A stretch of DNA of 60,750 nt from Lachnospiraceae bacterium. Its GTDB lineage: Bacteria; Bacillota; Clostridia; Lachnospirales; Lachnospiraceae. The position numbers were made by a program, and so were the translations under genes. Positions 1 through 60,750 of the stretch are shown here, one piece after another (position 1 is the stretch's first letter; every line of letters begins with the position of its first letter). The stretch spans positions 1-60,750 of the forward strand of contig JAILKH010000196.1 in NCBI GenBank assembly GCA_024693925.1, in the 5' to 3' direction. Under the pieces are notes generated by a model that saw nothing but the letters and a program-made list of their open reading frames with translations, had not been told where the DNA came from and did not search any database.

Positions 1-457
1 CAAGGAAGGTGGTTGGAACAACATTTATACTGTTTAAAATATTATTGTATAACCATTCATCCGGTATAATATTTGTAAAAGTTACTCCTGCTTTATCACC
101 GATCGATCCGGCAAGAGATATATGCTCTTTATCTTGAGGACCGCTTATATCGGCTACTATTCCAAGAATCTGTACGTTGTCGGGTTTTTCTTCATTCCAT
201 TTTTGCAATTCGGGCATTTCCCCTATGCAGGGTCCGCAGAAAGTTCCCCAGACATTTACAACGGTAACATCCGCCTGCTTAAAAAAATCATTTGTGATAC
301 TGTTACCCTGAATATCCACTGTATCAAGACCTTCAAATGATGTCTGTACGCTTGATTCTTCGGTATATACGGTCTCATTCATATCAGATCCGCACCCGGT
401 TATCAGTACAGCTGCAGCGGCCGGTATAAGAATTGCTTTTAATATTTTTAAATTCAT
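1..457 (-). CDS. Thioredoxin-like (TlpA/ResA type) lipoprotein, 3' end outside window
   Basis: Reading the minus strand from 457 gives a lipoprotein with a short hydrophobic signal ending in LITGC (lipobox Cys22), then a thioredoxin fold with the redox motif CGPC at residues 74-77, preceded by VNVWGTF and followed by GEMPELQKW. Later VVPTTF fits the cis-proline loop region. The frame is open to base 1, so the C-terminus lies outside. A GGAG stretch (complement of 461-467) precedes the ATG. Such extracytoplasmic thiol-disulfide proteins reduce or form disulfides at the cell surface, for example in cytochrome maturation or oxidative repair; the partner is unknown. An alternative is a redoxin/peroxiredoxin-like protein (AhpC/TSA) of the same fold. 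Family assignment is secure, the exact role is not. Confidence 0.9.
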   Translation of the reverse strand, partial: MNLKILKAILIPAAAAVLITGCGSDMNETVYTEESSVQTSFEGLDTVDIQGNSITNDFFKQADVTVVNVWGTFCGPCIGEMPELQKWNEEKPDNVQILGIVADISGPQDKEHISLAGSIGDKAGVTFTNIIPDEWLYNNILNSINVVPTTFL

Positions 458-475
458 AATGATCTCCTTCTGTAA

Positions 476-504
476 TGAACCACAAACCCCGTCCCTATGG
501 TCCA
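476..504. repeat. Small REP-like hairpin repeat, copy 1
   Basis: A 29-base element with imperfect terminal arms (TGAACC/GGTCCA) around a core containing AACCCCGTCCC. A second copy is at 13521-13550 with a perfect TGGACC/GGTCCA stem and the same AACCCCGTCCC core. It lies just upstream of the lipoprotein gene start at 457. The form (short hairpin with GGGACGGGGTT loop on the other strand) recalls REP/RAYT-type dispersed elements of clostridia; that link is from memory. No transposase is present here. Confidence 0.6.
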
Positions 505-599
505 TTATAGCAAAAGAATACATAAATGGGTTATACTGTTATAGAGAAATGTTAATAAGTGAGTAAAACAGTATGGGAACGAGAGGTTTACGATAAAAT

Positions 600-776
600 A
601 TGATGCAGGATCATAGAGAAAATTCATTAAGATATTGGAACGAAACTCATCAGGATCAGAATTACGACAGGGACTTAATAAGGGATCAGTCTGAAAAAGC
701 TGTTGAAAATATAAAAAGAAATTTTTTGGAGATAAAGGAAGGGATTTTGAAACGGAATATCTTAAGGAAGAGTCAA
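600..776 (+). CDS. Possible small hydrophilic protein, 58 residues, or a gene remnant
   Basis: ATG at 600 is preceded by GAGAGG about 12 bases upstream and opens a 58-codon frame beginning MMQDHRENSL. It encodes a charged, helix-prone peptide with no cysteine and no membrane segment; the C-terminal part is rich in Lys, Arg, Glu and Ile. It fills much of the otherwise empty stretch 458-884. I do not recognise it. It could be a real small protein, a decayed gene, or chance; the codon usage resembles neighbouring genes. In the rest of 458-884 I see only the REP-like hairpin at 476-504. Confidence 0.25.
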
Positions 777-884
777 TGAGCCGGTATAAACCGGAGAAGC
801 GACTGTTTAGGGTGTGTGTTCGAAAACCGTATCTTTTGAATGAATGATCCAAAGTGTTATAAAAAATCGGAAAAACGGTGAGCT

Positions 885-1352
885 ATGAAGGATAAAAACA
901 AAAACAAAAATGAAAACAGGTATGCAAGTCTGAGACTTGACGATCAGCTGTGTTTTCCTTTGTATTCCATTGCAAAGGAGATCACAAGGCAGTACAGAAA
1001 ACCGCTTAAGGAATTGAATCTGACCTATACGCAGTATGTGGTGATGATGGTTCTGTGGGAGAAAGGAAATATGACAGAGGGAGAACTGGGACAGATCGTA
1101 CATCTTGACTCGGGTACACTTGCACCACTTCTTAAGAGAATGGAAAAACAGGGATACATACACCGTATCAAACCGGATAACAATGAGAGAAAACTGACAG
1201 TTGAATTAACTCAGGCAGGAAAAGAACTTAAAGAAAAAGCCCTGGCTGTACCCGGCCAGATGGACGGATGCATTCCGCTTGAGGAAGAAGAACTGGTGAC
1301 TCTTAAGGACCTGCTAGATAAGGCAATGACAAAAATGGAGTTTGTAAAATAA
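885..1352 (+). CDS. OhrR-like MarR family transcriptional regulator
   Basis: A 155-residue winged-helix protein. The stretch DDQLCFPLYSIAKEI puts a cysteine at residue 23, the place of the organic-hydroperoxide sensing cysteine of OhrR. The stretch LTYTQYVVMMVLWE and the recognition region LDSGTLAPLLKRMEKQG are typical of OhrR, and the wing region (DNNERKLTVELT) follows. In that family, oxidation of the N-terminal cysteine releases the repressor from the promoter of a peroxidase gene. No ohr gene is visible within the window; the nearest redox gene is the thioredoxin-like lipoprotein on the other strand. Length agrees with the family. The subfamily call rests on motif recall. Confidence 0.88.
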   Translation: MKDKNKNKNENRYASLRLDDQLCFPLYSIAKEITRQYRKPLKELNLTYTQYVVMMVLWEKGNMTEGELGQIVHLDSGTLAPLLKRMEKQGYIHRIKPDNNERKLTVELTQAGKELKEKALAVPGQMDGCIPLEEEELVTLKDLLDKAMTKMEFVK

Positions 1353-1379
1353 AGTATGAATGCCACAGGGACTGTCAGA

Positions 1380-2576
1380 TCACCATTTTACCTGCCATCT
1401 TTGCAGGAGTTCTTCGACAGATTCAGGTTCTTTTACGGATGTAATCCTGTTCTTATATACATCTGAAATTTTTTCACTGATGCGTGATTTTTCAAGGTAT
1501 TGTTCAAAAACCTCTTCATTAACGGGAATGTCACTCCAGTCATCCGTCCATGACGAGATATATGCCGCATTGGATATATACAGGGAATTAAGTCCCTCCT
1601 CTCCGCGGGCAATAAGGGGTGTTCCGTCAAGAATCGCATCCGCAAAATTATTAAGTATTATAGGATGACCGTCGGGTTCAGGTGAGCTGAAAAGTTCATA
1701 TTCCGTTTCGGGCTCCCAAAAACCGGATTTACAGGTGAAGCAGAGTTCCCTCTCGGGAATCTTCAGTTTGGTCCATTTTAATATCCCGCCTTCAAGAACA
1801 AGTTTACCCTTGTCCGCAGATATCTCGAGCCTGTTCGTACCGGGAGTCTCTCCGGTGCTTGTAATAAAAGTAGCGGTAGCACCGTTATCGTATTCACCGA
1901 ATATGGTAACGTCATCTTCAACACCTATCCTGTGATATTTTCCGATCGAGCAGAAAGCCTTTAATCTTTTGGGCATTCCGAATATCCACTGCCACAGATC
2001 AAGGTTATGCGGAGCCTGGTTCAGAAGAACACCCCCGCCTTCACCGTTCCAGGTACCGCGCCAGATTCCGGAATCATAATAAGCCTGAGTCCTGTACCAA
2101 TTGGTAATGATCCAGGTAAGACGTTTTGGTTCACCCAGTTCCCCGCTTTTTATTATGTCCCGGGCTTTTACAAAAAGGGGATTGGTCCGTTGATTGAACA
2201 TAATTGCAAAGATACTTCCGGAGCTTATGGCAGCATCGTTCATTTCTCGAACCTGACGAGTATAAACACCGGCAGGTTTCTCCGTAAGTACATGAAGCCC
2301 GCGTTTGAAGCATTCTTTTGCAATATCGGGATGTTTATAATGAGGAGTTGCTATGAGCACGGCGTCTATAAGCCCACTGTCAAGCATCATATGGGTATCT
2401 TCGTAGGTCTTTATATTGGGACAGAGTTTTGCAGCTCTTTTAAGTTTGTTTATATCGGGATCGGATACGGCAGTTACTCTTATCCTATTACATTGTCCTT
2501 TGACAATATAGGTAAGATGTCCGTATCCCATGTTGCCGACACCGGCTATTCCAAGTCTTATATGATCCATATGCAT
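1380..2576 (-). CDS. Gfo/Idh/MocA family NAD(P)-dependent sugar oxidoreductase (paralog 1)
   Basis: 398 residues. The N-terminal Rossmann fold begins with GIAGVGNMGYGH, and the family signature TEKPAG holds the catalytic lysine. The C-terminal substrate domain contains GEGGGVLLNQAPHNLDLWQW, whose His and Asp resemble the active-site residues of inositol dehydrogenase-like enzymes. The protein is strikingly similar along its whole length to the one encoded at 3488-4642, so the two are tandem paralogs. The isomerase-like gene at 2630-3445 lies between them, suggesting one minus-strand operon for oxidation of a sugar, polyol or sugar acid. The substrate cannot be told from sequence. Confidence 0.9.
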   Translation of the reverse strand: MHMDHIRLGIAGVGNMGYGHLTYIVKGQCNRIRVTAVSDPDINKLKRAAKLCPNIKTYEDTHMMLDSGLIDAVLIATPHYKHPDIAKECFKRGLHVLTEKPAGVYTRQVREMNDAAISSGSIFAIMFNQRTNPLFVKARDIIKSGELGEPKRLTWIITNWYRTQAYYDSGIWRGTWNGEGGGVLLNQAPHNLDLWQWIFGMPKRLKAFCSIGKYHRIGVEDDVTIFGEYDNGATATFITSTGETPGTNRLEISADKGKLVLEGGILKWTKLKIPERELCFTCKSGFWEPETEYELFSSPEPDGHPIILNNFADAILDGTPLIARGEEGLNSLYISNAAYISSWTDDWSDIPVNEEVFEQYLEKSRISEKISDVYKNRITSVKEPESVEELLQRWQVKW

Positions 2577-2629
2577 TATTTAGGAGCTGCTCATTACTAA
2601 TGAACAGCTCCGTTCTCCTTAAATCAGAT

Positions 2630-3445
2630 TTATTTATATATGATTTCCTTAAGTGCATCCGCAGCGGCTTTGAATGCCGTTTCGGAATCGGGGTATTCAT
2701 ATATCCCGACTTTACTTTTTTCCTTGCCTTCAAGTGCATTCAATCCGTCGAATACGGCAAGGTGGGGCTCTATCGTAAGCACATGTCCCTTATATTGAGA
2801 AAGCAGATATTTAAGTTGTCCCACCCCTTTTCCGGCAGGAACTACGGAACCGTCCGGCAGGGCATCTTTAATATGCATATATTCTACATAGGGTGAGAGC
2901 ATTTCCCAGGCTTCCTTTGTGTCCTGACCCGACTGAACGAAGTTAGCCGGATCGAAAATGGCTCTGATCTGAGGGAAAGTCTCATGTATCTTAAGACATC
3001 TTGAAGCAATATCTCCGTATATTCCCTTTTCATTCTCATGACAGAGAACCACATCGCTTCCTTTTGCCGCTTCTATGAACATATCAAGCCTGTCTGCAAC
3101 CTCATCGAAACGATCCTGCGATTCATAGAAACTGAAAAGACGTATATGTTTTGTATTTAGTTCAAAACATATATCAATACTTCGTTTGAATTTTTCAAGT
3201 TGGTCTTTAAAATCATCTGTTACGTTTATCTTACCGTAGGGTGACCCTATAGACCATACTGAAAGGCCTTCATCTTCAAGCCTTTTTCTTACTTCTTTTG
3301 CTTCTTTTTTAGTTATTTCCGCAATGTTTTTTCCGTCGAAATTACGGATCTCAAGCATAGGTATCCCATTATCCTTAAGTGCTTTTATCTGTCCGGTTAA
3401 AGCCGGTGAAGCTTCATCCGCAAATGCTGCCAGTTTGAATTCCAT
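2630..3445 (-). CDS. Sugar phosphate isomerase/epimerase-like TIM barrel protein
   Basis: 271 residues when started at the ATG at 3445, which has a clear GGAGGT (complement of 3451-3456) six bases upstream; a longer frame to 3472 lacks such a site. The pattern FDPANFVQSG, HEN and HIKDA followed by GKG is that of xylose-isomerase-like TIM barrels that bind a metal with Glu, Asp and His residues. It sits between two Gfo/Idh/MocA oxidoreductase genes, a pairing known from inositol and other polyol pathways where the barrel enzyme isomerises or dehydrates the oxidised sugar. Exact reaction unknown. Confidence 0.85.
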   Translation of the reverse strand: MEFKLAAFADEASPALTGQIKALKDNGIPMLEIRNFDGKNIAEITKKEAKEVRKRLEDEGLSVWSIGSPYGKINVTDDFKDQLEKFKRSIDICFELNTKHIRLFSFYESQDRFDEVADRLDMFIEAAKGSDVVLCHENEKGIYGDIASRCLKIHETFPQIRAIFDPANFVQSGQDTKEAWEMLSPYVEYMHIKDALPDGSVVPAGKGVGQLKYLLSQYKGHVLTIEPHLAVFDGLNALEGKEKSKVGIYEYPDSETAFKAAADALKEIIYK

Positions 3446-3487
3446 TGTAGACCTCCTGTGATTTTTGAGCATATGTTATCCGGTATT

Positions 3488-4642
3488 CTAATAAGTTCCC
3501 GTTGTGTCGAAAACAATACCGCTTCCGGTCTTTTTCTTTGAAGTTTTTCTTCGTTTATTCAGTTCCTCAAGGAAAAGATCCTCATCGAAGGGTATCTCTA
3601 TCGTTTTGTCAAGCCAGGATGAAAGATACATGGCATTTGATAAAGTCAATCCTCTTATACCTTCGGTTCCCTCCGCAACAAGCTTTCCCCCGTGGAGGAT
3701 CCTGTCCGCAAAGGCTCTGAGGACACCGTCATGTTGTTCGTTTTTTCCGTCAGTCTCTATTTCTATCCTTGTCATATCGGGCTTTTTGAAACCTTCGGGC
3801 TCGGTTTTGCAGAAAGTACGCTCATTAACGCAGAGCTTATCAAAAAACAGATTATGTTCTTCGCAGATGATACGTCCCATTTCAAAGGTAAGCTCCAGAC
3901 GGTTGGTTCCCGGTGCATCTCCGGTAGTGGTTACGAATACACCGGTTGCTCCGTTTTCATATTCAAGGTACGCAGTTACATCATCTTCGACTTCAATATC
4001 ATGCCATTTACCGACATGACAGAAAGCCCTTACCTTAGTAGGCATTCCGCATAACCATTGAAGCAGATCAAGCTGGTGAGGGCACTGGTTTAAAAGTACA
4101 CCGCCGCCTTCACCGTCCCAGGTTGCTTTCCAATCGGCAGCATCGTAATAGGATTGAGTCCTGTACCAATCGGTGATTATCCAGTTTACCCGCTTAAGCT
4201 TCCCGAGTTCGTTGCTGTTGATCATTTCATGTAGTTTTCGGTATACGCAATTGGTGCGCTGGTTAAGCATAAGCGCAAATACTTTATCGCTCTTATTTGC
4301 GATTTCGTTCATTTCCCGAACCTGACGGGTATATACACCCGCAGGCTTTTCACTTAATGCATGCACATCGTGTTCCAGGGCATAGATCACAAATTCCGGA
4401 TGAAGATAATGGGGAGTTGAGATCAATACCGCATCACAAATGCCGGAATCTATCAGAGCATATCCGTCATCAAAATTTATTATGTCCTTTGGCAGATTGT
4501 TTTTGGCCCATTCAAGTCTTTGCGGTCTTATATCCGCAACAGCTGTCAGTTTTATTTCCGGTATGTTTCCGTTAACAATGCTTTTTGCATGTGTGGAGCC
4601 CATGCCGCCTATTCCTATGATCCCGAGTTTTAATTGATCCAT
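3488..4642 (-). CDS. Gfo/Idh/MocA family NAD(P)-dependent sugar oxidoreductase (paralog 2)
   Basis: 384 residues with GIIGIGGMGSTH as dinucleotide-binding loop, SEKPAG with the catalytic lysine, and GEGGGVLLNQCPHQLDLLQW in the substrate domain. It shares many long blocks with the product of 1380-2576 (YTRQVREMN, NQRTN, WYRTQ.YYD, VEDDVT, G.APGTNRLE), so the pair came from duplication and may act on related substrates or as two steps. The ATG at 4642 has GGAGAAAA upstream. It is first in the minus-strand block running away from the AraC gene. The tail is rich in Lys and Arg. Confidence 0.9.
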   Translation of the reverse strand: MDQLKLGIIGIGGMGSTHAKSIVNGNIPEIKLTAVADIRPQRLEWAKNNLPKDIINFDDGYALIDSGICDAVLISTPHYLHPEFVIYALEHDVHALSEKPAGVYTRQVREMNEIANKSDKVFALMLNQRTNCVYRKLHEMINSNELGKLKRVNWIITDWYRTQSYYDAADWKATWDGEGGGVLLNQCPHQLDLLQWLCGMPTKVRAFCHVGKWHDIEVEDDVTAYLEYENGATGVFVTTTGDAPGTNRLELTFEMGRIICEEHNLFFDKLCVNERTFCKTEPEGFKKPDMTRIEIETDGKNEQHDGVLRAFADRILHGGKLVAEGTEGIRGLTLSNAMYLSSWLDKTIEIPFDEDLFLEELNKRRKTSKKKTGSGIVFDTTGTY

Positions 4643-4821
4643 GGTTTTTTCTCCTTTGGCCTAAAGATTCCGAATCAGTTTGAGCATGCTCATATCCGAG
4701 CATACTTACAATTTGATCATGTTTTGTTTTCTTGATTATATTGTATAGGCATTCTAAAAAAAATACACATATACAACCATATTTATGCAATAATCCGACC
4801 TCTGCCGGATTAAACAGGCTT

Positions 4822-5670
4822 TTACAGTTTGAAATAGTGACTCGGAGATACGCCGGTAAATTTCTGGAAAGTCTTAAAAAAGTAAGCATAACTGGAAAAA
4901 CCCAGTTCCTCCTGGACCTGTGAAACGGAAAGTCCGTTACGCAAAAGCGATTCCGCTTCGCTTATCCTTTGTGTGGAAATGTAACGGCTTATTGGAATAT
5001 GCATGTGCTTTTTAAAGAGTCTGGAAAGATAATCGGGATTCAGGTAAAAGTATGATGCTATATCTGTTACCGTGATCCTGTCCCTGATGTGCTCGTGAAT
5101 ATAGGCAAGTATCTCGTTCACCTTCTTTTGAGAATCCGAGATAGGCAGGTTGTATTCGGCTTCGGATTCAAAACTTTTAATTATACGGCTAAAAAAAGAA
5201 AGAAATCTGAAAAATGAACTTAATGAATCGGGGGTCAGTTTATCTTCGTATTTCAGAAGTTTTTCAAAATGACTTATGAGTTCGGTTTTATCCTCTCCTT
5301 TGGGAAAGAAAAATAAAGGAGAAGGTTCTTCAAGACGTGAAAATACTGTAGGAATATCACAAAAGACCGATTTAAGCCAATTTGTATGTATAGACAATAT
5401 ATAACGCTCATATACCACCCGGTTTTCATGATAAAGCTGATGGATGCAAAAGGTCGGAATAATGATAAGTGTTCCGGCCGGAATCATGGAAATGGAATCA
5501 TTTAAAAGAACATCCGGAAGATCGGTCAATGTATAGTAAAGTTCCGTGGCATTATGAGAATGAGGTTCTGCCGGATTCGGGGACAGTTCATTTCTGTACA
5601 CCATTTCATAAGGCGGGGATACCGAAAACAAGGGGGCTTTAGTTGAATCATTGGATACTGTTTTTTTCAT
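4822..5670 (-). CDS. AraC family transcriptional regulator
   Basis: 282 residues. The N-terminal half is a cupin-like sensing domain (EPHSHNATELYYTL, then IIPTFCIHQLYHEN). The C-terminal 100 residues hold two helix-turn-helix units: ITVTDIASYFYLNPDYLSRL and VSQVQEELGFSSYAYFFKTF, followed by the hallmark GVSPSHY. It is transcribed on the minus strand, divergent from the ABC importer starting at 5914 and upstream of the oxidoreductase block, so it very probably senses the imported sugar and controls one or both. The 243-base gap between 5671 and 5913 is AT-rich; I could not fix a promoter in it. Confidence 0.92.
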   Translation of the reverse strand: MKKTVSNDSTKAPLFSVSPPYEMVYRNELSPNPAEPHSHNATELYYTLTDLPDVLLNDSISMIPAGTLIIIPTFCIHQLYHENRVVYERYILSIHTNWLKSVFCDIPTVFSRLEEPSPLFFFPKGEDKTELISHFEKLLKYEDKLTPDSLSSFFRFLSFFSRIIKSFESEAEYNLPISDSQKKVNEILAYIHEHIRDRITVTDIASYFYLNPDYLSRLFKKHMHIPISRYISTQRISEAESLLRNGLSVSQVQEELGFSSYAYFFKTFQKFTGVSPSHYFKL

Positions 5671-5913
5671 TGTTTCTCCTTATTTTAAATATGATCATCA
5701 TAAAAACTACCGGGATCATAATTTAAGTAAAAATAAAAGCGCATTTAGGTAATATACATGATTGCAAGGTCGGATAATTACATAAATCAAGTCTATTATA
5801 TACATATTAAAGCAAATTAACAATGACTACAATAATAATTGATTGATTTTTGCATCACAACATTGACATTTTAACTAAATTATGAACAGCAACAGGATAA
5901 GGAGGAAGTTGCA

Positions 5914-6861
5914 ATGACTTATAAAAACAGCAGTGCCCCAGCAGGCATATATAAAAAAACCATGGCAGCAAAAATATGGAGATATAAATGGCTGTATCTT
6001 ATGCTGGCACCGGTGATGTTATATTTTCTTGTATTTAAATATGCCCCCATGTATGGGATAGTCATGGCTTTTCAGAAATACAATCCTTTCAAAGGTATAT
6101 TTAAAAGTCCCTTTGTGGGAACTGAAGTTTTTAGGAAAGTTTTGTCAAACCATAATTTTTGGATATCGGTCAAAAATACCATTGTACTGAATTTGCTGGT
6201 GCTCGTTGTGAATTTTCCTCTGACTATTATCATTTCGTTAATGCTTAATGAGATCAGACATTTAAGATTTAAGAAACTGACCCAATCGGTTTTGTATCTT
6301 CCTCATTTTGTTTCCTGGGTGGTGGTTGCCGGGATCGCAAGAGCGACTTTGTTTACTACAAACGGTGGGACCGTAAATATGCTGATAGAGAGCCTTGGTG
6401 GCACCCCAAAGTCATTTTTGGGTGATGCGGGCTGGTGGACAGTAATGTATGTGATCATGAATACATGGAAGGAAGTCGGATGGGGAACGATCATCTACCT
6501 GGCAGCTCTTACCGGAATTGATGAAAGCCTGTATGAAGCGGCTTATTTGGATGGGGCAACCAAAATGCAGAGGATCGTATATATAACGCTTCCGCTGATA
6601 AAGTCAACCGTGGTCACCATGCTTATACTTCAGGTTTCAAGAGTAATGAGTATCGGATTGGATGCACCGCTTTTGCTGGGAAATGATTCTGTAATAAATG
6701 TATCTGAAGTAATAGCAACTTATGTATATCGTCTGGGTATTGTCAGAAACGATTATTCACAGGCAACTGCCATAGGATTGTTTCAGTCTGTTGTAAATAT
6801 TTTAATTCTGGTCCTCGCGGACAGGTTTGCAAAACTGATCGGCGAAGAAGGAATTATCTGA
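5914..6861 (+). CDS. ABC transporter permease, LplB type
   Basis: 315-residue integral membrane protein with about six hydrophobic segments. The EAA loop that docks the ATPase reads EAAYLDGATKMQRIVYITLP at about residues 205-225. The N-terminal WRYKWLYLMLAPVMLYFLVFKYAPMYG pattern (WLYLMLAPVMLY) is characteristic of LplB/YtcP-type carbohydrate permeases. A strong AAGGAGGAAG precedes the ATG. It is first gene of a three-gene importer without its own ATPase, so it must borrow a general sugar ATPase (MsmX-like) encoded elsewhere. Likely regulator: the divergent AraC protein. Confidence 0.93.
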   Translation: MTYKNSSAPAGIYKKTMAAKIWRYKWLYLMLAPVMLYFLVFKYAPMYGIVMAFQKYNPFKGIFKSPFVGTEVFRKVLSNHNFWISVKNTIVLNLLVLVVNFPLTIIISLMLNEIRHLRFKKLTQSVLYLPHFVSWVVVAGIARATLFTTNGGTVNMLIESLGGTPKSFLGDAGWWTVMYVIMNTWKEVGWGTIIYLAALTGIDESLYEAAYLDGATKMQRIVYITLPLIKSTVVTMLILQVSRVMSIGLDAPLLLGNDSVINVSEVIATYVYRLGIVRNDYSQATAIGLFQSVVNILILVLADRFAKLIGEEGII

Positions 6862-6877
6862 TAGGAGGATCATGATC

Positions 6878-7783
6878 ATGACTTTAGGAAAAAGAAATAA
6901 AAGCAATGATTACAGTGGCGTAAAAGAATCCTTTACCTTATTGGATGTTTTTATATACATATTTATCGGACTGGCAGCGATAATATGCCTTTATCCGATA
7001 CTGAATGTTTTAGCCATATCCCTGTCGGGATATCAGGAGGTTTTGAGCAATTCCGTAACATGGTATCCGAAGAATATAAGTTTTGCGGCTTATAAAGATA
7101 TTTTCAGGAGAAAACAGATATGGCAGGCAATGTGGACGACGATCTCGGTAACAATATACGGAACAGGAACCGGGTTGGTGTTAACAACAGTGGCAGCCTA
7201 TGTTCTTTCACGTAACAATCTTCCCGGAAGAAAATATTTTTCGGCGATCATACTTTTTACCATGTATTTTTCGGGTGGTATCATCCCGACCTTTGTAGTG
7301 GTTAAGGGACTGGGCCTTGTTGATACTTTGGGTGCTTTATTTATACCCCAGGCTGTAAGTGTATTTAATTTCGTCATAATGAGAACCTTTTTTAGGGAAT
7401 TGCCCGAATCCTTGGAAGAATCGGCTCAGATTGACGGGGCAACAGAGCTTCAGGTCCTTTTTAAGATAGTACTGCCGCTTTCGGTACCGATCATAGCTAC
7501 GGTAGGACTGTTCTATGCCGTACAGTACTGGAATGATTATTTTCAGTCGCTGATATACATCACAACGGATTCAAAGTATACCCTGCAGCTTCGATTAAGA
7601 TCTTTTCTGTTCGGACAGGAACTGGATGCACAGGCTCAGGTTTCGGGAGATCGTGGCCAGATCATGACACAATCCCTAAAAATGGCTTCCATCATGTTCG
7701 CTACATTCCCGATATTAGTGGTGTATCCCTGGTTACAGAAATATTTTGTAAAGGGTATGATGCTTGGATCCGTAAAGGGATAA
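6878..7783 (+). CDS. ABC transporter permease, LplC type
   Basis: About 301 residues, partner permease of the preceding gene, with the EAA-type loop ESAQIDGATELQVLFKIVLP and about six membrane segments. AGGAGG at 6863-6868 overlaps the end of the upstream gene. Two in-frame ATG codons follow at 6872 and 6878; the second has the better spacing (nine bases), so it is chosen. The two permeases would form the heterodimeric channel for an oligosaccharide or uronide-type sugar. Stop at 7781-7783, followed 80 bases later by the binding-protein gene. Confidence 0.92.
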   Translation: MTLGKRNKSNDYSGVKESFTLLDVFIYIFIGLAAIICLYPILNVLAISLSGYQEVLSNSVTWYPKNISFAAYKDIFRRKQIWQAMWTTISVTIYGTGTGLVLTTVAAYVLSRNNLPGRKYFSAIILFTMYFSGGIIPTFVVVKGLGLVDTLGALFIPQAVSVFNFVIMRTFFRELPESLEESAQIDGATELQVLFKIVLPLSVPIIATVGLFYAVQYWNDYFQSLIYITTDSKYTLQLRLRSFLFGQELDAQAQVSGDRGQIMTQSLKMASIMFATFPILVVYPWLQKYFVKGMMLGSVKG

Positions 7784-7863
7784 ACAAAACCGAACCGATT
7801 GATTCTTATACGTCTATTGTGACGTAAGAGATACAGAAACATATTTAAACTAAGGAGGATGCA

Positions 7864-9573
7864 ATGAAAAGACAAATTGTAGCAACATTAATGGCTGCTG
7901 CTATCGCAGTTACCACCGTAGGTTGTGGCGGGGCAGCAGCTCAGGGACCGGCGGATGCACCGGCCGACAATGCCGAAGCTTCCGATGACGAGGCAGGCGG
8001 AGAGTCAAAAGAAGACAGAGAAGAAAAAGCAGAAGATTCTGAGTCCGCAAGCAAGTATCAGACAACTTACGGAAGTAAGCAGTTTGATAATGTAACTATT
8101 TCCGTGGAACTTTTTGACCGGTCAAATGCTCCGGAGGGTTCAACCATAACAGAAAACCGTTGGACAAAATATTGTCAGGATGCTATGGCTAAGGTAGGTA
8201 TCAATCTGGAGTTCGTAGCAGTTCCAAGAGGTGATGAGGTAACCAAGATGCAGACGATGATGAGCACAAATACTGCTCCTACCATTCTTGGAACCTACAC
8301 CTTTAGCTATGCACGTGATTATTTTGATCAGGGTGGCATCTGGGATCTTACGGATTTTGTTTCGGGAGAAGATCAGGCCGTCAACCTTAAGAAGTATATC
8401 GGTGAAAACTGCCTTAACTTCGGAACAACGGAAAATGATCAGACATTTGGTATCGTGGCAAGACGAGCTACGGTGGCACAGCATAATATTTTTATCCGTA
8501 AGGACTGGCTTGATGCACTCGGACTTGATGTTCCAAGGACTACAGACGAACTGTATGATGCGTGTGTAAAGTTTGTTAAGGAAAATCCTGACGGACTTGC
8601 ACCTGAAGAAGTATTCGGAGCGATCTTTGACGGGCTTTCACAGTGGAATAATGATACTATCGTGTTCAGGGCTTTCTCAAAAGATGCAAATGATGAAAAA
8701 GCTTTGGCGGTAGGTTCGGGATTTGAGTATTACACAGACGAAGGATATATAGATTATCTTAAATACGTAAATAAGTTCTACAATGAGGGACTTATGAACA
8801 AAGAGTATTTTGCTCAGACAGACGATCAGCTTAAGGAGTATTTTGTAACAGACAGGATAGGCTTTCTTGAGGCTAATGTCGGTTACAACGTTGATATACT
8901 AAGGGGAGGTCTTCTTCAGACACTTAAGGAGAATTATCCCGATGCCGATATGATCGCTATGCATCCTCTTGAGAGTAATGTATATCCCGGTGAGAGTTAT
9001 CAGCCGGCATATGGAGAAGGCGGACTTATGTGCTTCTGTCCTCTTACCGCAACAGAGGAGCAGGTTGAAGCAGCTATCACTTATCTTGACTGGCTGGCAA
9101 CGGAAGAAGGCGGCTTTACAATTTACCATGGTATAGAAGGTGAACATTTTAATTACAATGAAGACGGAGTACCCATCCCGATCGATCCCGATTTCAACCA
9201 ATCCGATAAGGACTGGATCCGTACGGACCTCTTCCTAGTCGGTAATCAGGGATATTTTACCGATACCGAATCATTTAACTTAAATATCGCGGCAGATAAT
9301 CCGGGATGGGAGCAGTATACGATCGATGATTATGAAGCTGCACTTGAAGGAACCCTGATTGCCGGACCTTTGGATCTTCCGGCTCCAGAAAGTCAGGTTG
9401 AGGCCTCAAACGATCTTAATATAGTAAGAGAAAATTACCTGACACAAGTTATCACATGTGCTCCGGAGGAGGTTGAGACGATTTATGAAGAGTGGCGTTC
9501 TGCTGCGGAAGATGCTGGGATACAGCAGGTTCTTGCGGACAGAGAGGCAATATACGACGAACTTCATCCTTAA
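7864..9573 (+). CDS. ABC transporter extracellular solute-binding lipoprotein
   Basis: 569 residues. Signal peptide with lipobox TVGC (Cys21), then a low-complexity Ala/Asp/Glu-rich linker of about 35 residues that lifts the domain off the membrane. The body is a large binding protein of the LplA-like carbohydrate class (NIFIRKDWLDALGLDVPRT region, aromatic-rich sugar cleft residues later). AAGGAGG lies just upstream of the ATG. It captures the sugar and delivers it to the two permeases encoded just before. A terminator follows at 9642-9686, closing the importer operon. Confidence 0.92.
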   Translation: MKRQIVATLMAAAIAVTTVGCGGAAAQGPADAPADNAEASDDEAGGESKEDREEKAEDSESASKYQTTYGSKQFDNVTISVELFDRSNAPEGSTITENRWTKYCQDAMAKVGINLEFVAVPRGDEVTKMQTMMSTNTAPTILGTYTFSYARDYFDQGGIWDLTDFVSGEDQAVNLKKYIGENCLNFGTTENDQTFGIVARRATVAQHNIFIRKDWLDALGLDVPRTTDELYDACVKFVKENPDGLAPEEVFGAIFDGLSQWNNDTIVFRAFSKDANDEKALAVGSGFEYYTDEGYIDYLKYVNKFYNEGLMNKEYFAQTDDQLKEYFVTDRIGFLEANVGYNVDILRGGLLQTLKENYPDADMIAMHPLESNVYPGESYQPAYGEGGLMCFCPLTATEEQVEAAITYLDWLATEEGGFTIYHGIEGEHFNYNEDGVPIPIDPDFNQSDKDWIRTDLFLVGNQGYFTDTESFNLNIAADNPGWEQYTIDDYEAALEGTLIAGPLDLPAPESQVEASNDLNIVRENYLTQVITCAPEEVETIYEEWRSAAEDAGIQQVLADREAIYDELHP

Positions 9574-9641
9574 AAATGATGTAAATGTGGTAAAGACAGA
9601 TACTTTAAAATCAATATAATTTAGAATAGGGGTAATTCGGA

Positions 9642-9686
9642 AAAAGGACACTATCCGCGATATCTTTTTAAGGATAGCGTCCTTTT
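9642..9686 (+). terminator. Intrinsic terminator after the importer operon
   Basis: Stem AAGGACACTATCC (9644-9656) pairs with GGATAGCGTCCTT (9672-9684), with one mismatch, followed by a T-rich end. It closes the ABC importer operon and separates it from the TetR gene. Confidence 0.88.
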
Positions 9687-9741
9687 ATGTTTACATTTAT
9701 AATAATAATAATTATTGTAACTATTTTAAGAGGTTCATATC

Positions 9742-10287
9742 ATGAAAAGAAAAACGGCAAAAGAAATATTGGCAGAGTCTTTTAAGGAGCTGGCTGCGGT
9801 TAGGGACATAGAAAAGATTACGATTAAAGAGATCACGGATAACTGCGGGTACTCACCGGCAACATTTTACAGGCAGTTTAAAGATAAATATGATCTGATC
9901 GCATGGGATTATTCGGGGCAGGTGGAAAGGAATATAGGCAGGATAGGAAACGACGGCCATACGTGGAAGCAGGCTCTTTATGTAAGTGCGGAATACAATA
10001 TCAATCATAAGGATTATCTGTTAAACCTGTTTAAGCACACGAGCGGTATATATTCTTTTGAACAATACATGACTGATATTAATGTCCGTTGCATAATGGA
10101 TAATCTGGAAAAAAATTCTGTTGAAATAGATGATGAATTGGAGAGGGTCATACGGGTCTACTGTTACGGGACCATAAAGATCACTATCGACAGGCTTCTT
10201 GATAAGTATGAGGCCGATCCGAAAGAGATGGCCAGGATATATGAATTATCGATCCCCGGGAGCCTGAGCTGTATTCTAAATGGTTAA
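9742..10287 (+). CDS. TetR/AcrR family transcriptional regulator
   Basis: 181 residues. The N-terminal 60 residues form a TetR HTH: ITIKEITDNCGYSPATFYRQFKDKYDLI, with the usual FYRQF(K/P)DK recognition pattern. The C-terminal ligand domain is helical and poorly conserved, and resembles the DhaS-like group in length and layout; this is a weak impression. GAGG precedes the ATG. It is followed by the NhaC-type antiporter gene on the same strand, separated by 306 bases that hold inverted and direct repeats (10350-10388) and a promoter, so it may control that operon. Confidence 0.88.
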   Translation: MKRKTAKEILAESFKELAAVRDIEKITIKEITDNCGYSPATFYRQFKDKYDLIAWDYSGQVERNIGRIGNDGHTWKQALYVSAEYNINHKDYLLNLFKHTSGIYSFEQYMTDINVRCIMDNLEKNSVEIDDELERVIRVYCYGTIKITIDRLLDKYEADPKEMARIYELSIPGSLSCILNG

Positions 10288-10349
10288 GTGAAAAGCAAAT
10301 ACCGTTTAGTTCAAGAAAACGTTTACACTCCAAAATGTTCACATATATG

Positions 10350-10388
10350 ATGAGAGAAATCTTCAAATTTGTCTCATAATGAGAGAAA
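10350..10388. promoter_or_regulatory. Candidate operator upstream of the NhaC operon
   Basis: A perfect 13-base inverted repeat TCTCATAATGAGA at 10372-10384, and a direct repeat ATGAGAGAAA at 10350-10359 and 10379-10388. The pair lies upstream of the promoter at 10406-10434 and right after the TetR gene, a natural place for its binding site. Binding is inferred only. Confidence 0.4.
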
Positions 10389-10405
10389 CCAAGGGATATT
10401 ATGAA

Positions 10406-10434
10406 TTGAAGGATCATTAATTTCTTATTATATT
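10406..10434 (+). promoter_or_regulatory. Candidate promoter of the NhaC/MBL-rubredoxin/flavodoxin operon
   Basis: TTGAAG (10406-10411), 17-base spacer, TATATT (10429-10434). This predicts a leader of roughly 150 bases before the antiporter ATG at 10594. Confidence 0.5.
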
Positions 10435-10514
10435 TATATCGTGGTTGCACACAACAAGAAACCTTTGAAAAGAATCGGTTTGCGGAGGTTACAACAACAT
10501 ATGCGACATCGATG

Positions 10515-10551
10515 AGCCGGCAAGCTGTATATATGCTCGCCGGCTTATTTT
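10515..10551 (+). terminator. Hairpin with T-rich end in the NhaC leader (possible attenuator)
   Basis: AGCCGGC (10515-10521) pairs with GCCGGCT (10539-10545), extended by AGC/GCT inside, then TTATTTTA. It lies about 40 bases before the antiporter ATG, inside the predicted leader, so it would act as an attenuator rather than as an end of an upstream gene. The preceding leader has AAACC and GGTTT blocks that could pair alternatively. No known riboswitch class recognised. Confidence 0.5.
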
Positions 10552-10593
10552 ACAAAGGAATTTTTAACCGTAAAGCAGAGGAGGGACTAAAAC

Positions 10594-12093
10594 ATGGAAT
10601 TTACAATGATCGAAACGGGGTGGTTGTCTATTATGCCACCGATTATCGCAATAGCACTTGCACTTATTACAAAGGAGGTCTATTCATCTCTCTTTCTCGG
10701 GATCGTATCGGGAATGCTTATTTATGCGTTTGCGGGAGACGGAAATGTTTTTTCCGCTGCAGCCATGACTTTTGATATGATGAGCAGCAAGATATCGGAT
10801 AATTCATATATGATAATCTTTCTGGCATTGTTGTGGGCGGTTGTCTCTCTTGTTTCAAAATCAGGCGGAAGTCTGGCATACGGCAGGTGGGCAGGCGCTA
10901 AGCTGAAAAATAAAAGGTCGGCTGCATTTGCGACATCGCTTCTCGGAGTTCTTATCTTTATTGATGACGGTTTCAATTGCCTTACAGTAGGAACCGTTAT
11001 GAGGCCCATAACAGACAGGCTTCATATTTCAAGGGAAAAGTTAGCATATATAATTGATGCCACGGCAGCTCCGATATGTATCATAGCTCCGGTATCAAGC
11101 TGGGCAGTTGCGGTTGCAAGTGAAGTAAGTGAAAAGAATGGTTTTAATATATTTCTGTCAACGATCCCCTACAATTTTTATGCCCTGATGACTATACTTA
11201 TGGTATTTGTTATAAGCTTTACGGGTAGGGATTTTGGTCCCATGAAAAAAGCGGAGGATGAAGCGAAAAGCAGGGTATCCGAGGAACAGTCCGACACTGA
11301 AGCAGCTGAAACAAAGGGACATGTGATAGATCTTATCCTTCCCATTGCGGTATTGATCGTTTGTGCAATCATGGGTATGGCATATGTAGGCGGATTTTTT
11401 GAAGGAGTAAGTTTTTCGGAAGCAATAGGTTATAATCCTACGGCGGGCTTGTCACTGGGGGCGTTTGCGGGGCTTATCTGTGCTTTGATCCTGTATCTGC
11501 CCAGGAAGCTTATGAAACCCAAAGAGTTTATAGAATGTATCGTAACCGGTATAGGAAATATCGTACCGCCGATGCTTATCCTGATATTGTCATGGAGTCT
11601 TGGAGGAGTGTGCAGGCAATTGATAGGAACCGGTGTATTTATCTCCGGTTTCGTGAACGGATCCGATCTGTCGCTTGGTTTCTTACCCTTTTTAATATTT
11701 GTGATAGCGGCATTAATGAGTTTTTCAATGGGTACAAGCTGGGGGACCTTCGGTATGCTCATCCCGATCATTACAATGATATGTGAAACAGAGACAGGAG
11801 CGGGACTTTTAATACCTGCGCTTGGAGCGACTCTTGCAGGCTCTGTGTACGGAGATCATTGTTCACCTATTTCCGATACGACAATACTTGCATCTACGGG
11901 AGCGGATTGTAAGCACATAAGGCATGTTGAGACACAACTACCTTATGCGACTCTTGTTGCGATCGTATGTGCCATAGGTTATCTGATCGTCGGCTTTATG
12001 AATACTCCGCTTGTGGCTATCATTATAGAAGCGGTATTATTGGTGGGAATAATAATGGTTTTAAGTAGAAAACAAAAGACAAAGGAGGTATAA
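10594..12093 (+). CDS. NhaC family Na+/H+ antiporter-like membrane protein
   Basis: 499 residues with about 11-12 hydrophobic segments. Motifs typical of the NhaC/ion-transporter superfamily are visible: FIDDGFNCLTVGTVMRPI in the middle of the first half, and TSWGTFGMLIPI plus YGDHCSPISDTTILASTGA in the second half. A GAGGAGGGAC site lies before the ATG. An acidic cytoplasmic loop (residues about 210-240) separates the halves. Family members exchange Na+ for H+ or carry organic acids or amino acids, so the substrate is open. The gene is followed after three bases by the MBL-rubredoxin fusion, indicating one operon. Confidence 0.9.
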   Translation: MEFTMIETGWLSIMPPIIAIALALITKEVYSSLFLGIVSGMLIYAFAGDGNVFSAAAMTFDMMSSKISDNSYMIIFLALLWAVVSLVSKSGGSLAYGRWAGAKLKNKRSAAFATSLLGVLIFIDDGFNCLTVGTVMRPITDRLHISREKLAYIIDATAAPICIIAPVSSWAVAVASEVSEKNGFNIFLSTIPYNFYALMTILMVFVISFTGRDFGPMKKAEDEAKSRVSEEQSDTEAAETKGHVIDLILPIAVLIVCAIMGMAYVGGFFEGVSFSEAIGYNPTAGLSLGAFAGLICALILYLPRKLMKPKEFIECIVTGIGNIVPPMLILILSWSLGGVCRQLIGTGVFISGFVNGSDLSLGFLPFLIFVIAALMSFSMGTSWGTFGMLIPIITMICETETGAGLLIPALGATLAGSVYGDHCSPISDTTILASTGADCKHIRHVETQLPYATLVAIVCAIGYLIVGFMNTPLVAIIIEAVLLVGIIMVLSRKQKTKEV

Positions 12094-12096
12094 GAA

Positions 12097-13038
12097 ATGG
12101 AGATCAAAGCAGTTAAATTCAGGAAAGAAGGATTTTATTCACAACCTTTTGCATTCGGAGGAGAGGAGGGTCCCGATAAGTTTGATAAGAATATAAGGTA
12201 CCGGGGAAGCATGCAGAATTATCTTATCGATACAGGCAGTGAAGTTATCCTTGTGGATACGGGATTTCCGGCCGGAACGCCTGAGGAAGTGCCGGATGAG
12301 AACAGTATGGGATACACGGGTAAAAATATATGCAGTTATATGGAAGCATTTGAAGCACTCGGATACAAGCCCGAACAGGTAACGAAGATATTGCTGACAC
12401 ACAAACATGCAGATCATTCGGGAGAATTAAAGTCATTCCCGAATGCGAAGATATATGTGAACGAAGATGAATTGTCAGCTGCGGAACTTCAGGGAATTTC
12501 CAATCTTGAACCTGTAAAATTTACCGACGGAGCATATTATAACTTCCCTGAAAGTGAGAAGATAACCGATGGAGTGTATTTTGTAAAGGCAAAGGGACAT
12601 ACAAACGGGAACAGCCTGGTCATAGTTGAAAATGACGGATTGTTTTATATGCTGCATGGGGATATCACTTATGTGGATGAAGCCCTGTATGAAAACAAGC
12701 TTTCCGTTGTATTTGATGATCTTGCGGCAGCAAGAGAGACTATGGACAGAGTTCGTCAATTCGTGGAGGATCATCCGACCGTGTACTGCGGGACCCATAC
12801 TCCTCAGGGATTCGAAAATCTTGAGGCAAAGCGGATAATGGATCTTAAAAATCCGCCTGCAACCGTTTTGGCAAAGGTTGATTTCGGAGATAAGAAAGCC
12901 AGCGGAAAATATGTTTGTTCCATATGCGGGTATATTTATGATCCAACAGAACATGACGGAGTGGCTTTTGAAGACCTTCCGGATGACTGGACATGTCCAA
13001 GATGCAAGCAGGGTAAAGATAAATTTAACATGGCATGA
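12097..13038 (+). CDS. Metallo-beta-lactamase fold hydrolase fused to C-terminal rubredoxin
   Basis: 313 residues, two domains. Residues 1-262 form an MBL-fold hydrolase with the metal site H102-K-H104-A-D106-H107, then HGD and a late GTH. HxHxDH points to the hydrolytic (lactonase-like) branch rather than the HxExDH of flavodiiron proteins. Residues 270-313 are a rubredoxin with cysteines 274, 277, 300 and 303 ([10 protein letters not shown] and WTCPRC). A flavodoxin gene follows 57 bases later, giving an electron carrier beside a rubredoxin. AAGGAGG precedes the ATG. An oxidoreductase or detoxification role is inferred, not shown; the fusion is unusual to me. Confidence 0.9.
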
Positions 13039-13095
13039 TAAACATTCATATATTGGTAAACAGTTGGTTGAAACAGGATAGTAAGGAGGATTCAT

Positions 13096-13503
13096 ATGAC
13101 TTTTGCGGTAAGGTATTATACAAAAACGGGAAATACAAAAAGGCTGGCCGAGGCAATGGCAAAAGAACTGGGAGTAGAGGCTCTGCCCATCAGTGAGCCC
13201 GTAACGGAGGCGGTTGATATATTATTCCTCGGAAATTCATATTATGCTTTTAATATTGATCCGGAAGTCAGAAATTTTGTCGCTTCCCTAAATAAGGACA
13301 AAGTAGGGAAAATAGTAAACTTCGGTTCTGCGGCAATGCTTAATTCCACATATAAGAAAGTTAAGGCCGAAGCGGATAAGGTAGGTATAGCCATGGATGA
13401 AAAGGAATTTCACTGTAAAGGCGAGTTTAAAGGAATTCACAAGGGGAGGCCAAACGAAAGTGATATAAAAGATGCCGTTGCGTTTGCTAGGCAGTATAAA
13501 TAG
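13096..13503 (+). CDS. Short-chain flavodoxin-like protein
   Basis: 135 residues. It begins FAVRYYTKTGNTKRLA, where T-K-T-G-N-T-K is the phosphate-binding loop for FMN, and continues with ILFLGNSYYAF and VNFGSAA, matching flavodoxin strands 3 and 4. The family carries single electrons between redox enzymes in the cytoplasm. The gene sits directly behind the MBL-rubredoxin fusion in the same operon, so the two may exchange electrons. AAGGAGGATTC precedes the ATG. The protein is slightly shorter than standard flavodoxins (about 140-150). Confidence 0.87.
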   Translation: MTFAVRYYTKTGNTKRLAEAMAKELGVEALPISEPVTEAVDILFLGNSYYAFNIDPEVRNFVASLNKDKVGKIVNFGSAAMLNSTYKKVKAEADKVGIAMDEKEFHCKGEFKGIHKGRPNESDIKDAVAFARQYK

Positions 13504-13520
13504 GTTTATATTGATAATAA

Positions 13521-13550
13521 TGGACCACTAACCCCGTCCCCGGAGGTCCA
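13521..13550. repeat. Small REP-like hairpin repeat, copy 2
   Basis: A 30-base element with perfect ends TGGACC (13521-13526) and GGTCCA (13545-13550) around AACCCCGTCCCC. It shares the core with the copy at 476-504. It ends two bases before the AGGAGG of the broken gene at 13563, so it lies in that gene's leader and could mask translation when folded. Confidence 0.65.
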
Positions 13551-13562
13551 CAGGAGGTATTT

Positions 13563-14590
13563 ATGATGCCGGTAAAAACCGAACTAAGCGAATTCATTGC
13601 AAACGATATAAAAAAATACGGCAGTGAAAGGTTTCCCGTTAAGACGGGTTTGTTTAAGCGTTTATTTAAAAAGTGGACGAAATGTGTGAATCTGCACCCA
13701 AATCCGGATGATGAATTCTGCTTTCCGGATATAGGTCCGAATTACAGTATCATTACGGATTACGAAACAAGGATCAGGGATTTCATCGTGCAGGGATACG
13801 GCCCATGGGGAAAGATAAAGGAACGCCTTATGGTGGAAGCAATCCATCCCGACGGATACATGCTTATAAACGGTCACCACAGGTGGGCTGCGGCCTTAAG
13901 GCTGGGAGTAAAAAAAAGTCCCGATAAAGATACTTAATCTTACTCATGAGGAAGATATAGTAAATATAATCAACAGATCAAAAAATTCAAAAGGAGTTAT
14001 GGTAGATCTTAATGAGATCGTATTTGTGGATAAAGCCGAATATCCGGTGGAAAAGAAATTGCCGTTTCCGGCAAACAGAAGATTTAAAGAAAATATACGT
14101 TTGGGATTTCCGGCTCTTTGCCGCTTTCTTCAGTCGGCAGGTTATGATATATGGGTATTTACATCGGATTATTGTTCAGTGGATCATATCGAGAAACTGC
14201 TTAATTTGCATAATATAAAAGCTGACGGCATAATAACGGCTTCAGGATTTAGGATATGAGGTGTGGGTATACACGTCTTCTTTTCGTTCGGAATCATATA
14301 TAAAAAGTCTTTTCCGGCATTACGGTGTCCGTTTTGACGGTATAGTAAACGGGGACAGACATCTTAAAGAGGTACAGAGAAACAATAAGACCACACTTCC
14401 GCAGAAGGTTCCCAGCAGGTATCGAATTTCGCTGCATGTGGACGATGAAACTGTCATATGTACTCTCGGTCGGCAGTACGGTTTTAATACATATCAGCTG
14501 GATGCCCAGGATGATGATTGGGAAGACAAGATAGTAAACAGGGCTGAACAGATTAAAAAAAGAGAACAGAATTCCATGGGAAAAGGTTAA
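13563..14590 (+). pseudogene. Frame-broken ParB-like/HAD-like gene
   Basis: Three consecutive open frames together read as one protein. Frame A (13563-13937) has a ParB/Srx-like motif INGHHRWAAALRLG. It runs into a run of eight A (13910-13917); with seven, translation continues VKKVPIKILNLTHEEDIVN in frame B to 14259. Frame C (open from 14237, to 14590) continues LGYEVWVYTSSF and ends with the HAD-like LHVDDETVICTLGRQYG. Frames B and C each contain a similar segment of about 32 residues (GYDIWVFTSD and GYEVWVYTSS onward), so part is duplicated. A decayed gene is the simplest reading; slippage at A8 or base-calling errors are alternatives. Confidence 0.7.
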
Positions 14591-15209
14591 AAATATTGCG
14601 GAAATAATTTAGATATAGAAGATGAAATATGCCCTTATTGCGGGAAAGAAAATCCACAGATTTCCGATTATGTTGAAATAAAAAGAATTACCTTAAAGAA
14701 TATGATACAACTAATCTGTTATAATACGATCTATTCCGATATCATAAATATAGTGGACGGCTATGATATGTATGGTGAAAAGACCAGTAAGGATCGGTGT
14801 AATGATATCGCAATATACATATCGGATTGGAAGAGTCAGGTAGAAGGTGAGTTTTGGAACGATTCTCCTTATTCTTCCATGCATTCGGGTGAACGCGGAG
14901 AGTTTATTGCAGATGCAAAAAAAGAAATTCAGGATATGGTACAGGTGTATTTTCAGCTGATGGATGAACAGGCTCTGGATATGTGGAGCATGGAAGAAAC
15001 CCAAATAGGAAATATGTTACGAGAGAACAAAAAGTTATCATGCTTTGGCCGATTATGTGGAAGCGCTGTCAAAATATAAGGTCTTTGCCGTAAAAGGGTA
15101 CGATGAAAAAGTTTCAGACCAAAAGAAAATTATGGACACCTCCCGTAAGAAAATGGGAGAGCTTATTATATTTGCCGATAAGGTTGATGAGATGTTAAAA
15201 AAAAGTTGA
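14591..15209 (+). pseudogene. Broken zinc-ribbon protein gene
   Basis: From 14591 a frame without a start codon reads KYCGNNLDIEDEICPYCGKENPQ, a CxxC-type zinc ribbon whose first cysteine pair is incomplete at the 5' end, so the normal start is lost. The frame continues to 15079 as a helical, charged protein, but the sequence resumes in another frame with ADYVEALSKYKVFAVKGYDE and ends at 15209 with a Lys-rich helix. At least one frameshift (near 15030) and a 5' loss are therefore present. It follows the broken ParB/HAD gene directly, marking 13563-15209 as a decaying patch. Function unknown. Confidence 0.6.
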
Positions 15210-15244
15210 TTTAAACAGGATTCTAAAAAGGAGAAAAAATATTA

Positions 15245-15889
15245 ATGAAATACGGCGAGTCATCCTTTGATATTATATACCTCTTGTTTGCGATTATAAG
15301 CGGTATCATTATTTTGACAAGAGCAAAAGTAAAAAAAGAGAAGTATATGGGTATAGCCGTACTTTTATTGGGATGCGGCGATGCCTTTCATCTCATACCC
15401 CGGGTTTTAAACTATTTTACGGATTGGGATATGACAGCTTTCCTTGGGATAGGGAAGTTTATTACATCGATAACCATGACCTTTTTTTATGTTTTGTTGT
15501 ATTTTATCCTGTCAAAACATTATGATGAAGAGTATAGCAGGCCTCTGCGTTGTTTAGTATTTGGTATGGCAGTATTAAGGGTGGTCCTTTGTATGTTTCC
15601 GCAAAACGGATGGATTCAAAACAGAAGTGATATGACTTGGGGAATAATAAGGAATATACCGTTTGTTATTCTGGGAGCGGTGATCTGTTATCTGTTTTAT
15701 AAAAAAAGAGATGCCGGCAAAGATCTTAGATTTATGTGGGTTTATATACTGTTTTCGTTTCTCTTTTATATTCCGGTAGCGGTAGGGGCAGGTTTGGTGC
15801 CCATGCTTGGAATGCTGATGTTACCCAAAACCATATGCTATATCCTTATGATTGTAACATTTCTTAAATTGGTAATGAAATCACATTGA
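15245..15889 (+). CDS. Conserved-looking integral membrane protein, function unknown
   Basis: 214 residues with about six or seven hydrophobic segments separated by short charged loops, beginning YLLFAIISGIIILTRAK and ending ICYILMIVTFLKLVM. No catalytic motif is visible; a conserved-looking patch GCGDAFHLIPRVLNYF sits after the second segment. An AAGGAG site precedes the ATG at 15245. It stands alone between the decayed patch and the prolyl-tRNA editing gene. I do not recognise a named family; it could be a small sensor or transporter. Confidence 0.75.
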   Translation: MKYGESSFDIIYLLFAIISGIIILTRAKVKKEKYMGIAVLLLGCGDAFHLIPRVLNYFTDWDMTAFLGIGKFITSITMTFFYVLLYFILSKHYDEEYSRPLRCLVFGMAVLRVVLCMFPQNGWIQNRSDMTWGIIRNIPFVILGAVICYLFYKKRDAGKDLRFMWVYILFSFLFYIPVAVGAGLVPMLGMLMLPKTICYILMIVTFLKLVMKSH

Positions 15890-15996
15890 TTTTGATCCCG
15901 GATACTAATATTATATATTTTGTAAATATGAATGAAATCTGTATATAAAAGCAGAACATAAAAAATATAAATGGTTAAAACCGAGGTTTGAAGGAA

Positions 15997-16542
15997 ATGG
16001 AATTATTCAGCGGCAGGCCGGGGAATACAGAGGGCCGGTTACCGAGAGAGGTTCGTACATATGATCTTTTGGATTCTCTCGGAATTGAATATAAACGGAC
16101 GGATCATGAGCAGGCGGATAATATGGAGGCATGTTTTGAGATCGATGCGGTTCTTGGTGTGGTTATATGTAAAAATCTGTTTCTTACCAACAGGCAGAAG
16201 AGTGCATTTTATCTTTTGATGATGCCCGGAGATAAGAAGTTTAAGACTAAAGAATTGTCGGCGCAGATCAATTCCGCAAGGCTTTCCTTTGCATCCCCCG
16301 AAGATATGCTTAAGTATCTGGATATCGAACCCGGATCCGTAAGCATTATGGGGCTTATGAATGATAAGGATAATGCGGTTAAGCTTCTTATTGATGAAGA
16401 TGTCCTTAAAGAGGAATACCTTGGATGCCACCCTTGTGTGAATACATCCAGTCTTAGAATACGTACGGAGGATGTGATCAATACATTTCTTCCGGCGGTG
16501 GGGCATGATCACAGGACAGTGCATTTGGAAGGAAAGGATTAA
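15997..16542 (+). CDS. Prolyl-tRNA editing protein, ProX/PrdX (YbaK-like)
   Basis: About 181 residues from the ATG at 15997 (GAGG ten bases upstream); a TTG at 15988 is an alternative. The YbaK/EbsC fold is recognised from IVICKNLFLTNRQKSAFYL-like text (CKNLFLTNR), the phrase YLLMMPGDKKF, and VKLLIDEDVLKEEYLGCHPC. Such free-standing enzymes hydrolyse wrongly charged Ala- or Cys-tRNAPro in trans. The family often sits near proline reductase genes, but none is in this window. It is followed 19 bases later by the aldo/keto reductase gene. Confidence 0.88.
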   Translation: MELFSGRPGNTEGRLPREVRTYDLLDSLGIEYKRTDHEQADNMEACFEIDAVLGVVICKNLFLTNRQKSAFYLLMMPGDKKFKTKELSAQINSARLSFASPEDMLKYLDIEPGSVSIMGLMNDKDNAVKLLIDEDVLKEEYLGCHPCVNTSSLRIRTEDVINTFLPAVGHDHRTVHLEGKD

Positions 16543-16561
16543 CGGAGGAGGTATTTGAAAT

Positions 16562-17458
16562 ATGAGTAATATGGGAATTATCAACGAGTATTTTACTTTG
16601 AATGATGGTTTTAAGATACCTAAGCTTGGATTTGGAACATATAATGAGGAATTTGCCGACAATACCAAATCTATAAAAGAAGCAATAGAGAGCGGATATC
16701 GTTTTTTTGATACGGCTTCTTTGTATGAAACGGAGAGATATCTTGGCAGGGCAGTTAAGGAAAGTAAGTTAAAGAGAGAGGATTTTATAATAGAAACCAA
16801 GCTCTGGATAGATGAGATGGGTTATAATGAAGCTAAGAGGGCAATAGAAAAATCCCTTAAACGGCTGGATATGGATTATGTGGATATTTATATGATACAT
16901 TGGCCAAGACAGACCGGAGCTCTTAATGAGGACTGGAAAAGATTGAATATCGAAACCTGGCGGGCAATGGAAGAGATGGTGGATGAAGGAATTGTCAAGA
17001 GATTGGGAGTAAGTAATTTTCTGCCCCATCATCTTGAAAATATCCTTAAGAATTGCAGGATAAGGCCTGTTGTAGACCAGCTCGAGCTGCATCCGGGGTA
17101 TTCTCAGGAAGGGGTGGTTGCATATTGTAAGGAGAATGGTATACAGCCCATGGCCTGGAGTCCTTTGGGAAGGGGCAGGACAAATGCTACTGTTGGTAAC
17201 AGTATACTTGTTAAGCTTTCGGAGAAATACGGACGCAGCATTCAGCAGATAAATCTCAGGTTCCTTTTACAGAAGGATATTCTTCCGATCCCCAAAGCAT
17301 CATCAAAGGAACATATGCTTGGGAATAAGTCGGTTTTTGATTTTGAACTTACTGATGAGGATGTATCAATGCTGAGCTATATGCCGCAGACGGCCTGGCT
17401 GGGAGAACATCCGGATTTTGTTGTTCCGGATAAAAAGAGCAATCCCGAAAATTTATGA
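16562..17458 (+). CDS. Aldo/keto reductase
   Basis: 298-residue TIM barrel with the full catalytic tetrad Asp50, Tyr55, Lys80 and His113 (FDTASLYETE, IETKLW, MIHWPR). The C-terminal PIPKASSKEHMLGN binds the 2'-phosphate of NADPH. GGAGGAGG precedes the ATG. Substrate unknown; this subfamily (2,5-diketo-gluconate-reductase-like) reduces aldehydes and alpha-ketoesters. The gene likely shares a transcript with the editing protein upstream. Confidence 0.92.
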   Translation: MSNMGIINEYFTLNDGFKIPKLGFGTYNEEFADNTKSIKEAIESGYRFFDTASLYETERYLGRAVKESKLKREDFIIETKLWIDEMGYNEAKRAIEKSLKRLDMDYVDIYMIHWPRQTGALNEDWKRLNIETWRAMEEMVDEGIVKRLGVSNFLPHHLENILKNCRIRPVVDQLELHPGYSQEGVVAYCKENGIQPMAWSPLGRGRTNATVGNSILVKLSEKYGRSIQQINLRFLLQKDILPIPKASSKEHMLGNKSVFDFELTDEDVSMLSYMPQTAWLGEHPDFVVPDKKSNPENL

Positions 17459-17533
17459 TTATCGGATAATGATCACTGATCATATCGTAATACCATTATA
17501 TTCATTGCAAGGAAAGAGGGTAGATGATAATAT

Positions 17534-17782
17534 ATGAGACAGATGAAAATGCTTATTTCCGGAATGGTGGGAAAAGAAGGTAATAAAAGGATATGTGTTT
17601 ATTTCAGTGATGATGAGGATTATGCGGAAGGCTCTGTTCCGGAGTGTAAGATAACCTCAAACAAAGGGTTTTCTCCCGAAGAAATAAAGGAAATGGAAGA
17701 ATATTTAAGGGAAAATCAAGGTAATATTATTGAAGAGGCCGGAAAGATCAATCCCATGAAAGCATTTTTTACAAAGAATTAA
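17534..17782 (+). CDS. Small acidic protein of unknown function
   Basis: 82 residues beginning MRQMKMLISGMVGKEG, with a beta-rich N-terminal half containing ICVYFSDDEDYAEG and a helical, acidic C-terminal half. A terminator hairpin follows nine bases after the stop, supporting a real gene end. I do not recognise the family; an acidic small regulator or a chaperone-like partner is possible, but nothing shows it. Confidence 0.7.
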   Translation: MRQMKMLISGMVGKEGNKRICVYFSDDEDYAEGSVPECKITSNKGFSPEEIKEMEEYLRENQGNIIEEAGKINPMKAFFTKN

Positions 17783-17790
17783 AAAATCCC

Positions 17791-17817
17791 ATCCCCCACT
17801 TAAATATGGTGGGGGAT
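17791..17817 (+). terminator. Strong hairpin after the small acidic gene
   Basis: ATCCCCCAC (17791-17799) pairs perfectly with GTGGGGGAT (17809-17817), nine-base loop. A-tract before and only a short T-tract after, so it may work in both directions or mainly as an RNA-stabilising end. Confidence 0.7.
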
Positions 17818-17854
17818 ATTAAGTATTTATGGCGTTATTTGAGGGTTTAAGGAT

Positions 17855-18658
17855 ATGGTGATCAGTATAGATAATATGGATCTTAGACAGATTGCTGACA
17901 GCGGACAATGTTTTCGGTGGAATATGAAGGAAGAAGGGCTTTGTGAAATAATAGCTTATAACAGAAAATTGAGGATACGGCAGCAGGGTAATAATTTTGA
18001 TCTGGATTGCGATAGGGGGGAATGGGAAGAAATATGGTCCTCATATCTGGATACGGATACCGATTACAGAGGGATAGGAAGAAAAATCGAAGAATCCGGG
18101 GATGATTATCTTAAGTCGGCTTACAGATACGGAAGCGGAATACGGATCCTGAGACAGGAATTATGGGAGACTCTTATTTCCTTTATCATTTCTCAGAATA
18201 ATAATATTAAGAGAATAAGGGGTAGTATAGAGGCAATATGCTCTAAAGCGGCACTTCCCTTAAGGGATGGATCAAAGGATGGATACAGATTCCCGGGACC
18301 GACAGATGTTGATCGGGAATTTTTTAATGATAAGGAACTGGGACTTGGTTACAGAGACGGATATTTAGCCGATATGTTTGAATATGCTGCCGCACATTCG
18401 GGCTTTGAGGAATCCCTTAAACAAATGGAGAATGAGGAAGCTTTCTTAAAACTTCTTTCTTTTAAGGGAATAGGCAGAAAGGTTGCCAATTGTGTTTGTC
18501 TCTTTGGTTTACATCATATAGATGCATTTCCCATAGATACACATATTAAGCAGATATTGGAAAAATACTATCCCCATGGATTTGATCTTGAAAGATATAA
18601 GGGATATGCAGGAATCGTGCAGCAGTATATGTTTTATTATAAGATTAAAAACTCATAA
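17855..18658 (+). CDS. 8-oxoguanine DNA glycosylase (OGG1-like)
   Basis: 267 residues. SGQCFRW near the N-terminus, FIISQNNNIKRI in the middle, and the helix-hairpin-helix FKGIGRKVANCVCLFGL with the catalytic Lys209, followed by PIDTH with Asp228, match the OGG1 family, in which the lysine cleaves the glycosidic bond of 8-oxoguanine and the aspartate activates it. The enzyme starts base excision repair of oxidised guanine. Length suits bacterial OGG. Followed by the YgiQ gene 70 bases later. Confidence 0.92.
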   Translation: MVISIDNMDLRQIADSGQCFRWNMKEEGLCEIIAYNRKLRIRQQGNNFDLDCDRGEWEEIWSSYLDTDTDYRGIGRKIEESGDDYLKSAYRYGSGIRILRQELWETLISFIISQNNNIKRIRGSIEAICSKAALPLRDGSKDGYRFPGPTDVDREFFNDKELGLGYRDGYLADMFEYAAAHSGFEESLKQMENEEAFLKLLSFKGIGRKVANCVCLFGLHHIDAFPIDTHIKQILEKYYPHGFDLERYKGYAGIVQQYMFYYKIKNS

Positions 18659-18728
18659 AAAAGAAACCGGTCTATGGTAAAAGTCATAGGCAGGATCAAT
18701 TTGCGAAATATATTTTTGGAAAGAAATT

Positions 18729-20555
18729 ATGCCACATTTACCCATTTCTAAACAGGATATGAAAAAGCGCGGGATAGGACAGCCGGATTTTGTGTATGTA
18801 TGCGGGGATGCTTATGTAGATCACCCGTCTTTTGGACATGCCATAATCAGCAGGATATTGGAAGCTTACGGCTATTCGGTGGGAATAATAGCACAGCCTG
18901 ACTGGAGAGATGAAAACAGTATAGCGATATTGGGAGAACCGAGACTTGGATTCTTTGTAAGCGGCGGAAATATGGATTCAATGGTGAATCATTATACCGT
19001 AAATAAGAAAAAAAGATCTATGGATGCGTATTCGCCGGGTGGAAAAACGGGGCTTAGACCGGACAGGGCAACAATAGTATACGGAAATCTGATAAGAAAG
19101 AAATTCAAACATATTCCTATCATAATAGGAGGAATAGAGGCTTCGCTAAGAAGAATGGGACATTATGATTACTGGTCCGACAGCATGAAAAGATCCATTC
19201 TTCTGGATTCGGGAGCGGACCTGTTATCTTACGGTATGGGTGAAAAATCAACGGTTGAAATAGCGGATGCTCTAAGTTCCGGTATAGCCGTGTCGGATAT
19301 AACCTTTATAAGAGGCACTGTATATAAAGCCAGAAGCTATGAACATACAGTAGATGGAATTCTCCTTCCGCCCTACTCACAAGTGCAGAATGATAAGAAA
19401 AAATATGCTCAATCCTATGCCATTCAGTATGAAAATACCGATCCGTATACGGCAAAGCCACTTATAGAAGAATATGATCATAATGTATATGTGATACAAA
19501 ATCCGCCATCATATCCTCTGACTGTACAGGAAATGGATGATGTATATGATCTTCCTTATATGAATGCACCTCATCCTTCTTATAAGGAAAAGGGAGGTGT
19601 TCCCGCAATAAACGAGATAAAGTTTTCAATAACCAGCAACAGGGGATGTTTCGGAGGCTGCAGCTTTTGTGCTTTAACCTTTCATCAGGGAAGGATAGTG
19701 CAGGTAAGAAGTCATGAATCCATAATAAAAGAAGCCGTTAAAATGACGAAAGATCCCGAATTTAAAGGATATATACATGATGTGGGGGGACCTACAGCGG
19801 ATTTCAGACGTCCTTCCTGTGATAAGCAGTTAAAATACGGAGTCTGCAAGGATAAGCAATGCCTTTTTCCAAAGCCCTGTAAGAATTTAAAGGTGGATCA
19901 TTCGGATTATATTGAGCTTTTAAGAAAATTAAGGAAGCTGGAGGGTGTAAAGAAGGTATTTATACGTTCCGGAGTAAGATTTGATTATCTCCTGGCGGAT
20001 AAGGACGATACTTTTTTTAATGAAATGCTTAAGTATCATGTAAGCGGACAATTAAGAGTTGCACCGGAGCATATCTCCGACAGGGTTTTGAATTATATGG
20101 GTAAACCCGGAGGCGGTGTATATGAGCGGTTTTTGAAGAAATACGAGGAGTACAACAAAAGAACAGGGAAGAAACAATATGCTATCCCCTACCTTATGTC
20201 CTCACATCCTGGATCCACTATGAAGGAGGCCATTGAACTGGCGGAATATGTAAGGGATCTGGGATATATGCCGGAACAGGTTCAGGATTATTATCCTACT
20301 CCGTCAACCTTGTCAACGGTAATGTATTATACGGGATATGATCCGAGAGATATGAAGAAAGTGTTTGTGGAGAGAAATCCCCATAGAAAGGCCATGCAAA
20401 GGGCACTTATACAGTATAAGGATCCTAAGAATTATGAACTTGTAAAAGAAGCCCTGCTGGAAAACGGCAGATATGATCTTATAGGATACGGCAAGGAATG
20501 TCTTATACCGCCAAGGCCGTGGAAGCCTAAAAAAAAGGAAAAACACAGAAAGTAA
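18729..20555 (+). CDS. YgiQ family radical SAM protein
   Basis: 608 residues. The N-terminal part is B12-binding-domain-like (PDFVYVCGDAYVDHPSFGHA), and the central radical SAM site is NRGCFGGCSFCALTFHQGR, with the CxxxCxxC cysteines that hold the 4Fe-4S cluster and bind SAM. A later Cys-rich patch (YGVCKDKQCLFPKPC) may hold a second cluster. The tail is basic and Pro-rich (RPWKPKKKEKH). The biochemical substrate of YgiQ is not established to my knowledge. Shine-Dalgarno signal is weak (GGAAAG). Confidence 0.93.
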   Translation: MPHLPISKQDMKKRGIGQPDFVYVCGDAYVDHPSFGHAIISRILEAYGYSVGIIAQPDWRDENSIAILGEPRLGFFVSGGNMDSMVNHYTVNKKKRSMDAYSPGGKTGLRPDRATIVYGNLIRKKFKHIPIIIGGIEASLRRMGHYDYWSDSMKRSILLDSGADLLSYGMGEKSTVEIADALSSGIAVSDITFIRGTVYKARSYEHTVDGILLPPYSQVQNDKKKYAQSYAIQYENTDPYTAKPLIEEYDHNVYVIQNPPSYPLTVQEMDDVYDLPYMNAPHPSYKEKGGVPAINEIKFSITSNRGCFGGCSFCALTFHQGRIVQVRSHESIIKEAVKMTKDPEFKGYIHDVGGPTADFRRPSCDKQLKYGVCKDKQCLFPKPCKNLKVDHSDYIELLRKLRKLEGVKKVFIRSGVRFDYLLADKDDTFFNEMLKYHVSGQLRVAPEHISDRVLNYMGKPGGGVYERFLKKYEEYNKRTGKKQYAIPYLMSSHPGSTMKEAIELAEYVRDLGYMPEQVQDYYPTPSTLSTVMYYTGYDPRDMKKVFVERNPHRKAMQRALIQYKDPKNYELVKEALLENGRYDLIGYGKECLIPPRPWKPKKKEKHRK

Positions 20556-20585
20556 ATAACCGGTCACAGTTACGGAGCAGGATTT

Positions 20586-21743
20586 ATGATTTTTTTTAAT
20601 GCAAATATTTACAGAGGTATCAAGGAAGGCTTTGTTTTAGGGGAATTTGAGGTAGAGAAGGGTTTTTTTGGTAAAATCACCTCTTATAAAGATCCTTCCG
20701 TAAAAGAGTCCCGGAAAGAGGATGGTAAAGAAAAAAGGGATCTGAAGGGAGCTTATGTTATTCCCGGTCTGATAGATATACATCATCATGGGAATTGTGG
20801 AGCGGATTTTTGTGACGGAGATGCAGATAAATTGGCTGAAATAGGGGCTTTTTTATTAAAAAGGGGAATAACCTCTTTTTTGCCTGCATCCATGACCCTG
20901 CCGCTGGATCGGTTATCCGGGATATTTAAGTCGGCGAAAGCTTTGGTAAAGAATCCTCCACAGAATATATCAAGAATAATGGGGATCCGTATGGAGGGCC
21001 CTTTTTTGTCGGAAAAACATAAGGGTGCACAAAAGGGAGAATATCTGCTGCCTCCGGATTACGGATCATTTCGGGAATTATATGAAGAATGCGGGCAGAT
21101 AATACGTATAATTGATATTGCTCCCGAGCTTTACGGAGCAAATGATTTTATTAGGATGGCCTCCGGGGTATGCAGGGTTTCCTTGGCACACACCGATGCA
21201 ACCTATGAGGAGGCTGAAGAAGCATTTAAGGCAGGGGCCGGGCATATAACACATTTGTTTAATGCTATGAATCCTCTGCATCACAGAGCTCCGGGAGTTA
21301 TAGGGGCAGCTTATGATAATAAAGATATAACCGTGGAACTTATATGTGACGGGCTTCATATACATCCCTCTGTTATACGGATGGCATTTGAAATGTTTAA
21401 GGGCAGAGTATGCCTTATATCCGATGCGGCAAGGTGTCTCGGAATGCCTGACGGAGTATATGAATTCGGAGGACAGGAGGTTATTCTTAAGGACAGAAGG
21501 TTAACTCTTAAGGATGGTACGATCGCCGCCTCGGTAACCGATCTTTATGATTGCATGCTTAATGCGGTTAAATTCGGAATATCTAAAGAAGAAGCGGTTT
21601 ATTCGGCCACAATGATCCCGGCAGGGGTTATAGGATATGATGATATCATAGGTTCTCTTGAAACGGGTAAATATGCGGATTTTGTTATCTGCGACAGTGA
21701 ACTTAACAGGAAGGAAATATATTTCGGAGGAAGGAAAGTATGA
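20586..21743 (+). CDS. nagA: N-acetylglucosamine-6-phosphate deacetylase
   Basis: 385 residues of the amidohydrolase superfamily. IDIHHHGNCGADF carries the metal-side histidines, MEGPFLS the usual NagA Glu, and SLAHTDATYEEA, HLFNAMNPLHHRAPG and the late Asp (SDAARCLGMPDG) follow in order. NagA removes acetate from GlcNAc-6-P, feeding amino-sugar catabolism and wall recycling; no nagB is in the window. GGAGCAGG precedes the ATG. Its stop codon overlaps the start of the patatin gene by four bases, an unusual partner. Confidence 0.93.
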   Translation: MIFFNANIYRGIKEGFVLGEFEVEKGFFGKITSYKDPSVKESRKEDGKEKRDLKGAYVIPGLIDIHHHGNCGADFCDGDADKLAEIGAFLLKRGITSFLPASMTLPLDRLSGIFKSAKALVKNPPQNISRIMGIRMEGPFLSEKHKGAQKGEYLLPPDYGSFRELYEECGQIIRIIDIAPELYGANDFIRMASGVCRVSLAHTDATYEEAEEAFKAGAGHITHLFNAMNPLHHRAPGVIGAAYDNKDITVELICDGLHIHPSVIRMAFEMFKGRVCLISDAARCLGMPDGVYEFGGQEVILKDRRLTLKDGTIAASVTDLYDCMLNAVKFGISKEEAVYSATMIPAGVIGYDDIIGSLETGKYADFVICDSELNRKEIYFGGRKV

Positions 21744-22591
21744 AAAAAGGACTTATAATGGAAGGCGGGGCAATGAGAGGCCTGTTTACGGCAGGAGTAA
21801 CGGATGTTCTGATGGAGAACGACGTAAAGTTTGACGGAGGGATAGGCACATCAGCCGGCGCAGCCTTTGGATGTAATTACAAGTCTCATCAGATCGGCCG
21901 TGTATTAAGATACAACAAGGAATACTGTAATGATAAAAGATATATAAGTGCAAAGGGTTTTTTTAAGACGGGAAATCTTTATTCCGAGGATTTTTGTTAT
22001 CACGAGATACCCGAAGTGCTGGATAAATTTGATTTTGAAACCTTTAATAAGGATCCTATGGAGTTTTACGTCACCTGTACAAATATAGAGACGGGTCTTG
22101 CCGTTCATCATAAACATGATGAAAAGACGGAAGATATGAATACCTTTCTTGAATGGGTAAGGGCCTCATGTGCCATGCCTTTGCTTGAACAGATAGTGGA
22201 AATAAACGGTCTTAAGCTTCTTGACGGCGGAGTAGGGGATTCGGTGCCTTTAAGGTTCATGGAGGAAAAAGGATACGACAGGAATGTGGTCATCCTGACA
22301 CAGCCTGTTACATATGAAAAGAAAATGATCAAATACGGTCTGCTGGCAAGAAAAGTATATAAGCAGTATCCTAAGCTGACTGATGCAATGCTTGACCGTC
22401 ATGAAAGATATAATGAAACCTATGCTTATATCTTAGACAGGGAGCGCAGGGGTGAAATCTTCGTGATAAGGCCTCCCAAAGCACTCAATATAAGCGTTAC
22501 CAATAAGCCCGAGGAAATACAGAGAGTATACGATATAGGAAGAAACGAAGGATTAAAGGTTGTTGACAAGGTAAAAGAATTTTTAATTTAG
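21740..22591 (+). CDS. Patatin-like phospholipase family protein
   Basis: 283 residues. GGAMRGLFTAG is the oxyanion loop, GTSAGAAFG the nucleophile elbow (GxSxG, Ser) and DGGVGDSVP holds the catalytic Asp of the Ser-Asp dyad. This matches the bacterial RssA/YlbK-like patatins, which act on phospholipids or thioesters near the membrane; no membrane segment is seen. It is translationally coupled to nagA (ATGA overlap 21740-21743). Confidence 0.92.
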   Translation: MKKGLIMEGGAMRGLFTAGVTDVLMENDVKFDGGIGTSAGAAFGCNYKSHQIGRVLRYNKEYCNDKRYISAKGFFKTGNLYSEDFCYHEIPEVLDKFDFETFNKDPMEFYVTCTNIETGLAVHHKHDEKTEDMNTFLEWVRASCAMPLLEQIVEINGLKLLDGGVGDSVPLRFMEEKGYDRNVVILTQPVTYEKKMIKYGLLARKVYKQYPKLTDAMLDRHERYNETYAYILDRERRGEIFVIRPPKALNISVTNKPEEIQRVYDIGRNEGLKVVDKVKEFLI

Positions 22592-22739
22592 CTTTTTTAA
22601 AACTTTATGTATATTTCAGGTTCATAAAATACAACCGGGGTGGGATATTCTCTCCTTTGGTATTATTTGCGGATTTACGAAGCTGATAACAGTGAAACAG
22701 ATATTCTTTATAGGAAGTTGTAAGAAAACACTGCAAATA

Positions 22740-22768
22740 TTTACAAAGCACGAATTTGGCTATATAAT
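22740..22768 (+). promoter_or_regulatory. Predicted promoter of pncB
   Basis: TTTACA (22740-22745), 17-base spacer, TATAAT (22763-22768). Predicted start near 22775, about 60 bases before the chosen ATG. Confidence 0.7.
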
Positions 22769-22836
22769 TTAATCTGATTGTGAATTTTGAAACCTCCGGT
22801 CATACCGGATATGGCTTAAGGATGGAGATTGGAATT

Positions 22837-24051
22837 ATGGATCGTATAATCGTCAGCCTTCTTGAAACGGACGCATATAAGTTTTCGATGGGACAGGCTA
22901 TATATCATCAGTTCAGTGATTACAAGACAACCTGGAGTTTTAAGTGTCGTAATGAAGATGTGTTTTTTACTCCCGGGATGGTAGAGGAGATAAAAGAACA
23001 GATCAGGATGTATTGTGATCTGAGATTTAGCGAAGAGGAACTTGATTATCTGAATAATATTAAGTGGATAAAGGGTTCGTATGTTGATTTTCTGCGTTTG
23101 TGGAAACCCAGGTATGATGATTTTGAAATAGGTACGGATGCTGAGTGCGGTCTTACGATAGAGACAAAGGGCACCTGGCTTAACACGTCCATGTATGAAA
23201 TACCGACACTTGCAATTGTAAATGAAGTATATTTCAGGATGGCATACGATTATGATAAGCTTATTATAAGCTTTAAAGAAAGACTTAAGGATAAAGTAGA
23301 AAAGTTAGAGAACGGAGATTATGAGTTAAATGCTTTTTCGGAATTCGGGATGAGAAGGCGTTTATCTGCAGAGGCTCAGGAGATTGCGGTTAAGGCTTTA
23401 AAGGAAGGTCATTACAAAGGATCGAAGTTTGTCGGGACCTCAAATGTTTATCTTGCCAGAAAATACGGTATCACTCCGGTGGGAACCATGGCTCATGAGT
23501 GGATAATGTGTGTAGGACAGGGAAATCATAAGCATAATCCGGCTTATTCCAACTGGTATGCTCTTGATGCCTGGGTTAAGGAATACGGTGTGTTAAACGG
23601 AACCGCTCTTACGGATGCCATAAGCACGGATTGCTTCCTTGAGGATTTCCAGCTTACTTACTCAACTTTGTTTTCGGGAGTACGGCATGACAGTGGAGAT
23701 CCGTACGAATGGGGAGAGAAAATGATCCACCATTACGAAGATCTTGGGATCGATCCTAAGACCAAAACGTTGTTGTTCTCCGACAGCCTTGATTTTGACA
23801 GGGCTACAAAGATAAACAGATATTTTAAGGACAGAGTCAAAACCGCTTTCGGTATCGGAACCTATATAGCAAACGATACGGAGGTTGAAGCGCTTAATAT
23901 AGTAATGAAGACCACGGCCTGCAACGGAATGGATGTTGCCAAGATATCCGATGTCGAAGGCAAGGGAATGTGTAAGAATCCCGAGTATATACATTATCTT
24001 AAGAGGTGTATCGACTGGAGGATGGAGCATGAGACTTCGGTACTGCGTTAG
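22837..24051 (+). CDS. pncB: Nicotinate phosphoribosyltransferase
   Basis: About 404 residues from the ATG at 22837, preceded by GGAG; a GTG at 22780 in the same frame would add 19 residues but has no good ribosome site. LLETDAYKFSMGQAIYHQF is the N-terminal signature, EFGMRRR and KFVGTSNVYLARKYG follow, and HEW and SGDP near FSGVRHDSGDPYEWG complete the nicotinate-binding and PRPP sites. The enzyme joins nicotinate to PRPP for NAD salvage. Good promoter at 22740-22768. Confidence 0.92.
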   Translation: MDRIIVSLLETDAYKFSMGQAIYHQFSDYKTTWSFKCRNEDVFFTPGMVEEIKEQIRMYCDLRFSEEELDYLNNIKWIKGSYVDFLRLWKPRYDDFEIGTDAECGLTIETKGTWLNTSMYEIPTLAIVNEVYFRMAYDYDKLIISFKERLKDKVEKLENGDYELNAFSEFGMRRRLSAEAQEIAVKALKEGHYKGSKFVGTSNVYLARKYGITPVGTMAHEWIMCVGQGNHKHNPAYSNWYALDAWVKEYGVLNGTALTDAISTDCFLEDFQLTYSTLFSGVRHDSGDPYEWGEKMIHHYEDLGIDPKTKTLLFSDSLDFDRATKINRYFKDRVKTAFGIGTYIANDTEVEALNIVMKTTACNGMDVAKISDVEGKGMCKNPEYIHYLKRCIDWRMEHETSVLR

Positions 24052-24142
24052 GAAGTCTTTAAGGGTGATGAGGATCGGTAAATCCGGGATATAAGGTAAT
24101 AAACAGTAAGAAATAAAAGATATGGAAGAGTGAGGAAATATA

Positions 24143-27100
24143 ATGTATAACAAGGTATCAACGGACTTAAGCTTCGTAGAGAGAGAAAAAGAAATAGAGA
24201 AGTTTTGGTCGGACAATGACATTTTCAAAAAGAGCATGGAGAATCGTAAGGAAGGAGAGACTTATACCTTCTATGACGGGCCGCCTACAGCAAACGGCAA
24301 GCCTCATATAGGTCATGTACTGACACGTGTCATTAAGGATATGATACCCAGATATCGTACAATGAAGGGATATTATGTACCCCGTAAAGCAGGCTGGGAT
24401 ACACATGGACTTCCTGTAGAGCTTGAAGTTGAAGTAAGACTCGGTCTTGACGGAAAAGAGCAGATAGAAGAATACGGTCTGGATCCTTTTATAAAGGAAT
24501 GTAAGGAATCCGTATGGAAATATAAGAGTATGTGGGAAGATTTCTCGGGAACTGTTGGTTTCTGGGCAGATATGGATGACCCTTATGTAACCTATCACGA
24601 TGATTTCATTGAATCCGAATGGTGGGCACTTAAGCAGATATGGGATAAGGGATTATTGTATAAAGGCTTTAAAATAGTACCCTACTGTCCTCGCTGCGGA
24701 ACCCCGCTTTCATCACATGAAGTTGCACAGGGATATATAACCCTTAAAGAACGTACGGCTATAGTAAGATTTAAGATAAAGGATGAGAATGCATATTTCC
24801 TTGCATGGACCACAACTCCCTGGACACTTGCTTCAAATATAGCACTTTGTGTTAATCCCGAAGAAACCTATGTAAAAGTCAAGGCAGCCGACGGGTACAC
24901 CTATATACTGGCGGAGGCTCTTGCGGATAAGGTTCTCGGATCCATTGAAAGAGAAGAAGGAACAAAAGCTTACGAAGTTATAGAAACTTATAAGGGCAAA
25001 GATCTTGAATATAAAGAATACGAACCGCTGTACCAATGTGCTGCGGACAGTGTTGAGAAACAGCATAAGAAGGCTTTCTTTGTTTATGTTGATGATTATG
25101 TAACCATGTCGGATGGTACAGGTATCGTTCACATAGCTCCCGCTTTTGGTGAAGATGATGCAAGAGTTGGACGTAAATATGATGCTCCTTTTGTTCAAAT
25201 GGTTAATGAGCAGGGTGTTATGAAGGAGGAAACTCCTTTTGCCGGTATGAGATGTAAGCCCACAAAGGCAGAGGTTGAAGCCGGAGCAGTCGATTGTGAT
25301 AAACAGGTGCTTATTGAACTTGATAAGAGAGGATTATTGTTTGATGCTCCCAAGGTAGAACATGATTATCCTCATTGTTGGAGATGTGATACACCGCTTC
25401 TTTATTATGCAAGAGAATCCTGGTTTATCAAGATGACCGAGGTCAGAGATGATCTGGTTAAGAATAATAAGACCGTTAACTGGATACCTCCTACGATCGG
25501 AGAAGGACGTTTCGGAAACTGGCTTGAAAATATCCAGGATTGGGGAATTTCCCGTAATCGTTACTGGGGAACCCCCCTTAATGTATGGGAATGTCCGGAC
25601 TGCGGTAAGCAGATCTGCATAGGATCAAGGGAGGAGCTTAAAGCTGCAAGCGGCAGGGATGATGCACTTACCGTAGAGCTTCACAGGCCTTATATAGATG
25701 AATTTACGTGTAAGTGTCCGGATTGCGGTAAGGATATGAAGAGGGTACCGGAGGTTATCGACTGCTGGTTTGATTCGGGGGCAATGCCTTTTGCACAGCA
25801 TCATTACCCTTTTGAAAATAAAGAATTGTTTGAAAGTCAGTTCCCGGCACAGTTTATATCGGAAGCGGTAGATCAGACCAGAGGCTGGTTTTATTCCCTG
25901 ATGGCGGAATCGACACTTCTGTTTAATAAAGCACCTTATGAAAATGTTATTGTTTTGGGACTGGTACTTGACGAAAACGGAAATAAGATGAGTAAATCAA
26001 AAGGAAATGCAGTGGATCCCTTTGATGCCTTAAAGACTATGGGCGCTGATGCCATTCGCTGGTATTTCTATATCAATTCCGCACCATGGCTGCCTAACCG
26101 TTTCCATGATAAGGCTGTTATGGAAGGTCAGCGTAAGTTTATGGGAACGTTGTGGAATACATATGCCTTCTTCGTACTTTATGCCAATATTGATAATTTT
26201 GATGCAAGTAAGTATGAGATAGTAAAGAAGGATGGTTCCTGTGAGGCCTGCAAGGATAAGACAGGAATAAGCTATGATGAACTGACCGTAATGGATAAGT
26301 GGATATTAAGTAAGCTTAATACCGTTGTGGGTGAGGTAGACGATAATTTGTTTAATTACAGAATACCCGAAGCAGCAAGAGCATTGTCGGAATTTGTGGA
26401 CGATCTCTCAAACTGGTATGTAAGACGCTGTCGTGAGCGTTTCTGGGCGAAAGGAATGGAACAGGATAAGATCAATGCTTATATGACTTTATATACTTCC
26501 CTGGTAACGATTGCCAAGGCTGCAGCCCCAATGATCCCGTTTATGACAGAACAGATATATTTAAATCTTGTCCGCAGTGTGGATAAGGATACTCCGGAAA
26601 GTATACATTTGTGTGATTTTCCCAAGGTTAATAAGGAATTTATCGATTCCGAACTGGAGAAGAACATGGATGAGGTACTTAAGATCGTAGTAATGGGCCG
26701 TGCCTGCAGAAATGCCTGCAATATCAAGAATCGTCAGCCTATTGGTAAAATGTTTGTAAAGGCACCGTTTGAATTATCGGAATTCTATAAGGAAATAATC
26801 GAGGATGAACTTAATGTTAAAGAGGTAGAGTTTAAGGAGGATGTAAGTGATTATACTTCTTATTCCTTTAAACCCCAGCTTAAGACCCTGGGTCCCAAAT
26901 ACGGAAAGCTCATCGGTTCAATAAAGAAGGTGCTTTCAGAGATCAACGGTATTGAAGCTATGAGTAAGCTTAACAGTGACGGAAAGCTTACGTTTGACAT
27001 TGATAATAATGAGGTTGTATTATCGAAGGAAGATCTGTTGATAGAGTCGGTTGAGAAGGATGGATATGTATCGGAAAGCGATAACCAGGTAACGGTAGTA

Positions 27101-27385
27101 CTGGATACAAATCTTACGGAAGAACTTATTGAGGAAGGCTTTGTGCGTGAGCTTATAAGTAAGATACAGACTATGCGTAAGGAAGCCGGATTCGAAGTTA
27201 TGGATAAGATTATCATTTATGCAGTCGGAAATGATAAATTAAATGATATAATGGAAAACAATAAAGCGGATATAATCAGGGATGTAATGGCTGATGATAT
27301 CATATATAATAAGACCGAGGGTTATGAGAAGGCCTGGGATATCAATGGCGAGAAGGTTACCTTGGCAGTAAAAAAATGTAATTAA
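24143..27385 (+). CDS. ileS: Isoleucyl-tRNA synthetase (eukaryote-like type)
   Basis: 1080 residues. Class I signatures HIGH (in GKPHIGHVLTRV) and KMSKS (in GNKMSKSKGN) are present, the CP1 editing domain lies between them with TTTPWTLASN, and LYKGFKIVPYCPRCGTPLS follows the family order. The length and sequence texture fit the eukaryote-like type 2 IleRS common in clostridia, which is usually less sensitive to mupirocin (from knowledge of that type). Only 91 bases separate it from pncB and no T-box leader is seen, unusual for an aminoacyl-tRNA synthetase gene of this group. Confidence 0.95.
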   Translation: MYNKVSTDLSFVEREKEIEKFWSDNDIFKKSMENRKEGETYTFYDGPPTANGKPHIGHVLTRVIKDMIPRYRTMKGYYVPRKAGWDTHGLPVELEVEVRLGLDGKEQIEEYGLDPFIKECKESVWKYKSMWEDFSGTVGFWADMDDPYVTYHDDFIESEWWALKQIWDKGLLYKGFKIVPYCPRCGTPLSSHEVAQGYITLKERTAIVRFKIKDENAYFLAWTTTPWTLASNIALCVNPEETYVKVKAADGYTYILAEALADKVLGSIEREEGTKAYEVIETYKGKDLEYKEYEPLYQCAADSVEKQHKKAFFVYVDDYVTMSDGTGIVHIAPAFGEDDARVGRKYDAPFVQMVNEQGVMKEETPFAGMRCKPTKAEVEAGAVDCDKQVLIELDKRGLLFDAPKVEHDYPHCWRCDTPLLYYARESWFIKMTEVRDDLVKNNKTVNWIPPTIGEGRFGNWLENIQDWGISRNRYWGTPLNVWECPDCGKQICIGSREELKAASGRDDALTVELHRPYIDEFTCKCPDCGKDMKRVPEVIDCWFDSGAMPFAQHHYPFENKELFESQFPAQFISEAVDQTRGWFYSLMAESTLLFNKAPYENVIVLGLVLDENGNKMSKSKGNAVDPFDALKTMGADAIRWYFYINSAPWLPNRFHDKAVMEGQRKFMGTLWNTYAFFVLYANIDNFDASKYEIVKKDGSCEACKDKTGISYDELTVMDKWILSKLNTVVGEVDDNLFNYRIPEAARALSEFVDDLSNWYVRRCRERFWAKGMEQDKINAYMTLYTSLVTIAKAAAPMIPFMTEQIYLNLVRSVDKDTPESIHLCDFPKVNKEFIDSELEKNMDEVLKIVVMGRACRNACNIKNRQPIGKMFVKAPFELSEFYKEIIEDELNVKEVEFKEDVSDYTSYSFKPQLKTLGPKYGKLIGSIKKVLSEINGIEAMSKLNSDGKLTFDIDNNEVVLSKEDLLIESVEKDGYVSESDNQVTVVLDTNLTEELIEEGFVRELISKIQTMRKEAGFEVMDKIIIYAVGNDKLNDIMENNKADIIRDVMADDIIYNKTEGYEKAWDINGEKVTLAVKKCN

Positions 27386-27416
27386 TATAAGTATATATAA
27401 CAGGGAGGATCAGAAT

Positions 27417-29882
27417 TTGGTTAAGAGTAAGCGGCAGTTTGACAAAGAAGCATTTAAAAAAGAAGTAAAGGATAATGTTAAAGCTCTTTACAGAAAGACA
27501 CTTGAAGAAGCATCGGATCAGCAGATATTTCAGGCAGTTTGTTATGCTGTAAAGGATACCATAATCGATAACTGGATGGATACTCAGAGAGCATATGAGA
27601 AGAAGGATCCAAAGACGGTATATTATCTGTCCATGGAGTTTTTAATGGGACGTGCTTTAGGTAATAATCTTATAAATCTTAAAGAGTATGGGGATGTTGC
27701 GGAAGCTCTTGACGAACTGGGAATTGATATAAATATTGTGGAGGACCAGGAAAGAGATGCGGCTCTTGGCAACGGTGGTCTCGGACGTCTTGCAGCCTGC
27801 TTTCTTGATTCGTTGGCAACCCTTGGATACAGTGCTTACGGATGCGGTATAAGATATCGTTACGGTATGTTTAAGCAGGAGATCCGTGACGGATATCAGA
27901 TAGAGGTTCCCGATAACTGGCTTAAGGATGGTAATCCTTTTGAACTTCGTCGTCCGGAATATGCCAAAACCGTTAAATTCGGCGGTTATGTAAAAGTAGA
28001 TGTTGATGAGAACGGAGAAAGTCACTTCTCTCAGGAGGGATATCAGTCGGTACAGGCTATACCTTATGATCTCCCTATAGTTGGATACGGAAACAGAATA
28101 GTAAATACTTTGAGAATATGGGATGCTCAGCCGGTGGAATGCTTCCAGCTTGATTCCTTTGACAAGGGTGATTACAGGATGGCAGTTGAGCAGGAGAATC
28201 TTGCCAAGAATATATGTGAGGTTTTATATCCCAATGATAATCATTATGCAGGAAAGGAATTAAGACTTAAACAGCAGTATTTCTTTATTTCCGCCAGTAT
28301 CCAGGAAGCAGTTGAGAAATATATGCGTTCACATGATGATATTAAGAAGCTGCATGAAAAAGTGGTATTCCAGCTTAATGATACTCATCCTACGGTAACA
28401 ATAGCAGAGCTTATGCGTATACTTATGGATGATTACGGACTCGGATGGGATGAAGCCTGGGGTGTTACCACCAAGACCTGTGCTTATACAAATCATACAA
28501 TTATGTCGGAAGCCCTGGAAAAATGGCCTATAGAGCTTTTCTCAAGACTTTTACCGAGAATTTATCAGATCATAGAAGAGATCAACAGAAGATTTATAGA
28601 CAGGATACGTGCAACATATCCAGGAAATGAGGACAAAGTCCGTAAGATGGCTATTATATATGACGGACAGGTTAAGATGGCACATCTTGCGATCTGTGCC
28701 GGCTTCTCTGTAAACGGTGTTGCCAGGTTACATACGGAGATCCTTAAAAACCAGGAGCTTAGGGATTTCTATGAGCTTATGCCGGAGAAATTCAATAATA
28801 AGACCAACGGTATTACCCAGAGAAGATTCCTGCTCCACGGAAATCCGCTGCTGGCAGACTGGGTAACCGCTCATGTAGGCAGTGACTGGATCACGAATCT
28901 TCCGAAGATAAATAAACTTAAAGTATATGCGGATGATGAAAAAGCCCAGCAAGAGTTTATGAATATCAAGTATCAGAATAAGGTACGTCTGGCAAAGTAC
29001 ATTCTTGAGAATAACGGAATAGAGGTTGATCCCAGATCTATCTTTGATGTTCAGGTTAAGAGACTTCATGAATATAAGAGACAGTTGCTCAATATCTTAC
29101 ATATTATGTATCTGTATAACGAGCTTAAGGAACATCCCGAGATGGATTTCTATCCCAGGACTTTCATATTCGGAGCAAAGGCGGCAGCAGGCTATCGTAC
29201 CGCAAAGCTTACGATCAAGCTTATTAATACGGTTGCAGATGTAATAAATAATGATTCTTCAATAGGCGGTAAGATCAAGGTTGTATTTATTGAAGATTAC
29301 CGTGTATCCAATGCAGAATGGATATTTGCGGCAGCAGATGTATCGGAGCAGATATCAACCGCAAGTAAAGAGGCATCAGGAACCGGAAATATGAAGTTTA
29401 TGCTTAACGGAGCGATTACGTTGGGAACAATGGACGGTGCCAATGTTGAGATCGTGGAAGAAGTAGGTGCAGAGAATGCCTTTATTTTCGGATTGAGTTC
29501 TCAGGAAGTAATAGATTATGAGAACAGGGGAGGATATAATCCTCAGGAGATCTTTAATAACGATCCGGATATCCGTAAGGTGTTAATGCAGCTTATAAAC
29601 GGCTATTTTGCGCCCAATGATCCGGAAATGTTCAGAGATCTTTATAATTCCCTGCTTAATACACAGGTATCATCAAGAGCAGATACCTATTTCATCCTTA
29701 AGGATTTCAAATCTTATGCGGAAGCTCAGAAAAAGGTTGAAGAGGCATATAAGGACGAGAGCAGATGGGCAAAAATGGCGATACTTAATATATCCTGCTC
29801 CGGAAAATTCACTTCGGACCGTACCATACAGCAGTATGTTGATGAGATATGGCATTTGGATAAGGTAACACTCAGAAAATAA
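27417..29882 (+). CDS. glgP: Glycogen phosphorylase
   Basis: 821 residues; TTG start at 27417 with GGGAGG upstream. The pyridoxal-phosphate lysine sits in EASGTGNMKFMLNGA, and GNGGLGRLAACFLDSLATL, FEYKRQLLN-like text (HEYKRQLLNIL) and TDGANVEI-like (MDGANVEI) complete the alpha-glucan phosphorylase signature. The enzyme releases glucose-1-phosphate from glycogen or maltodextrin. A strong hairpin at 29907-29936 ends the gene. Confidence 0.96.
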   Translation: MVKSKRQFDKEAFKKEVKDNVKALYRKTLEEASDQQIFQAVCYAVKDTIIDNWMDTQRAYEKKDPKTVYYLSMEFLMGRALGNNLINLKEYGDVAEALDELGIDINIVEDQERDAALGNGGLGRLAACFLDSLATLGYSAYGCGIRYRYGMFKQEIRDGYQIEVPDNWLKDGNPFELRRPEYAKTVKFGGYVKVDVDENGESHFSQEGYQSVQAIPYDLPIVGYGNRIVNTLRIWDAQPVECFQLDSFDKGDYRMAVEQENLAKNICEVLYPNDNHYAGKELRLKQQYFFISASIQEAVEKYMRSHDDIKKLHEKVVFQLNDTHPTVTIAELMRILMDDYGLGWDEAWGVTTKTCAYTNHTIMSEALEKWPIELFSRLLPRIYQIIEEINRRFIDRIRATYPGNEDKVRKMAIIYDGQVKMAHLAICAGFSVNGVARLHTEILKNQELRDFYELMPEKFNNKTNGITQRRFLLHGNPLLADWVTAHVGSDWITNLPKINKLKVYADDEKAQQEFMNIKYQNKVRLAKYILENNGIEVDPRSIFDVQVKRLHEYKRQLLNILHIMYLYNELKEHPEMDFYPRTFIFGAKAAAGYRTAKLTIKLINTVADVINNDSSIGGKIKVVFIEDYRVSNAEWIFAAADVSEQISTASKEASGTGNMKFMLNGAITLGTMDGANVEIVEEVGAENAFIFGLSSQEVIDYENRGGYNPQEIFNNDPDIRKVLMQLINGYFAPNDPEMFRDLYNSLLNTQVSSRADTYFILKDFKSYAEAQKKVEEAYKDESRWAKMAILNISCSGKFTSDRTIQQYVDEIWHLDKVTLRK

Positions 29883-29906
29883 CAGAAGCAAAATATATTT
29901 ATATAT

Positions 29907-29936
29907 TCACGGCACAGGGTTTTCTCTGTGCCGTGA
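29907..29936. terminator. Hairpin terminator after glgP
   Basis: TCACGGCACAG pairs with CTGTGCCGTGA across a GGTTTTCT-type loop; the T-tract after it is poor. Confidence 0.65.
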
Positions 29937-29981
29937 GTTGATTATAGGTCCTTTGATAAGACAGTGGGGTTTACGCGATAT

Positions 29982-30875
29982 ATGGATAATAATGTAAAAT
30001 CATTAAAACAGACCGAAAGAAGAGATGACTTTATTATAAAAGACAGGAAATCAGGGGCGTCTTATTACGGCGGAGATCAGAACTGGTACAGATCAAATAC
30101 CATGGCATATGCAGGCTGCGGATCGGTAGCTGCTGCCAATATGTTAAGAGCTCTTTTAAGAAAGAATCCGCAAATCCTTAAGAAGGACAATGTGGGAGAG
30201 GGAATAAAGGCAATAGTATCCGAGGAATGCTATAAAGATGATTTTGCGGAATTTATGGGCAGTATATATAAATCCATGTTTATATTTGAATTTCCGGTCA
30301 TAAGACGGATCTATGATCATGGCAAGAGAGGAAAAAAACCTCTTAAGATTCTGCCGCCGAGCTTTGGTATGAGTATAAACGGTTTTATCCGCGGAACTCT
30401 TAAATATTCTTTAAAACAGGGGATCAGTCTTCATGCACACAGCCTGCCTACGGCATTTTGCGGATATGAAAAAGGACTTGAATTTATAAAAGAAGGACTT
30501 AGGGAGAGTGGTTCTGTTGTGCTCCTGACATCACTTAACCGTCATCCCCTTAAATTGTATTACGGGAAAAGCGGAGAACTGGAGAAGGGGAATAACAGTA
30601 AGAAGGGAATAAGATCTCATTTTATGACAATAACCGGAATCGTGGAGGAGGATGAAGGGGATATTCTTATTAAATTTACAACCTGGGGCAGAGTGGCAAC
30701 CGTATCCTATAATGAACTTAACCGGTCCTGGCAGAGTATTAAAGCTTATACAAGCTGTCTTTATTATTTTACTCCTGCTGAGTCGGAGGCGGTTGTAAGG
30801 GCGGATATGAGAAAGTCCTTCGGGGTATTGTGTAAGGCTGTATTTAAGGGTTTATTCGGCTGGGCAATGAGGTGA
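29982..30875 (+). CDS. C39-like cysteine peptidase fold protein
   Basis: About 297 residues from the ATG at 29982; a GTG at 29964 is an alternative start. AGCGSVAAANMLRAL places a cysteine at the beginning of a helix as in papain-like C39/bacteriocin-processing folds, and RSHFMTITGI supplies the histidine. No signal peptide or membrane segment is visible, so it acts in the cytoplasm or is exported unconventionally. Activity is not shown; some such proteins are catalytically inert. It precedes the M15 lipoprotein gene by four bases, so the two are one transcript. Confidence 0.6.
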   Translation: MDNNVKSLKQTERRDDFIIKDRKSGASYYGGDQNWYRSNTMAYAGCGSVAAANMLRALLRKNPQILKKDNVGEGIKAIVSEECYKDDFAEFMGSIYKSMFIFEFPVIRRIYDHGKRGKKPLKILPPSFGMSINGFIRGTLKYSLKQGISLHAHSLPTAFCGYEKGLEFIKEGLRESGSVVLLTSLNRHPLKLYYGKSGELEKGNNSKKGIRSHFMTITGIVEEDEGDILIKFTTWGRVATVSYNELNRSWQSIKAYTSCLYYFTPAESEAVVRADMRKSFGVLCKAVFKGLFGWAMR

Positions 30876-30879
30876 TGGA

Positions 30880-31704
30880 ATGAAAAGACATATATTATTT
30901 AAGATATTATGTCCTGTTACGGCGGTATGTTTTTTGTGTGCCTGTGAGGCCCGTAAGGAAGCGGGGGCAGTGCAGGATATGACTTTAAATACAGAAGAAA
31001 ACAAGGTAATAAAAATCAGGGAAAATACAGAAAACGACAGGGAATCCGACAGAGAAAAGGGTTTAGAAAAGCCGGTACCCGAAACAGTATCGGGACCGGA
31101 GGTTGTGATAGATACAGATAAAGAAGAGGATTTCTATATAAGCGGGATCAACGATGAGATATTTTCCCGTATAGAGGGAAGATCATTTGCGGCGGATTGT
31201 ATCCTTAAGAGGGAGGATTTAAGATATCTTCATGTTTTACACAAGGATATAAACGGGGTTACTCATGAAGGTGAGATCATAGTAAATAAAAAAATAGCAT
31301 CGGATGTTCTTGAAATATTCAAAGTGCTTTATGAAAATAACTATCCTATTGAGAAGATCAGACTTATAGATGAATATAATGCCGATGATGAGGCTTCGAT
31401 GGAGGATAATAATTCCTCGGGATTTAATTTCAGGTTTATTCAGGGTACGGATAAAATATCAAAACATGGAATGGGAATGGCGGTGGATATAAATCCCCTG
31501 TATAACCCTTATGTTAAGGAAAAAGACGGTAACCGGATAATAGAGCCTATAAATGCAGAACCCTATACCGACAGAGAGAAACAGTTTGATTATAAGATCG
31601 AAAAAGGGGATCTTTGTTATGAGCAGTTTATAGAGCATGGTTTTATCTGGGGCGGTGAGTGGAAATCGGTGAAGGACTATCAGCATTTTGAGATCCCGGA
31701 CTAA
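30880..31704 (+). CDS. M15 family D-Ala-D-Ala carboxypeptidase-like lipoprotein
   Basis: 274 residues. Signal peptide with lipobox LCAC (Cys21), an acidic/polar linker, then the M15 domain: HGMGMAVDINP carries the zinc histidine and aspartate, and YQHFEIP the second histidine with its glutamate two residues on. Such enzymes trim the peptide stem of peptidoglycan. The start overlaps the upstream stop region (GAGGTGATGGAATG). Anchored on the outer face of the membrane. Confidence 0.85.
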   Translation: MKRHILFKILCPVTAVCFLCACEARKEAGAVQDMTLNTEENKVIKIRENTENDRESDREKGLEKPVPETVSGPEVVIDTDKEEDFYISGINDEIFSRIEGRSFAADCILKREDLRYLHVLHKDINGVTHEGEIIVNKKIASDVLEIFKVLYENNYPIEKIRLIDEYNADDEASMEDNNSSGFNFRFIQGTDKISKHGMGMAVDINPLYNPYVKEKDGNRIIEPINAEPYTDREKQFDYKIEKGDLCYEQFIEHGFIWGGEWKSVKDYQHFEIPD

Positions 31705-31812
31705 GGACAGGGAGTGTATAATTTAAAAAAACTTGCGTTAAAGGAAGGTCTATTATACAATAACTATTCGGGTGGAATAAATCAGTCGGATATTTTATAT
31801 GGAGGAGTTTTC

Positions 31813-34119
31813 ATGGTAAATTTAATGGATACAGGAGCATACCTTGTTAAGGGATCAACGGTTATTCCCGATAAAGACGACGCACTTTCAAAAGTGTCGT
31901 CGGTTCTGGGAAGACAGGTATTCAAAGATGAGGCTGCCAAAAATACGATAGCATACGGAATTCTTAAGGAGCATAATACTTCCGGTAATATGGATAAGCT
32001 TAAAGTGAAATTTGATAAGCTTACCTCTCATGATATTACCTTTGTGGGTATAATTCAGACTGCAAGGGCTTCGGGGCTTGAAAAATTTCCGATTCCCTAT
32101 GTACTTACAAACTGTCATAACAGTCTGTGTGCAGTAGGGGGAACAATAAATGAAGATGATCATTTATTCGGTCTTTCCTGTGCAAAGAGATATGGCGGAG
32201 TGTTCGTGCCTCCCCATCAGGCGGTTATCCATCAGTTTGCTAGGGAAATGCTTTCCGGATGCGGAAAGATGATATTGGGTTCGGATTCTCATACAAGATA
32301 CGGTGCTCTTGGTACCATGGCGGTAGGTGAAGGCGGTCCCGAATTGGTTAAACAGCTTCTTAACAGAACCTATGATATAGATATGCCCGGAGTTGTGGGA
32401 GTGTATTTTACCGGTGCGCCGAATCCGGGAGTCGGTCCTCAGGACGTGGCGCTTGCAATAATAGGTGCAGTGTTCAAAAACGGTTACGTTAAGAATAAAG
32501 TAATGGAATTTGTAGGTCCCGGGGTAGCTTCCTTAAGTGCCGATTTCAGGATCGGAATAGATGTAATGACTACAGAGACTACCTGCTTATCTTCAATATG
32601 GCGAACAGATGAAGAAATAGAAGAATTCTATGAAATACATGGACGAAGGGAAGAATATAAACAGCTTGATCCGGGGGATGTGGCTTACTATGACGGATTG
32701 ATAGAAATAGACTTAAGTACCGTAAAGCCCATGATAGCAATGCCCTTCCATCCGAGCAATACTTATACCATTGATGAATTAAATGCAAATCTTTCGGATA
32801 TATTGGAGGATGTTGAGAAGAAAGCGCTCGTAAGTCTTGACGGACAGGTGGAATATACCCTGAAGAATAAGATAAAGGACGGAAGATTATACGTTGATCA
32901 GGGTGTGATCGCCGGTTGTGCAGGGGGTGGTTTTGAGAATATCTGTGCAGCGGCGGATATACTTAAAGGAACCAGTATAGGAGCGGATGAGTTTACTTTA
33001 AGTGTTTATCCTGCTTCGATGCCGATATATATGGAGCTTATAAAGAATGGTTGTGCTGCAAGTATATTACAGACCGGTGCCGTTTTAAAGACAGCCTTCT
33101 GCGGTCCCTGCTTCGGGGCGGGAGATACTCCGGCGAACAATGCGTTTTCAATAAGACACTCTACCAGAAACTTCCCCAACAGGGAAGGTTCAAAGCTCCA
33201 GAACGGTCAGATATCTTCGGTGGCACTTATGGATGCCCGTTCTATTGCGGCTACGGCGGCCAATAAAGGATATCTTACACCGGCCGATAAGGTTGTTGAG
33301 GAAAAAGAACTTAAGAAATATAAATACTTCTTTGATAAGACTATATATGAAAACCGGGTATATGATTCTCATGGAGTTGCAGACCCCACAGTGGAGGTAA
33401 GATTTGGTCCCAATATCAAGGATTGGCCCAAGATGAGTGCACTTACGGATAATCTTGTATTAAGATGTGTTTCGGAAATCCATGATCCGGTTACCACCAC
33501 CGATGAGCTTATACCTTCCGGGGAAACTTCCTCTTACCGTTCGAATCCTTTGGGACTTGCGGAGTTTACTCTTTCAAGAAAGGATCCCAATTATGTAGGT
33601 CTTGCGAAGGATATGAAGAAGGTAGAAGAGGCCAGGATAGCAGGTGAACATCCTTGTGAGGTTAAGCCTGAATTGAAGGATATAATGGGAAAGATCAAGG
33701 AGAAATTCCCCTGGGTTGATCATACAAATACAGGCTTTGGCAGTACTATATTTGCGGTTAAACCCGGTGACGGATCTGCCAGAGAGCAGGCAGCTTCCTG
33801 TCAGAAGGTGCTTGGGGGCTGGGCAAATGTTGCCAATGAATATGCAACCAAGAGATATCGGTCGAACCTTATAAACTGGGGTATGCTTCCTTTCCTTATA
33901 GAAGAGGGAGAACTTCCGTTCAAGAATAAGGATTATCTGTTCTTCCCGGATATCCGTAAGGCAGTTGAGGAAAAGGCCGGGGAAATAAAAGGGTATGTTG
34001 TAGGGGATGAGCTTAAGGAATTCAGCGTTTCTCTGGGGGATCTGACAGATGATGAGAGAGAGATAATCCTGAAGGGATGCCTTATCAATTATTATGCCGC
34101 GCACAGTAGTGCAAAATGA
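31813..34119 (+). CDS. Aconitase-family hydratase (YbhJ-like)
   Basis: 768 residues from the ATG at 31813, which follows GGAGGAG at 31801-31807; a longer frame to 31714 lacks such a site. ETTCLSSIW and [18 protein letters not shown] provide the three cysteines that hold a 4Fe-4S cluster, and GSDSHTRYG the substrate histidine of the aconitase superfamily. Size and layout resemble the E. coli YbhJ-type hydratase rather than AcnA/AcnB. Substrate unknown; it stands outside any citrate-cycle cluster. A terminator follows. Confidence 0.85.
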
Positions 34120-34142
34120 TCGATTTTATAAATAAAAGAATT

Positions 34143-34169
34143 ACAGCCATCGGTAAAACCGATGGCTGT
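34143..34169. terminator. Bidirectional hairpin between convergent genes
   Basis: ACAGCCATCGGT (34143-34154) pairs with ACCGATGGCTGT (34158-34169). It stands between the hydratase gene and the minus-strand gene ending at 34195. Confidence 0.85.
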
Positions 34170-34194
34170 TTGTATAAATAAGCATTATGACAGT

Positions 34195-35274
34195 CTAACT
34201 TGCTACATCCAAATGTTGGATAGTGCCGGCATTGCCGTTTTCATATAAGAACATACCGGTCTTGCGGATCATGGCATTTAATGAATTATCTTCGGCATTT
34301 TTTAAGGAAAAGTCAGTGGAGACATTTCCGAGAAAAATCGCTCCCACTCCTTTTTCCGACAGTCCGTACAAGGAAGAGGTTCCGTCTTCGTTTAAGGAAT
34401 AAACAAGAAGCTTGTCCCATATGGGGTCTGCCTCATCTATCCAGCCGTTATTGTCCGAATCATAGGCTTTAAGATCCTTAAATCCGTCACCTGAAGAAGT
34501 ACCGAATAATTCAAGACCGTTATTTATAACGCCATCACCGTTTTTATCAAGGGCTAAAAAGCCACTGCCCTTATCGGGCATTGAAATATTGTCTTTAACT
34601 CCGTCTGAATCAATATCAAAAAGAAATTTTTGATCCGATACGCTTGCTATGTCGGTATTCAGATTTATTACCAAAGGATCATATAAGGCGGAGGCGTCAA
34701 AAACCATCTCCTTTTCATAATATTCTTCAAAGCTTCTGCTCATTTCAAAACTTAAATTGAAGTTAAGCTGCCGCCCGTCGGCAGTTATGACAGAGCCTTT
34801 TGTATTATAGCTTATTTTTTCCGTTTCACTAAAATAATGAGCTTCACGATTTCCTGCACCAATTAGCGGAGAAAAACCGTTGTTTGTATTTTTTGTAAAG
34901 GATGAAGAAAGAGAATCCTCTTCATCATTTAACGAAGTTTTACCGTAATCATCGTCCGTTTCCCGACCGAAGAGTAACCGCAGAAGATATACTATACATT
35001 CGGTCCTTATACGGTTCATTGCACTTTCTTCAAAATGAGTGTGTGTAATACGCGAGGTCGTCATAGCTTCAAATTGTTTTTTCAGATTATCCAGGGAACT
35101 TTGAAAGTTTCCCGTGGGCGATAATGAAGCATCTTTACTGTTTGCGTCATTTAACGTAACACTATCATTGTTTATTGTGCTTTTGGCATCTATAGAGCTG
35201 CCATACGCATCCATGCGAAGAGCGGAATAACTCCTAACGGATTCCATTCCTACGTTGCTTGTAGAAATGATCAA
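34195..35274 (-). CDS. EF-hand/VCBS-like calcium-binding repeat protein
   Basis: 359 residues. TTG start at 35274 with AGGGGG upstream at good distance. The C-terminal third carries Ca-binding loops of EF-hand or dockerin type: DIDSDGVKDN, LDKNGDGVINNG and YDSDNNGWIDEAD, in a layout also seen in VCBS and hemolysin-like surface proteins. The N-terminal half is rich in Ser, Asn and Thr, without a signal peptide, so it may be secreted by an unusual route or be intracellular. Exact function unknown. Confidence 0.7.
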   Translation of the reverse strand: MIISTSNVGMESVRSYSALRMDAYGSSIDAKSTINNDSVTLNDANSKDASLSPTGNFQSSLDNLKKQFEAMTTSRITHTHFEESAMNRIRTECIVYLLRLLFGRETDDDYGKTSLNDEEDSLSSSFTKNTNNGFSPLIGAGNREAHYFSETEKISYNTKGSVITADGRQLNFNLSFEMSRSFEEYYEKEMVFDASALYDPLVINLNTDIASVSDQKFLFDIDSDGVKDNISMPDKGSGFLALDKNGDGVINNGLELFGTSSGDGFKDLKAYDSDNNGWIDEADPIWDKLLVYSLNEDGTSSLYGLSEKGVGAIFLGNVSTDFSLKNAEDNSLNAMIRKTGMFLYENGNAGTIQHLDVAS

Positions 35275-35497
35275 TATTAATCCCCCTTTGACCAGGAATG
35301 AAGCCGGTATTCCGGCTTAATCCTTAAATATTAAGTGTTTTAAGATTCGCACCTGTGCGGTTGACATTTATTCAATTGTAGGCCTTTGTGTAATTACACA
35401 TCTAATAGTTATATCGGAAAATTTAATATATAATTAACCCCGGATGTGATCTGAGAAAAGATTTCCCTAATAATTGCCAATAAAGTCAGACATTCGT

Positions 35498-35761
35498 TCA
35501 GTCTTCGTCAAGAACCTCGAATTCAAGAAAGTCAAAATCAACGGAATCTATGAAATTATCGGGATAGAAACGGCATTTGGAATGGCGTTTGAAATCCGAA
35601 ACGGTACTGTCAAGCCATATGGGTTTGCTAAGATCAAAGTTATAACACAGCGTTTCCAGGGCATCAAATATCTTATGGGTTCTTGTATCATCTTCGGGAT
35701 TTTCTATAACCATATCTTTAAGAATTCTGTTGTTTTTTATGATCTTACCCCATATACGCAT
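35498..35761 (-). CDS. Small conserved-looking protein, unknown function
   Basis: 87 residues, beginning MRIWGKIIKNNRILKDM and containing THKIFDALETLCYNFDL, PIWLD, then FKRHSKCRFYPDNFID. The texture matches a small protein I recall as common in Lachnospiraceae genomes (memory, unchecked). No domain or signal peptide. It lies between the EF-hand protein and the small alarmone synthetase, on the minus strand. Confidence 0.75.
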   Translation of the reverse strand: MRIWGKIIKNNRILKDMVIENPEDDTRTHKIFDALETLCYNFDLSKPIWLDSTVSDFKRHSKCRFYPDNFIDSVDFDFLEFEVLDED

Positions 35762-35967
35762 TTTATGATCCTTTTGGTATGCTATTGATAAAAATTATAT
35801 AAATACACTATATAATGTTTAAAAAAGTGTGAACTTCATGCATTTTTGTACAGTTTATGTTATAATAAATTGAATTGGTTTGTCTATATGTTTTTATTTT
35901 TTTTTGGATAAATAGGGTAATATCCGATTATTATACAGAATAAATTAGTATAAAGTGAGGTATAACG

Positions 35968-36624
35968 GTGGAGTATAAACCGGGAAGTGCCAATCAGGTT
36001 AATGATTGGCAGACAATGATTTTATTATACAATTCGGCATTAAAAGAAGTCGGTACAAAGCTTGAAATATTAAATGATGAATTTCAGCATATTCATCAAT
36101 ATAATCCTATAGAACATATAAAGTCGCGTGTAAAAACCTCTGAAAGTATTGTAAGAAAGCTAAAAAAGAGAGGTTATGAATCCACACTTGAAAATATGCA
36201 GAAGTATATTAATGATATTGCGGGGATCAGGGTAATATGTTCCTTTACTTCGGATATATACAGGATTGCGGATATGCTTGCGAATCAAAGTGATGTCAAG
36301 GTTTTATATATAAAGGATTATATAAAAACTCCGAAGGAAAGCGGATATAAGAGTTATCATATGATAATAAGTATTCCCATATACCTTTCGGACAGTGTTA
36401 TAGATACCAAGGTTGAAGTACAGATAAGAACCGTTGCCATGGATTTTTGGGCCAGCCTGGAGCATAAAATGAATTATAAATTTGATATGAACGCTCCCGA
36501 AGATATAAAGAGGGAATTGTATGAGTGTGCCCAGATGGTGTCGGCGCTGGACGACAGAATGCTTCAGTTAAATGAGGAAATAAGAGAAGCAAAGAAGCTT
36601 GAAGAAAAAGCGGGAACAACATAG
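35968..36624 (+). CDS. Small alarmone synthetase, RelQ-type GTP pyrophosphokinase
   Basis: 218 residues; GTG start at 35968 with GAGGTATAACG before it. RelA/SpoT synthetase domain only: DIAGIRVICSF, PKESGYKSYHMII, VEVQIRTVAMDFWASLEHKMNYK carry the GTP- and ATP-binding motifs; there is no HD, TGS or ACT domain, as in the YjbM/RelQ class. It makes (p)ppGpp as a stress signal. A hairpin after the stop ends its transcript. Confidence 0.93.
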   Translation: MEYKPGSANQVNDWQTMILLYNSALKEVGTKLEILNDEFQHIHQYNPIEHIKSRVKTSESIVRKLKKRGYESTLENMQKYINDIAGIRVICSFTSDIYRIADMLANQSDVKVLYIKDYIKTPKESGYKSYHMIISIPIYLSDSVIDTKVEVQIRTVAMDFWASLEHKMNYKFDMNAPEDIKRELYECAQMVSALDDRMLQLNEEIREAKKLEEKAGTT

Positions 36625-36667
36625 AAGGGATCATAAAAATCATAAAATATCATAAAACATGAGGAGT

Positions 36668-36694
36668 GCCCAGGTGGATGAGAATCACCTGGGC
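36668..36694 (+). terminator. Hairpin after the alarmone synthetase gene
   Basis: GCCCAGGTG pairs perfectly with CACCTGGGC over a nine-base loop. Only AATATT follows rather than a long T-tract. In the rest of 36625-36940 I see AT-rich sequence and the promoter at 36862-36890. Confidence 0.7.
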
Positions 36695-36861
36695 AATATT
36701 ATGAAAAAATTTATCAAATTTTCTCTTCGTTATTTATGATGAAATGTTACCAATTTTTTATGAACAAATAATGAACAAAATATTAATATATAGTTAAAAC
36801 GCACAAAATATACAGTGTGATTTCCTGTTTTGCTAACAAAGTGCACAAAACAAACGAGTTC

Positions 36862-36890
36862 TTGTTTTTAAAGGTAAAAAATGGTAAACT
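36862..36890 (+). promoter_or_regulatory. Candidate promoter of the coiled-coil gene
   Basis: TTGTTT (36862-36867), 17-base spacer, TAAACT (36885-36890), about 50 bases before the ATG at 36941. Confidence 0.45.
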
Positions 36891-36940
36891 ACTAAAGATT
36901 ATTGTTTTTTTATTTGATTAGATTTAGGAGTGAGGATATT

Positions 36941-37693
36941 ATGGAAAGCAGTATCAGCAGATTTGCAAGCAGATTTGAGAAGAATCTTAATAATTTAAAC
37001 AGCAGAGGTTCTTTTAACAGGGATAATTCCGATAAGAACAGATCCGAGAGAGAATATGAGAGAAGAAGGATGAACCAGACTTCCATATCTGCAGAGCAGA
37101 TAAAAGATCTGGTTACAGATAGTAATGAAAATCAGCTCGATGTTATACAGGATCTGTTTTATGATGCACGTGTAGACCGGGAAGCTTCTGATAAAGAAAT
37201 ACTGCGTGCAGTGGATAATAATTCAAAGCTTCTTAATAAGAATTTCCGTCTTCTTAACGATATGAAGGATGATCTTGACAGTGAGGAGAAGATAGATATA
37301 AGGAGTTTATCGGAAGAGAACAAGGATGAGATATTAAAGGCAGTTTTTTCAAATTCGGATATACTTAAACAGGTGCTTGAGAATACTGAAATATTGACTC
37401 TTCTTAAGCAGGAGCTTATTGAAAAGAAGGCAGAGGAAGAAAAAGAAAAGGAAGAAAATATTTTTGATAAGGAAACGGCAGAGAAGGCTTTTATTGATCT
37501 GGAGGATCATGTTCATAAGGAAAATGTGAAATGTTACAGAAATATACAGACTGCCATAGCCGAGCAGGATGCAGTGACCTATGGAAAGGTCAGTATGGAG
37601 CTTAGAAGGATTAAAGGTATGGTTATAGCTGCACTGGTATTTTCTGTTGCCGATATTGCTTTTTTGGTATGTCAGTATTTTCATTTGATATAA
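36941..37693 (+). CDS. Tail-anchored coiled-coil protein of unknown function
   Basis: 250 residues from the ATG at 36941, after GGAGTGAGG; the longer frame upstream is less likely. The protein is highly charged and helical, with heptad-like Leu/Ile spacing between about residues 70 and 190 (ILKQVLENTEILTLLKQELI), and ends in a single hydrophobic stretch (MVIAALVFSVADIAFLVCQY) followed by two to four residues. This is a C-terminal membrane anchor with the body in the cytoplasm. The M23 endopeptidase gene follows 36 bases later, suggesting a link to the envelope. Family not recognised. Confidence 0.75.
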   Translation: MESSISRFASRFEKNLNNLNSRGSFNRDNSDKNRSEREYERRRMNQTSISAEQIKDLVTDSNENQLDVIQDLFYDARVDREASDKEILRAVDNNSKLLNKNFRLLNDMKDDLDSEEKIDIRSLSEENKDEILKAVFSNSDILKQVLENTEILTLLKQELIEKKAEEEKEKEENIFDKETAEKAFIDLEDHVHKENVKCYRNIQTAIAEQDAVTYGKVSMELRRIKGMVIAALVFSVADIAFLVCQYFHLI

Positions 37694-37729
37694 AGGAAAG
37701 CACGGTTAGGGAGTTGATTTACAGGGGAA

Positions 37730-39292
37730 ATGGGGAGCAGGTACGAACGAATAATCAAATATAAGCATGTAATGACCATGATCGCGGTGGCAATGCTTTC
37801 TTTTATAGTTGATTTTGGAGCAGTATCCAAGGCTACGGATGCAGGAAGTCAGATCACTGTTTTTGTAAACGGAAATGCTGTCGGGGTGGTATCGGATACA
37901 GCGGATATTGAAGGAATGATACGGGAAGCCCGTAAAAGGATTGCCAGGGAGAATAATGAGCTTGTACTTATAAATTGCGATATAAGAACAAATGCCAGAA
38001 CCGACGTATTTACAAAACCTGATGATGATCAGACCGTGATCAATAATATATATAAGGTTTTTAACGAGAATATTTTTAAGACGAAGGAACCTGTATATGA
38101 GGTCAAGATAAATGAATTTACCGTAAATGTAAGAACGGCAGAGGAAGTTCATCAGCTTTTGATTCGGGCAAAAAGCGAATATGATGAAAAAAATGAGTAT
38201 AAGGTAGATCTGGTGCTGGATCCCACAAGGGAACTTAATGTTCTTACTACTTCGGTCACCAGATTGTCGGATATAGACGAAGAGGAAGTTTCAGGTGTAA
38301 TAAGGGCAGGGGTAGCCCGTAAGGTTACCAATATGTTTGAGGAGGCTCTTAAGCAGGATGTATCCCGGTTCCATTTCGGAGTAATGGATCTTGATTTTGG
38401 TGAAAACGTAGAGGTGGTTAAAACTTATGTGGATCCTTCAAAGATAAGTACTCTTGAAGAAGCCGTTAATCTTGTTACCAAAGAGCAGGAAAAGAGTAAG
38501 ATCTATGAAGTGGTGGCGGGAGATTCATTATCTGTCATAGCACAGAAGAATAATACTACCATCGATAATATATTGGCTTTAAACAAAGATATACTTCCCA
38601 GTGCCAAAGCCACAATAAGGGTCGGAGACGAGATAAAGGTTAATGCAGCCGAACCGGAATTGTCTGTGGTACGAACGGAGGAAGTATATTATGAAGAAAA
38701 TTATAACAAATCCATAGAATATATAGATAATGATGAATGGTTTACCAATGAGAGTAAGGTTCTGGTAGAACCGATAGAGGGCTTTAGGAAGGTTGTTGCG
38801 GATATTACTTACAGAAACAACAGTGAAGAGTCAAGAGATATCATTTATGAGGATGTAGTAGTTGAAGCGGTTGCCAAGGTTGTGGAGAGAGGTACAAAGC
38901 CACTTCCCACATATTTGAAGCCTATTTCCGGCGGAAGGCTTTCCTCCGGTTTCGGAAGAAGGACCGCACCCAAAAAAGGAGCTTCAACATTTCATAAGGG
39001 TGTAGACTGGGCGGTACCGGTGGGAACGGCAGTAGGTGCGTCTTCGGGAGGTACGGTAATAAGAGCCGGTTGGGGAAGCGGATACGGATATGTTGTAATG
39101 ATACAGCATGCGGATGGCAAGCAGACCCGATACGGACACTTAAGCAAGATACTTGTTAAGAGCGGTCAGACGGTTAAGCAGGGACAGAAGATCGCATTAT
39201 CGGGTAATACCGGTGTAAGTACCGGTCCTCATCTTCATTTTGAAATATTGGTGAATGGGGTTCAGGTAAATCCTATGAAATATCTGAATTGA
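37730..39292 (+). CDS. M23 peptidase with G5 and LysM domains
   Basis: 520 residues, exported by an N-terminal signal-anchor (MTMIAVAMLSFIVDFGAVS). A LysM repeat (VVAGDSLSVIAQKNNTTIDN) binds peptidoglycan, then a G5-like segment (about residues 315-395), and a C-terminal M23 domain with zinc residues in FHKGVDW and HLHFEI. Such enzymes cut peptide cross-links in the wall for growth or sporulation-linked remodelling. It precedes murA by about 170 bases. Confidence 0.9.
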   Translation: MGSRYERIIKYKHVMTMIAVAMLSFIVDFGAVSKATDAGSQITVFVNGNAVGVVSDTADIEGMIREARKRIARENNELVLINCDIRTNARTDVFTKPDDDQTVINNIYKVFNENIFKTKEPVYEVKINEFTVNVRTAEEVHQLLIRAKSEYDEKNEYKVDLVLDPTRELNVLTTSVTRLSDIDEEEVSGVIRAGVARKVTNMFEEALKQDVSRFHFGVMDLDFGENVEVVKTYVDPSKISTLEEAVNLVTKEQEKSKIYEVVAGDSLSVIAQKNNTTIDNILALNKDILPSAKATIRVGDEIKVNAAEPELSVVRTEEVYYEENYNKSIEYIDNDEWFTNESKVLVEPIEGFRKVVADITYRNNSEESRDIIYEDVVVEAVAKVVERGTKPLPTYLKPISGGRLSSGFGRRTAPKKGASTFHKGVDWAVPVGTAVGASSGGTVIRAGWGSGYGYVVMIQHADGKQTRYGHLSKILVKSGQTVKQGQKIALSGNTGVSTGPHLHFEILVNGVQVNPMKYLN

Positions 39293-39387
39293 CAGGATAG
39301 ACCGAAAGTATTGTTCGTAATTGTTAACAATTAAACAATCTCGATGAAGTAACATTTGTGTAACATTTAACAGAATATTTGTTTGCA

Positions 39388-39416
39388 TTTACAATAAATC
39401 TAAGATGGAGTATAAT
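39388..39416 (+). promoter_or_regulatory. Predicted promoter of murA
   Basis: TTTACA (39388-39393), 17-base spacer, TATAAT (39411-39416); both boxes near consensus, about 50 bases before the GTG start at 39465. Confidence 0.75.
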
Positions 39417-39464
39417 CTTTAAGTAATTTTTTGAAGCTAATGGATGAGCGGTTAGGGGAAAAAG

Positions 39465-40757
39465 GTGGAACAATACGTTATAAGGGGTGGAAATCCTTTA
39501 GTTGGTGAAGTTGAAATAGGCGGTGCAAAAAATGCGGCATTGGCGATTTTGGCTACTGCAGTAATGACGGATGATACTGTTATTATTGAGAATTTACCGG
39601 ATGTAAGGGATATAAATGTTCTCATTAAAGCTATGGAGAGTATAGGCGTTATTGTAGAGCATACGGATCGACATACTGTTAAGATCAATGCATCTATGAT
39701 AACAGATCATACTATAGATGATTCATATATTAAAAAGATCAGAGCATCATATTATATGCTTGGTGCCCTGCTGGGCAAATATAAGGATGCAGAAGTGGCT
39801 CTTCCGGGTGGATGTAATATAGGCAGTCGTCCCATAGACCAGCATATTAAGGGATTTAGGGCGCTTGGAGCTGAGGTAAGGATATCCAGGGGTCTTGTTA
39901 CGGCTCAGGCGGAGAGACTATTGGGAAGTCATATTTATCTGGATGTTGTGACGGTAGGAGCTACCATAAATATTATGATGGCAGCATCTTTGGCAGAAGG
40001 AAAGACTATAATTGAAAATGCTGCCAAAGAGCCGCATGTTGTTGATGTAGCCAATTTTCTTAACAGTATGGGAGCCAATATTAAGGGTGCGGGAACGGAT
40101 GTTATAAGGATCAAGGGCGTAGAGAGGTTGCACGGAACCACGTATTCAATTATACCCGATCAGATAGAAGCGGGAACTTTCATGTTTGCTGCAGCCATAA
40201 CAAAAGGTGACATTACCATAAAGAATGTGATCCCCAAGCATCTTGAATCAATAACGGCCAAGCTTATAGAAATGGGCTGCGAGGTTGAGGAATTTGACGA
40301 TCAGTTAAGAATAGTAGCCTCAAAGACCTTAAAACATACGCATGTTAAGACTTTGCCTTACCCGGGATTTCCGACGGATATGCAGCCTCAGATAGCAGCT
40401 GCGCTCTCTATTTCGGATGGAACTTGTGTTGTTACCGAGAGCATTTTTGAGAACAGATTTAAATATGTGGATGAGCTTCTTAAAATGGGAGCCAATATAA
40501 AGGTTGAAGGTAATACCGCTATAGTAGAGGGTGTCAATAAGCTTTCGGGAGCTCCTATAAGCGCACCGGATCTGAGAGCCGGAGCAGCACTTGTAATGGC
40601 GGCCCTGGCAGCGGAAGGAATGTCTACCGTAGATGATATATATTATATTGAGAGAGGATATGAGGATTTCCCCGAGAAGCTAAGAAGTCTCGGAGCTCAG
40701 ATAGAAAAGGTCTGTACGGACAGAGAAGTACAGAAATTTATACTAAAGACCGGTTGA
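39465..40757 (+). CDS. murA: UDP-N-acetylglucosamine 1-carboxyvinyltransferase
   Basis: 430 residues; GTG start with AGGGGAAAAAG before it. The catalytic cysteine (Cys117) lies in PGGCNIGSRPIDQH, the site modified by fosfomycin; KNAALAILA and PDMRPQ-like text (PTDMQPQIAAAL) complete the EPSP-synthase-like fold. It commits UDP-GlcNAc to peptidoglycan synthesis. The stop codon lies in the loop of the terminator hairpin that follows. Confidence 0.95.
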   Translation: MEQYVIRGGNPLVGEVEIGGAKNAALAILATAVMTDDTVIIENLPDVRDINVLIKAMESIGVIVEHTDRHTVKINASMITDHTIDDSYIKKIRASYYMLGALLGKYKDAEVALPGGCNIGSRPIDQHIKGFRALGAEVRISRGLVTAQAERLLGSHIYLDVVTVGATINIMMAASLAEGKTIIENAAKEPHVVDVANFLNSMGANIKGAGTDVIRIKGVERLHGTTYSIIPDQIEAGTFMFAAAITKGDITIKNVIPKHLESITAKLIEMGCEVEEFDDQLRIVASKTLKHTHVKTLPYPGFPTDMQPQIAAALSISDGTCVVTESIFENRFKYVDELLKMGANIKVEGNTAIVEGVNKLSGAPISAPDLRAGAALVMAALAAEGMSTVDDIYYIERGYEDFPEKLRSLGAQIEKVCTDREVQKFILKTG

Positions 40758-40772
40758 TACCGGTCTTTTTTT
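40745..40772 (+). terminator. Terminator overlapping the murA stop codon
   Basis: AAAGACCGG pairs with CCGGTCTTT around TTGATA, then further T residues. The TGA stop of murA sits in the loop. Confidence 0.9.
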
Positions 40773-40777
40773 GAAGA

Positions 40778-41860
40778 TCATACAAAGGTTTCGATATAAA
40801 TATCCGGTTCTTTTGAAAGATCGATGAAACGGTTTCTGCATTGTATCATAGGACGGGAAAGAGCGGTTTTGTTCATAAATACAACATCCCCCTCCATTCC
40901 GTTACTTAGCCGTACCCGGTTTTTTATATAAGTGCTTGCTATATGTTCAAGAAAGGTAAGTATAAAGTTTGAATCATATTTATTAAGACCTTCGGATTCG
41001 AAAATACCTATTACCTTAAAGGGACAAAGAGGTCCTCTGTATACACGGGCAGCGGTCATTGCGTCATAGACATCGGCTATTGCTACAATCTTGGCATATT
41101 TATTTATCTTATCGGCAGACAGACCGAGAGGATATCCGGTTCCGTCGCAGCGTTCGTGATGCATCAAAGCACATTCTTTGACATCATCGCTTATATTTTC
41201 ATATTCCTTAAGGATCTTATACCCCTGAAGGGTATGGGTTTTGATTATATTATATTCATTGGGAGTAAGCTTATCCGGTTTGCGGATTATTTTATCGGGA
41301 ACTACAAGCTTCCCGATATCATGCAAAAGCCCGCATAAGGTAAGCTTTTCCACTTCCGAAGGAGGAAGCTTAAGCCATTTGGCAAATACGTTACATATTA
41401 GACCTACATTTATGGAATGCGCATAAGTAAGATCGTCATATTGGCGCATATTATGAAGCATGTCAAAAATCGATATACTTGTAGATTGTGCAGCCATCAG
41501 ATTGGAAATATGATCAAATAATTCCGTAGTATTTATAGGCGCCCGGTCATCCACTATTGTTCTTAGATTTTGTTTAAAATCCTCTGTAGTTGCTATAAAG
41601 GTTTTTTCGAATTCTTTAAATTCCTTACTGGCTTTAATACGTTCGGAATAAGAAGGAAGATCAAAAGGAGTGATCTCATCGGTCTGCTTGATTTCTTCAT
41701 CTTTTACTCTTATGGCAAGGACCGAATAGAATTCAAGGCGTGTTATTATTTTATCCGTAAGTACAGTATTAATGGGTACTATAAGTTGTTTGTTATATGA
41801 ATAGACATCCTCTGCAGTAGTCATTCCCGGGATGAGCTCTGATGTTCTAACGCGTTTCAT
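40778..41860 (-). CDS. HD-GYP domain protein, probable c-di-GMP phosphodiesterase
   Basis: 360 residues. The HD motif LLHDIGKLVVPD and the GYP motif HHERCDGTGYPLGL are both intact, as needed for metal binding and cyclic-di-GMP hydrolysis. The N-terminal 120 residues hold no recognised sensor. AGGTGA precedes the ATG on the minus strand. It is convergent with murA. No diguanylate cyclase is in the window. Confidence 0.92.
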   Translation of the reverse strand: MKRVRTSELIPGMTTAEDVYSYNKQLIVPINTVLTDKIITRLEFYSVLAIRVKDEEIKQTDEITPFDLPSYSERIKASKEFKEFEKTFIATTEDFKQNLRTIVDDRAPINTTELFDHISNLMAAQSTSISIFDMLHNMRQYDDLTYAHSINVGLICNVFAKWLKLPPSEVEKLTLCGLLHDIGKLVVPDKIIRKPDKLTPNEYNIIKTHTLQGYKILKEYENISDDVKECALMHHERCDGTGYPLGLSADKINKYAKIVAIADVYDAMTAARVYRGPLCPFKVIGIFESEGLNKYDSNFILTFLEHIASTYIKNRVRLSNGMEGDVVFMNKTALSRPMIQCRNRFIDLSKEPDIYIETFV

Positions 41861-41944
41861 ATTGTCACCTTTACAGTAATTAGTAATAAATCAATGCATA
41901 TATTCAGTATAAAAATAATAAGTTGAAAAGTCAACGAAAATAGC

Positions 41945-41973
41945 TTGACGCATTGTTGTAAAGATAGTATTCT
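41945..41973 (+). promoter_or_regulatory. Promoter of metK
   Basis: TTGACG (41945-41950), 17-base spacer, TATTCT (41968-41973), upstream of the SAM riboswitch. Confidence 0.6.
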
Positions 41974-42007
41974 GATAAAAATGATAAAATTTAATATTGT
42001 TCTAAAT

Positions 42008-42103
42008 CTCTTATTCAGAGTGGTGGAGATACATAGGATCTGTGAAGCCACGGCAACCCCTTAAGGAAGGTGCCAACCTGAGCGAGCAATCGAGCAATAA
42101 GAG
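42008..42103 (+). ncRNA. SAM-I (S-box) riboswitch
   Basis: P1 stem CTCTTATT (42008-42015) pairs with AATAAGAG (42096-42103). Inside lie the conserved AGAGTGGTGGAG, then GAAGCCACGGCAACC and AAGGTGCCAACC blocks. The aptamer binds S-adenosylmethionine and promotes the terminator at 42128-42151, shutting off metK. Confidence 0.97.
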
Positions 42104-42127
42104 GATTTGATCATTTAGTTTGTCGGG

Positions 42128-42151
42128 TCCGCTTATTTAGCGGATTTTTTT
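42128..42151 (+). terminator. Riboswitch-controlled terminator before metK
   Basis: TCCGCT (42128-42133) and AGCGGA (42139-42144) form a stem followed by a seven-T run. It forms when SAM is bound. Confidence 0.93.
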
Positions 42152-42216
42152 GTTTTGCATACATAAGTAAAACGATGGAAACATTGTTTTAGAAGATGTA
42201 GCAGGAAAGGAGTTCT

Positions 42217-43398
42217 ATGGAAAAATATTTATTTACATCGGAATCTGTTACCGAAGGTCATCCCGATAAGGTGTGTGATGCTATTTCCGATGCCATACTG
42301 GATGCATGTATGGAACAGGATCCTATGAGTCGTGTCGCTTGTGAGACGGCTTGTTGTACAGGTTTTGTACTTATTACTGGTGAGATCACTACAAAAGCAT
42401 ATGTGGATATGCAAAGGATCGTAAGAGATACGGTTAAAGATATCGGATATACGAAATCAGAATATGGATTTGACGGAAATACCTGTGCTGTATTTGTTGC
42501 TATTGATGAACAGTCGGGAGACATAGCTATGGGTGTTGATAAAGCTCTTGAAGCTAAGGAAGGGGCACTTACGGATGATCTTGATATAGGTGCCGGAGAC
42601 CAGGGAATGATGTTTGGTTATGCAACAAATGAAACAGAAGAGTATATGCCTTATCCCATTTCCCTTGCACATAAACTGGCAAAGAAGCTTACGGAGGTAC
42701 GTAAGGACGGAACACTTAAATATCTTCGTCCCGACGGTAAGAGCCAGGTGTCTGTGGAGTATGATGAGAACGGAAAGCCTTTAAGGCTTGAGGCAGTGGT
42801 ATTATCTACTCAGCATGATGAGGATGTGACTCAGGAGCAGATACATGAAGATATAAAGAAGTATGTATTTGATCCCGTACTTCCCAAAGAACTTATTGAT
42901 GATAAGACCAAATTCTTTATAAATCCTACGGGCCGTTTTGTTATCGGAGGACCTCATGGAGATGCAGGTCTTACAGGACGGAAGATAATAGTAGATACCT
43001 ATGGCGGATATGCCCGTCACGGCGGCGGAGCTTTCTCGGGTAAGGACTGCACCAAGGTTGACCGTTCGGCGGCTTATGCCGCAAGATATGTTGCCAAGAA
43101 TATTGTGGCAGCAGGTCTTGCCGATAAGTGTGAGATACAGCTTTCTTATGCGATTGGTGTGGCACAGCCTACCTCGATCATGATAGATACCTTCGGAACG
43201 GGAAAGCTTTCGGATGAGAAGATGGTTGAGATCGTAAGGGAGAATTTCGATCTTCGTCCCGCAGGTATCATTAAGATGCTTGATCTTCGTCGTCCTATTT
43301 ATAAGCAGACGGCAGCATACGGACATTTCGGACGTAATGATCTTAATCTTCCATGGGAAGCTCTTAATAAGGTGGAGGATCTTAAGAAGTATTTATAG
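42217..43398 (+). CDS. metK: S-adenosylmethionine synthetase
   Basis: 393 residues. [18 protein letters not shown] carries the ATP-binding His, [12 protein letters not shown] the signature hexapeptide, and [22 protein letters not shown] the C-terminal lysine loop (GGGAFSGKD). It makes SAM from methionine and ATP. Expression is governed by the SAM-I riboswitch directly upstream. AAAGGAG precedes the ATG, and a terminator follows the stop. Confidence 0.97.
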
Positions 43399-43432
43399 AT
43401 CATATATAAAGAAGAGCAGATAAAGAATAAGG

Positions 43433-43469
43433 CAGTGGCTGAAAAGAGAAAATTCAGCCACTGTTTTTT
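43433..43469 (+). terminator. Intrinsic terminator after metK
   Basis: CAGTGGCTGAA pairs with TTCAGCCACTG, then six T. Confidence 0.93.
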
Positions 43470-43563
43470 GTATATTTTGATTTTAGATTATGTTATATTT
43501 AATCTGTTGATTTAAATAAGTTGATCCAAGTAAGCCGATCCGGATCTGTACGGAGATATTATA

Positions 43564-46500
43564 ATGTCATTTGTTCATCTTCACAGCCATACGGAGTTTT
43601 CGCTCCTTGATGGTTCCAATAAAATAAAAGAATATGTAGCAAGGGTTAAAGAGCTTAATATGAATGCCGCTGCCATTACCGATCATGGAGTAATGTACGG
43701 AGTCATTGATTTCTATAAGGCTGCAAAGGAAGTGGGTATAAAGCCGATCTTGGGATGTGAGGTTTATGTGGCTCCCGGTTCAAGGTTTGATAAAGAGGCA
43801 AATCATGGTGAGGAGAGATATCATCATCTGATCCTTCTTGCAAAGAACAATAAGGGGTATGCGAACCTATGCAAGATAGTTAGCCGCGGTTTCACCGAAG
43901 GCTTCTATTACAGGCCCAGGGTGGATATGGAGGTTTTAAGGGAGTTCAGTGAGGGTATCATATGCTGTTCCGCCTGTCTTGCTGGAGAGGTACAGCGTTT
44001 CCTGCAAAAAGGGATGTATGAAGAAGCAAAAGAAGCGGCATTAAGGCATCTTGACTGTTTTGGGAAAGGCAATTATTATCTTGAACTTCAAGATCATGGT
44101 ATCCCTATCCAGAAAAGTGTAAATGCGGATCTTTTAAGAATGAGCAAGGAGCTGGATATCCCTCTTATAGTAAGTAATGATGTGCATTACACTTATGCGG
44201 AGGATGCTCAAAGTCATGATATATTACTGTGTATACAGACCGGTAAAAAGGTTCAGGATGAAGACAGACTGCGTTATGAGGGGGGACAATTCTATGTTAA
44301 GTCCGAGGAAGAAATGCGGGCACTGTTTCCTTATGCCTTGGAGGCGGTGGAAAATACACAGCTTATAGCGGACAGATGTAATGTGGAGATAGAATTCGGG
44401 GAATATAAGTTGCCGGAGTATAAATTGCCGGAGGGATATACAGCCTTTGAATATCTTAGGGAGCTATGCTTAAAGGGTCTTAATGAGAGATATCCGGGTT
44501 ATGGGAAGGAACTTATTGACAGGCTGGATTATGAGCTTAAGACCATAAAGGATATGGGTTTTGTGGATTATTTTCTTATTGTCTGGGATTTTATAAATTA
44601 TGCAAAAACCCATGATGTAATGGTGGGCCCCGGAAGAGGATCTGCGGCAGGAAGTATAGTATCCTATTGTCTTAAGATAACAGATATAGATCCGTTAAAA
44701 TATAATCTTTTGTTTGAGCGTTTTCTTAATCCGGAAAGGGTTACCATGCCTGATATAGATATTGATTTTGAGCCCGAGGGCAGGGCTAAGGTTATAGATT
44801 ACGTGGTAGAGAAGTACGGAGCGGAAAAGGTGGTGCAGATAGTAACCTTCGGAACCATGGCGGCAAGAGGAGTCATAAGAGACGTAGGACGGGTTCTTGA
44901 TCTGCCCTATTCTTATTGTGATATGGTGGCTAAGCTTATACCTAATGAGCTAAATATAACCCTTCAAAAAGCCCTGGATTACGGTCAGGATTTTAAGAAA
45001 TTATATGATTCGGAGGAACAGGCAAGAAATCTTATAGATATGTGTATGAGGCTGGAAGGACTTCCCAGACATACTTCCATGCATGCGGCGGGAGTAGTTA
45101 TATGTCCCAAGGCAGCAGATGAATATGTGCCCTTGTCACGGGGGGCCGACGGAACCATAACCACCCAGTATATAATGACTACTCTTGAAGAGCTGGGACT
45201 TCTTAAGATGGATTTTCTGGGACTCAGGAATCTTACAGTTATCAAGGATGCTGTAAGACTTGCTTCGGTAAAGGAAGGTAAGGATATTGATATTTCTGCC
45301 ATAGATTATAATGATAAGGCAGTATTTGATTATATCGGTACCGGAAAGACAGATGGGATATTTCAGCTTGAAAGCGGTGGTATGAAGAACTTTATGAAGG
45401 AGCTTAAGCCCCGTTCCATGGAAGATATTATTGCCGGTATTTCCCTTTATCGTCCGGGTCCTATGGATTTCATTCCCCAGTATATCAAAGGAAAGAATAA
45501 CCCGGAGGAAATAACTTATGAGTGTAAAGAGCTTGAGCCCATACTTTCTCCTACTTACGGATGTATAGTATATCAGGAACAGGTTATGCAGATAGTCCGG
45601 GATCTTGGAGGGTATACTCTTGGAAGAAGTGATCTTGTAAGGCGTGCCATGTCCAAGAAGAAACATTCCGTTATGGAAAAGGAACGTAAGAATTTCGTAT
45701 ACGGAAATAAAGAGGAAGGAGTTCCGGGCTGTGTTGAAAGAGGGATAGGCGAAAATATTGCCAATCATATCTATGATGAAATGATGGATTTCGCCAAGTA
45801 TGCGTTTAATAAATCCCATGCTGCGGCATATGCTTTTGTGGCTTATCAGACCGCCTGGTTAAAGTATTATTATCCGGTTGAATTTATGGCGGCATTAATG
45901 ACCAGCGTTATAGATAATTTCAACAAGGTTTCATTCTATATTTATTCCTGTAAATCCATGGGGATAAAGATACTTCCACCGGATATAAATGAGGGAGTGG
46001 CAGGTTTTTCCGTATCCGACGGAAATATAAGATACGGCCTTGCATCCATTAAGGGAGTAGGCTGGCAGGTGATCGATTCCATTGTGGAAGAGCGGAAGAA
46101 GGGTGGAAAATTCAAGAGTTTAAAGAGTTTTATAGAGAGGCTTTCGGGAAAGGAAAGTAATAAAAGGACTATTGAAAGTTTTATAAAGGCGGGAGCCCTT
46201 GATTGTCTGCCGGGAACTAGAAAACAGAAAATGTCCGTATATATGCAGATAATCGACGGGATATCAATAGGACGGAAAAATACACTTGAGGGTCAGATGT
46301 CTCTGTTTGATATTTTACCCGATGCAGATAAACAGGATTATGAGCTTAGATTTCCCGACATAGGGGAGTTTGACAAAAATGAAATGCTTGCATATGAAAA
46401 GGAAGTATTGGGAATATATGTAAGCGGGCATCCTCTTGATGAATATGAGGATTTATGGCAGAAGCATACCAATTCAAAAACCACCGATTATGTATATGAT

Positions 46501-47013
46501 GAAGAAACACAATCCGTTAAGGTCAGGGATAAAGAAAAGGTAGTTGTGGGAGGTATAATCGAGAGTAAGACCATTAAATATACACGGACGGGAAAGGCTA
46601 TGGCATTTTTAAGTCTTGAGGATCTTCTCGGAACGGTGGAGGTTATAGTATGGCCCGACGATTATGAGAGAAATTCCGGATTTCTTATAGAAAACAGTAA
46701 GATATTCATAAAGGGAAGGGCTTCTGTGGAAGAAGATAAGGACGCCAAGGTTATCTGTGAACAGATAATACCCTTTGATAAAATACCGAGAAAGCTATGG
46801 ATAAGACTTAAAACAAAGGAAGAATATGAGGCTAAGGAGAAAGAATTATACGATATCATTAGGGGTCAGGACGGGAAGGATACGGTGGTAATCTATATAG
46901 AAAATACCAGGCAGATGAAGCAGCTGGATAAAGCTATGAGTATTAAGGCAGATGAGGTGCTTATAAATTCTTTGAAGGAATTATTCGGAGAGGATAATAT
47001 AAAGCTGGTATGA
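43564..47013 (+). CDS. dnaE: DNA polymerase III alpha subunit
   Basis: 1149 residues. N-terminal PHP domain (HLHSHTEFSLLDG and further His/Asp), palm with GPGRGSAAGSIVSYCL and the catalytic aspartates in PDIDIDF, thumb and fingers, a (HhH)2 region, and a C-terminal OB-fold (EKVVVGGIIESK). This is the DnaE class; low-GC Gram-positives also have PolC, encoded elsewhere. It synthesises RNA-primed DNA on the lagging strand. About 160 bases upstream is the metK terminator. Confidence 0.95.
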   Translation: MSFVHLHSHTEFSLLDGSNKIKEYVARVKELNMNAAAITDHGVMYGVIDFYKAAKEVGIKPILGCEVYVAPGSRFDKEANHGEERYHHLILLAKNNKGYANLCKIVSRGFTEGFYYRPRVDMEVLREFSEGIICCSACLAGEVQRFLQKGMYEEAKEAALRHLDCFGKGNYYLELQDHGIPIQKSVNADLLRMSKELDIPLIVSNDVHYTYAEDAQSHDILLCIQTGKKVQDEDRLRYEGGQFYVKSEEEMRALFPYALEAVENTQLIADRCNVEIEFGEYKLPEYKLPEGYTAFEYLRELCLKGLNERYPGYGKELIDRLDYELKTIKDMGFVDYFLIVWDFINYAKTHDVMVGPGRGSAAGSIVSYCLKITDIDPLKYNLLFERFLNPERVTMPDIDIDFEPEGRAKVIDYVVEKYGAEKVVQIVTFGTMAARGVIRDVGRVLDLPYSYCDMVAKLIPNELNITLQKALDYGQDFKKLYDSEEQARNLIDMCMRLEGLPRHTSMHAAGVVICPKAADEYVPLSRGADGTITTQYIMTTLEELGLLKMDFLGLRNLTVIKDAVRLASVKEGKDIDISAIDYNDKAVFDYIGTGKTDGIFQLESGGMKNFMKELKPRSMEDIIAGISLYRPGPMDFIPQYIKGKNNPEEITYECKELEPILSPTYGCIVYQEQVMQIVRDLGGYTLGRSDLVRRAMSKKKHSVMEKERKNFVYGNKEEGVPGCVERGIGENIANHIYDEMMDFAKYAFNKSHAAAYAFVAYQTAWLKYYYPVEFMAALMTSVIDNFNKVSFYIYSCKSMGIKILPPDINEGVAGFSVSDGNIRYGLASIKGVGWQVIDSIVEERKKGGKFKSLKSFIERLSGKESNKRTIESFIKAGALDCLPGTRKQKMSVYMQIIDGISIGRKNTLEGQMSLFDILPDADKQDYELRFPDIGEFDKNEMLAYEKEVLGIYVSGHPLDEYEDLWQKHTNSKTTDYVYDEETQSVKVRDKEKVVVGGIIESKTIKYTRTGKAMAFLSLEDLLGTVEVIVWPDDYERNSGFLIENSKIFIKGRASVEEDKDAKVICEQIIPFDKIPRKLWIRLKTKEEYEAKEKELYDIIRGQDGKDTVVIYIENTRQMKQLDKAMSIKADEVLINSLKELFGEDNIKLV

Positions 47014-47104
47014 TAAATGAATTATTGAAATGATAAAGTAAAAGAGTTATCATAGAAGTGTTTGTGAAACCGGAATTGTATATTATACGATTGGAGGAAC
47101 CAAT

Positions 47105-48079
47105 ATGGATAAAGAGATAAACACGGTTGCAGTATTGACCAGCGGAGGAGATGCACCCGGAATGAATGCGGCAATCAGAGCGGTGGTAAGACGTGCAATA
47201 GCTAACGGCAAGCGTGTTATCGGTATACAGAAGGGTTATCAGGGATTATTGAATGAAGAAATGAACGATATGAGTCCCAGGGATGTGTCCGATATAATAC
47301 AAAGAGGCGGAACTATCTTAAGAACCGCAAGGTGTGAGGAGTTTAAGACCCCGGAGGGTCAGGAAAAAGGAGCCGAAATCTGCCGTAAGCATGGAATAGA
47401 CGGATTGGTAGTTATCGGAGGAGACGGTTCATACAGAGGAGCTCAGGCACTTTCCCGTCAGGGAATAAATACAATAGGGATCCCCGGTACCATTGACCTG
47501 GATATAGCCTGCTCGGATTATACTATAGGTTTTGATACTGCAGTTAATACCGCTATGGAAGCAATAGATAAGGTAAGAGATACTTCTTCTTCGCATGAAA
47601 GATGTTCGATCATAGAGGTTATGGGAAGAAATGCCGGTTATATTGCACTTTGGTGCGGAGTTGCGTCCGGAGCTGAGGATATTCTGTTACCGGAGAAGTA
47701 TGAGTTTAAAGAGCAGGAAATAATTAATAATATAATAAGTAACCGTAAGAGAGGTAAGACTCATCATCTTATAATCAATGCTGAGGGTATAGGACATTCC
47801 ACATCTATGGCTAGAAGGATTGAAGCTGCAACGGGAGTTGAGACCAGAGCAACGATACTCGGTTATATGCAGCGGGGCGGATCACCTACCTGTAAGGACA
47901 GATATTACGGATCCATGATGGGAGCTTATGCGGCAGATCTGTTATGTGCCGGAAAGACCAACAGGGTAGTAGGTTACAAGCATGGTGAATATTGTGATTT
48001 TGATATTGAGGAAGCACTGGCTATGCAGAAGGATATCCCTCAATACGAATATGAGGTAACCAAGTCACTGTCAATATAA
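47105..48079 (+). CDS. pfkA: ATP-dependent 6-phosphofructokinase
   Basis: 324 residues. GGDAPGMNAAIR binds ATP, GGDGSYRGA (Gly-Gly-Asp-Gly) indicates ATP rather than pyrophosphate, and MGRNAGYIAL is the fructose-6-phosphate helix. The catalytic loop reads PGTIDLDIACSDYTIGFDT, where the usual TIDND is TIDLD; I recall the same text in other Lachnospiraceae, so this may be a lineage feature. GGAGGAACC precedes the ATG. It is the key step of glycolysis. Confidence 0.93.
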   Translation: MDKEINTVAVLTSGGDAPGMNAAIRAVVRRAIANGKRVIGIQKGYQGLLNEEMNDMSPRDVSDIIQRGGTILRTARCEEFKTPEGQEKGAEICRKHGIDGLVVIGGDGSYRGAQALSRQGINTIGIPGTIDLDIACSDYTIGFDTAVNTAMEAIDKVRDTSSSHERCSIIEVMGRNAGYIALWCGVASGAEDILLPEKYEFKEQEIINNIISNRKRGKTHHLIINAEGIGHSTSMARRIEAATGVETRATILGYMQRGGSPTCKDRYYGSMMGAYAADLLCAGKTNRVVGYKHGEYCDFDIEEALAMQKDIPQYEYEVTKSLSI

Positions 48080-48144
48080 AAGCAGTGACAATAAGGGACA
48101 GCTTTTTTGGGAAAGCATTATGATCACCGGGAATGTAAGAAAAA

Positions 48145-48978
48145 ATGATCACAAGTATTTCAAATAACGGTATAAAAAATATAATTAAATTATGTACTAA
48201 CGCAAAGGCGCGTCGGGAACAGGGGGTTTTCGTTTCGGAGGGGATCAGGATGTTCAACGAGGCGCCGCTTGTATGTGTAAAAGAAGTATATATAAACGAA
48301 AGTTTCCATGAGAAGATATTTTATAATAAAGAATCCGTAAAAGCGGACATACAGGGAGAAGACCGGCTTAGGGCAATATGCAGGGAGAAACTTGAAAAAA
48401 CCGGTTATACAATGGTTGCGGATCAGGTATTTAAAAAGCTGAGTCAGACTATTTCACCTCAGGGAATACTGTGTGTAATAAAGCAAAGCAGGTGGGAGTT
48501 AGCACAATTGACACAAGAGAAGGAGGAGGCTTTACATATCCTGGTACTTGAAGAGATACAGGATCCGGGAAATATGGGGACCATGATAAGAACCGCAGAG
48601 GCAGCAGGCTATGATCTTATCCTTGCGTCCGAAGGAACGGTTGATGTATATAATCCCAAGGTAATACGGTCTACCATGGGTTCCGTATTCAGGGTGCCGG
48701 TCATATATACCGAAAACCTGAAAACCAGCCTTCGGTTTCTTAAGGAAAAAGGAGTCAGGATATATGCGGCCCATTTAAGAGGAAAAAAGGATTATGATAA
48801 AATTGATTATCCCGGGAAGATGGCCGTTATGATAGGTAATGAAGGAAACGGATTAAGTGATATGATCGCAGATGAGGCGGATGAATACATTAAGATCCCC
48901 ATGAAGGGTAAGGTGGAATCCTTAAATGCTTCGGTGGCATCAGCTTTGTTAATGTTTAATTCCGTAAGTGTAAGATAA
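48145..48978 (+). CDS. TrmH/SpoU family RNA 2'-O-methyltransferase
   Basis: 277 residues. The N-terminal RNA-binding part is followed by the SPOUT knot with motif 1 DPGNMGTMIRTAEA, motif 2 MIGNEGNGLS, and motif 3 IPMKGKVESLNASVASALLMF, all intact. It methylates ribose 2'-OH in 23S rRNA or tRNA; which position cannot be told. The Shine-Dalgarno signal is weak. Confidence 0.92.
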   Translation: MITSISNNGIKNIIKLCTNAKARREQGVFVSEGIRMFNEAPLVCVKEVYINESFHEKIFYNKESVKADIQGEDRLRAICREKLEKTGYTMVADQVFKKLSQTISPQGILCVIKQSRWELAQLTQEKEEALHILVLEEIQDPGNMGTMIRTAEAAGYDLILASEGTVDVYNPKVIRSTMGSVFRVPVIYTENLKTSLRFLKEKGVRIYAAHLRGKKDYDKIDYPGKMAVMIGNEGNGLSDMIADEADEYIKIPMKGKVESLNASVASALLMFNSVSVR

Positions 48979-49007
48979 ATAAATGACAGAAAAAAAGGAG
49001 AAGAAAA

Positions 49008-49817
49008 ATGAAGATAGGATTTATAGGTTTGGGAAATATGGGTTCTGCAATGATCGGAGGCATAATTAAGAATAAGCTGGTGGAAGCCTCGGATATAATA
49101 GGATCGGATTACAGCCGTGAACGGGTGAAGGAAATGGAGAAGAGTTGCGGTATCAGCGGGGCTTCATCAAATGAAGAAGTTGCAAAAAATGCGGATATCC
49201 TTGTGACTTCCGTTAAACCCCAGGTATATGAGACAGTTATAAAGGGAATAAGGGATAAGATAAAAGATAATACCGTAATAGTTTCAATAGCACCGGGAAA
49301 GACCATAGGATGGCTTACGGAAAAATATAATGAGAATAATACCGAAAGAAAGCTTAAAATAGTAAGATGTATGCCAAATACACCTGCTCTTGTGGGGGAA
49401 GGATGTACGGGTGTATGCAGGTGTGAAAATGTTAATGATAAGGAGTTTGAGACTGTGCTCAGCATTCTTAACAGCTTCGGGCGGGCCTATGAAATCCCGG
49501 AAAGTCAGATGGACGCGGTAGTGGCGGTAAGTGGAAGTTCTCCGGCATATGTATTTATGCTTATAGAGGCAATGGCAGACGGTGCGGTTGCGGAAGGTTT
49601 ATCCAGAAAGACTGCCTATGAAATGGCGGCGCAGGCAGTACTTGGAAGTGCCAAAATGGTTCTTGAGAGCGGTAAGCATCCCGGTGAACTTAAGGATATG
49701 GTATGTTCACCTGCCGGAACGACGATAGATGCGGTAGCTTTGCTTGAAAAGAGGGGTTTCAGGTCTGCGGTTATAGATGCGGAAAGGGTATGTGCAGCAA
49801 AATCACGCAGCCTATAA
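49008..49817 (+). CDS. proC: Pyrroline-5-carboxylate reductase
   Basis: 269 residues. The Rossmann loop is GFIGLGNMGSAMIGG, and the C-terminal signature is HPGELKDMVCSPAGTTIDAV with the substrate-binding TTIDAV. It makes proline from pyrroline-5-carboxylate. AAAGGAGAAG precedes the ATG. Confidence 0.95.
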   Translation: MKIGFIGLGNMGSAMIGGIIKNKLVEASDIIGSDYSRERVKEMEKSCGISGASSNEEVAKNADILVTSVKPQVYETVIKGIRDKIKDNTVIVSIAPGKTIGWLTEKYNENNTERKLKIVRCMPNTPALVGEGCTGVCRCENVNDKEFETVLSILNSFGRAYEIPESQMDAVVAVSGSSPAYVFMLIEAMADGAVAEGLSRKTAYEMAAQAVLGSAKMVLESGKHPGELKDMVCSPAGTTIDAVALLEKRGFRSAVIDAERVCAAKSRSL

Positions 49818-49872
49818 GTACCATTTCAGGGAAGTAATTTCAAAGGAAAAATCATCCAAATGTTACAAAAGT

Positions 49873-49901
49873 TTGACAAATCAATTATTTCTTGCTATAG
49901 T
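49873..49901 (+). promoter_or_regulatory. Predicted promoter of the SH3/SleB hydrolase gene
   Basis: TTGACA (49873-49878), 17-base spacer, TATAGT (49896-49901): a near-consensus pair about 130 bases before the ATG at 50032. Confidence 0.8.
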
Positions 49902-50031
49902 AGTTTGCGATAGGCTTAAAAATTGTAACTTTTTTGTAATAATTTCAAGATGTGGTATGGGGTTAATAAAGAACCACAATTTATGGATTTTATGATTTTT
50001 AAGTGTGTATCGTAAAGTATAGGAGGAATAT

Positions 50032-51252
50032 ATGAAAAACAAAATGCATGCTTGTATGGCGGCAGTAACAGCAATTGCAGTTACGGCGACCGTGATGCTG
50101 GGGGGTATGCAGAATGTTTTTGCGGCAGGAACGACAATAACGAAATCGGATACTGTTGCATCGGCTAAGATAAAAGTTAAAGATACCGTAGCCAAAAATA
50201 ATGGGTCAGATAGTGAATCTACAATCAATATTAAAGTTGGATCATCAGCTTCCATAGATATAAAGGTGGATGAGTCCAAAAAGAAGGCCGCACAGGAGGA
50301 TGTGGATCTTAGCGGAGAAGTTGCAGGTATAGAATACGAGAAACTTGTAATGGCTAACGTTGAGGAGGCGGTTAATGTAAGAGCAGCATCTTCGGAGGAG
50401 GCCGAAATTGTAGGAAAATTATATAAAGAGTGCGCCGGTGAAATCCTTGAAAAGGGTGAAGGATGGACAAAGATACAGACAGGAAAGCTTACAGGATGGG
50501 TTAATAATGATTATTTGTTATTTGGAGCACAGGCCAAGAAATTAGCCGATTCCGTAGTTGAGAGGGTAGCAACCTCAAAGACTTCCTGTTTGAGGGTAAG
50601 AACGGAAGCGAATCCCGATGCGGCAGTATATGATCTGCTGGCAGAAGGGGATACTATAGAAATGGTGGAAGATCTGGGTGATTGGGTAGCCGTTGAATTT
50701 TCGGACGGAACCATCGGTTATGTATCTTCCGAATATGTAGATATATCGGATGAGATAGGTAAGGGAGAAACTATCGAATCCATAAAGGCCAAAGAAGAAG
50801 CAAGAAAGAAGGAAGAGGAAGCAGGCAAAGCCAAGGCTTCGAATGATACTTCCAAGACTTCGGCCAATAGCGGTACAGCCGCAGGCAGTACTTCAAACAG
50901 TGCAGCAGCGGTTTCATGCGATGATGTAACCTTGCTTGCGGCACTTATACAGAGTGAAGCGGGAAATGAGTGTTATGAAGGACAGGTATCTGTCGGTTCG
51001 GTGGTAATGAACAGACTTCATACGGGAAAGTACGGTAATTCGCTTTATTCCGTAATTTATGCCAAGGGTCAGTTTTCACCTGCCGGAAGTGGAAGAGTAG
51101 CTCAGATATGCTCACAGGGTCCCAAGGCCAGTTGTATAGCTGCAGCCCAGGAGGCAATGAGCGGAGCTTCTTATGTTGGAACGGCTACCAAGTTCAGGCC
51201 GGTAAGTTCGGGATATCCGGGAATAGTAATAGGTAATCACGTATTTTGGTAA
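50032..51252 (+). CDS. SleB/CwlJ-like cell-wall hydrolase with two SH3 domains
   Basis: 406 residues. Signal peptide ending near VFAAG, then two bacterial SH3 domains (NVRAASSEEAEIVGKL and LRVRTEANPDAAVYDL), an Ala/Lys/Ser-rich linker, and a C-terminal Hydrolase_2 (SleB) domain: LAALIQSEAGNECYEGQVSVG with the catalytic Glu, VVMNRL, and QFSP. Homologs cut glycan strands of cortex or cell wall. It has its own promoter and terminator. Confidence 0.9.
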   Translation: MKNKMHACMAAVTAIAVTATVMLGGMQNVFAAGTTITKSDTVASAKIKVKDTVAKNNGSDSESTINIKVGSSASIDIKVDESKKKAAQEDVDLSGEVAGIEYEKLVMANVEEAVNVRAASSEEAEIVGKLYKECAGEILEKGEGWTKIQTGKLTGWVNNDYLLFGAQAKKLADSVVERVATSKTSCLRVRTEANPDAAVYDLLAEGDTIEMVEDLGDWVAVEFSDGTIGYVSSEYVDISDEIGKGETIESIKAKEEARKKEEEAGKAKASNDTSKTSANSGTAAGSTSNSAAAVSCDDVTLLAALIQSEAGNECYEGQVSVGSVVMNRLHTGKYGNSLYSVIYAKGQFSPAGSGRVAQICSQGPKASCIAAAQEAMSGASYVGTATKFRPVSSGYPGIVIGNHVFW

Positions 51253-51284
51253 GAAGTATCATAATCATATAAGCAGTAAATATG

Positions 51285-51320
51285 TATAGAATGGTGGTGT
51301 GGATGCATCACCATTCTATA
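51285..51320 (+). terminator. Terminator after the SleB gene
   Basis: TATAGAATGGTG pairs perfectly with CACCATTCTATA (12 base pairs), then TTTGATTTTAATTT. Confidence 0.9.
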
Positions 51321-51389
51321 TTTGATTTTAATTTATTTATATAGTACACTTTAATTTATCAATTTGTTTGAAACGGAAGGTATATCGTA

Positions 51390-52376
51390 ATGAGCTTAAA
51401 GGGAAGGGATTTTTTAACACTTAAAGATTTTACAAAAGAAGAAATATTGGAATTTCTGGACCTTGCTGCCGAACTTAAGGAAAAAAAGAAGCAGGGGATT
51501 TTTGACAGGATATATAAAGGTAAAAATGTTGCTTTAATATTTGAAAAAACAAGTACCAGGACCAGGTGCTCTTTTGAAGTGGCTGCCCATGATATGGGTA
51601 TCGGAACTACATATCTTGATCCTAAAAGTTCACAGATAGGAAAAAAGGAAAGTATAGCCGATACAGCAAGGGTATTGTCAAGGATGTTTGACGGGATAGA
51701 ATACCGTGGTTTCGGCCAGGAAATAGTTGAAGAGTTAGCCAAATACGCAGAGGTACCGGTATGGAACGGATTAACCAATGAATATCATCCCACACAGATG
51801 CTTGCGGATCTGCTTACAATCCGGGAGTATCTTAAGACTCTGGAGGGCAGAAAGCTTGTATATATGGGGGATGCAAGATATAACATGGGGAATTCTCTTA
51901 TGATCACCTGTGCAAAGATGGGTATGAACTTTGTGGCTGCCGCTCCAAATAAGTATTTTCCTAATGAAAAGCTGGTGGAAGAGTGCAGGGAATATTGCAA
52001 GATAAGCGGTGGTTCCATAAATTTTGAAGAGGATGCAATGAAGGCCGCCAAGGATGCGGATATCATATATACGGATGTATGGGTATCCATGGGTGAGCCG
52101 GATGAAATATGGGAGGAAAGAATAAGGGATCTTACTCCTTATAAGGTTACTATGGATATTATGGCTCAGGCAAAGGAGAGTGCAATCTTTCTTCATTGTC
52201 TTCCCGCTTTCCATGATCTTAAAACTGAGATCGGTAAGGAAATGGGAGAGAGATTTAAGCTTACGGAAATGGAAGTCAGTGATGAGGTTTTTGAGAAGTA
52301 TGCAGAGGTGGTTTTTGATGAAGCGGAAAACCGTATGCATACAATAAAAGCGGTGATGGCCGCAACATTGGGATAA
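51390..52376 (+). CDS. argF: Ornithine carbamoyltransferase
   Basis: 328 residues. STRTR at residues 55-59 binds carbamoyl phosphate, and HCLPAF carries the catalytic Cys and the His that bind ornithine; the tail ENRMHTIKAVMAATL is typical. It makes citrulline for arginine biosynthesis or, in reverse, for arginine deiminase catabolism. No other arg gene is near. The membrane gene follows three bases later. Confidence 0.94.
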   Translation: MSLKGRDFLTLKDFTKEEILEFLDLAAELKEKKKQGIFDRIYKGKNVALIFEKTSTRTRCSFEVAAHDMGIGTTYLDPKSSQIGKKESIADTARVLSRMFDGIEYRGFGQEIVEELAKYAEVPVWNGLTNEYHPTQMLADLLTIREYLKTLEGRKLVYMGDARYNMGNSLMITCAKMGMNFVAAAPNKYFPNEKLVEECREYCKISGGSINFEEDAMKAAKDADIIYTDVWVSMGEPDEIWEERIRDLTPYKVTMDIMAQAKESAIFLHCLPAFHDLKTEIGKEMGERFKLTEMEVSDEVFEKYAEVVFDEAENRMHTIKAVMAATLG

Positions 52377-52378
52377 AT

Positions 52379-52666
52379 ATGAATAAAGAATCCGGTATAT
52401 ATATTAAAAACGTAATGAAGGGTAAATACTTTCTGATAGATTTTATAAGTGCCTTGCTGGCTTTTGGAATCCTTATCCTGGTGGTGCTTAATTCTTTCGG
52501 AGATGGAAGCGGGTTGTATTTTGTGCATATATTTACTTTTGGTTTTTTACTTTCATTATTAAGCTGCATCAAGAAAACAAAGGTAAAATCAGGTTTTTCG
52601 ATAGCCTTCGGTTTTTTCTCCCTGCTTATGGCGGTTATGGCGGTTATGTGTTATTTTAAGCTTTAA
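52379..52666 (+). CDS. Small membrane protein, unknown function
   Basis: 95 residues with three hydrophobic segments (LIDFISALLAFGILILVVL, VHIFTFGFLLSLLSC, FSLLMAVMAVMC). It begins two bases after the argF stop, so it is co-transcribed. No family recognised; small integral proteins with three segments are common in this group. Confidence 0.7.
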   Translation: MNKESGIYIKNVMKGKYFLIDFISALLAFGILILVVLNSFGDGSGLYFVHIFTFGFLLSLLSCIKKTKVKSGFSIAFGFFSLLMAVMAVMCYFKL

Positions 52667-52706
52667 ATCGGATTATCAGACAGATATAAATGGTAGGATC
52701 ATACAA

Positions 52707-53054
52707 ATGGATGAAACAATAGTATTATGCGGTGCCAATGCATATGAACAGAAATATTATTTTAACGAGAAATTTAACAGTCTTCCGGAATCAATAAAGG
52801 ATGAATTACATATAATCTGTGTATTGTTTACCGAAGAAGTGGGAGGTGTTATCACCTTTGAGTATGACAGTGAAGGTAATCTGAGTCTTAAGACAGATGC
52901 TGATGAGGAAGATATATTATATGATGAGATAAGTTCGGGACTTTTGGTTAAAGAGGTTTTAAGGAAAAAACAGGAGCTTATGGAGAGCCTGACTTTATAT
53001 TACAGGATATTTATACTCGGAGAGAATCCGGGAGATCTGCTTAATGAAGAATAG
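52707..53054 (+). CDS. Small conserved-looking cytoplasmic protein
   Basis: 115 residues beginning [20 protein letters not shown], containing [22 protein letters not shown] and ending [10 protein letters not shown] recall similar proteins in Lachnospiraceae under a domain-of-unknown-function label (perhaps DUF6145; unverified). It is eight bases from the coaX gene and probably co-transcribed. No catalytic motif visible. Confidence 0.78.
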
Positions 53055-53062
53055 GAGATGTA

Positions 53063-53830
53063 ATGTTATTAGCGATTGATGTGGGTAATACAAATATTAC
53101 CATAGGTATATATGATCATAAGGAATTAAAGGGGCATTTCAGGATAACTACCAAGATTCCGAGAACTTCGGACGAATACGGTATAACCATCACGGAACTT
53201 ATAGAGAGGCAGGAGCTTTCCATTAAAGATGTAAATGGAGTTATAATAGCAAGCGTCGTTCCCAATATTATGTATTCTCTGACCCGCAGTATTGTAAAAT
53301 ATTTGAAATTAGAGCCGATAATAGTAGGGCCCGGAACCAAGACGGGGATCAAGGTTGCAACTAAGAATCCAAGAGAAATAGGTTCTGACAGGATCGTGGA
53401 TGCGGTAGCGGCTTATGAGTTGTACGGCGGTCCGATACTGGTTCTTGATTTTGGAACAGCAACAACCTATGATCTTGTAACGGAAGAGGGACATTTTGTT
53501 GCCGGTATTACTGCGCCGGGAGTAAGGATAAGTGCCAAGGCATTGTCGGATAGTGCCGCAAAGCTGCCGGAAATAGAGATAGTCAGGCCGGAATCTATCC
53601 TTGCTCAGGATACCGTCAGCAGTATGCAGGCAGGTCTTATGTATGGACAGATAGGACAGACTGAGTACATAATAAAGGAAGTAAAGAAAGAATCCGGTTA
53701 TGATAAGCTTAAGGTTGTGGCAACAGGCGGTCTTGGCAGGACAATAGCAGATGAAACCGAATTAATAGATGAATATAATGCCGATCTTACATTGGAAGGA
53801 TTACGGATAATATATGGTAAGAATAGGTAA
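53063..53830 (+). CDS. coaX: Type III pantothenate kinase
   Basis: 255 residues of the actin-like fold. [17 protein letters not shown] is the first phosphate loop, [16 protein letters not shown] holds the catalytic Asp, and [11 protein letters not shown] the second loop. It phosphorylates pantothenate, the first step of coenzyme A synthesis. Its 3' end overlaps the dusB start by 17 bases. Confidence 0.95.
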
Positions 53831-54770
53831 TCAAGAGATAAAAAATAAATGGATACTGGCACCGATGGCAGGGGTATGTGACCTGCCATTTCGTGTGTTA
53901 TGCGCTGAAATGGGAGCCGGTATGACCTGTATGGAAATGGTAAGTGCAAAGGCTATTTATTATAATAATAAAAATACGGAACTTCTTATGGAGATATCTC
54001 CTAAGGAGGAGGTGGTTTCCTTACAGCTCTTTGGTTCGGATCCCAGGATAATGGGGGATATGGCAGCCCGTATTGAGGAAAGGCCTTTCTCTATACTGGA
54101 TATAAATATGGGATGTCCGGTACCTAAGGTTGTAAATAATCATGAGGGTTCGGCTCTTATGAAGGATCCCCTCCTTGCGGGAAGGATAATAGAGTCGGTG
54201 GCGGGAGCAATAAAGAAGCCGGTTACCGTTAAGATAAGAAAAGGTTATGACGAGGAGCATATAAATGCGGTGGAAATAGCCCGCATAGCACAGGAGTCCG
54301 GAGCAGCGGCAGTGGCCGTGCACGGAAGGACAAGAGAGCAGTATTATTCGGGAAAAGCAGACTGGGATATAATACGGCAGGTTAAAGAGGCGGTTAATAT
54401 TCCTGTTATAGGAAACGGTGATGTTAAGGATGCGGCATCGGCACATGAAATAATAGAAGAAACCGGGTGTGATGCGGTTATGATAGGCAGGGCGGCCCAG
54501 GGAAATCCCTGGATATTTAAAGAGCTTGTAATGGCAGAGGGGGGATTAAGTTACAATGGTCCCACAAAGGAGGAGTTAAGAGAGACCATCCTTAAGCATG
54601 CGAAGATGTTAATTGACTGTAAGGGAGAGTATATAGGGATCCGTGAAATGAGAAAGCATGCAGCCTGGTATACACAGGGATTACCGGGTTCATCAAAGCT
54701 TCGTGCCAGACTGGGAGAGATATTGTGTTATGAGGATTTAAGAGTGCTTACGGAGGAGTGTTTAAGCTAA
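53814..54770 (+). CDS. dusB: tRNA-dihydrouridine synthase
   Basis: 318 residues, TIM barrel with [15 protein letters not shown] is the signature at the start, [10 protein letters not shown] carries the catalytic Cys, and VKIRKGYDE and VHGRTREQ follow. It reduces uridines in the D-loop of tRNA. The start ATG at 53814 lies within coaX, so the two genes are translationally coupled. Confidence 0.94.
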
Positions 54771-54779
54771 AGGCGGTTC

Positions 54780-54809
54780 TTGACACAGGATAAGTTAATG
54801 GAGTATACT
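54780..54809 (+). promoter_or_regulatory. Promoter of greA-lysS
   Basis: TTGACA (54780-54785), 18-base spacer, TATACT (54804-54809), leaving a leader of about 125 bases before greA. No known riboswitch recognised. Confidence 0.75.
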
Positions 54810-54941
54810 ACGCAAGTATGGGGTTTTGTACGATGACGGCAGAACACCGGGCAGTACAGAGTTGAACTTAATAACTATGAACCGGCACAGGGATTACCTC
54901 AGTAAGAGGACGGATCGTGCCAAATTAAAGAGGATGATAAG

Positions 54942-55439
54942 ATGGAAACTGAAAAGAAAAATATCTTAACTTATGAAGGTCTTACAAAATTACAGGATGA
55001 ATTACATGATCTTAAGGTAGTAAGAAGAACCGAAGTAGCCCAGAAGATCAAGGAGGCAAGAGAACAGGGAGATCTGTCGGAGAATGCAGAGTATGATGCA
55101 GCCAAGGATGAACAGCGTGATATAGAGGCCCGTATTGAGGAAATAGAGAAAATACTTAAGAATGCCGAGGTTTTTCTTGATGAAGAAGTAGATAGCGGTA
55201 AGGTAAGTATAGGATGTAAAGTCAGGATCCGCGATCTTGAATTCAAAGAGGATATGGAATATAAAATTGTGGGTTCTACCGAGGCAGATTCCTTAAATGG
55301 AAAGATCAGCAACGAATCACCGGTAGGAAAGGCTCTTCTTGGAGCTAAAAAGGGACAGACTGTCACTGTGGAAACTCAGGCCGGTGAACTTAAATATAAG
55401 GTACTTCAGATAATCCGTCCCGGAGATAAGGATTATTAA
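54942..55439 (+). CDS. greA: Transcription elongation factor GreA
   Basis: 165 residues. The N-terminal coiled coil (TYEGLTKLQDELHDLK, then EAREQGDLSENAEYDAAKDEQ) places acidic tip residues in the RNA polymerase secondary channel, and the C-terminal FKBP-like domain follows (ESPVGKALLGAKKG). GreA stimulates cleavage of backtracked RNA. The lysS gene follows 44 bases later, a pairing common in Firmicutes. Confidence 0.96.
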   Translation: METEKKNILTYEGLTKLQDELHDLKVVRRTEVAQKIKEAREQGDLSENAEYDAAKDEQRDIEARIEEIEKILKNAEVFLDEEVDSGKVSIGCKVRIRDLEFKEDMEYKIVGSTEADSLNGKISNESPVGKALLGAKKGQTVTVETQAGELKYKVLQIIRPGDKDY

Positions 55440-55483
55440 GAATAAGTATCACCTTTAATTGACAGGAAAAGTAGAGGAAAATT

Positions 55484-57088
55484 ATGGCTAAGAATGATCA
55501 GAACAACGAACAGCAGCAGGATATAGGACAGCTTCTTAAGGTAAGAAGAGAAAAGCTTGCTTCTCTTCAGGAAGCAGGAAAGGATCCTTTTATCATTACA
55601 AAATATGACCAGACGCATCATTCCACAGATGCCAAGGCTTTGTATGAAGAGCTGGAATCAAAGCTTCTTGCGGGAAGAGAAGAGGTTAATACCGACGGAA
55701 TGGAAGAAGCTGAGGCCAGAGCAGCGAAAAAGGCTGATTATGAAGAACGCAGGGAGATAATGGATGCACAGCCTATTAATGTATCCATAGCCGGCCGCCT
55801 TATGAGCAAACGTGTAATGGGTAAGGCTTCATTTTCAAATGTTCAGGATAAACCCGGAAATATCCAGGTATATGTAGCCAGGGATGCTATCGGTGAGGAA
55901 TCTTACGCAGAATACAAGAAATATGATGTAGGTGATATTGTAGGCGTAAAAGGTTATGTATTCAGGACTATGATGGGTGAGATATCAATCCATGCGGAAT
56001 CGGTGGTGCTTCTGTCAAAGTCATTGCAGATCCTTCCCGAGAAATATCATGGACTTACAAATACTGATTTAAGGTATCGTCAAAGATATGTTGACCTTAT
56101 TATGAATCAGGATGTTAAAGAGACTTTTGTTAAGAGATCTAAGATTATTTCTTCGATCAGGAAATATCTTGACGAACAGGGCTTTATGGAGGTTGAAACC
56201 CCCATGCTTGTATCAAATGCCGGAGGTGCGGCGGCAAGGCCTTTTGAGACGCATTTCAATGCGCTTGATGAGGATCTTAGACTTCGTATATCACTTGAGC
56301 TTTATCTTAAGAGACTTATCGTCGGAGGACTTGAGAGGGTATACGAGATAGGTCGTGTATTCAGGAACGAGGGACTTGATACAAGACACAATCCCGAGTT
56401 CACACTTATGGAGTTGTATCAGGCTTATACTGATTACAACGGTATGATGGATCTGACTGAAAATATGTTCAGGCATGTTGCAAAGGAAGTGCTTGGAACA
56501 ACTAAGTTTAATTACGGAGATATTGAGCTTGATTTTGGCAAGCCTTTTGAACGAATTACCATGATAGATGCGGTTAAGAAGTATGCGGGAGTTGATTTTG
56601 ACCAGGTACCCGATACGGAAGCTGCAAAGAAACTGGCGGATGAGAGGGATATTCACTACGAGCCTTACCACAAAAAGGGCGATATAATCAATCTCTTCTT
56701 CGAGGAGTATGTGGAGGAGCATCTTGTTCAGCCTACTTTTGTAATGGATCATCCGGTGGAGATTTCTCCGCTTACCAAGCGTAAACCGGACAGACCGGAC
56801 CTTGTTGAGAGATTTGAGCTGTTTATCAATACCTGGGAGATGTGTAATGCTTATTCCGAGCTTAACGATCCCATCGATCAGAGAGAACGTTTTAAAGCTC
56901 AGGATGCTGCTGCGGCAGCAGGCGATGAGGAAGCAAACCACACAGATGAGGACTTCCTTAATGCGCTTGAGATCGGAATGCCCCCTACGGGAGGTATCGG
57001 ATACGGTATAGACAGATTAACGATGCTGTTAACGGATAGTCCAAGTATAAGGGAGGTTTTATTCTTTCCAACGCTCAAGTCGCTCTAA
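55484..57088 (+). CDS. lysS: Lysyl-tRNA synthetase (class II), 3' end is the integration target
   Basis: 534 residues. An OB-fold anticodon domain, then class II motif 2 (RVFRNEGLDTRHNPEFTLMELYQAY) and motif 3 (GIGYGIDRLTMLLTDSPS) with the ATP-binding residues, ending FFPTLKSL. The last 90 bases recur, diverged but in frame, at 60530-60619, so the gene appears to have had its tail exchanged by insertion of the recombinase element. The family often ends with a text like TDSPSIRDVLLFPTMK, so the protein is complete. The active site part in motif 3 is intact. Confidence 0.96.
   Translation: MAKNDQNNEQQQDIGQLLKVRREKLASLQEAGKDPFIITKYDQTHHSTDAKALYEELESKLLAGREEVNTDGMEEAEARAAKKADYEERREIMDAQPINVSIAGRLMSKRVMGKASFSNVQDKPGNIQVYVARDAIGEESYAEYKKYDVGDIVGVKGYVFRTMMGEISIHAESVVLLSKSLQILPEKYHGLTNTDLRYRQRYVDLIMNQDVKETFVKRSKIISSIRKYLDEQGFMEVETPMLVSNAGGAAARPFETHFNALDEDLRLRISLELYLKRLIVGGLERVYEIGRVFRNEGLDTRHNPEFTLMELYQAYTDYNGMMDLTENMFRHVAKEVLGTTKFNYGDIELDFGKPFERITMIDAVKKYAGVDFDQVPDTEAAKKLADERDIHYEPYHKKGDIINLFFEEYVEEHLVQPTFVMDHPVEISPLTKRKPDRPDLVERFELFINTWEMCNAYSELNDPIDQRERFKAQDAAAAAGDEEANHTDEDFLNALEIGMPPTGGIGYGIDRLTMLLTDSPSIREVLFFPTLKSL
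56999..57088 (+). repeat. lysS tail, left copy (candidate attL)
   Basis: The 30 codons of the lysS 3' end from GGATAC to the stop. Against the right copy at 60530-60619, I count 58 of 90 identical bases and 22 of 29 identical residues, with equal length and no gaps. The longest perfect run is ACGGATAGT at 57032-57040. Confidence 0.8.
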
Positions 57089-57144
57089 GCCGCATAAATA
57101 CTGGATTTTTGACACCTATAATATTATAAATATTGACAACAATG

Positions 57145-57176
57145 ATACCATCCTGTTTATGCGGGGTGGTATTTTT
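57145..57176 (+). terminator. Terminator after lysS with an overlapping alternative stem
   Basis: ATACCATCC (57145-57153) pairs with GGGTGGTAT (57164-57172, one G-T pair), then a T run to 57176. The loop contains TTTATGCGG (57156-57164), perfectly complementary to CCGCATAAA at 57090-57098 right after the lysS stop, so a competing long-range stem is possible. Confidence 0.8.
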
Positions 57177-57193
57177 AATTTATTTTAAGTATT

Positions 57194-57222
57194 TTGGAAA
57201 TTTGCACTAAATGCAAATAATA
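57194..57222 (+). promoter_or_regulatory. Candidate promoter with embedded palindrome before the XRE gene
   Basis: TTGGAA (57194-57199), 17-base spacer, AATAAT (57217-57222). The spacer is filled by a 17-base inverted repeat TTTGCACTAAATGCAAA (57201-57217), a natural operator position for the XRE protein encoded 18 bases downstream. Transcription would begin near 57229, giving a very short leader. Confidence 0.5.
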
Positions 57223-57239
57223 ATTGATATTATATATGT

Positions 57240-58130
57240 ATGGCTGCGTATTTACCAAATAGTATCAGATACTATCGAAAACAAAACAAACTGAATCAGG
57301 AACAATTGGCACAGAAGCTGGATGTGAGTATCGGACAGCTTTCCAGATATGAAAGCGGGGAAAGTGTACTGTCATCGGATAAACTTCTTAAGCTTACTTC
57401 AATTTTTAATGTATCTGCCGAAGAGCTTTTGAAGAGAGATACGTTCAGGGAGGTAAATGATGAAGGCCTTCCCGTAATTGATATAAGTGAAGGCGAGGTA
57501 TGTAGAAGACAGCTGTTTTCAAGAGTAAATGATACTGCCTTGACTATTTATCCGGATGGTATAAGATTTTCAACTTCATGTGTCAGACAATGGCCGGAAA
57601 CAGAGTTTATACATATTGTGATCTTAAAGGAAGAAAAGTTATTGATCGTCCGGGCTAGAGAGGATGAAGACAGAGATGCGCAAAGATGGTCACGAATGAA
57701 GGATGATAGAAAATTCGGAAGAAAAATCGGCGGCAGAGAAGTTGTGATCAGACTATTTGATATGATGGGCTGGGCTAAAGGATTTACATACAAGATAAGC
57801 GGATATGTCGGAGTTAATAAGGATGATCCCACAGAGAAGATGTGGTATTTCGAATTATGCGATGCGGAAGGTTATCCTATGTCGCATAAAGCCAGAGAGA
57901 AGGCTGGAATAAATGATGATGAAATTGATAAGGATAATCTTGATTATCTTGATAATGTAGAGCTTCTTAAAGCAAAAGAGATTGAGAGACGTAAAAATAT
58001 CAAAGCCGAGGGTAAACCTCTCGGACCGATGAATCATTATGTCATATATCCGGATAAATGGGGGCAATATACTTTCGGATTACCCAGTCAGGATCATGAA
58101 ATAATACCATTGATCGGTTTCAAGACATAA
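57240..58130 (+). CDS. XRE-type regulator with a C-terminal domain shared with the recombinase
   Basis: 296 residues. Residues 5-63 are an HTH_3/XRE domain (SIRYYRKQNKLNQEQLAQKL and the recognition helix VSIGQLSRYESGES). Residues about 91-207 match a segment of the recombinase encoded next: ALTIYPDGIRFSTSC, followed by a strand pair, an Arg-rich turn, FDMMGW, YKISGYV and a final WYFEL. The last 90 residues are charged and end IPLIGFKT. No Shine-Dalgarno signal precedes the ATG, so the message may be leaderless or nearly so. It probably represses its own promoter and that of the recombinase, which lies 12 bases beyond in the same transcript. Confidence 0.88.
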   Translation: MAAYLPNSIRYYRKQNKLNQEQLAQKLDVSIGQLSRYESGESVLSSDKLLKLTSIFNVSAEELLKRDTFREVNDEGLPVIDISEGEVCRRQLFSRVNDTALTIYPDGIRFSTSCVRQWPETEFIHIVILKEEKLLIVRAREDEDRDAQRWSRMKDDRKFGRKIGGREVVIRLFDMMGWAKGFTYKISGYVGVNKDDPTEKMWYFELCDAEGYPMSHKAREKAGINDDEIDKDNLDYLDNVELLKAKEIERRKNIKAEGKPLGPMNHYVIYPDKWGQYTFGLPSQDHEIIPLIGFKT

Positions 58131-58142
58131 AGGATCAGAAAG

Positions 58143-60488
58143 ATGAGCAGTGGATATAACTCAAAAGAAGATATCAGGGAAATGCACAGAAAAGGTGCTG
58201 ATCTGAGTAAGATAAGCATAATTCCGTCCAAAGCCGGAAAGAAAAATCCCGGTTATGAAGAAGAACGACGAGTGGCAATATATTGCAGGGTATCTACCGA
58301 TGGCATATCTCAGACCCAATCATTTGAGACACAGAAAAGCTTTTATATAAATTATGTAAGAAATCATCCAGGTTGGAATCTTATAGGATTATATTCTGAT
58401 GAAGGATTATCCGCAACCAGCATGAAAAGCAGAAAAGGTCTTCAGATGATGTTACGGGACGCGCGGGCGGGTAAAATAGATCTGATAATCACCAAAAGTG
58501 TGTCCAGATTTAGCAGAAATGCAGATGATTTCAGGCAAATGGTAAAAGAACTCAAAAATCTGCCACGCCCTGTGGAGGTCTTTTTTGAAACAGAAAGATC
58601 CAGCACATTCGATCCGGCAATGGAACTTGTTATAACTATCCTCGCTATTTTTGCCGAGCAGGAAAGCATAAAAAAATCCGAAGCAATAACATCTGCCATA
58701 AGAATGCGATTTAAAAATGGTTTTTTTCTTGTTCCTGCATCATTGGGGTATAAACGTACAGGTGTCAATCGTATAGAAATAGATGAAGAAGAAGCCGAAA
58801 CCATAAAACTGATATATGATATGTATCTTGCAGGATATGCAGCATGTGAAATCTCAGAGATACTTATAAAACTGGGAAGAAGAAAGCATACACACATATA
58901 TACAGACGGACGGATCAAAGAAGGAGGTACCGACTGGACACCTTCGTATATAATGGAAATCCTTGAAAATGAAAAGAAATGTGGGGATGTGAGGGCGCAG
59001 AAAACGTATACTGTAGACTGCATGGAACATATTACAAGAAAAAACAACCTGGATGTCGATCAGTATTATGCGTTGGATCAGCATCCGGCAATTGTTTCGA
59101 GAGAAGATTTCTATCTGGCGCTTAAATTGAAAAAAAGCAATCGCGGAGGATGGAATAACGGCATACAGTTTCTTAAAACCTATTTGAACGGTGAGCTTAA
59201 AGGAAGTGTTTTGACTATTCCAAGATGGCATGGTTTTACAACAAGTGACTATATAAGAGCTTCACTGGTAGGTTATGGGATAGAGTTATCTGAAAATGAG
59301 ATCTATCCATATTATGTTTTAAATGCTATGAAATCGGTATGTAACAATGAGGATATCGATCAGCCCTCAGAGTATGACACTGAGGATAATGAGGCTGATC
59401 ACTTCTATGAAGTGTCGGAAGAAGAATTCTTAACTGCACCGTTGTATGTTGAAGAATCTGCTGAGGAAAATGATTCAGAAGATGACGAGCCGGAATACAG
59501 ACATCTGTTTGAGAAAATAAAGGATAAGATCGTAAAATCGGAAGCCGTAGAAGAAATGAGATACATGCCTGTAAGTGGAAGGCTTTTTAATATTAATCAG
59601 AAACCGTTGGTTACGATTGACAAATGCGGGCTGAAATTTAATAAAGCCTGCTATAAGACACTGCTTCATGACAGATTGAAAGGCGAAAGAATAGAGGTAT
59701 TGTATAATCCGATCAAAAATGTGATGCACATGAGGACAGCAGATGAAGGATCAACAGATGCGCATACACTGAAATGGATAAAAGCAGGAGCAGAGCATAT
59801 AAAAATGGTACGGTGCCCGGCAGAATCGCTGACGGCAGCAATATTTGACTGTGCAGAATGGGATACTGAAAAGAAATATAAAGCTCTCGGGTTTATGTGT
59901 GAGATAGAATCGGTAAGATACATGGTATTTGATCTGTCAGATCCAATAATATGTGTAATTACAAGCGGTCAGACAATGAAGAATGACAGATCAGGTCAAA
60001 CACAGGAGATAGATATTGACGTTGAAATTATGCCGGAAATAGAGAAAGGTGACAGTGAGATCCCGGAACAGGGTATTGAAGAGGAATATACAACCGGAAA
60101 AGTGGAAAACAAAAGCAGGGCAGTTTATTTCGAACAGAATAGAGCGATAAAAGAACATATTTCTATCAAAGATCATATCCGTGAAATGTATGACCCGAGG
60201 TTTATTAAGGAATTAAAAGAAAGAAATATCACTCCGGATGAAGGATGGGATTATTTACGCGGGATAATAAAATGGACTAATAATGGATTTCAGATCATGT
60301 CATCAGATTGGAAAGACAGATTTTCCGAGAAAACAGGTCAGGAATGTTTTTACGGGAATAATGAAGATACAGAAATAAAAGAAACGGTTACCGGCTGGAC
60401 GACTAACTATAGTTTTCCGTCCCGTAAAGAAATAGAAGAAAAGATACGCACGATGAGCAGGATGAAAGAAGCTTATGAAAATACTTAA
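58143..60488 (+). CDS. Large serine recombinase with an unusual C-terminal half
   Basis: 781 residues. The resolvase/invertase catalytic domain starts at about residue 40, with the nucleophile Ser51 in YCRVSTDGIS and the arginines in SVSRFSRN (residues 119-126). The alpha-E helix and the Recombinase domain follow (about 195-335, with LGYKRTG, NEKKCGDV and HPAIVSREDF). The usual four-cysteine zinc ribbon is not seen. An acidic linker (400-455) leads to a domain at about 478-605 that matches residues 91-207 of the XRE protein, then a 175-residue charged tail. It would insert or excise the element at the lysS 3' end. AAGGATC precedes the ATG. Confidence 0.92.
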   Translation: MSSGYNSKEDIREMHRKGADLSKISIIPSKAGKKNPGYEEERRVAIYCRVSTDGISQTQSFETQKSFYINYVRNHPGWNLIGLYSDEGLSATSMKSRKGLQMMLRDARAGKIDLIITKSVSRFSRNADDFRQMVKELKNLPRPVEVFFETERSSTFDPAMELVITILAIFAEQESIKKSEAITSAIRMRFKNGFFLVPASLGYKRTGVNRIEIDEEEAETIKLIYDMYLAGYAACEISEILIKLGRRKHTHIYTDGRIKEGGTDWTPSYIMEILENEKKCGDVRAQKTYTVDCMEHITRKNNLDVDQYYALDQHPAIVSREDFYLALKLKKSNRGGWNNGIQFLKTYLNGELKGSVLTIPRWHGFTTSDYIRASLVGYGIELSENEIYPYYVLNAMKSVCNNEDIDQPSEYDTEDNEADHFYEVSEEEFLTAPLYVEESAEENDSEDDEPEYRHLFEKIKDKIVKSEAVEEMRYMPVSGRLFNINQKPLVTIDKCGLKFNKACYKTLLHDRLKGERIEVLYNPIKNVMHMRTADEGSTDAHTLKWIKAGAEHIKMVRCPAESLTAAIFDCAEWDTEKKYKALGFMCEIESVRYMVFDLSDPIICVITSGQTMKNDRSGQTQEIDIDVEIMPEIEKGDSEIPEQGIEEEYTTGKVENKSRAVYFEQNRAIKEHISIKDHIREMYDPRFIKELKERNITPDEGWDYLRGIIKWTNNGFQIMSSDWKDRFSEKTGQECFYGNNEDTEIKETVTGWTTNYSFPSRKEIEEKIRTMSRMKEAYENT

Positions 60489-60502
60489 TCTTCTTTTGTA
60501 AA

Positions 60503-60619
60503 ATGAAATTACTTTTAAGAGGATTAACAGGATATGGAATTGACAGGCTTATAGGTATTTCGACGGATAGTTTGTCAATTAGGGATGTGTTGTTGTTCCC
60601 GACGTTAAAATCGCTATAA
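60503..60619 (+). pseudogene. Displaced lysS 3' fragment, open as a 38-codon frame
   Basis: An in-frame ATG at 60503 opens a frame of 38 codons that ends MKLLLRGLTGYGIDRLIG... and TLKSL, covering the right lysS tail copy. There is no Shine-Dalgarno signal, so translation is unlikely. Residues corresponding to motif 3 of LysRS remain partly recognisable (GYGIDRL). It is the fragment displaced or carried by the element. Confidence 0.6.
60530..60619 (+). repeat. lysS tail, right copy (candidate attR)
   Basis: The 90 bases correspond column by column with 56999-57088, ending in the same TCGCTNTAA. Most mismatches fall in third codon positions except for a short block of four codons (IGIS against TMLL) and one at the turn (L against P). 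The perfect match ACGGATAGT is at 60563-60571. Confidence 0.8.
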
Positions 60620-60620
60620 A

Positions 60621-60690
60621 GACGGACTAGGACACATCAGGACACAGCGTGACGTGGCGAGACGGAAACAGTCGTCGCAGGACGGAATGA
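60621..60690. repeat. GAC-rich tract with ten-base rhythm, unexplained
   Basis: GAC begins at 60621, 60631, 60641, 60651, 60661 and 60681, every ten bases except 60671, which reads GTC. Units: GACGGACTAG, GACACATCAG, GACACAGCGT, GACGTGGCGA, GACGGAAACA and so on. The stretch is clearly GC-richer than its surroundings and starts one base after the lysS fragment's stop. It may be a binding array, part of an RNA, or chance. In 60620-60750 I see no clear gene. Confidence 0.4.
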
Positions 60691-60712
60691 TCGGGTTCGA
60701 CCCAGATCCCGA
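60691..60712 (+). other. T-arm-like hairpin downstream of the element
   Basis: TCGGG (60691-60695) and CCCGA (60708-60712) pair around TTCGACCCAGAT, which contains TTCGA as in a tRNA T-loop but with too many loop bases for a real tRNA. No full tRNA can be folded with the surrounding bases. Confidence 0.3.
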
Positions 60713-60750
60713 GTCACAAAGTGGACGCTCACGGAAGTTCATGTAAAAAT

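Follow-up and report, generated by a model that had tools for sequence, protein, structure and literature searches.

The 3′ end of the lysyl-tRNA synthetase gene, lysS, in this Lachnospiraceae genome appears to carry a composite array, in which a serine-recombinase cassette occupies the tail of the gene and a tyrosine-integrase element is nested behind it. This is the best explanation we can offer for the locus, and we hold it at roughly even odds. The window, i.e., the whole 60,750-nt stretch of DNA that was analysed, is an entire contig (G000:C117) that ends at position 60750, from an assembly of 3.05 Mb in 201 contigs. On its forward strand, lysS (55484..57088) is an intact open reading frame encoding a lysyl-tRNA synthetase of 534 aa (PF00152, E 8.1e-98; PF01336), and its functional 3′ end, tail A (56999..57088), encodes GYGIDRLTMLLTDSPSIREVLFFPTLKSL followed by the stop codon. 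A degenerate second lysS 3′ end, tail B, is found at 60521..60619 on the same strand, where 60530-60619 encodes GYGIDRLIGISTDSLSIRDVLLFPTLKSL and a stop. An earlier note on this DNA correctly located the two tails at 56999-57088 and 60530-60619, with their common length of 90 nt, frame, and stop codon, but its statement that the last 90 bases of lysS recur was too strong, given that 58 of the 90 bases (64%) and 22 of the 29 residues are identical. At 58 matching bases of 90, an exact repeat or a recent duplication is ruled out. Over 33 codons the tails differ by 41 mismatches, distributed 8/9/24 over codon positions 1/2/3, and the predominance of the third position indicates that tail B was derived from a coding copy. 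In addition, a search of the whole genome with the lysS protein matched tail B at E 9.8e-6, far beyond chance. Tail B is an old, worn copy of the lysS end.

The two tails are of different residue types. Tail A has the type IREVLFF, which is that of the lysS clade containing the window. In a tree of 783 nt of the lysS body, constructed without G013 and G012 because their anchor motifs are absent, the window falls inside the IREVLFF clade with a support of 0.83-0.85; an earlier 480-nt tree had placed it elsewhere with a support of 0.59. A foreign 36-nt segment in tail A, for which the 480-nt comparison and tree were positive, was rejected when the 783-nt tree removed its basis. Tail B has the type IRDVLLF in the window and in G017, and some of its codons are common to all three B tails, which are those of the window, G017, and locus L121. 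Because tail A is of the clade type while tail B is of another, the left part of tail B probably arrived with the cassette, and the right part was probably replaced by the neighbouring element, which together would put the crossover near 57065-57073. Tail B ceases to resemble lysS at motif 3 (about 56975-57000), and the cassette may have been inserted there, but we do not favour this option given that tail B and the window's clade have different residue types. Among the points that count against the best explanation are the native clade type of tail A, the lysS likeness of tail B, which extends about 70 bases to the left of the core sequence described below and for which a simple single crossover gives no account, and the core itself, which is that of tyrosine integrases.

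In PMC8301612 and PMC10765050, vanD islands residing in lysS are described as flanked by 13-bp repeats, TTCCC[g/a/c]AC[a/g]ATGA. The corresponding sequence of tail A, TTTCCAACGCTCA (57065..57077, forward strand), has one mismatch to the published core in its first eight positions, whereas that of tail B, TTCCCGACGTTAA (60596..60608, forward strand), agrees with it in its first eight bases; expressed as the lysS core TTCCC[g/a/c]AC near the stop codon, tail B fits with TTCCCGAC and tail A, with TTTCCAAC, has one mismatch. The core therefore reads TTTCCAACG in tail A versus TTCCCGACG in tail B, and the published lysS repeats likewise differ by one base (PMC8301612). The stretch 57065..57077 is the probable left crossover zone, and 60596..60608 is probably the crossover zone of the neighbouring element as well as that of the cassette. 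The neighbouring element, Y, starts at 60605 and is cut by the contig end at 60750 (forward strand), 131 bases past the stop codon of tail B. It is homologous to the stretch that follows a partial lysS tail in G009:C55 (score 56 versus a maximum of 29 in 500 shuffles) and only weakly similar, a point against the best explanation, to the stretch behind lysS in G006 (28 versus a shuffle maximum of 26), where the shuffles, like those used for the left end of the cassette below, preserve base composition only. From these 131 bases, we infer that Y would be the end of a lysS-specific tyrosine-integrase element, for which tail B probably serves as a substitute attachment site.

The use of a second tail in this manner can be compared among relatives. 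Searches of 37 genomes of the genus with the tail-B peptide gave second tails in two, the window's genome and G017 (where the lysS protein also matches the second tail, at E 2.3e-6), a count to which contig breaks may conceal further additions, and another one was found within the L121 locus (E 1.9e-6), so that second, degenerate tails exist in three assemblies. In G017, lysS is followed by a probable antitoxin gene, a zeta toxin gene (PF06414), and the degenerate tail, and the window's recombinase has no match in that genome. In L121, lysS is followed by the recombinase, a small gene, a zeta toxin gene, and the degenerate tail. From the stop codon of tail B onward, G017 and L121 are identical at 110 of 110 bases. 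Left of the core, their B tails agree at 25/48 and 23/33 bases, followed by 18/18 from the core on, and divergence is also seen between their zeta genes (pS 0.80). One identical element end is joined at the core in both. G034 has 102 of 112 bases of this element end directly behind lysS itself, and the similarity between the element end behind tail B of G017 and L121 and that behind lysS of G034 suggests that tail B works as a substitute site. The simplest account of these alignments would be a single type of element that integrates at the core, be it that of lysS or that of tail B. Zeta-toxin-like genes (PF06414) are seen behind lysS in three genomes (L077:1239-1820, L078:1045-1503, and L121:10556-11137).

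The same comparison bears on the crossover proposed in the earlier note, which had been placed at 57040/57041 within ACGGATAGT, by eye the longest identical run of both tails. A chimeric tail of the kind that the note had predicted, with a left part like tail A and a right part like tail B, does exist in G003 and G027, but the switch in these relatives occurs near 57065, and the proposed position was probably about 25 bases too early. We interpret the lysS sites of G003 and G027 as occupied rather than empty; their contigs end 117-118 bases farther on. The note had also held that relatives with both lysS tails but lacking the recombinase would refute its reading, and G017, which has no match to the recombinase, carries both tails around a different gene pair, the probable antitoxin and zeta toxin genes.

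Between the two tails of the window lie the genes of an XRE-type regulator and a large serine recombinase, 12 bases apart, which would probably constitute one operon. The left end of the cassette (57091..57180, forward strand) includes a terminator-like hairpin at 57144-57173, found by terminator scan, whose RNA fold is weakly unusual (z −1.5). This stretch is homologous to the one after lysS in G026 (local score 107 versus a maximum of 58 in 300 shuffles) but not common to G017 (28 versus a shuffle maximum of 46), and its match in L121 (52 versus 50) consists of the palindrome region. In G026, whose assembly is 82% complete, the recombinase was not matched, yet this left end is present. Taken together with the tails of G017, it indicates that the ends of the cassette are independent of the recombinase. 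This, like the failure of G017 to share the left end and its restriction to the palindrome region in L121, counts against the best explanation. Upstream of the XRE gene, the imperfect palindrome ATTTGCACTAAATGCAAAT (57200..57218, forward strand) comprises 19 bases that are identical in L121, where the XRE gene is mostly lost while the palindrome is kept. It forms the one such site in the window, where shuffled sequences average 0.09 matches at up to three mismatches, and is probably the operator of the regulator.

The XRE-type regulator itself (57240..58130, forward strand; 296 aa; HTH_3, E 2.1e-14) shares homology over residues 80-280 with the C-terminal portions of related serine recombinases and with the gene adjoining them (BLASTP against the L114 recombinase, E 1.6e-18); residues 451-605 of the recombinase in the window have a weaker match to this C-terminal region (E 1.3e-7). 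The shared domain corresponds to 57453-58127 in the XRE gene and 59493-59957 in the recombinase gene, and it also occurs as a separate gene adjoining recombinase relatives of 40-45% identity (L113-L118). Neither Pfam nor NCBIfam gave a match over it in the proteins tested. The C-terminal homology to recombinases hints at a working link between the regulator and the recombinase.

The recombinase gene (58143..60488, forward strand) encodes an intact protein of 781 aa with PF00239 at residues 44-193 and PF07508 at residues 215-331, i.e., the Resolvase and Recombinase domains within one long intact frame that define a large serine recombinase. No Pfam domain beyond these two was found at E 0.001, and the zinc ribbon PF13408 was not found; such a domain is frequent but not universal in large serine recombinases and is present in some of the integrases described in PMC4701971. 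The protein matches the integrase family phrog_95 (E 1.4e-78), its best match in the PDB is 3g13, a putative conjugative-transposon recombinase, and among NCBIfam models CcrB scores best with 84.5 bits (cut-off 900), followed by CcrC with 59.5 (900) and CcrA with 42.9 (700). Its homologue in L121 is 57% identical over residues 11-777 and also lies directly behind lysS, which puts both members found of the full-length type, 2/2, at this site; L121 was the one relative found by a contig scan whose reach is limited to close relatives. With pN 0.27 and pS 0.76 between the two genes, where synonymous sites are saturated, the recombinase is, judging from the substitutions, under purifying selection. 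Among 37 genomes of the genus, a set to which L121 does not belong, the full-length recombinase was found in the window's genome alone, and nothing else above 45% identity was among the matches listed in searches of 145 and 397 genomes. The former left 28 genomes without a match and unlisted, and G035 can only be among them; in the 397 family genomes, the C-terminal region as query gave two weak matches besides itself.

Relatives of 40-45% identity over the first 375 residues or so, each within a gene set of its own, occur in genomes of Lachnospiraceae and other members of the order as well as in temperate phages. Beside these relatives, a set consisting of the domain protein, a small protein, a gene of unknown family, and DUF6551 is conserved (L114:4862-9672). 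No relative of the recombinase was found in viral contigs, no plasmid or phage record covered 80% of it, PADLOC gave no match for it, and no attachment site of three distant relatives was recognised within 120 kb in three genomes, the last of which counts against the best explanation. Integrase genes usually lie beside their own attachment sites; the distance from the end of the recombinase gene to tail B is about 30 bases.

In the explanation that we prefer, a cassette of the XRE and recombinase genes would have entered the tail of lysS close to the core TTCC[C]NAC, such that lysS stayed open and kept a full 3′ end (tail A) and the worn lysS-like tail B came to lie at the far end of the cassette. 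Tail B retains the core of lysS-specific tyrosine-integrase elements, the end of one of which (Y) would adjoin it, and the presence of both the core and Y suggests that elements arriving later can use the spare tail as a docking site. The cassette was probably inserted by the serine recombinase, and XRE would repress the operon from the palindrome at 57200. The recombinase is the sole candidate inside the cassette and is tied to the lysS site, which makes its role as the inserter likely, but this is unproven because G017 has both tails without such a recombinase. Insertion by site-specific recombination at the lysS tail with lysS kept open, the exact crossover, a present mobility of the cassette, and the operator function of the XRE site are all read from sequence and would follow from the same scheme. 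The proposals of the earlier note that the lysS 3′ end is the target and that incoming DNA restores the frame are supported, and the full-length recombinase type is tied to this site in both members found. Its "minimal mobile unit" survives in part: only two genes do lie between the tails, but they are not the whole insertion since the contig ends shortly past tail B, and we regard the locus as a nested array rather than a lone two-gene unit because tail B bears a tyrosine-integrase core and is probably the docking site of a second element.

A second explanation, somewhat less probable than the preferred one but a serious competitor, is that the cassette is cargo bounded by tyrosine-integrase sites, either cis-mobilizable or decayed, which was inserted and can be moved in trans by a lysS tyrosine integrase, while the serine recombinase is a passenger or acts on another substrate. 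The tyrosine-integrase core of tail B, nearly matched in tail A, would be expected from such cargo, as would the use of tail B by the neighbour and the finding that G017 and G026 hold other genes at the same position without a serine recombinase. The layout of G320:C52, in which the end of a tyrosine integrase gene stands beside a lysS tail of 30 codons with repeated motifs to its left and right, also fits it. No tyrosine integrase, however, lies between the tails, and the sole recombinase that does is intact and conserved, with lysS as the only place where it was found. The unequal cores, TTTCCAACG and TTCCCGACG, speak against it too, though with the one-base variation of published lysS repeats in mind.

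Far less probable is an old insertion inherited vertically in the genus, by which the regulator and recombinase would be an immobile resident pair and tail B a fossil. Between the window and L121, the nucleotide identity of the recombinase genes (70.8%, 1082 nt) is not far below that of lysS (76.7%, 1291 nt), and tail B carries non-synonymous changes and, in L121, two stop codons, as a fossil would. This is difficult to reconcile with the patchy presence of the full-length type, confined to the window's own genome among the 37 of the genus, with a recombinase frame that is intact and under selection, and with the other genes that G017 and G026 have in that place. An assembly artefact or an unrelated partial lysS duplication, which the 201 contigs of the assembly and the closeness of tail B to a contig end might bring to mind, is very improbable, as a like arrangement in the independent assemblies of G017 and L121 contradicts an artefact and the divergence of tails A and B is too great for a repeat-collapse error.

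The preferred reading, a composite array, can also be considered against the lysS 3′ ends of the genus and the family. The lysS protein was matched in all 37 genus genomes, in several of them apparently through other synthetases only. In 32 stretches around lysS 3′ ends or related matches, the tail pattern recognised 22 lysS tails; three of the remaining loci (L105, L106, and L108) are interpreted as other-synthetase-like matches, and seven had none. A contig end lies within 230 bases of the match in 11 of the 22 tails. Contig breaks caused by a downstream rRNA operon were considered and rejected on the basis of zero Rfam matches in nine of the 32 loci; element ends fit the breaks better, though many contigs simply end. 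The sequences after the stop codon vary widely among relatives and often hold short motifs in repeated copies, reminiscent of integrase arm sites, and the genus seems to have an integration hot spot at its lysS 3′ ends. About 14 kb past lysS, G025 carries a tyrosine integrase whose N-terminal domain is of the Tn916 type, and a partial lysS tail comes after it.

Of 397 family genomes searched, 60 were rescanned, namely those with at least three listed matches (the window's own excepted) and G266, a selection that would miss a second tail in genomes with two matches only; ten stretches from six of them were inspected, and the extra matches in G178 and G152 were left out. Further extra lysS ends were seen in G342, G076, G226, and G320, a short-frame lysS end in G266, and a degenerate one in G366. 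Those of G076, G226, and G266 begin at contig ends and could reflect strain mixture. In L137 (G342:C28, oriented 1444-5638), a full lysS is followed by an AAA_14/DUF4143 gene and a second lysS end of 260 codons, a far longer duplicated end whose identity, taken per 100 bases, is 83-97% across about 800 bases. In L140 (G320:C52), positions 1-700 hold the tyrosine integrase end, similar to the G025 integrase at E 1.5e-22, and the 30 codons of the adjacent lysS tail are well preserved, with repeated motifs on both sides, a layout reminiscent of an attP, or of a tandem junction, of a lysS element. The lysS frame of G009 (L079:4751-5407) continues past the usual stop into a tRNA_bind-like region (PF01588), for which the tested piece scored 24.7 bits against a cut-off of 27; lysS-tail frames of 640-728 aa are present in many family genomes. 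The lysS match of G006 (G006:C114:32658-34265) contains one in-frame TAG.

Several known systems share features with the lysS array. In the tandem accretion of ICE families and in CIMEs, att-flanked stretches stand in line behind one gene, and CIMEs are devoid of recombination genes. The lysS array would likewise consist of att-flanked stretches behind one gene, but the cassette holds an intact recombinase of another family and so differs from a CIME. Insertion of SCC and ECC keeps the frame of rlmH. According to PMC6222049, the CcrAB large serine recombinases of these elements act at the 3′ region of rlmH, which shows that 3′-end serine recombinases are known and qualifies the earlier note's statement that serine integrases usually split a gene. 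Like the cassette, SCCmec and ECC combine a large serine recombinase with the 3′ end of a conserved gene as the target and variable cargo, and have imperfect direct repeats, of about 50 bp in ECC against about 90 in the lysS cassette (PMC6222049). They differ in their target, rlmH instead of lysS, in their recombinase, CcrA, CcrB, or CcrC, from which that of the cassette is so distant that it stays below all three cut-offs, and in having a second ccr gene where the cassette has the XRE gene. The TATCATAA motif of SCC/ECC repeats is absent from tails A and B, although repeats as such are present. By analogy, the cassette would work as SCC/ECC does at rlmH, yet it is not a member of that group.

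Tyrosine-integrase elements at lysS have been described in the form of three streptococcal elements (PMC4701971) and of the vanD islands of Enterococcus, for which an origin in Blautia/Clostridiales was proposed (PMC8301612, PMC10765050). These ICEs and islands share with the cassette the same place in lysS, the core TTCCC[g/a/c]AC (complete in tail B, with one mismatch in tail A), and imperfect end repeats (same three sources). The 3.4-kb cassette differs from them in having neither a tyrosine integrase nor transfer genes, and whereas the repeats reported at lysS are 13-17 bp, the lysS likeness at its far end reaches well beyond that. The single serine integrases of streptococcal ICEs at rumA, as described in PMC4701971, resemble the cassette in an integrase located beside the site and in the exchange of the 3′ part of a housekeeping gene, but there the integrase gene itself contains one of the repeats and the exchange alters the reading frames of both proteins, unlike the cassette, which keeps the lysS frame and whose recombinase gene ends before the repeat. 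In the literature covered, available in part and lying mostly outside subscription journals, no serine recombinase element at lysS was found.

It is also conceivable, at about the same low probability as vertical inheritance, that tail B has been selected as a decoy that draws tyrosine-integrase elements off lysS and that XRE gates excision by contacting the recombinase. If so, newcomers would stack behind the cassette, away from the essential gene, which would explain how elements accumulate behind lysS without harm. Under the preferred reading, the lysS locus joins two known habits, that of serine-recombinase cassettes at gene 3′ ends and that of tyrosine-integrase elements targeting lysS, and it provides a recombinase that is compact and has a possible natural site in lysS. 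It also suggests that the end of a gene, once displaced or carried along, can turn into an attachment site in its own right.
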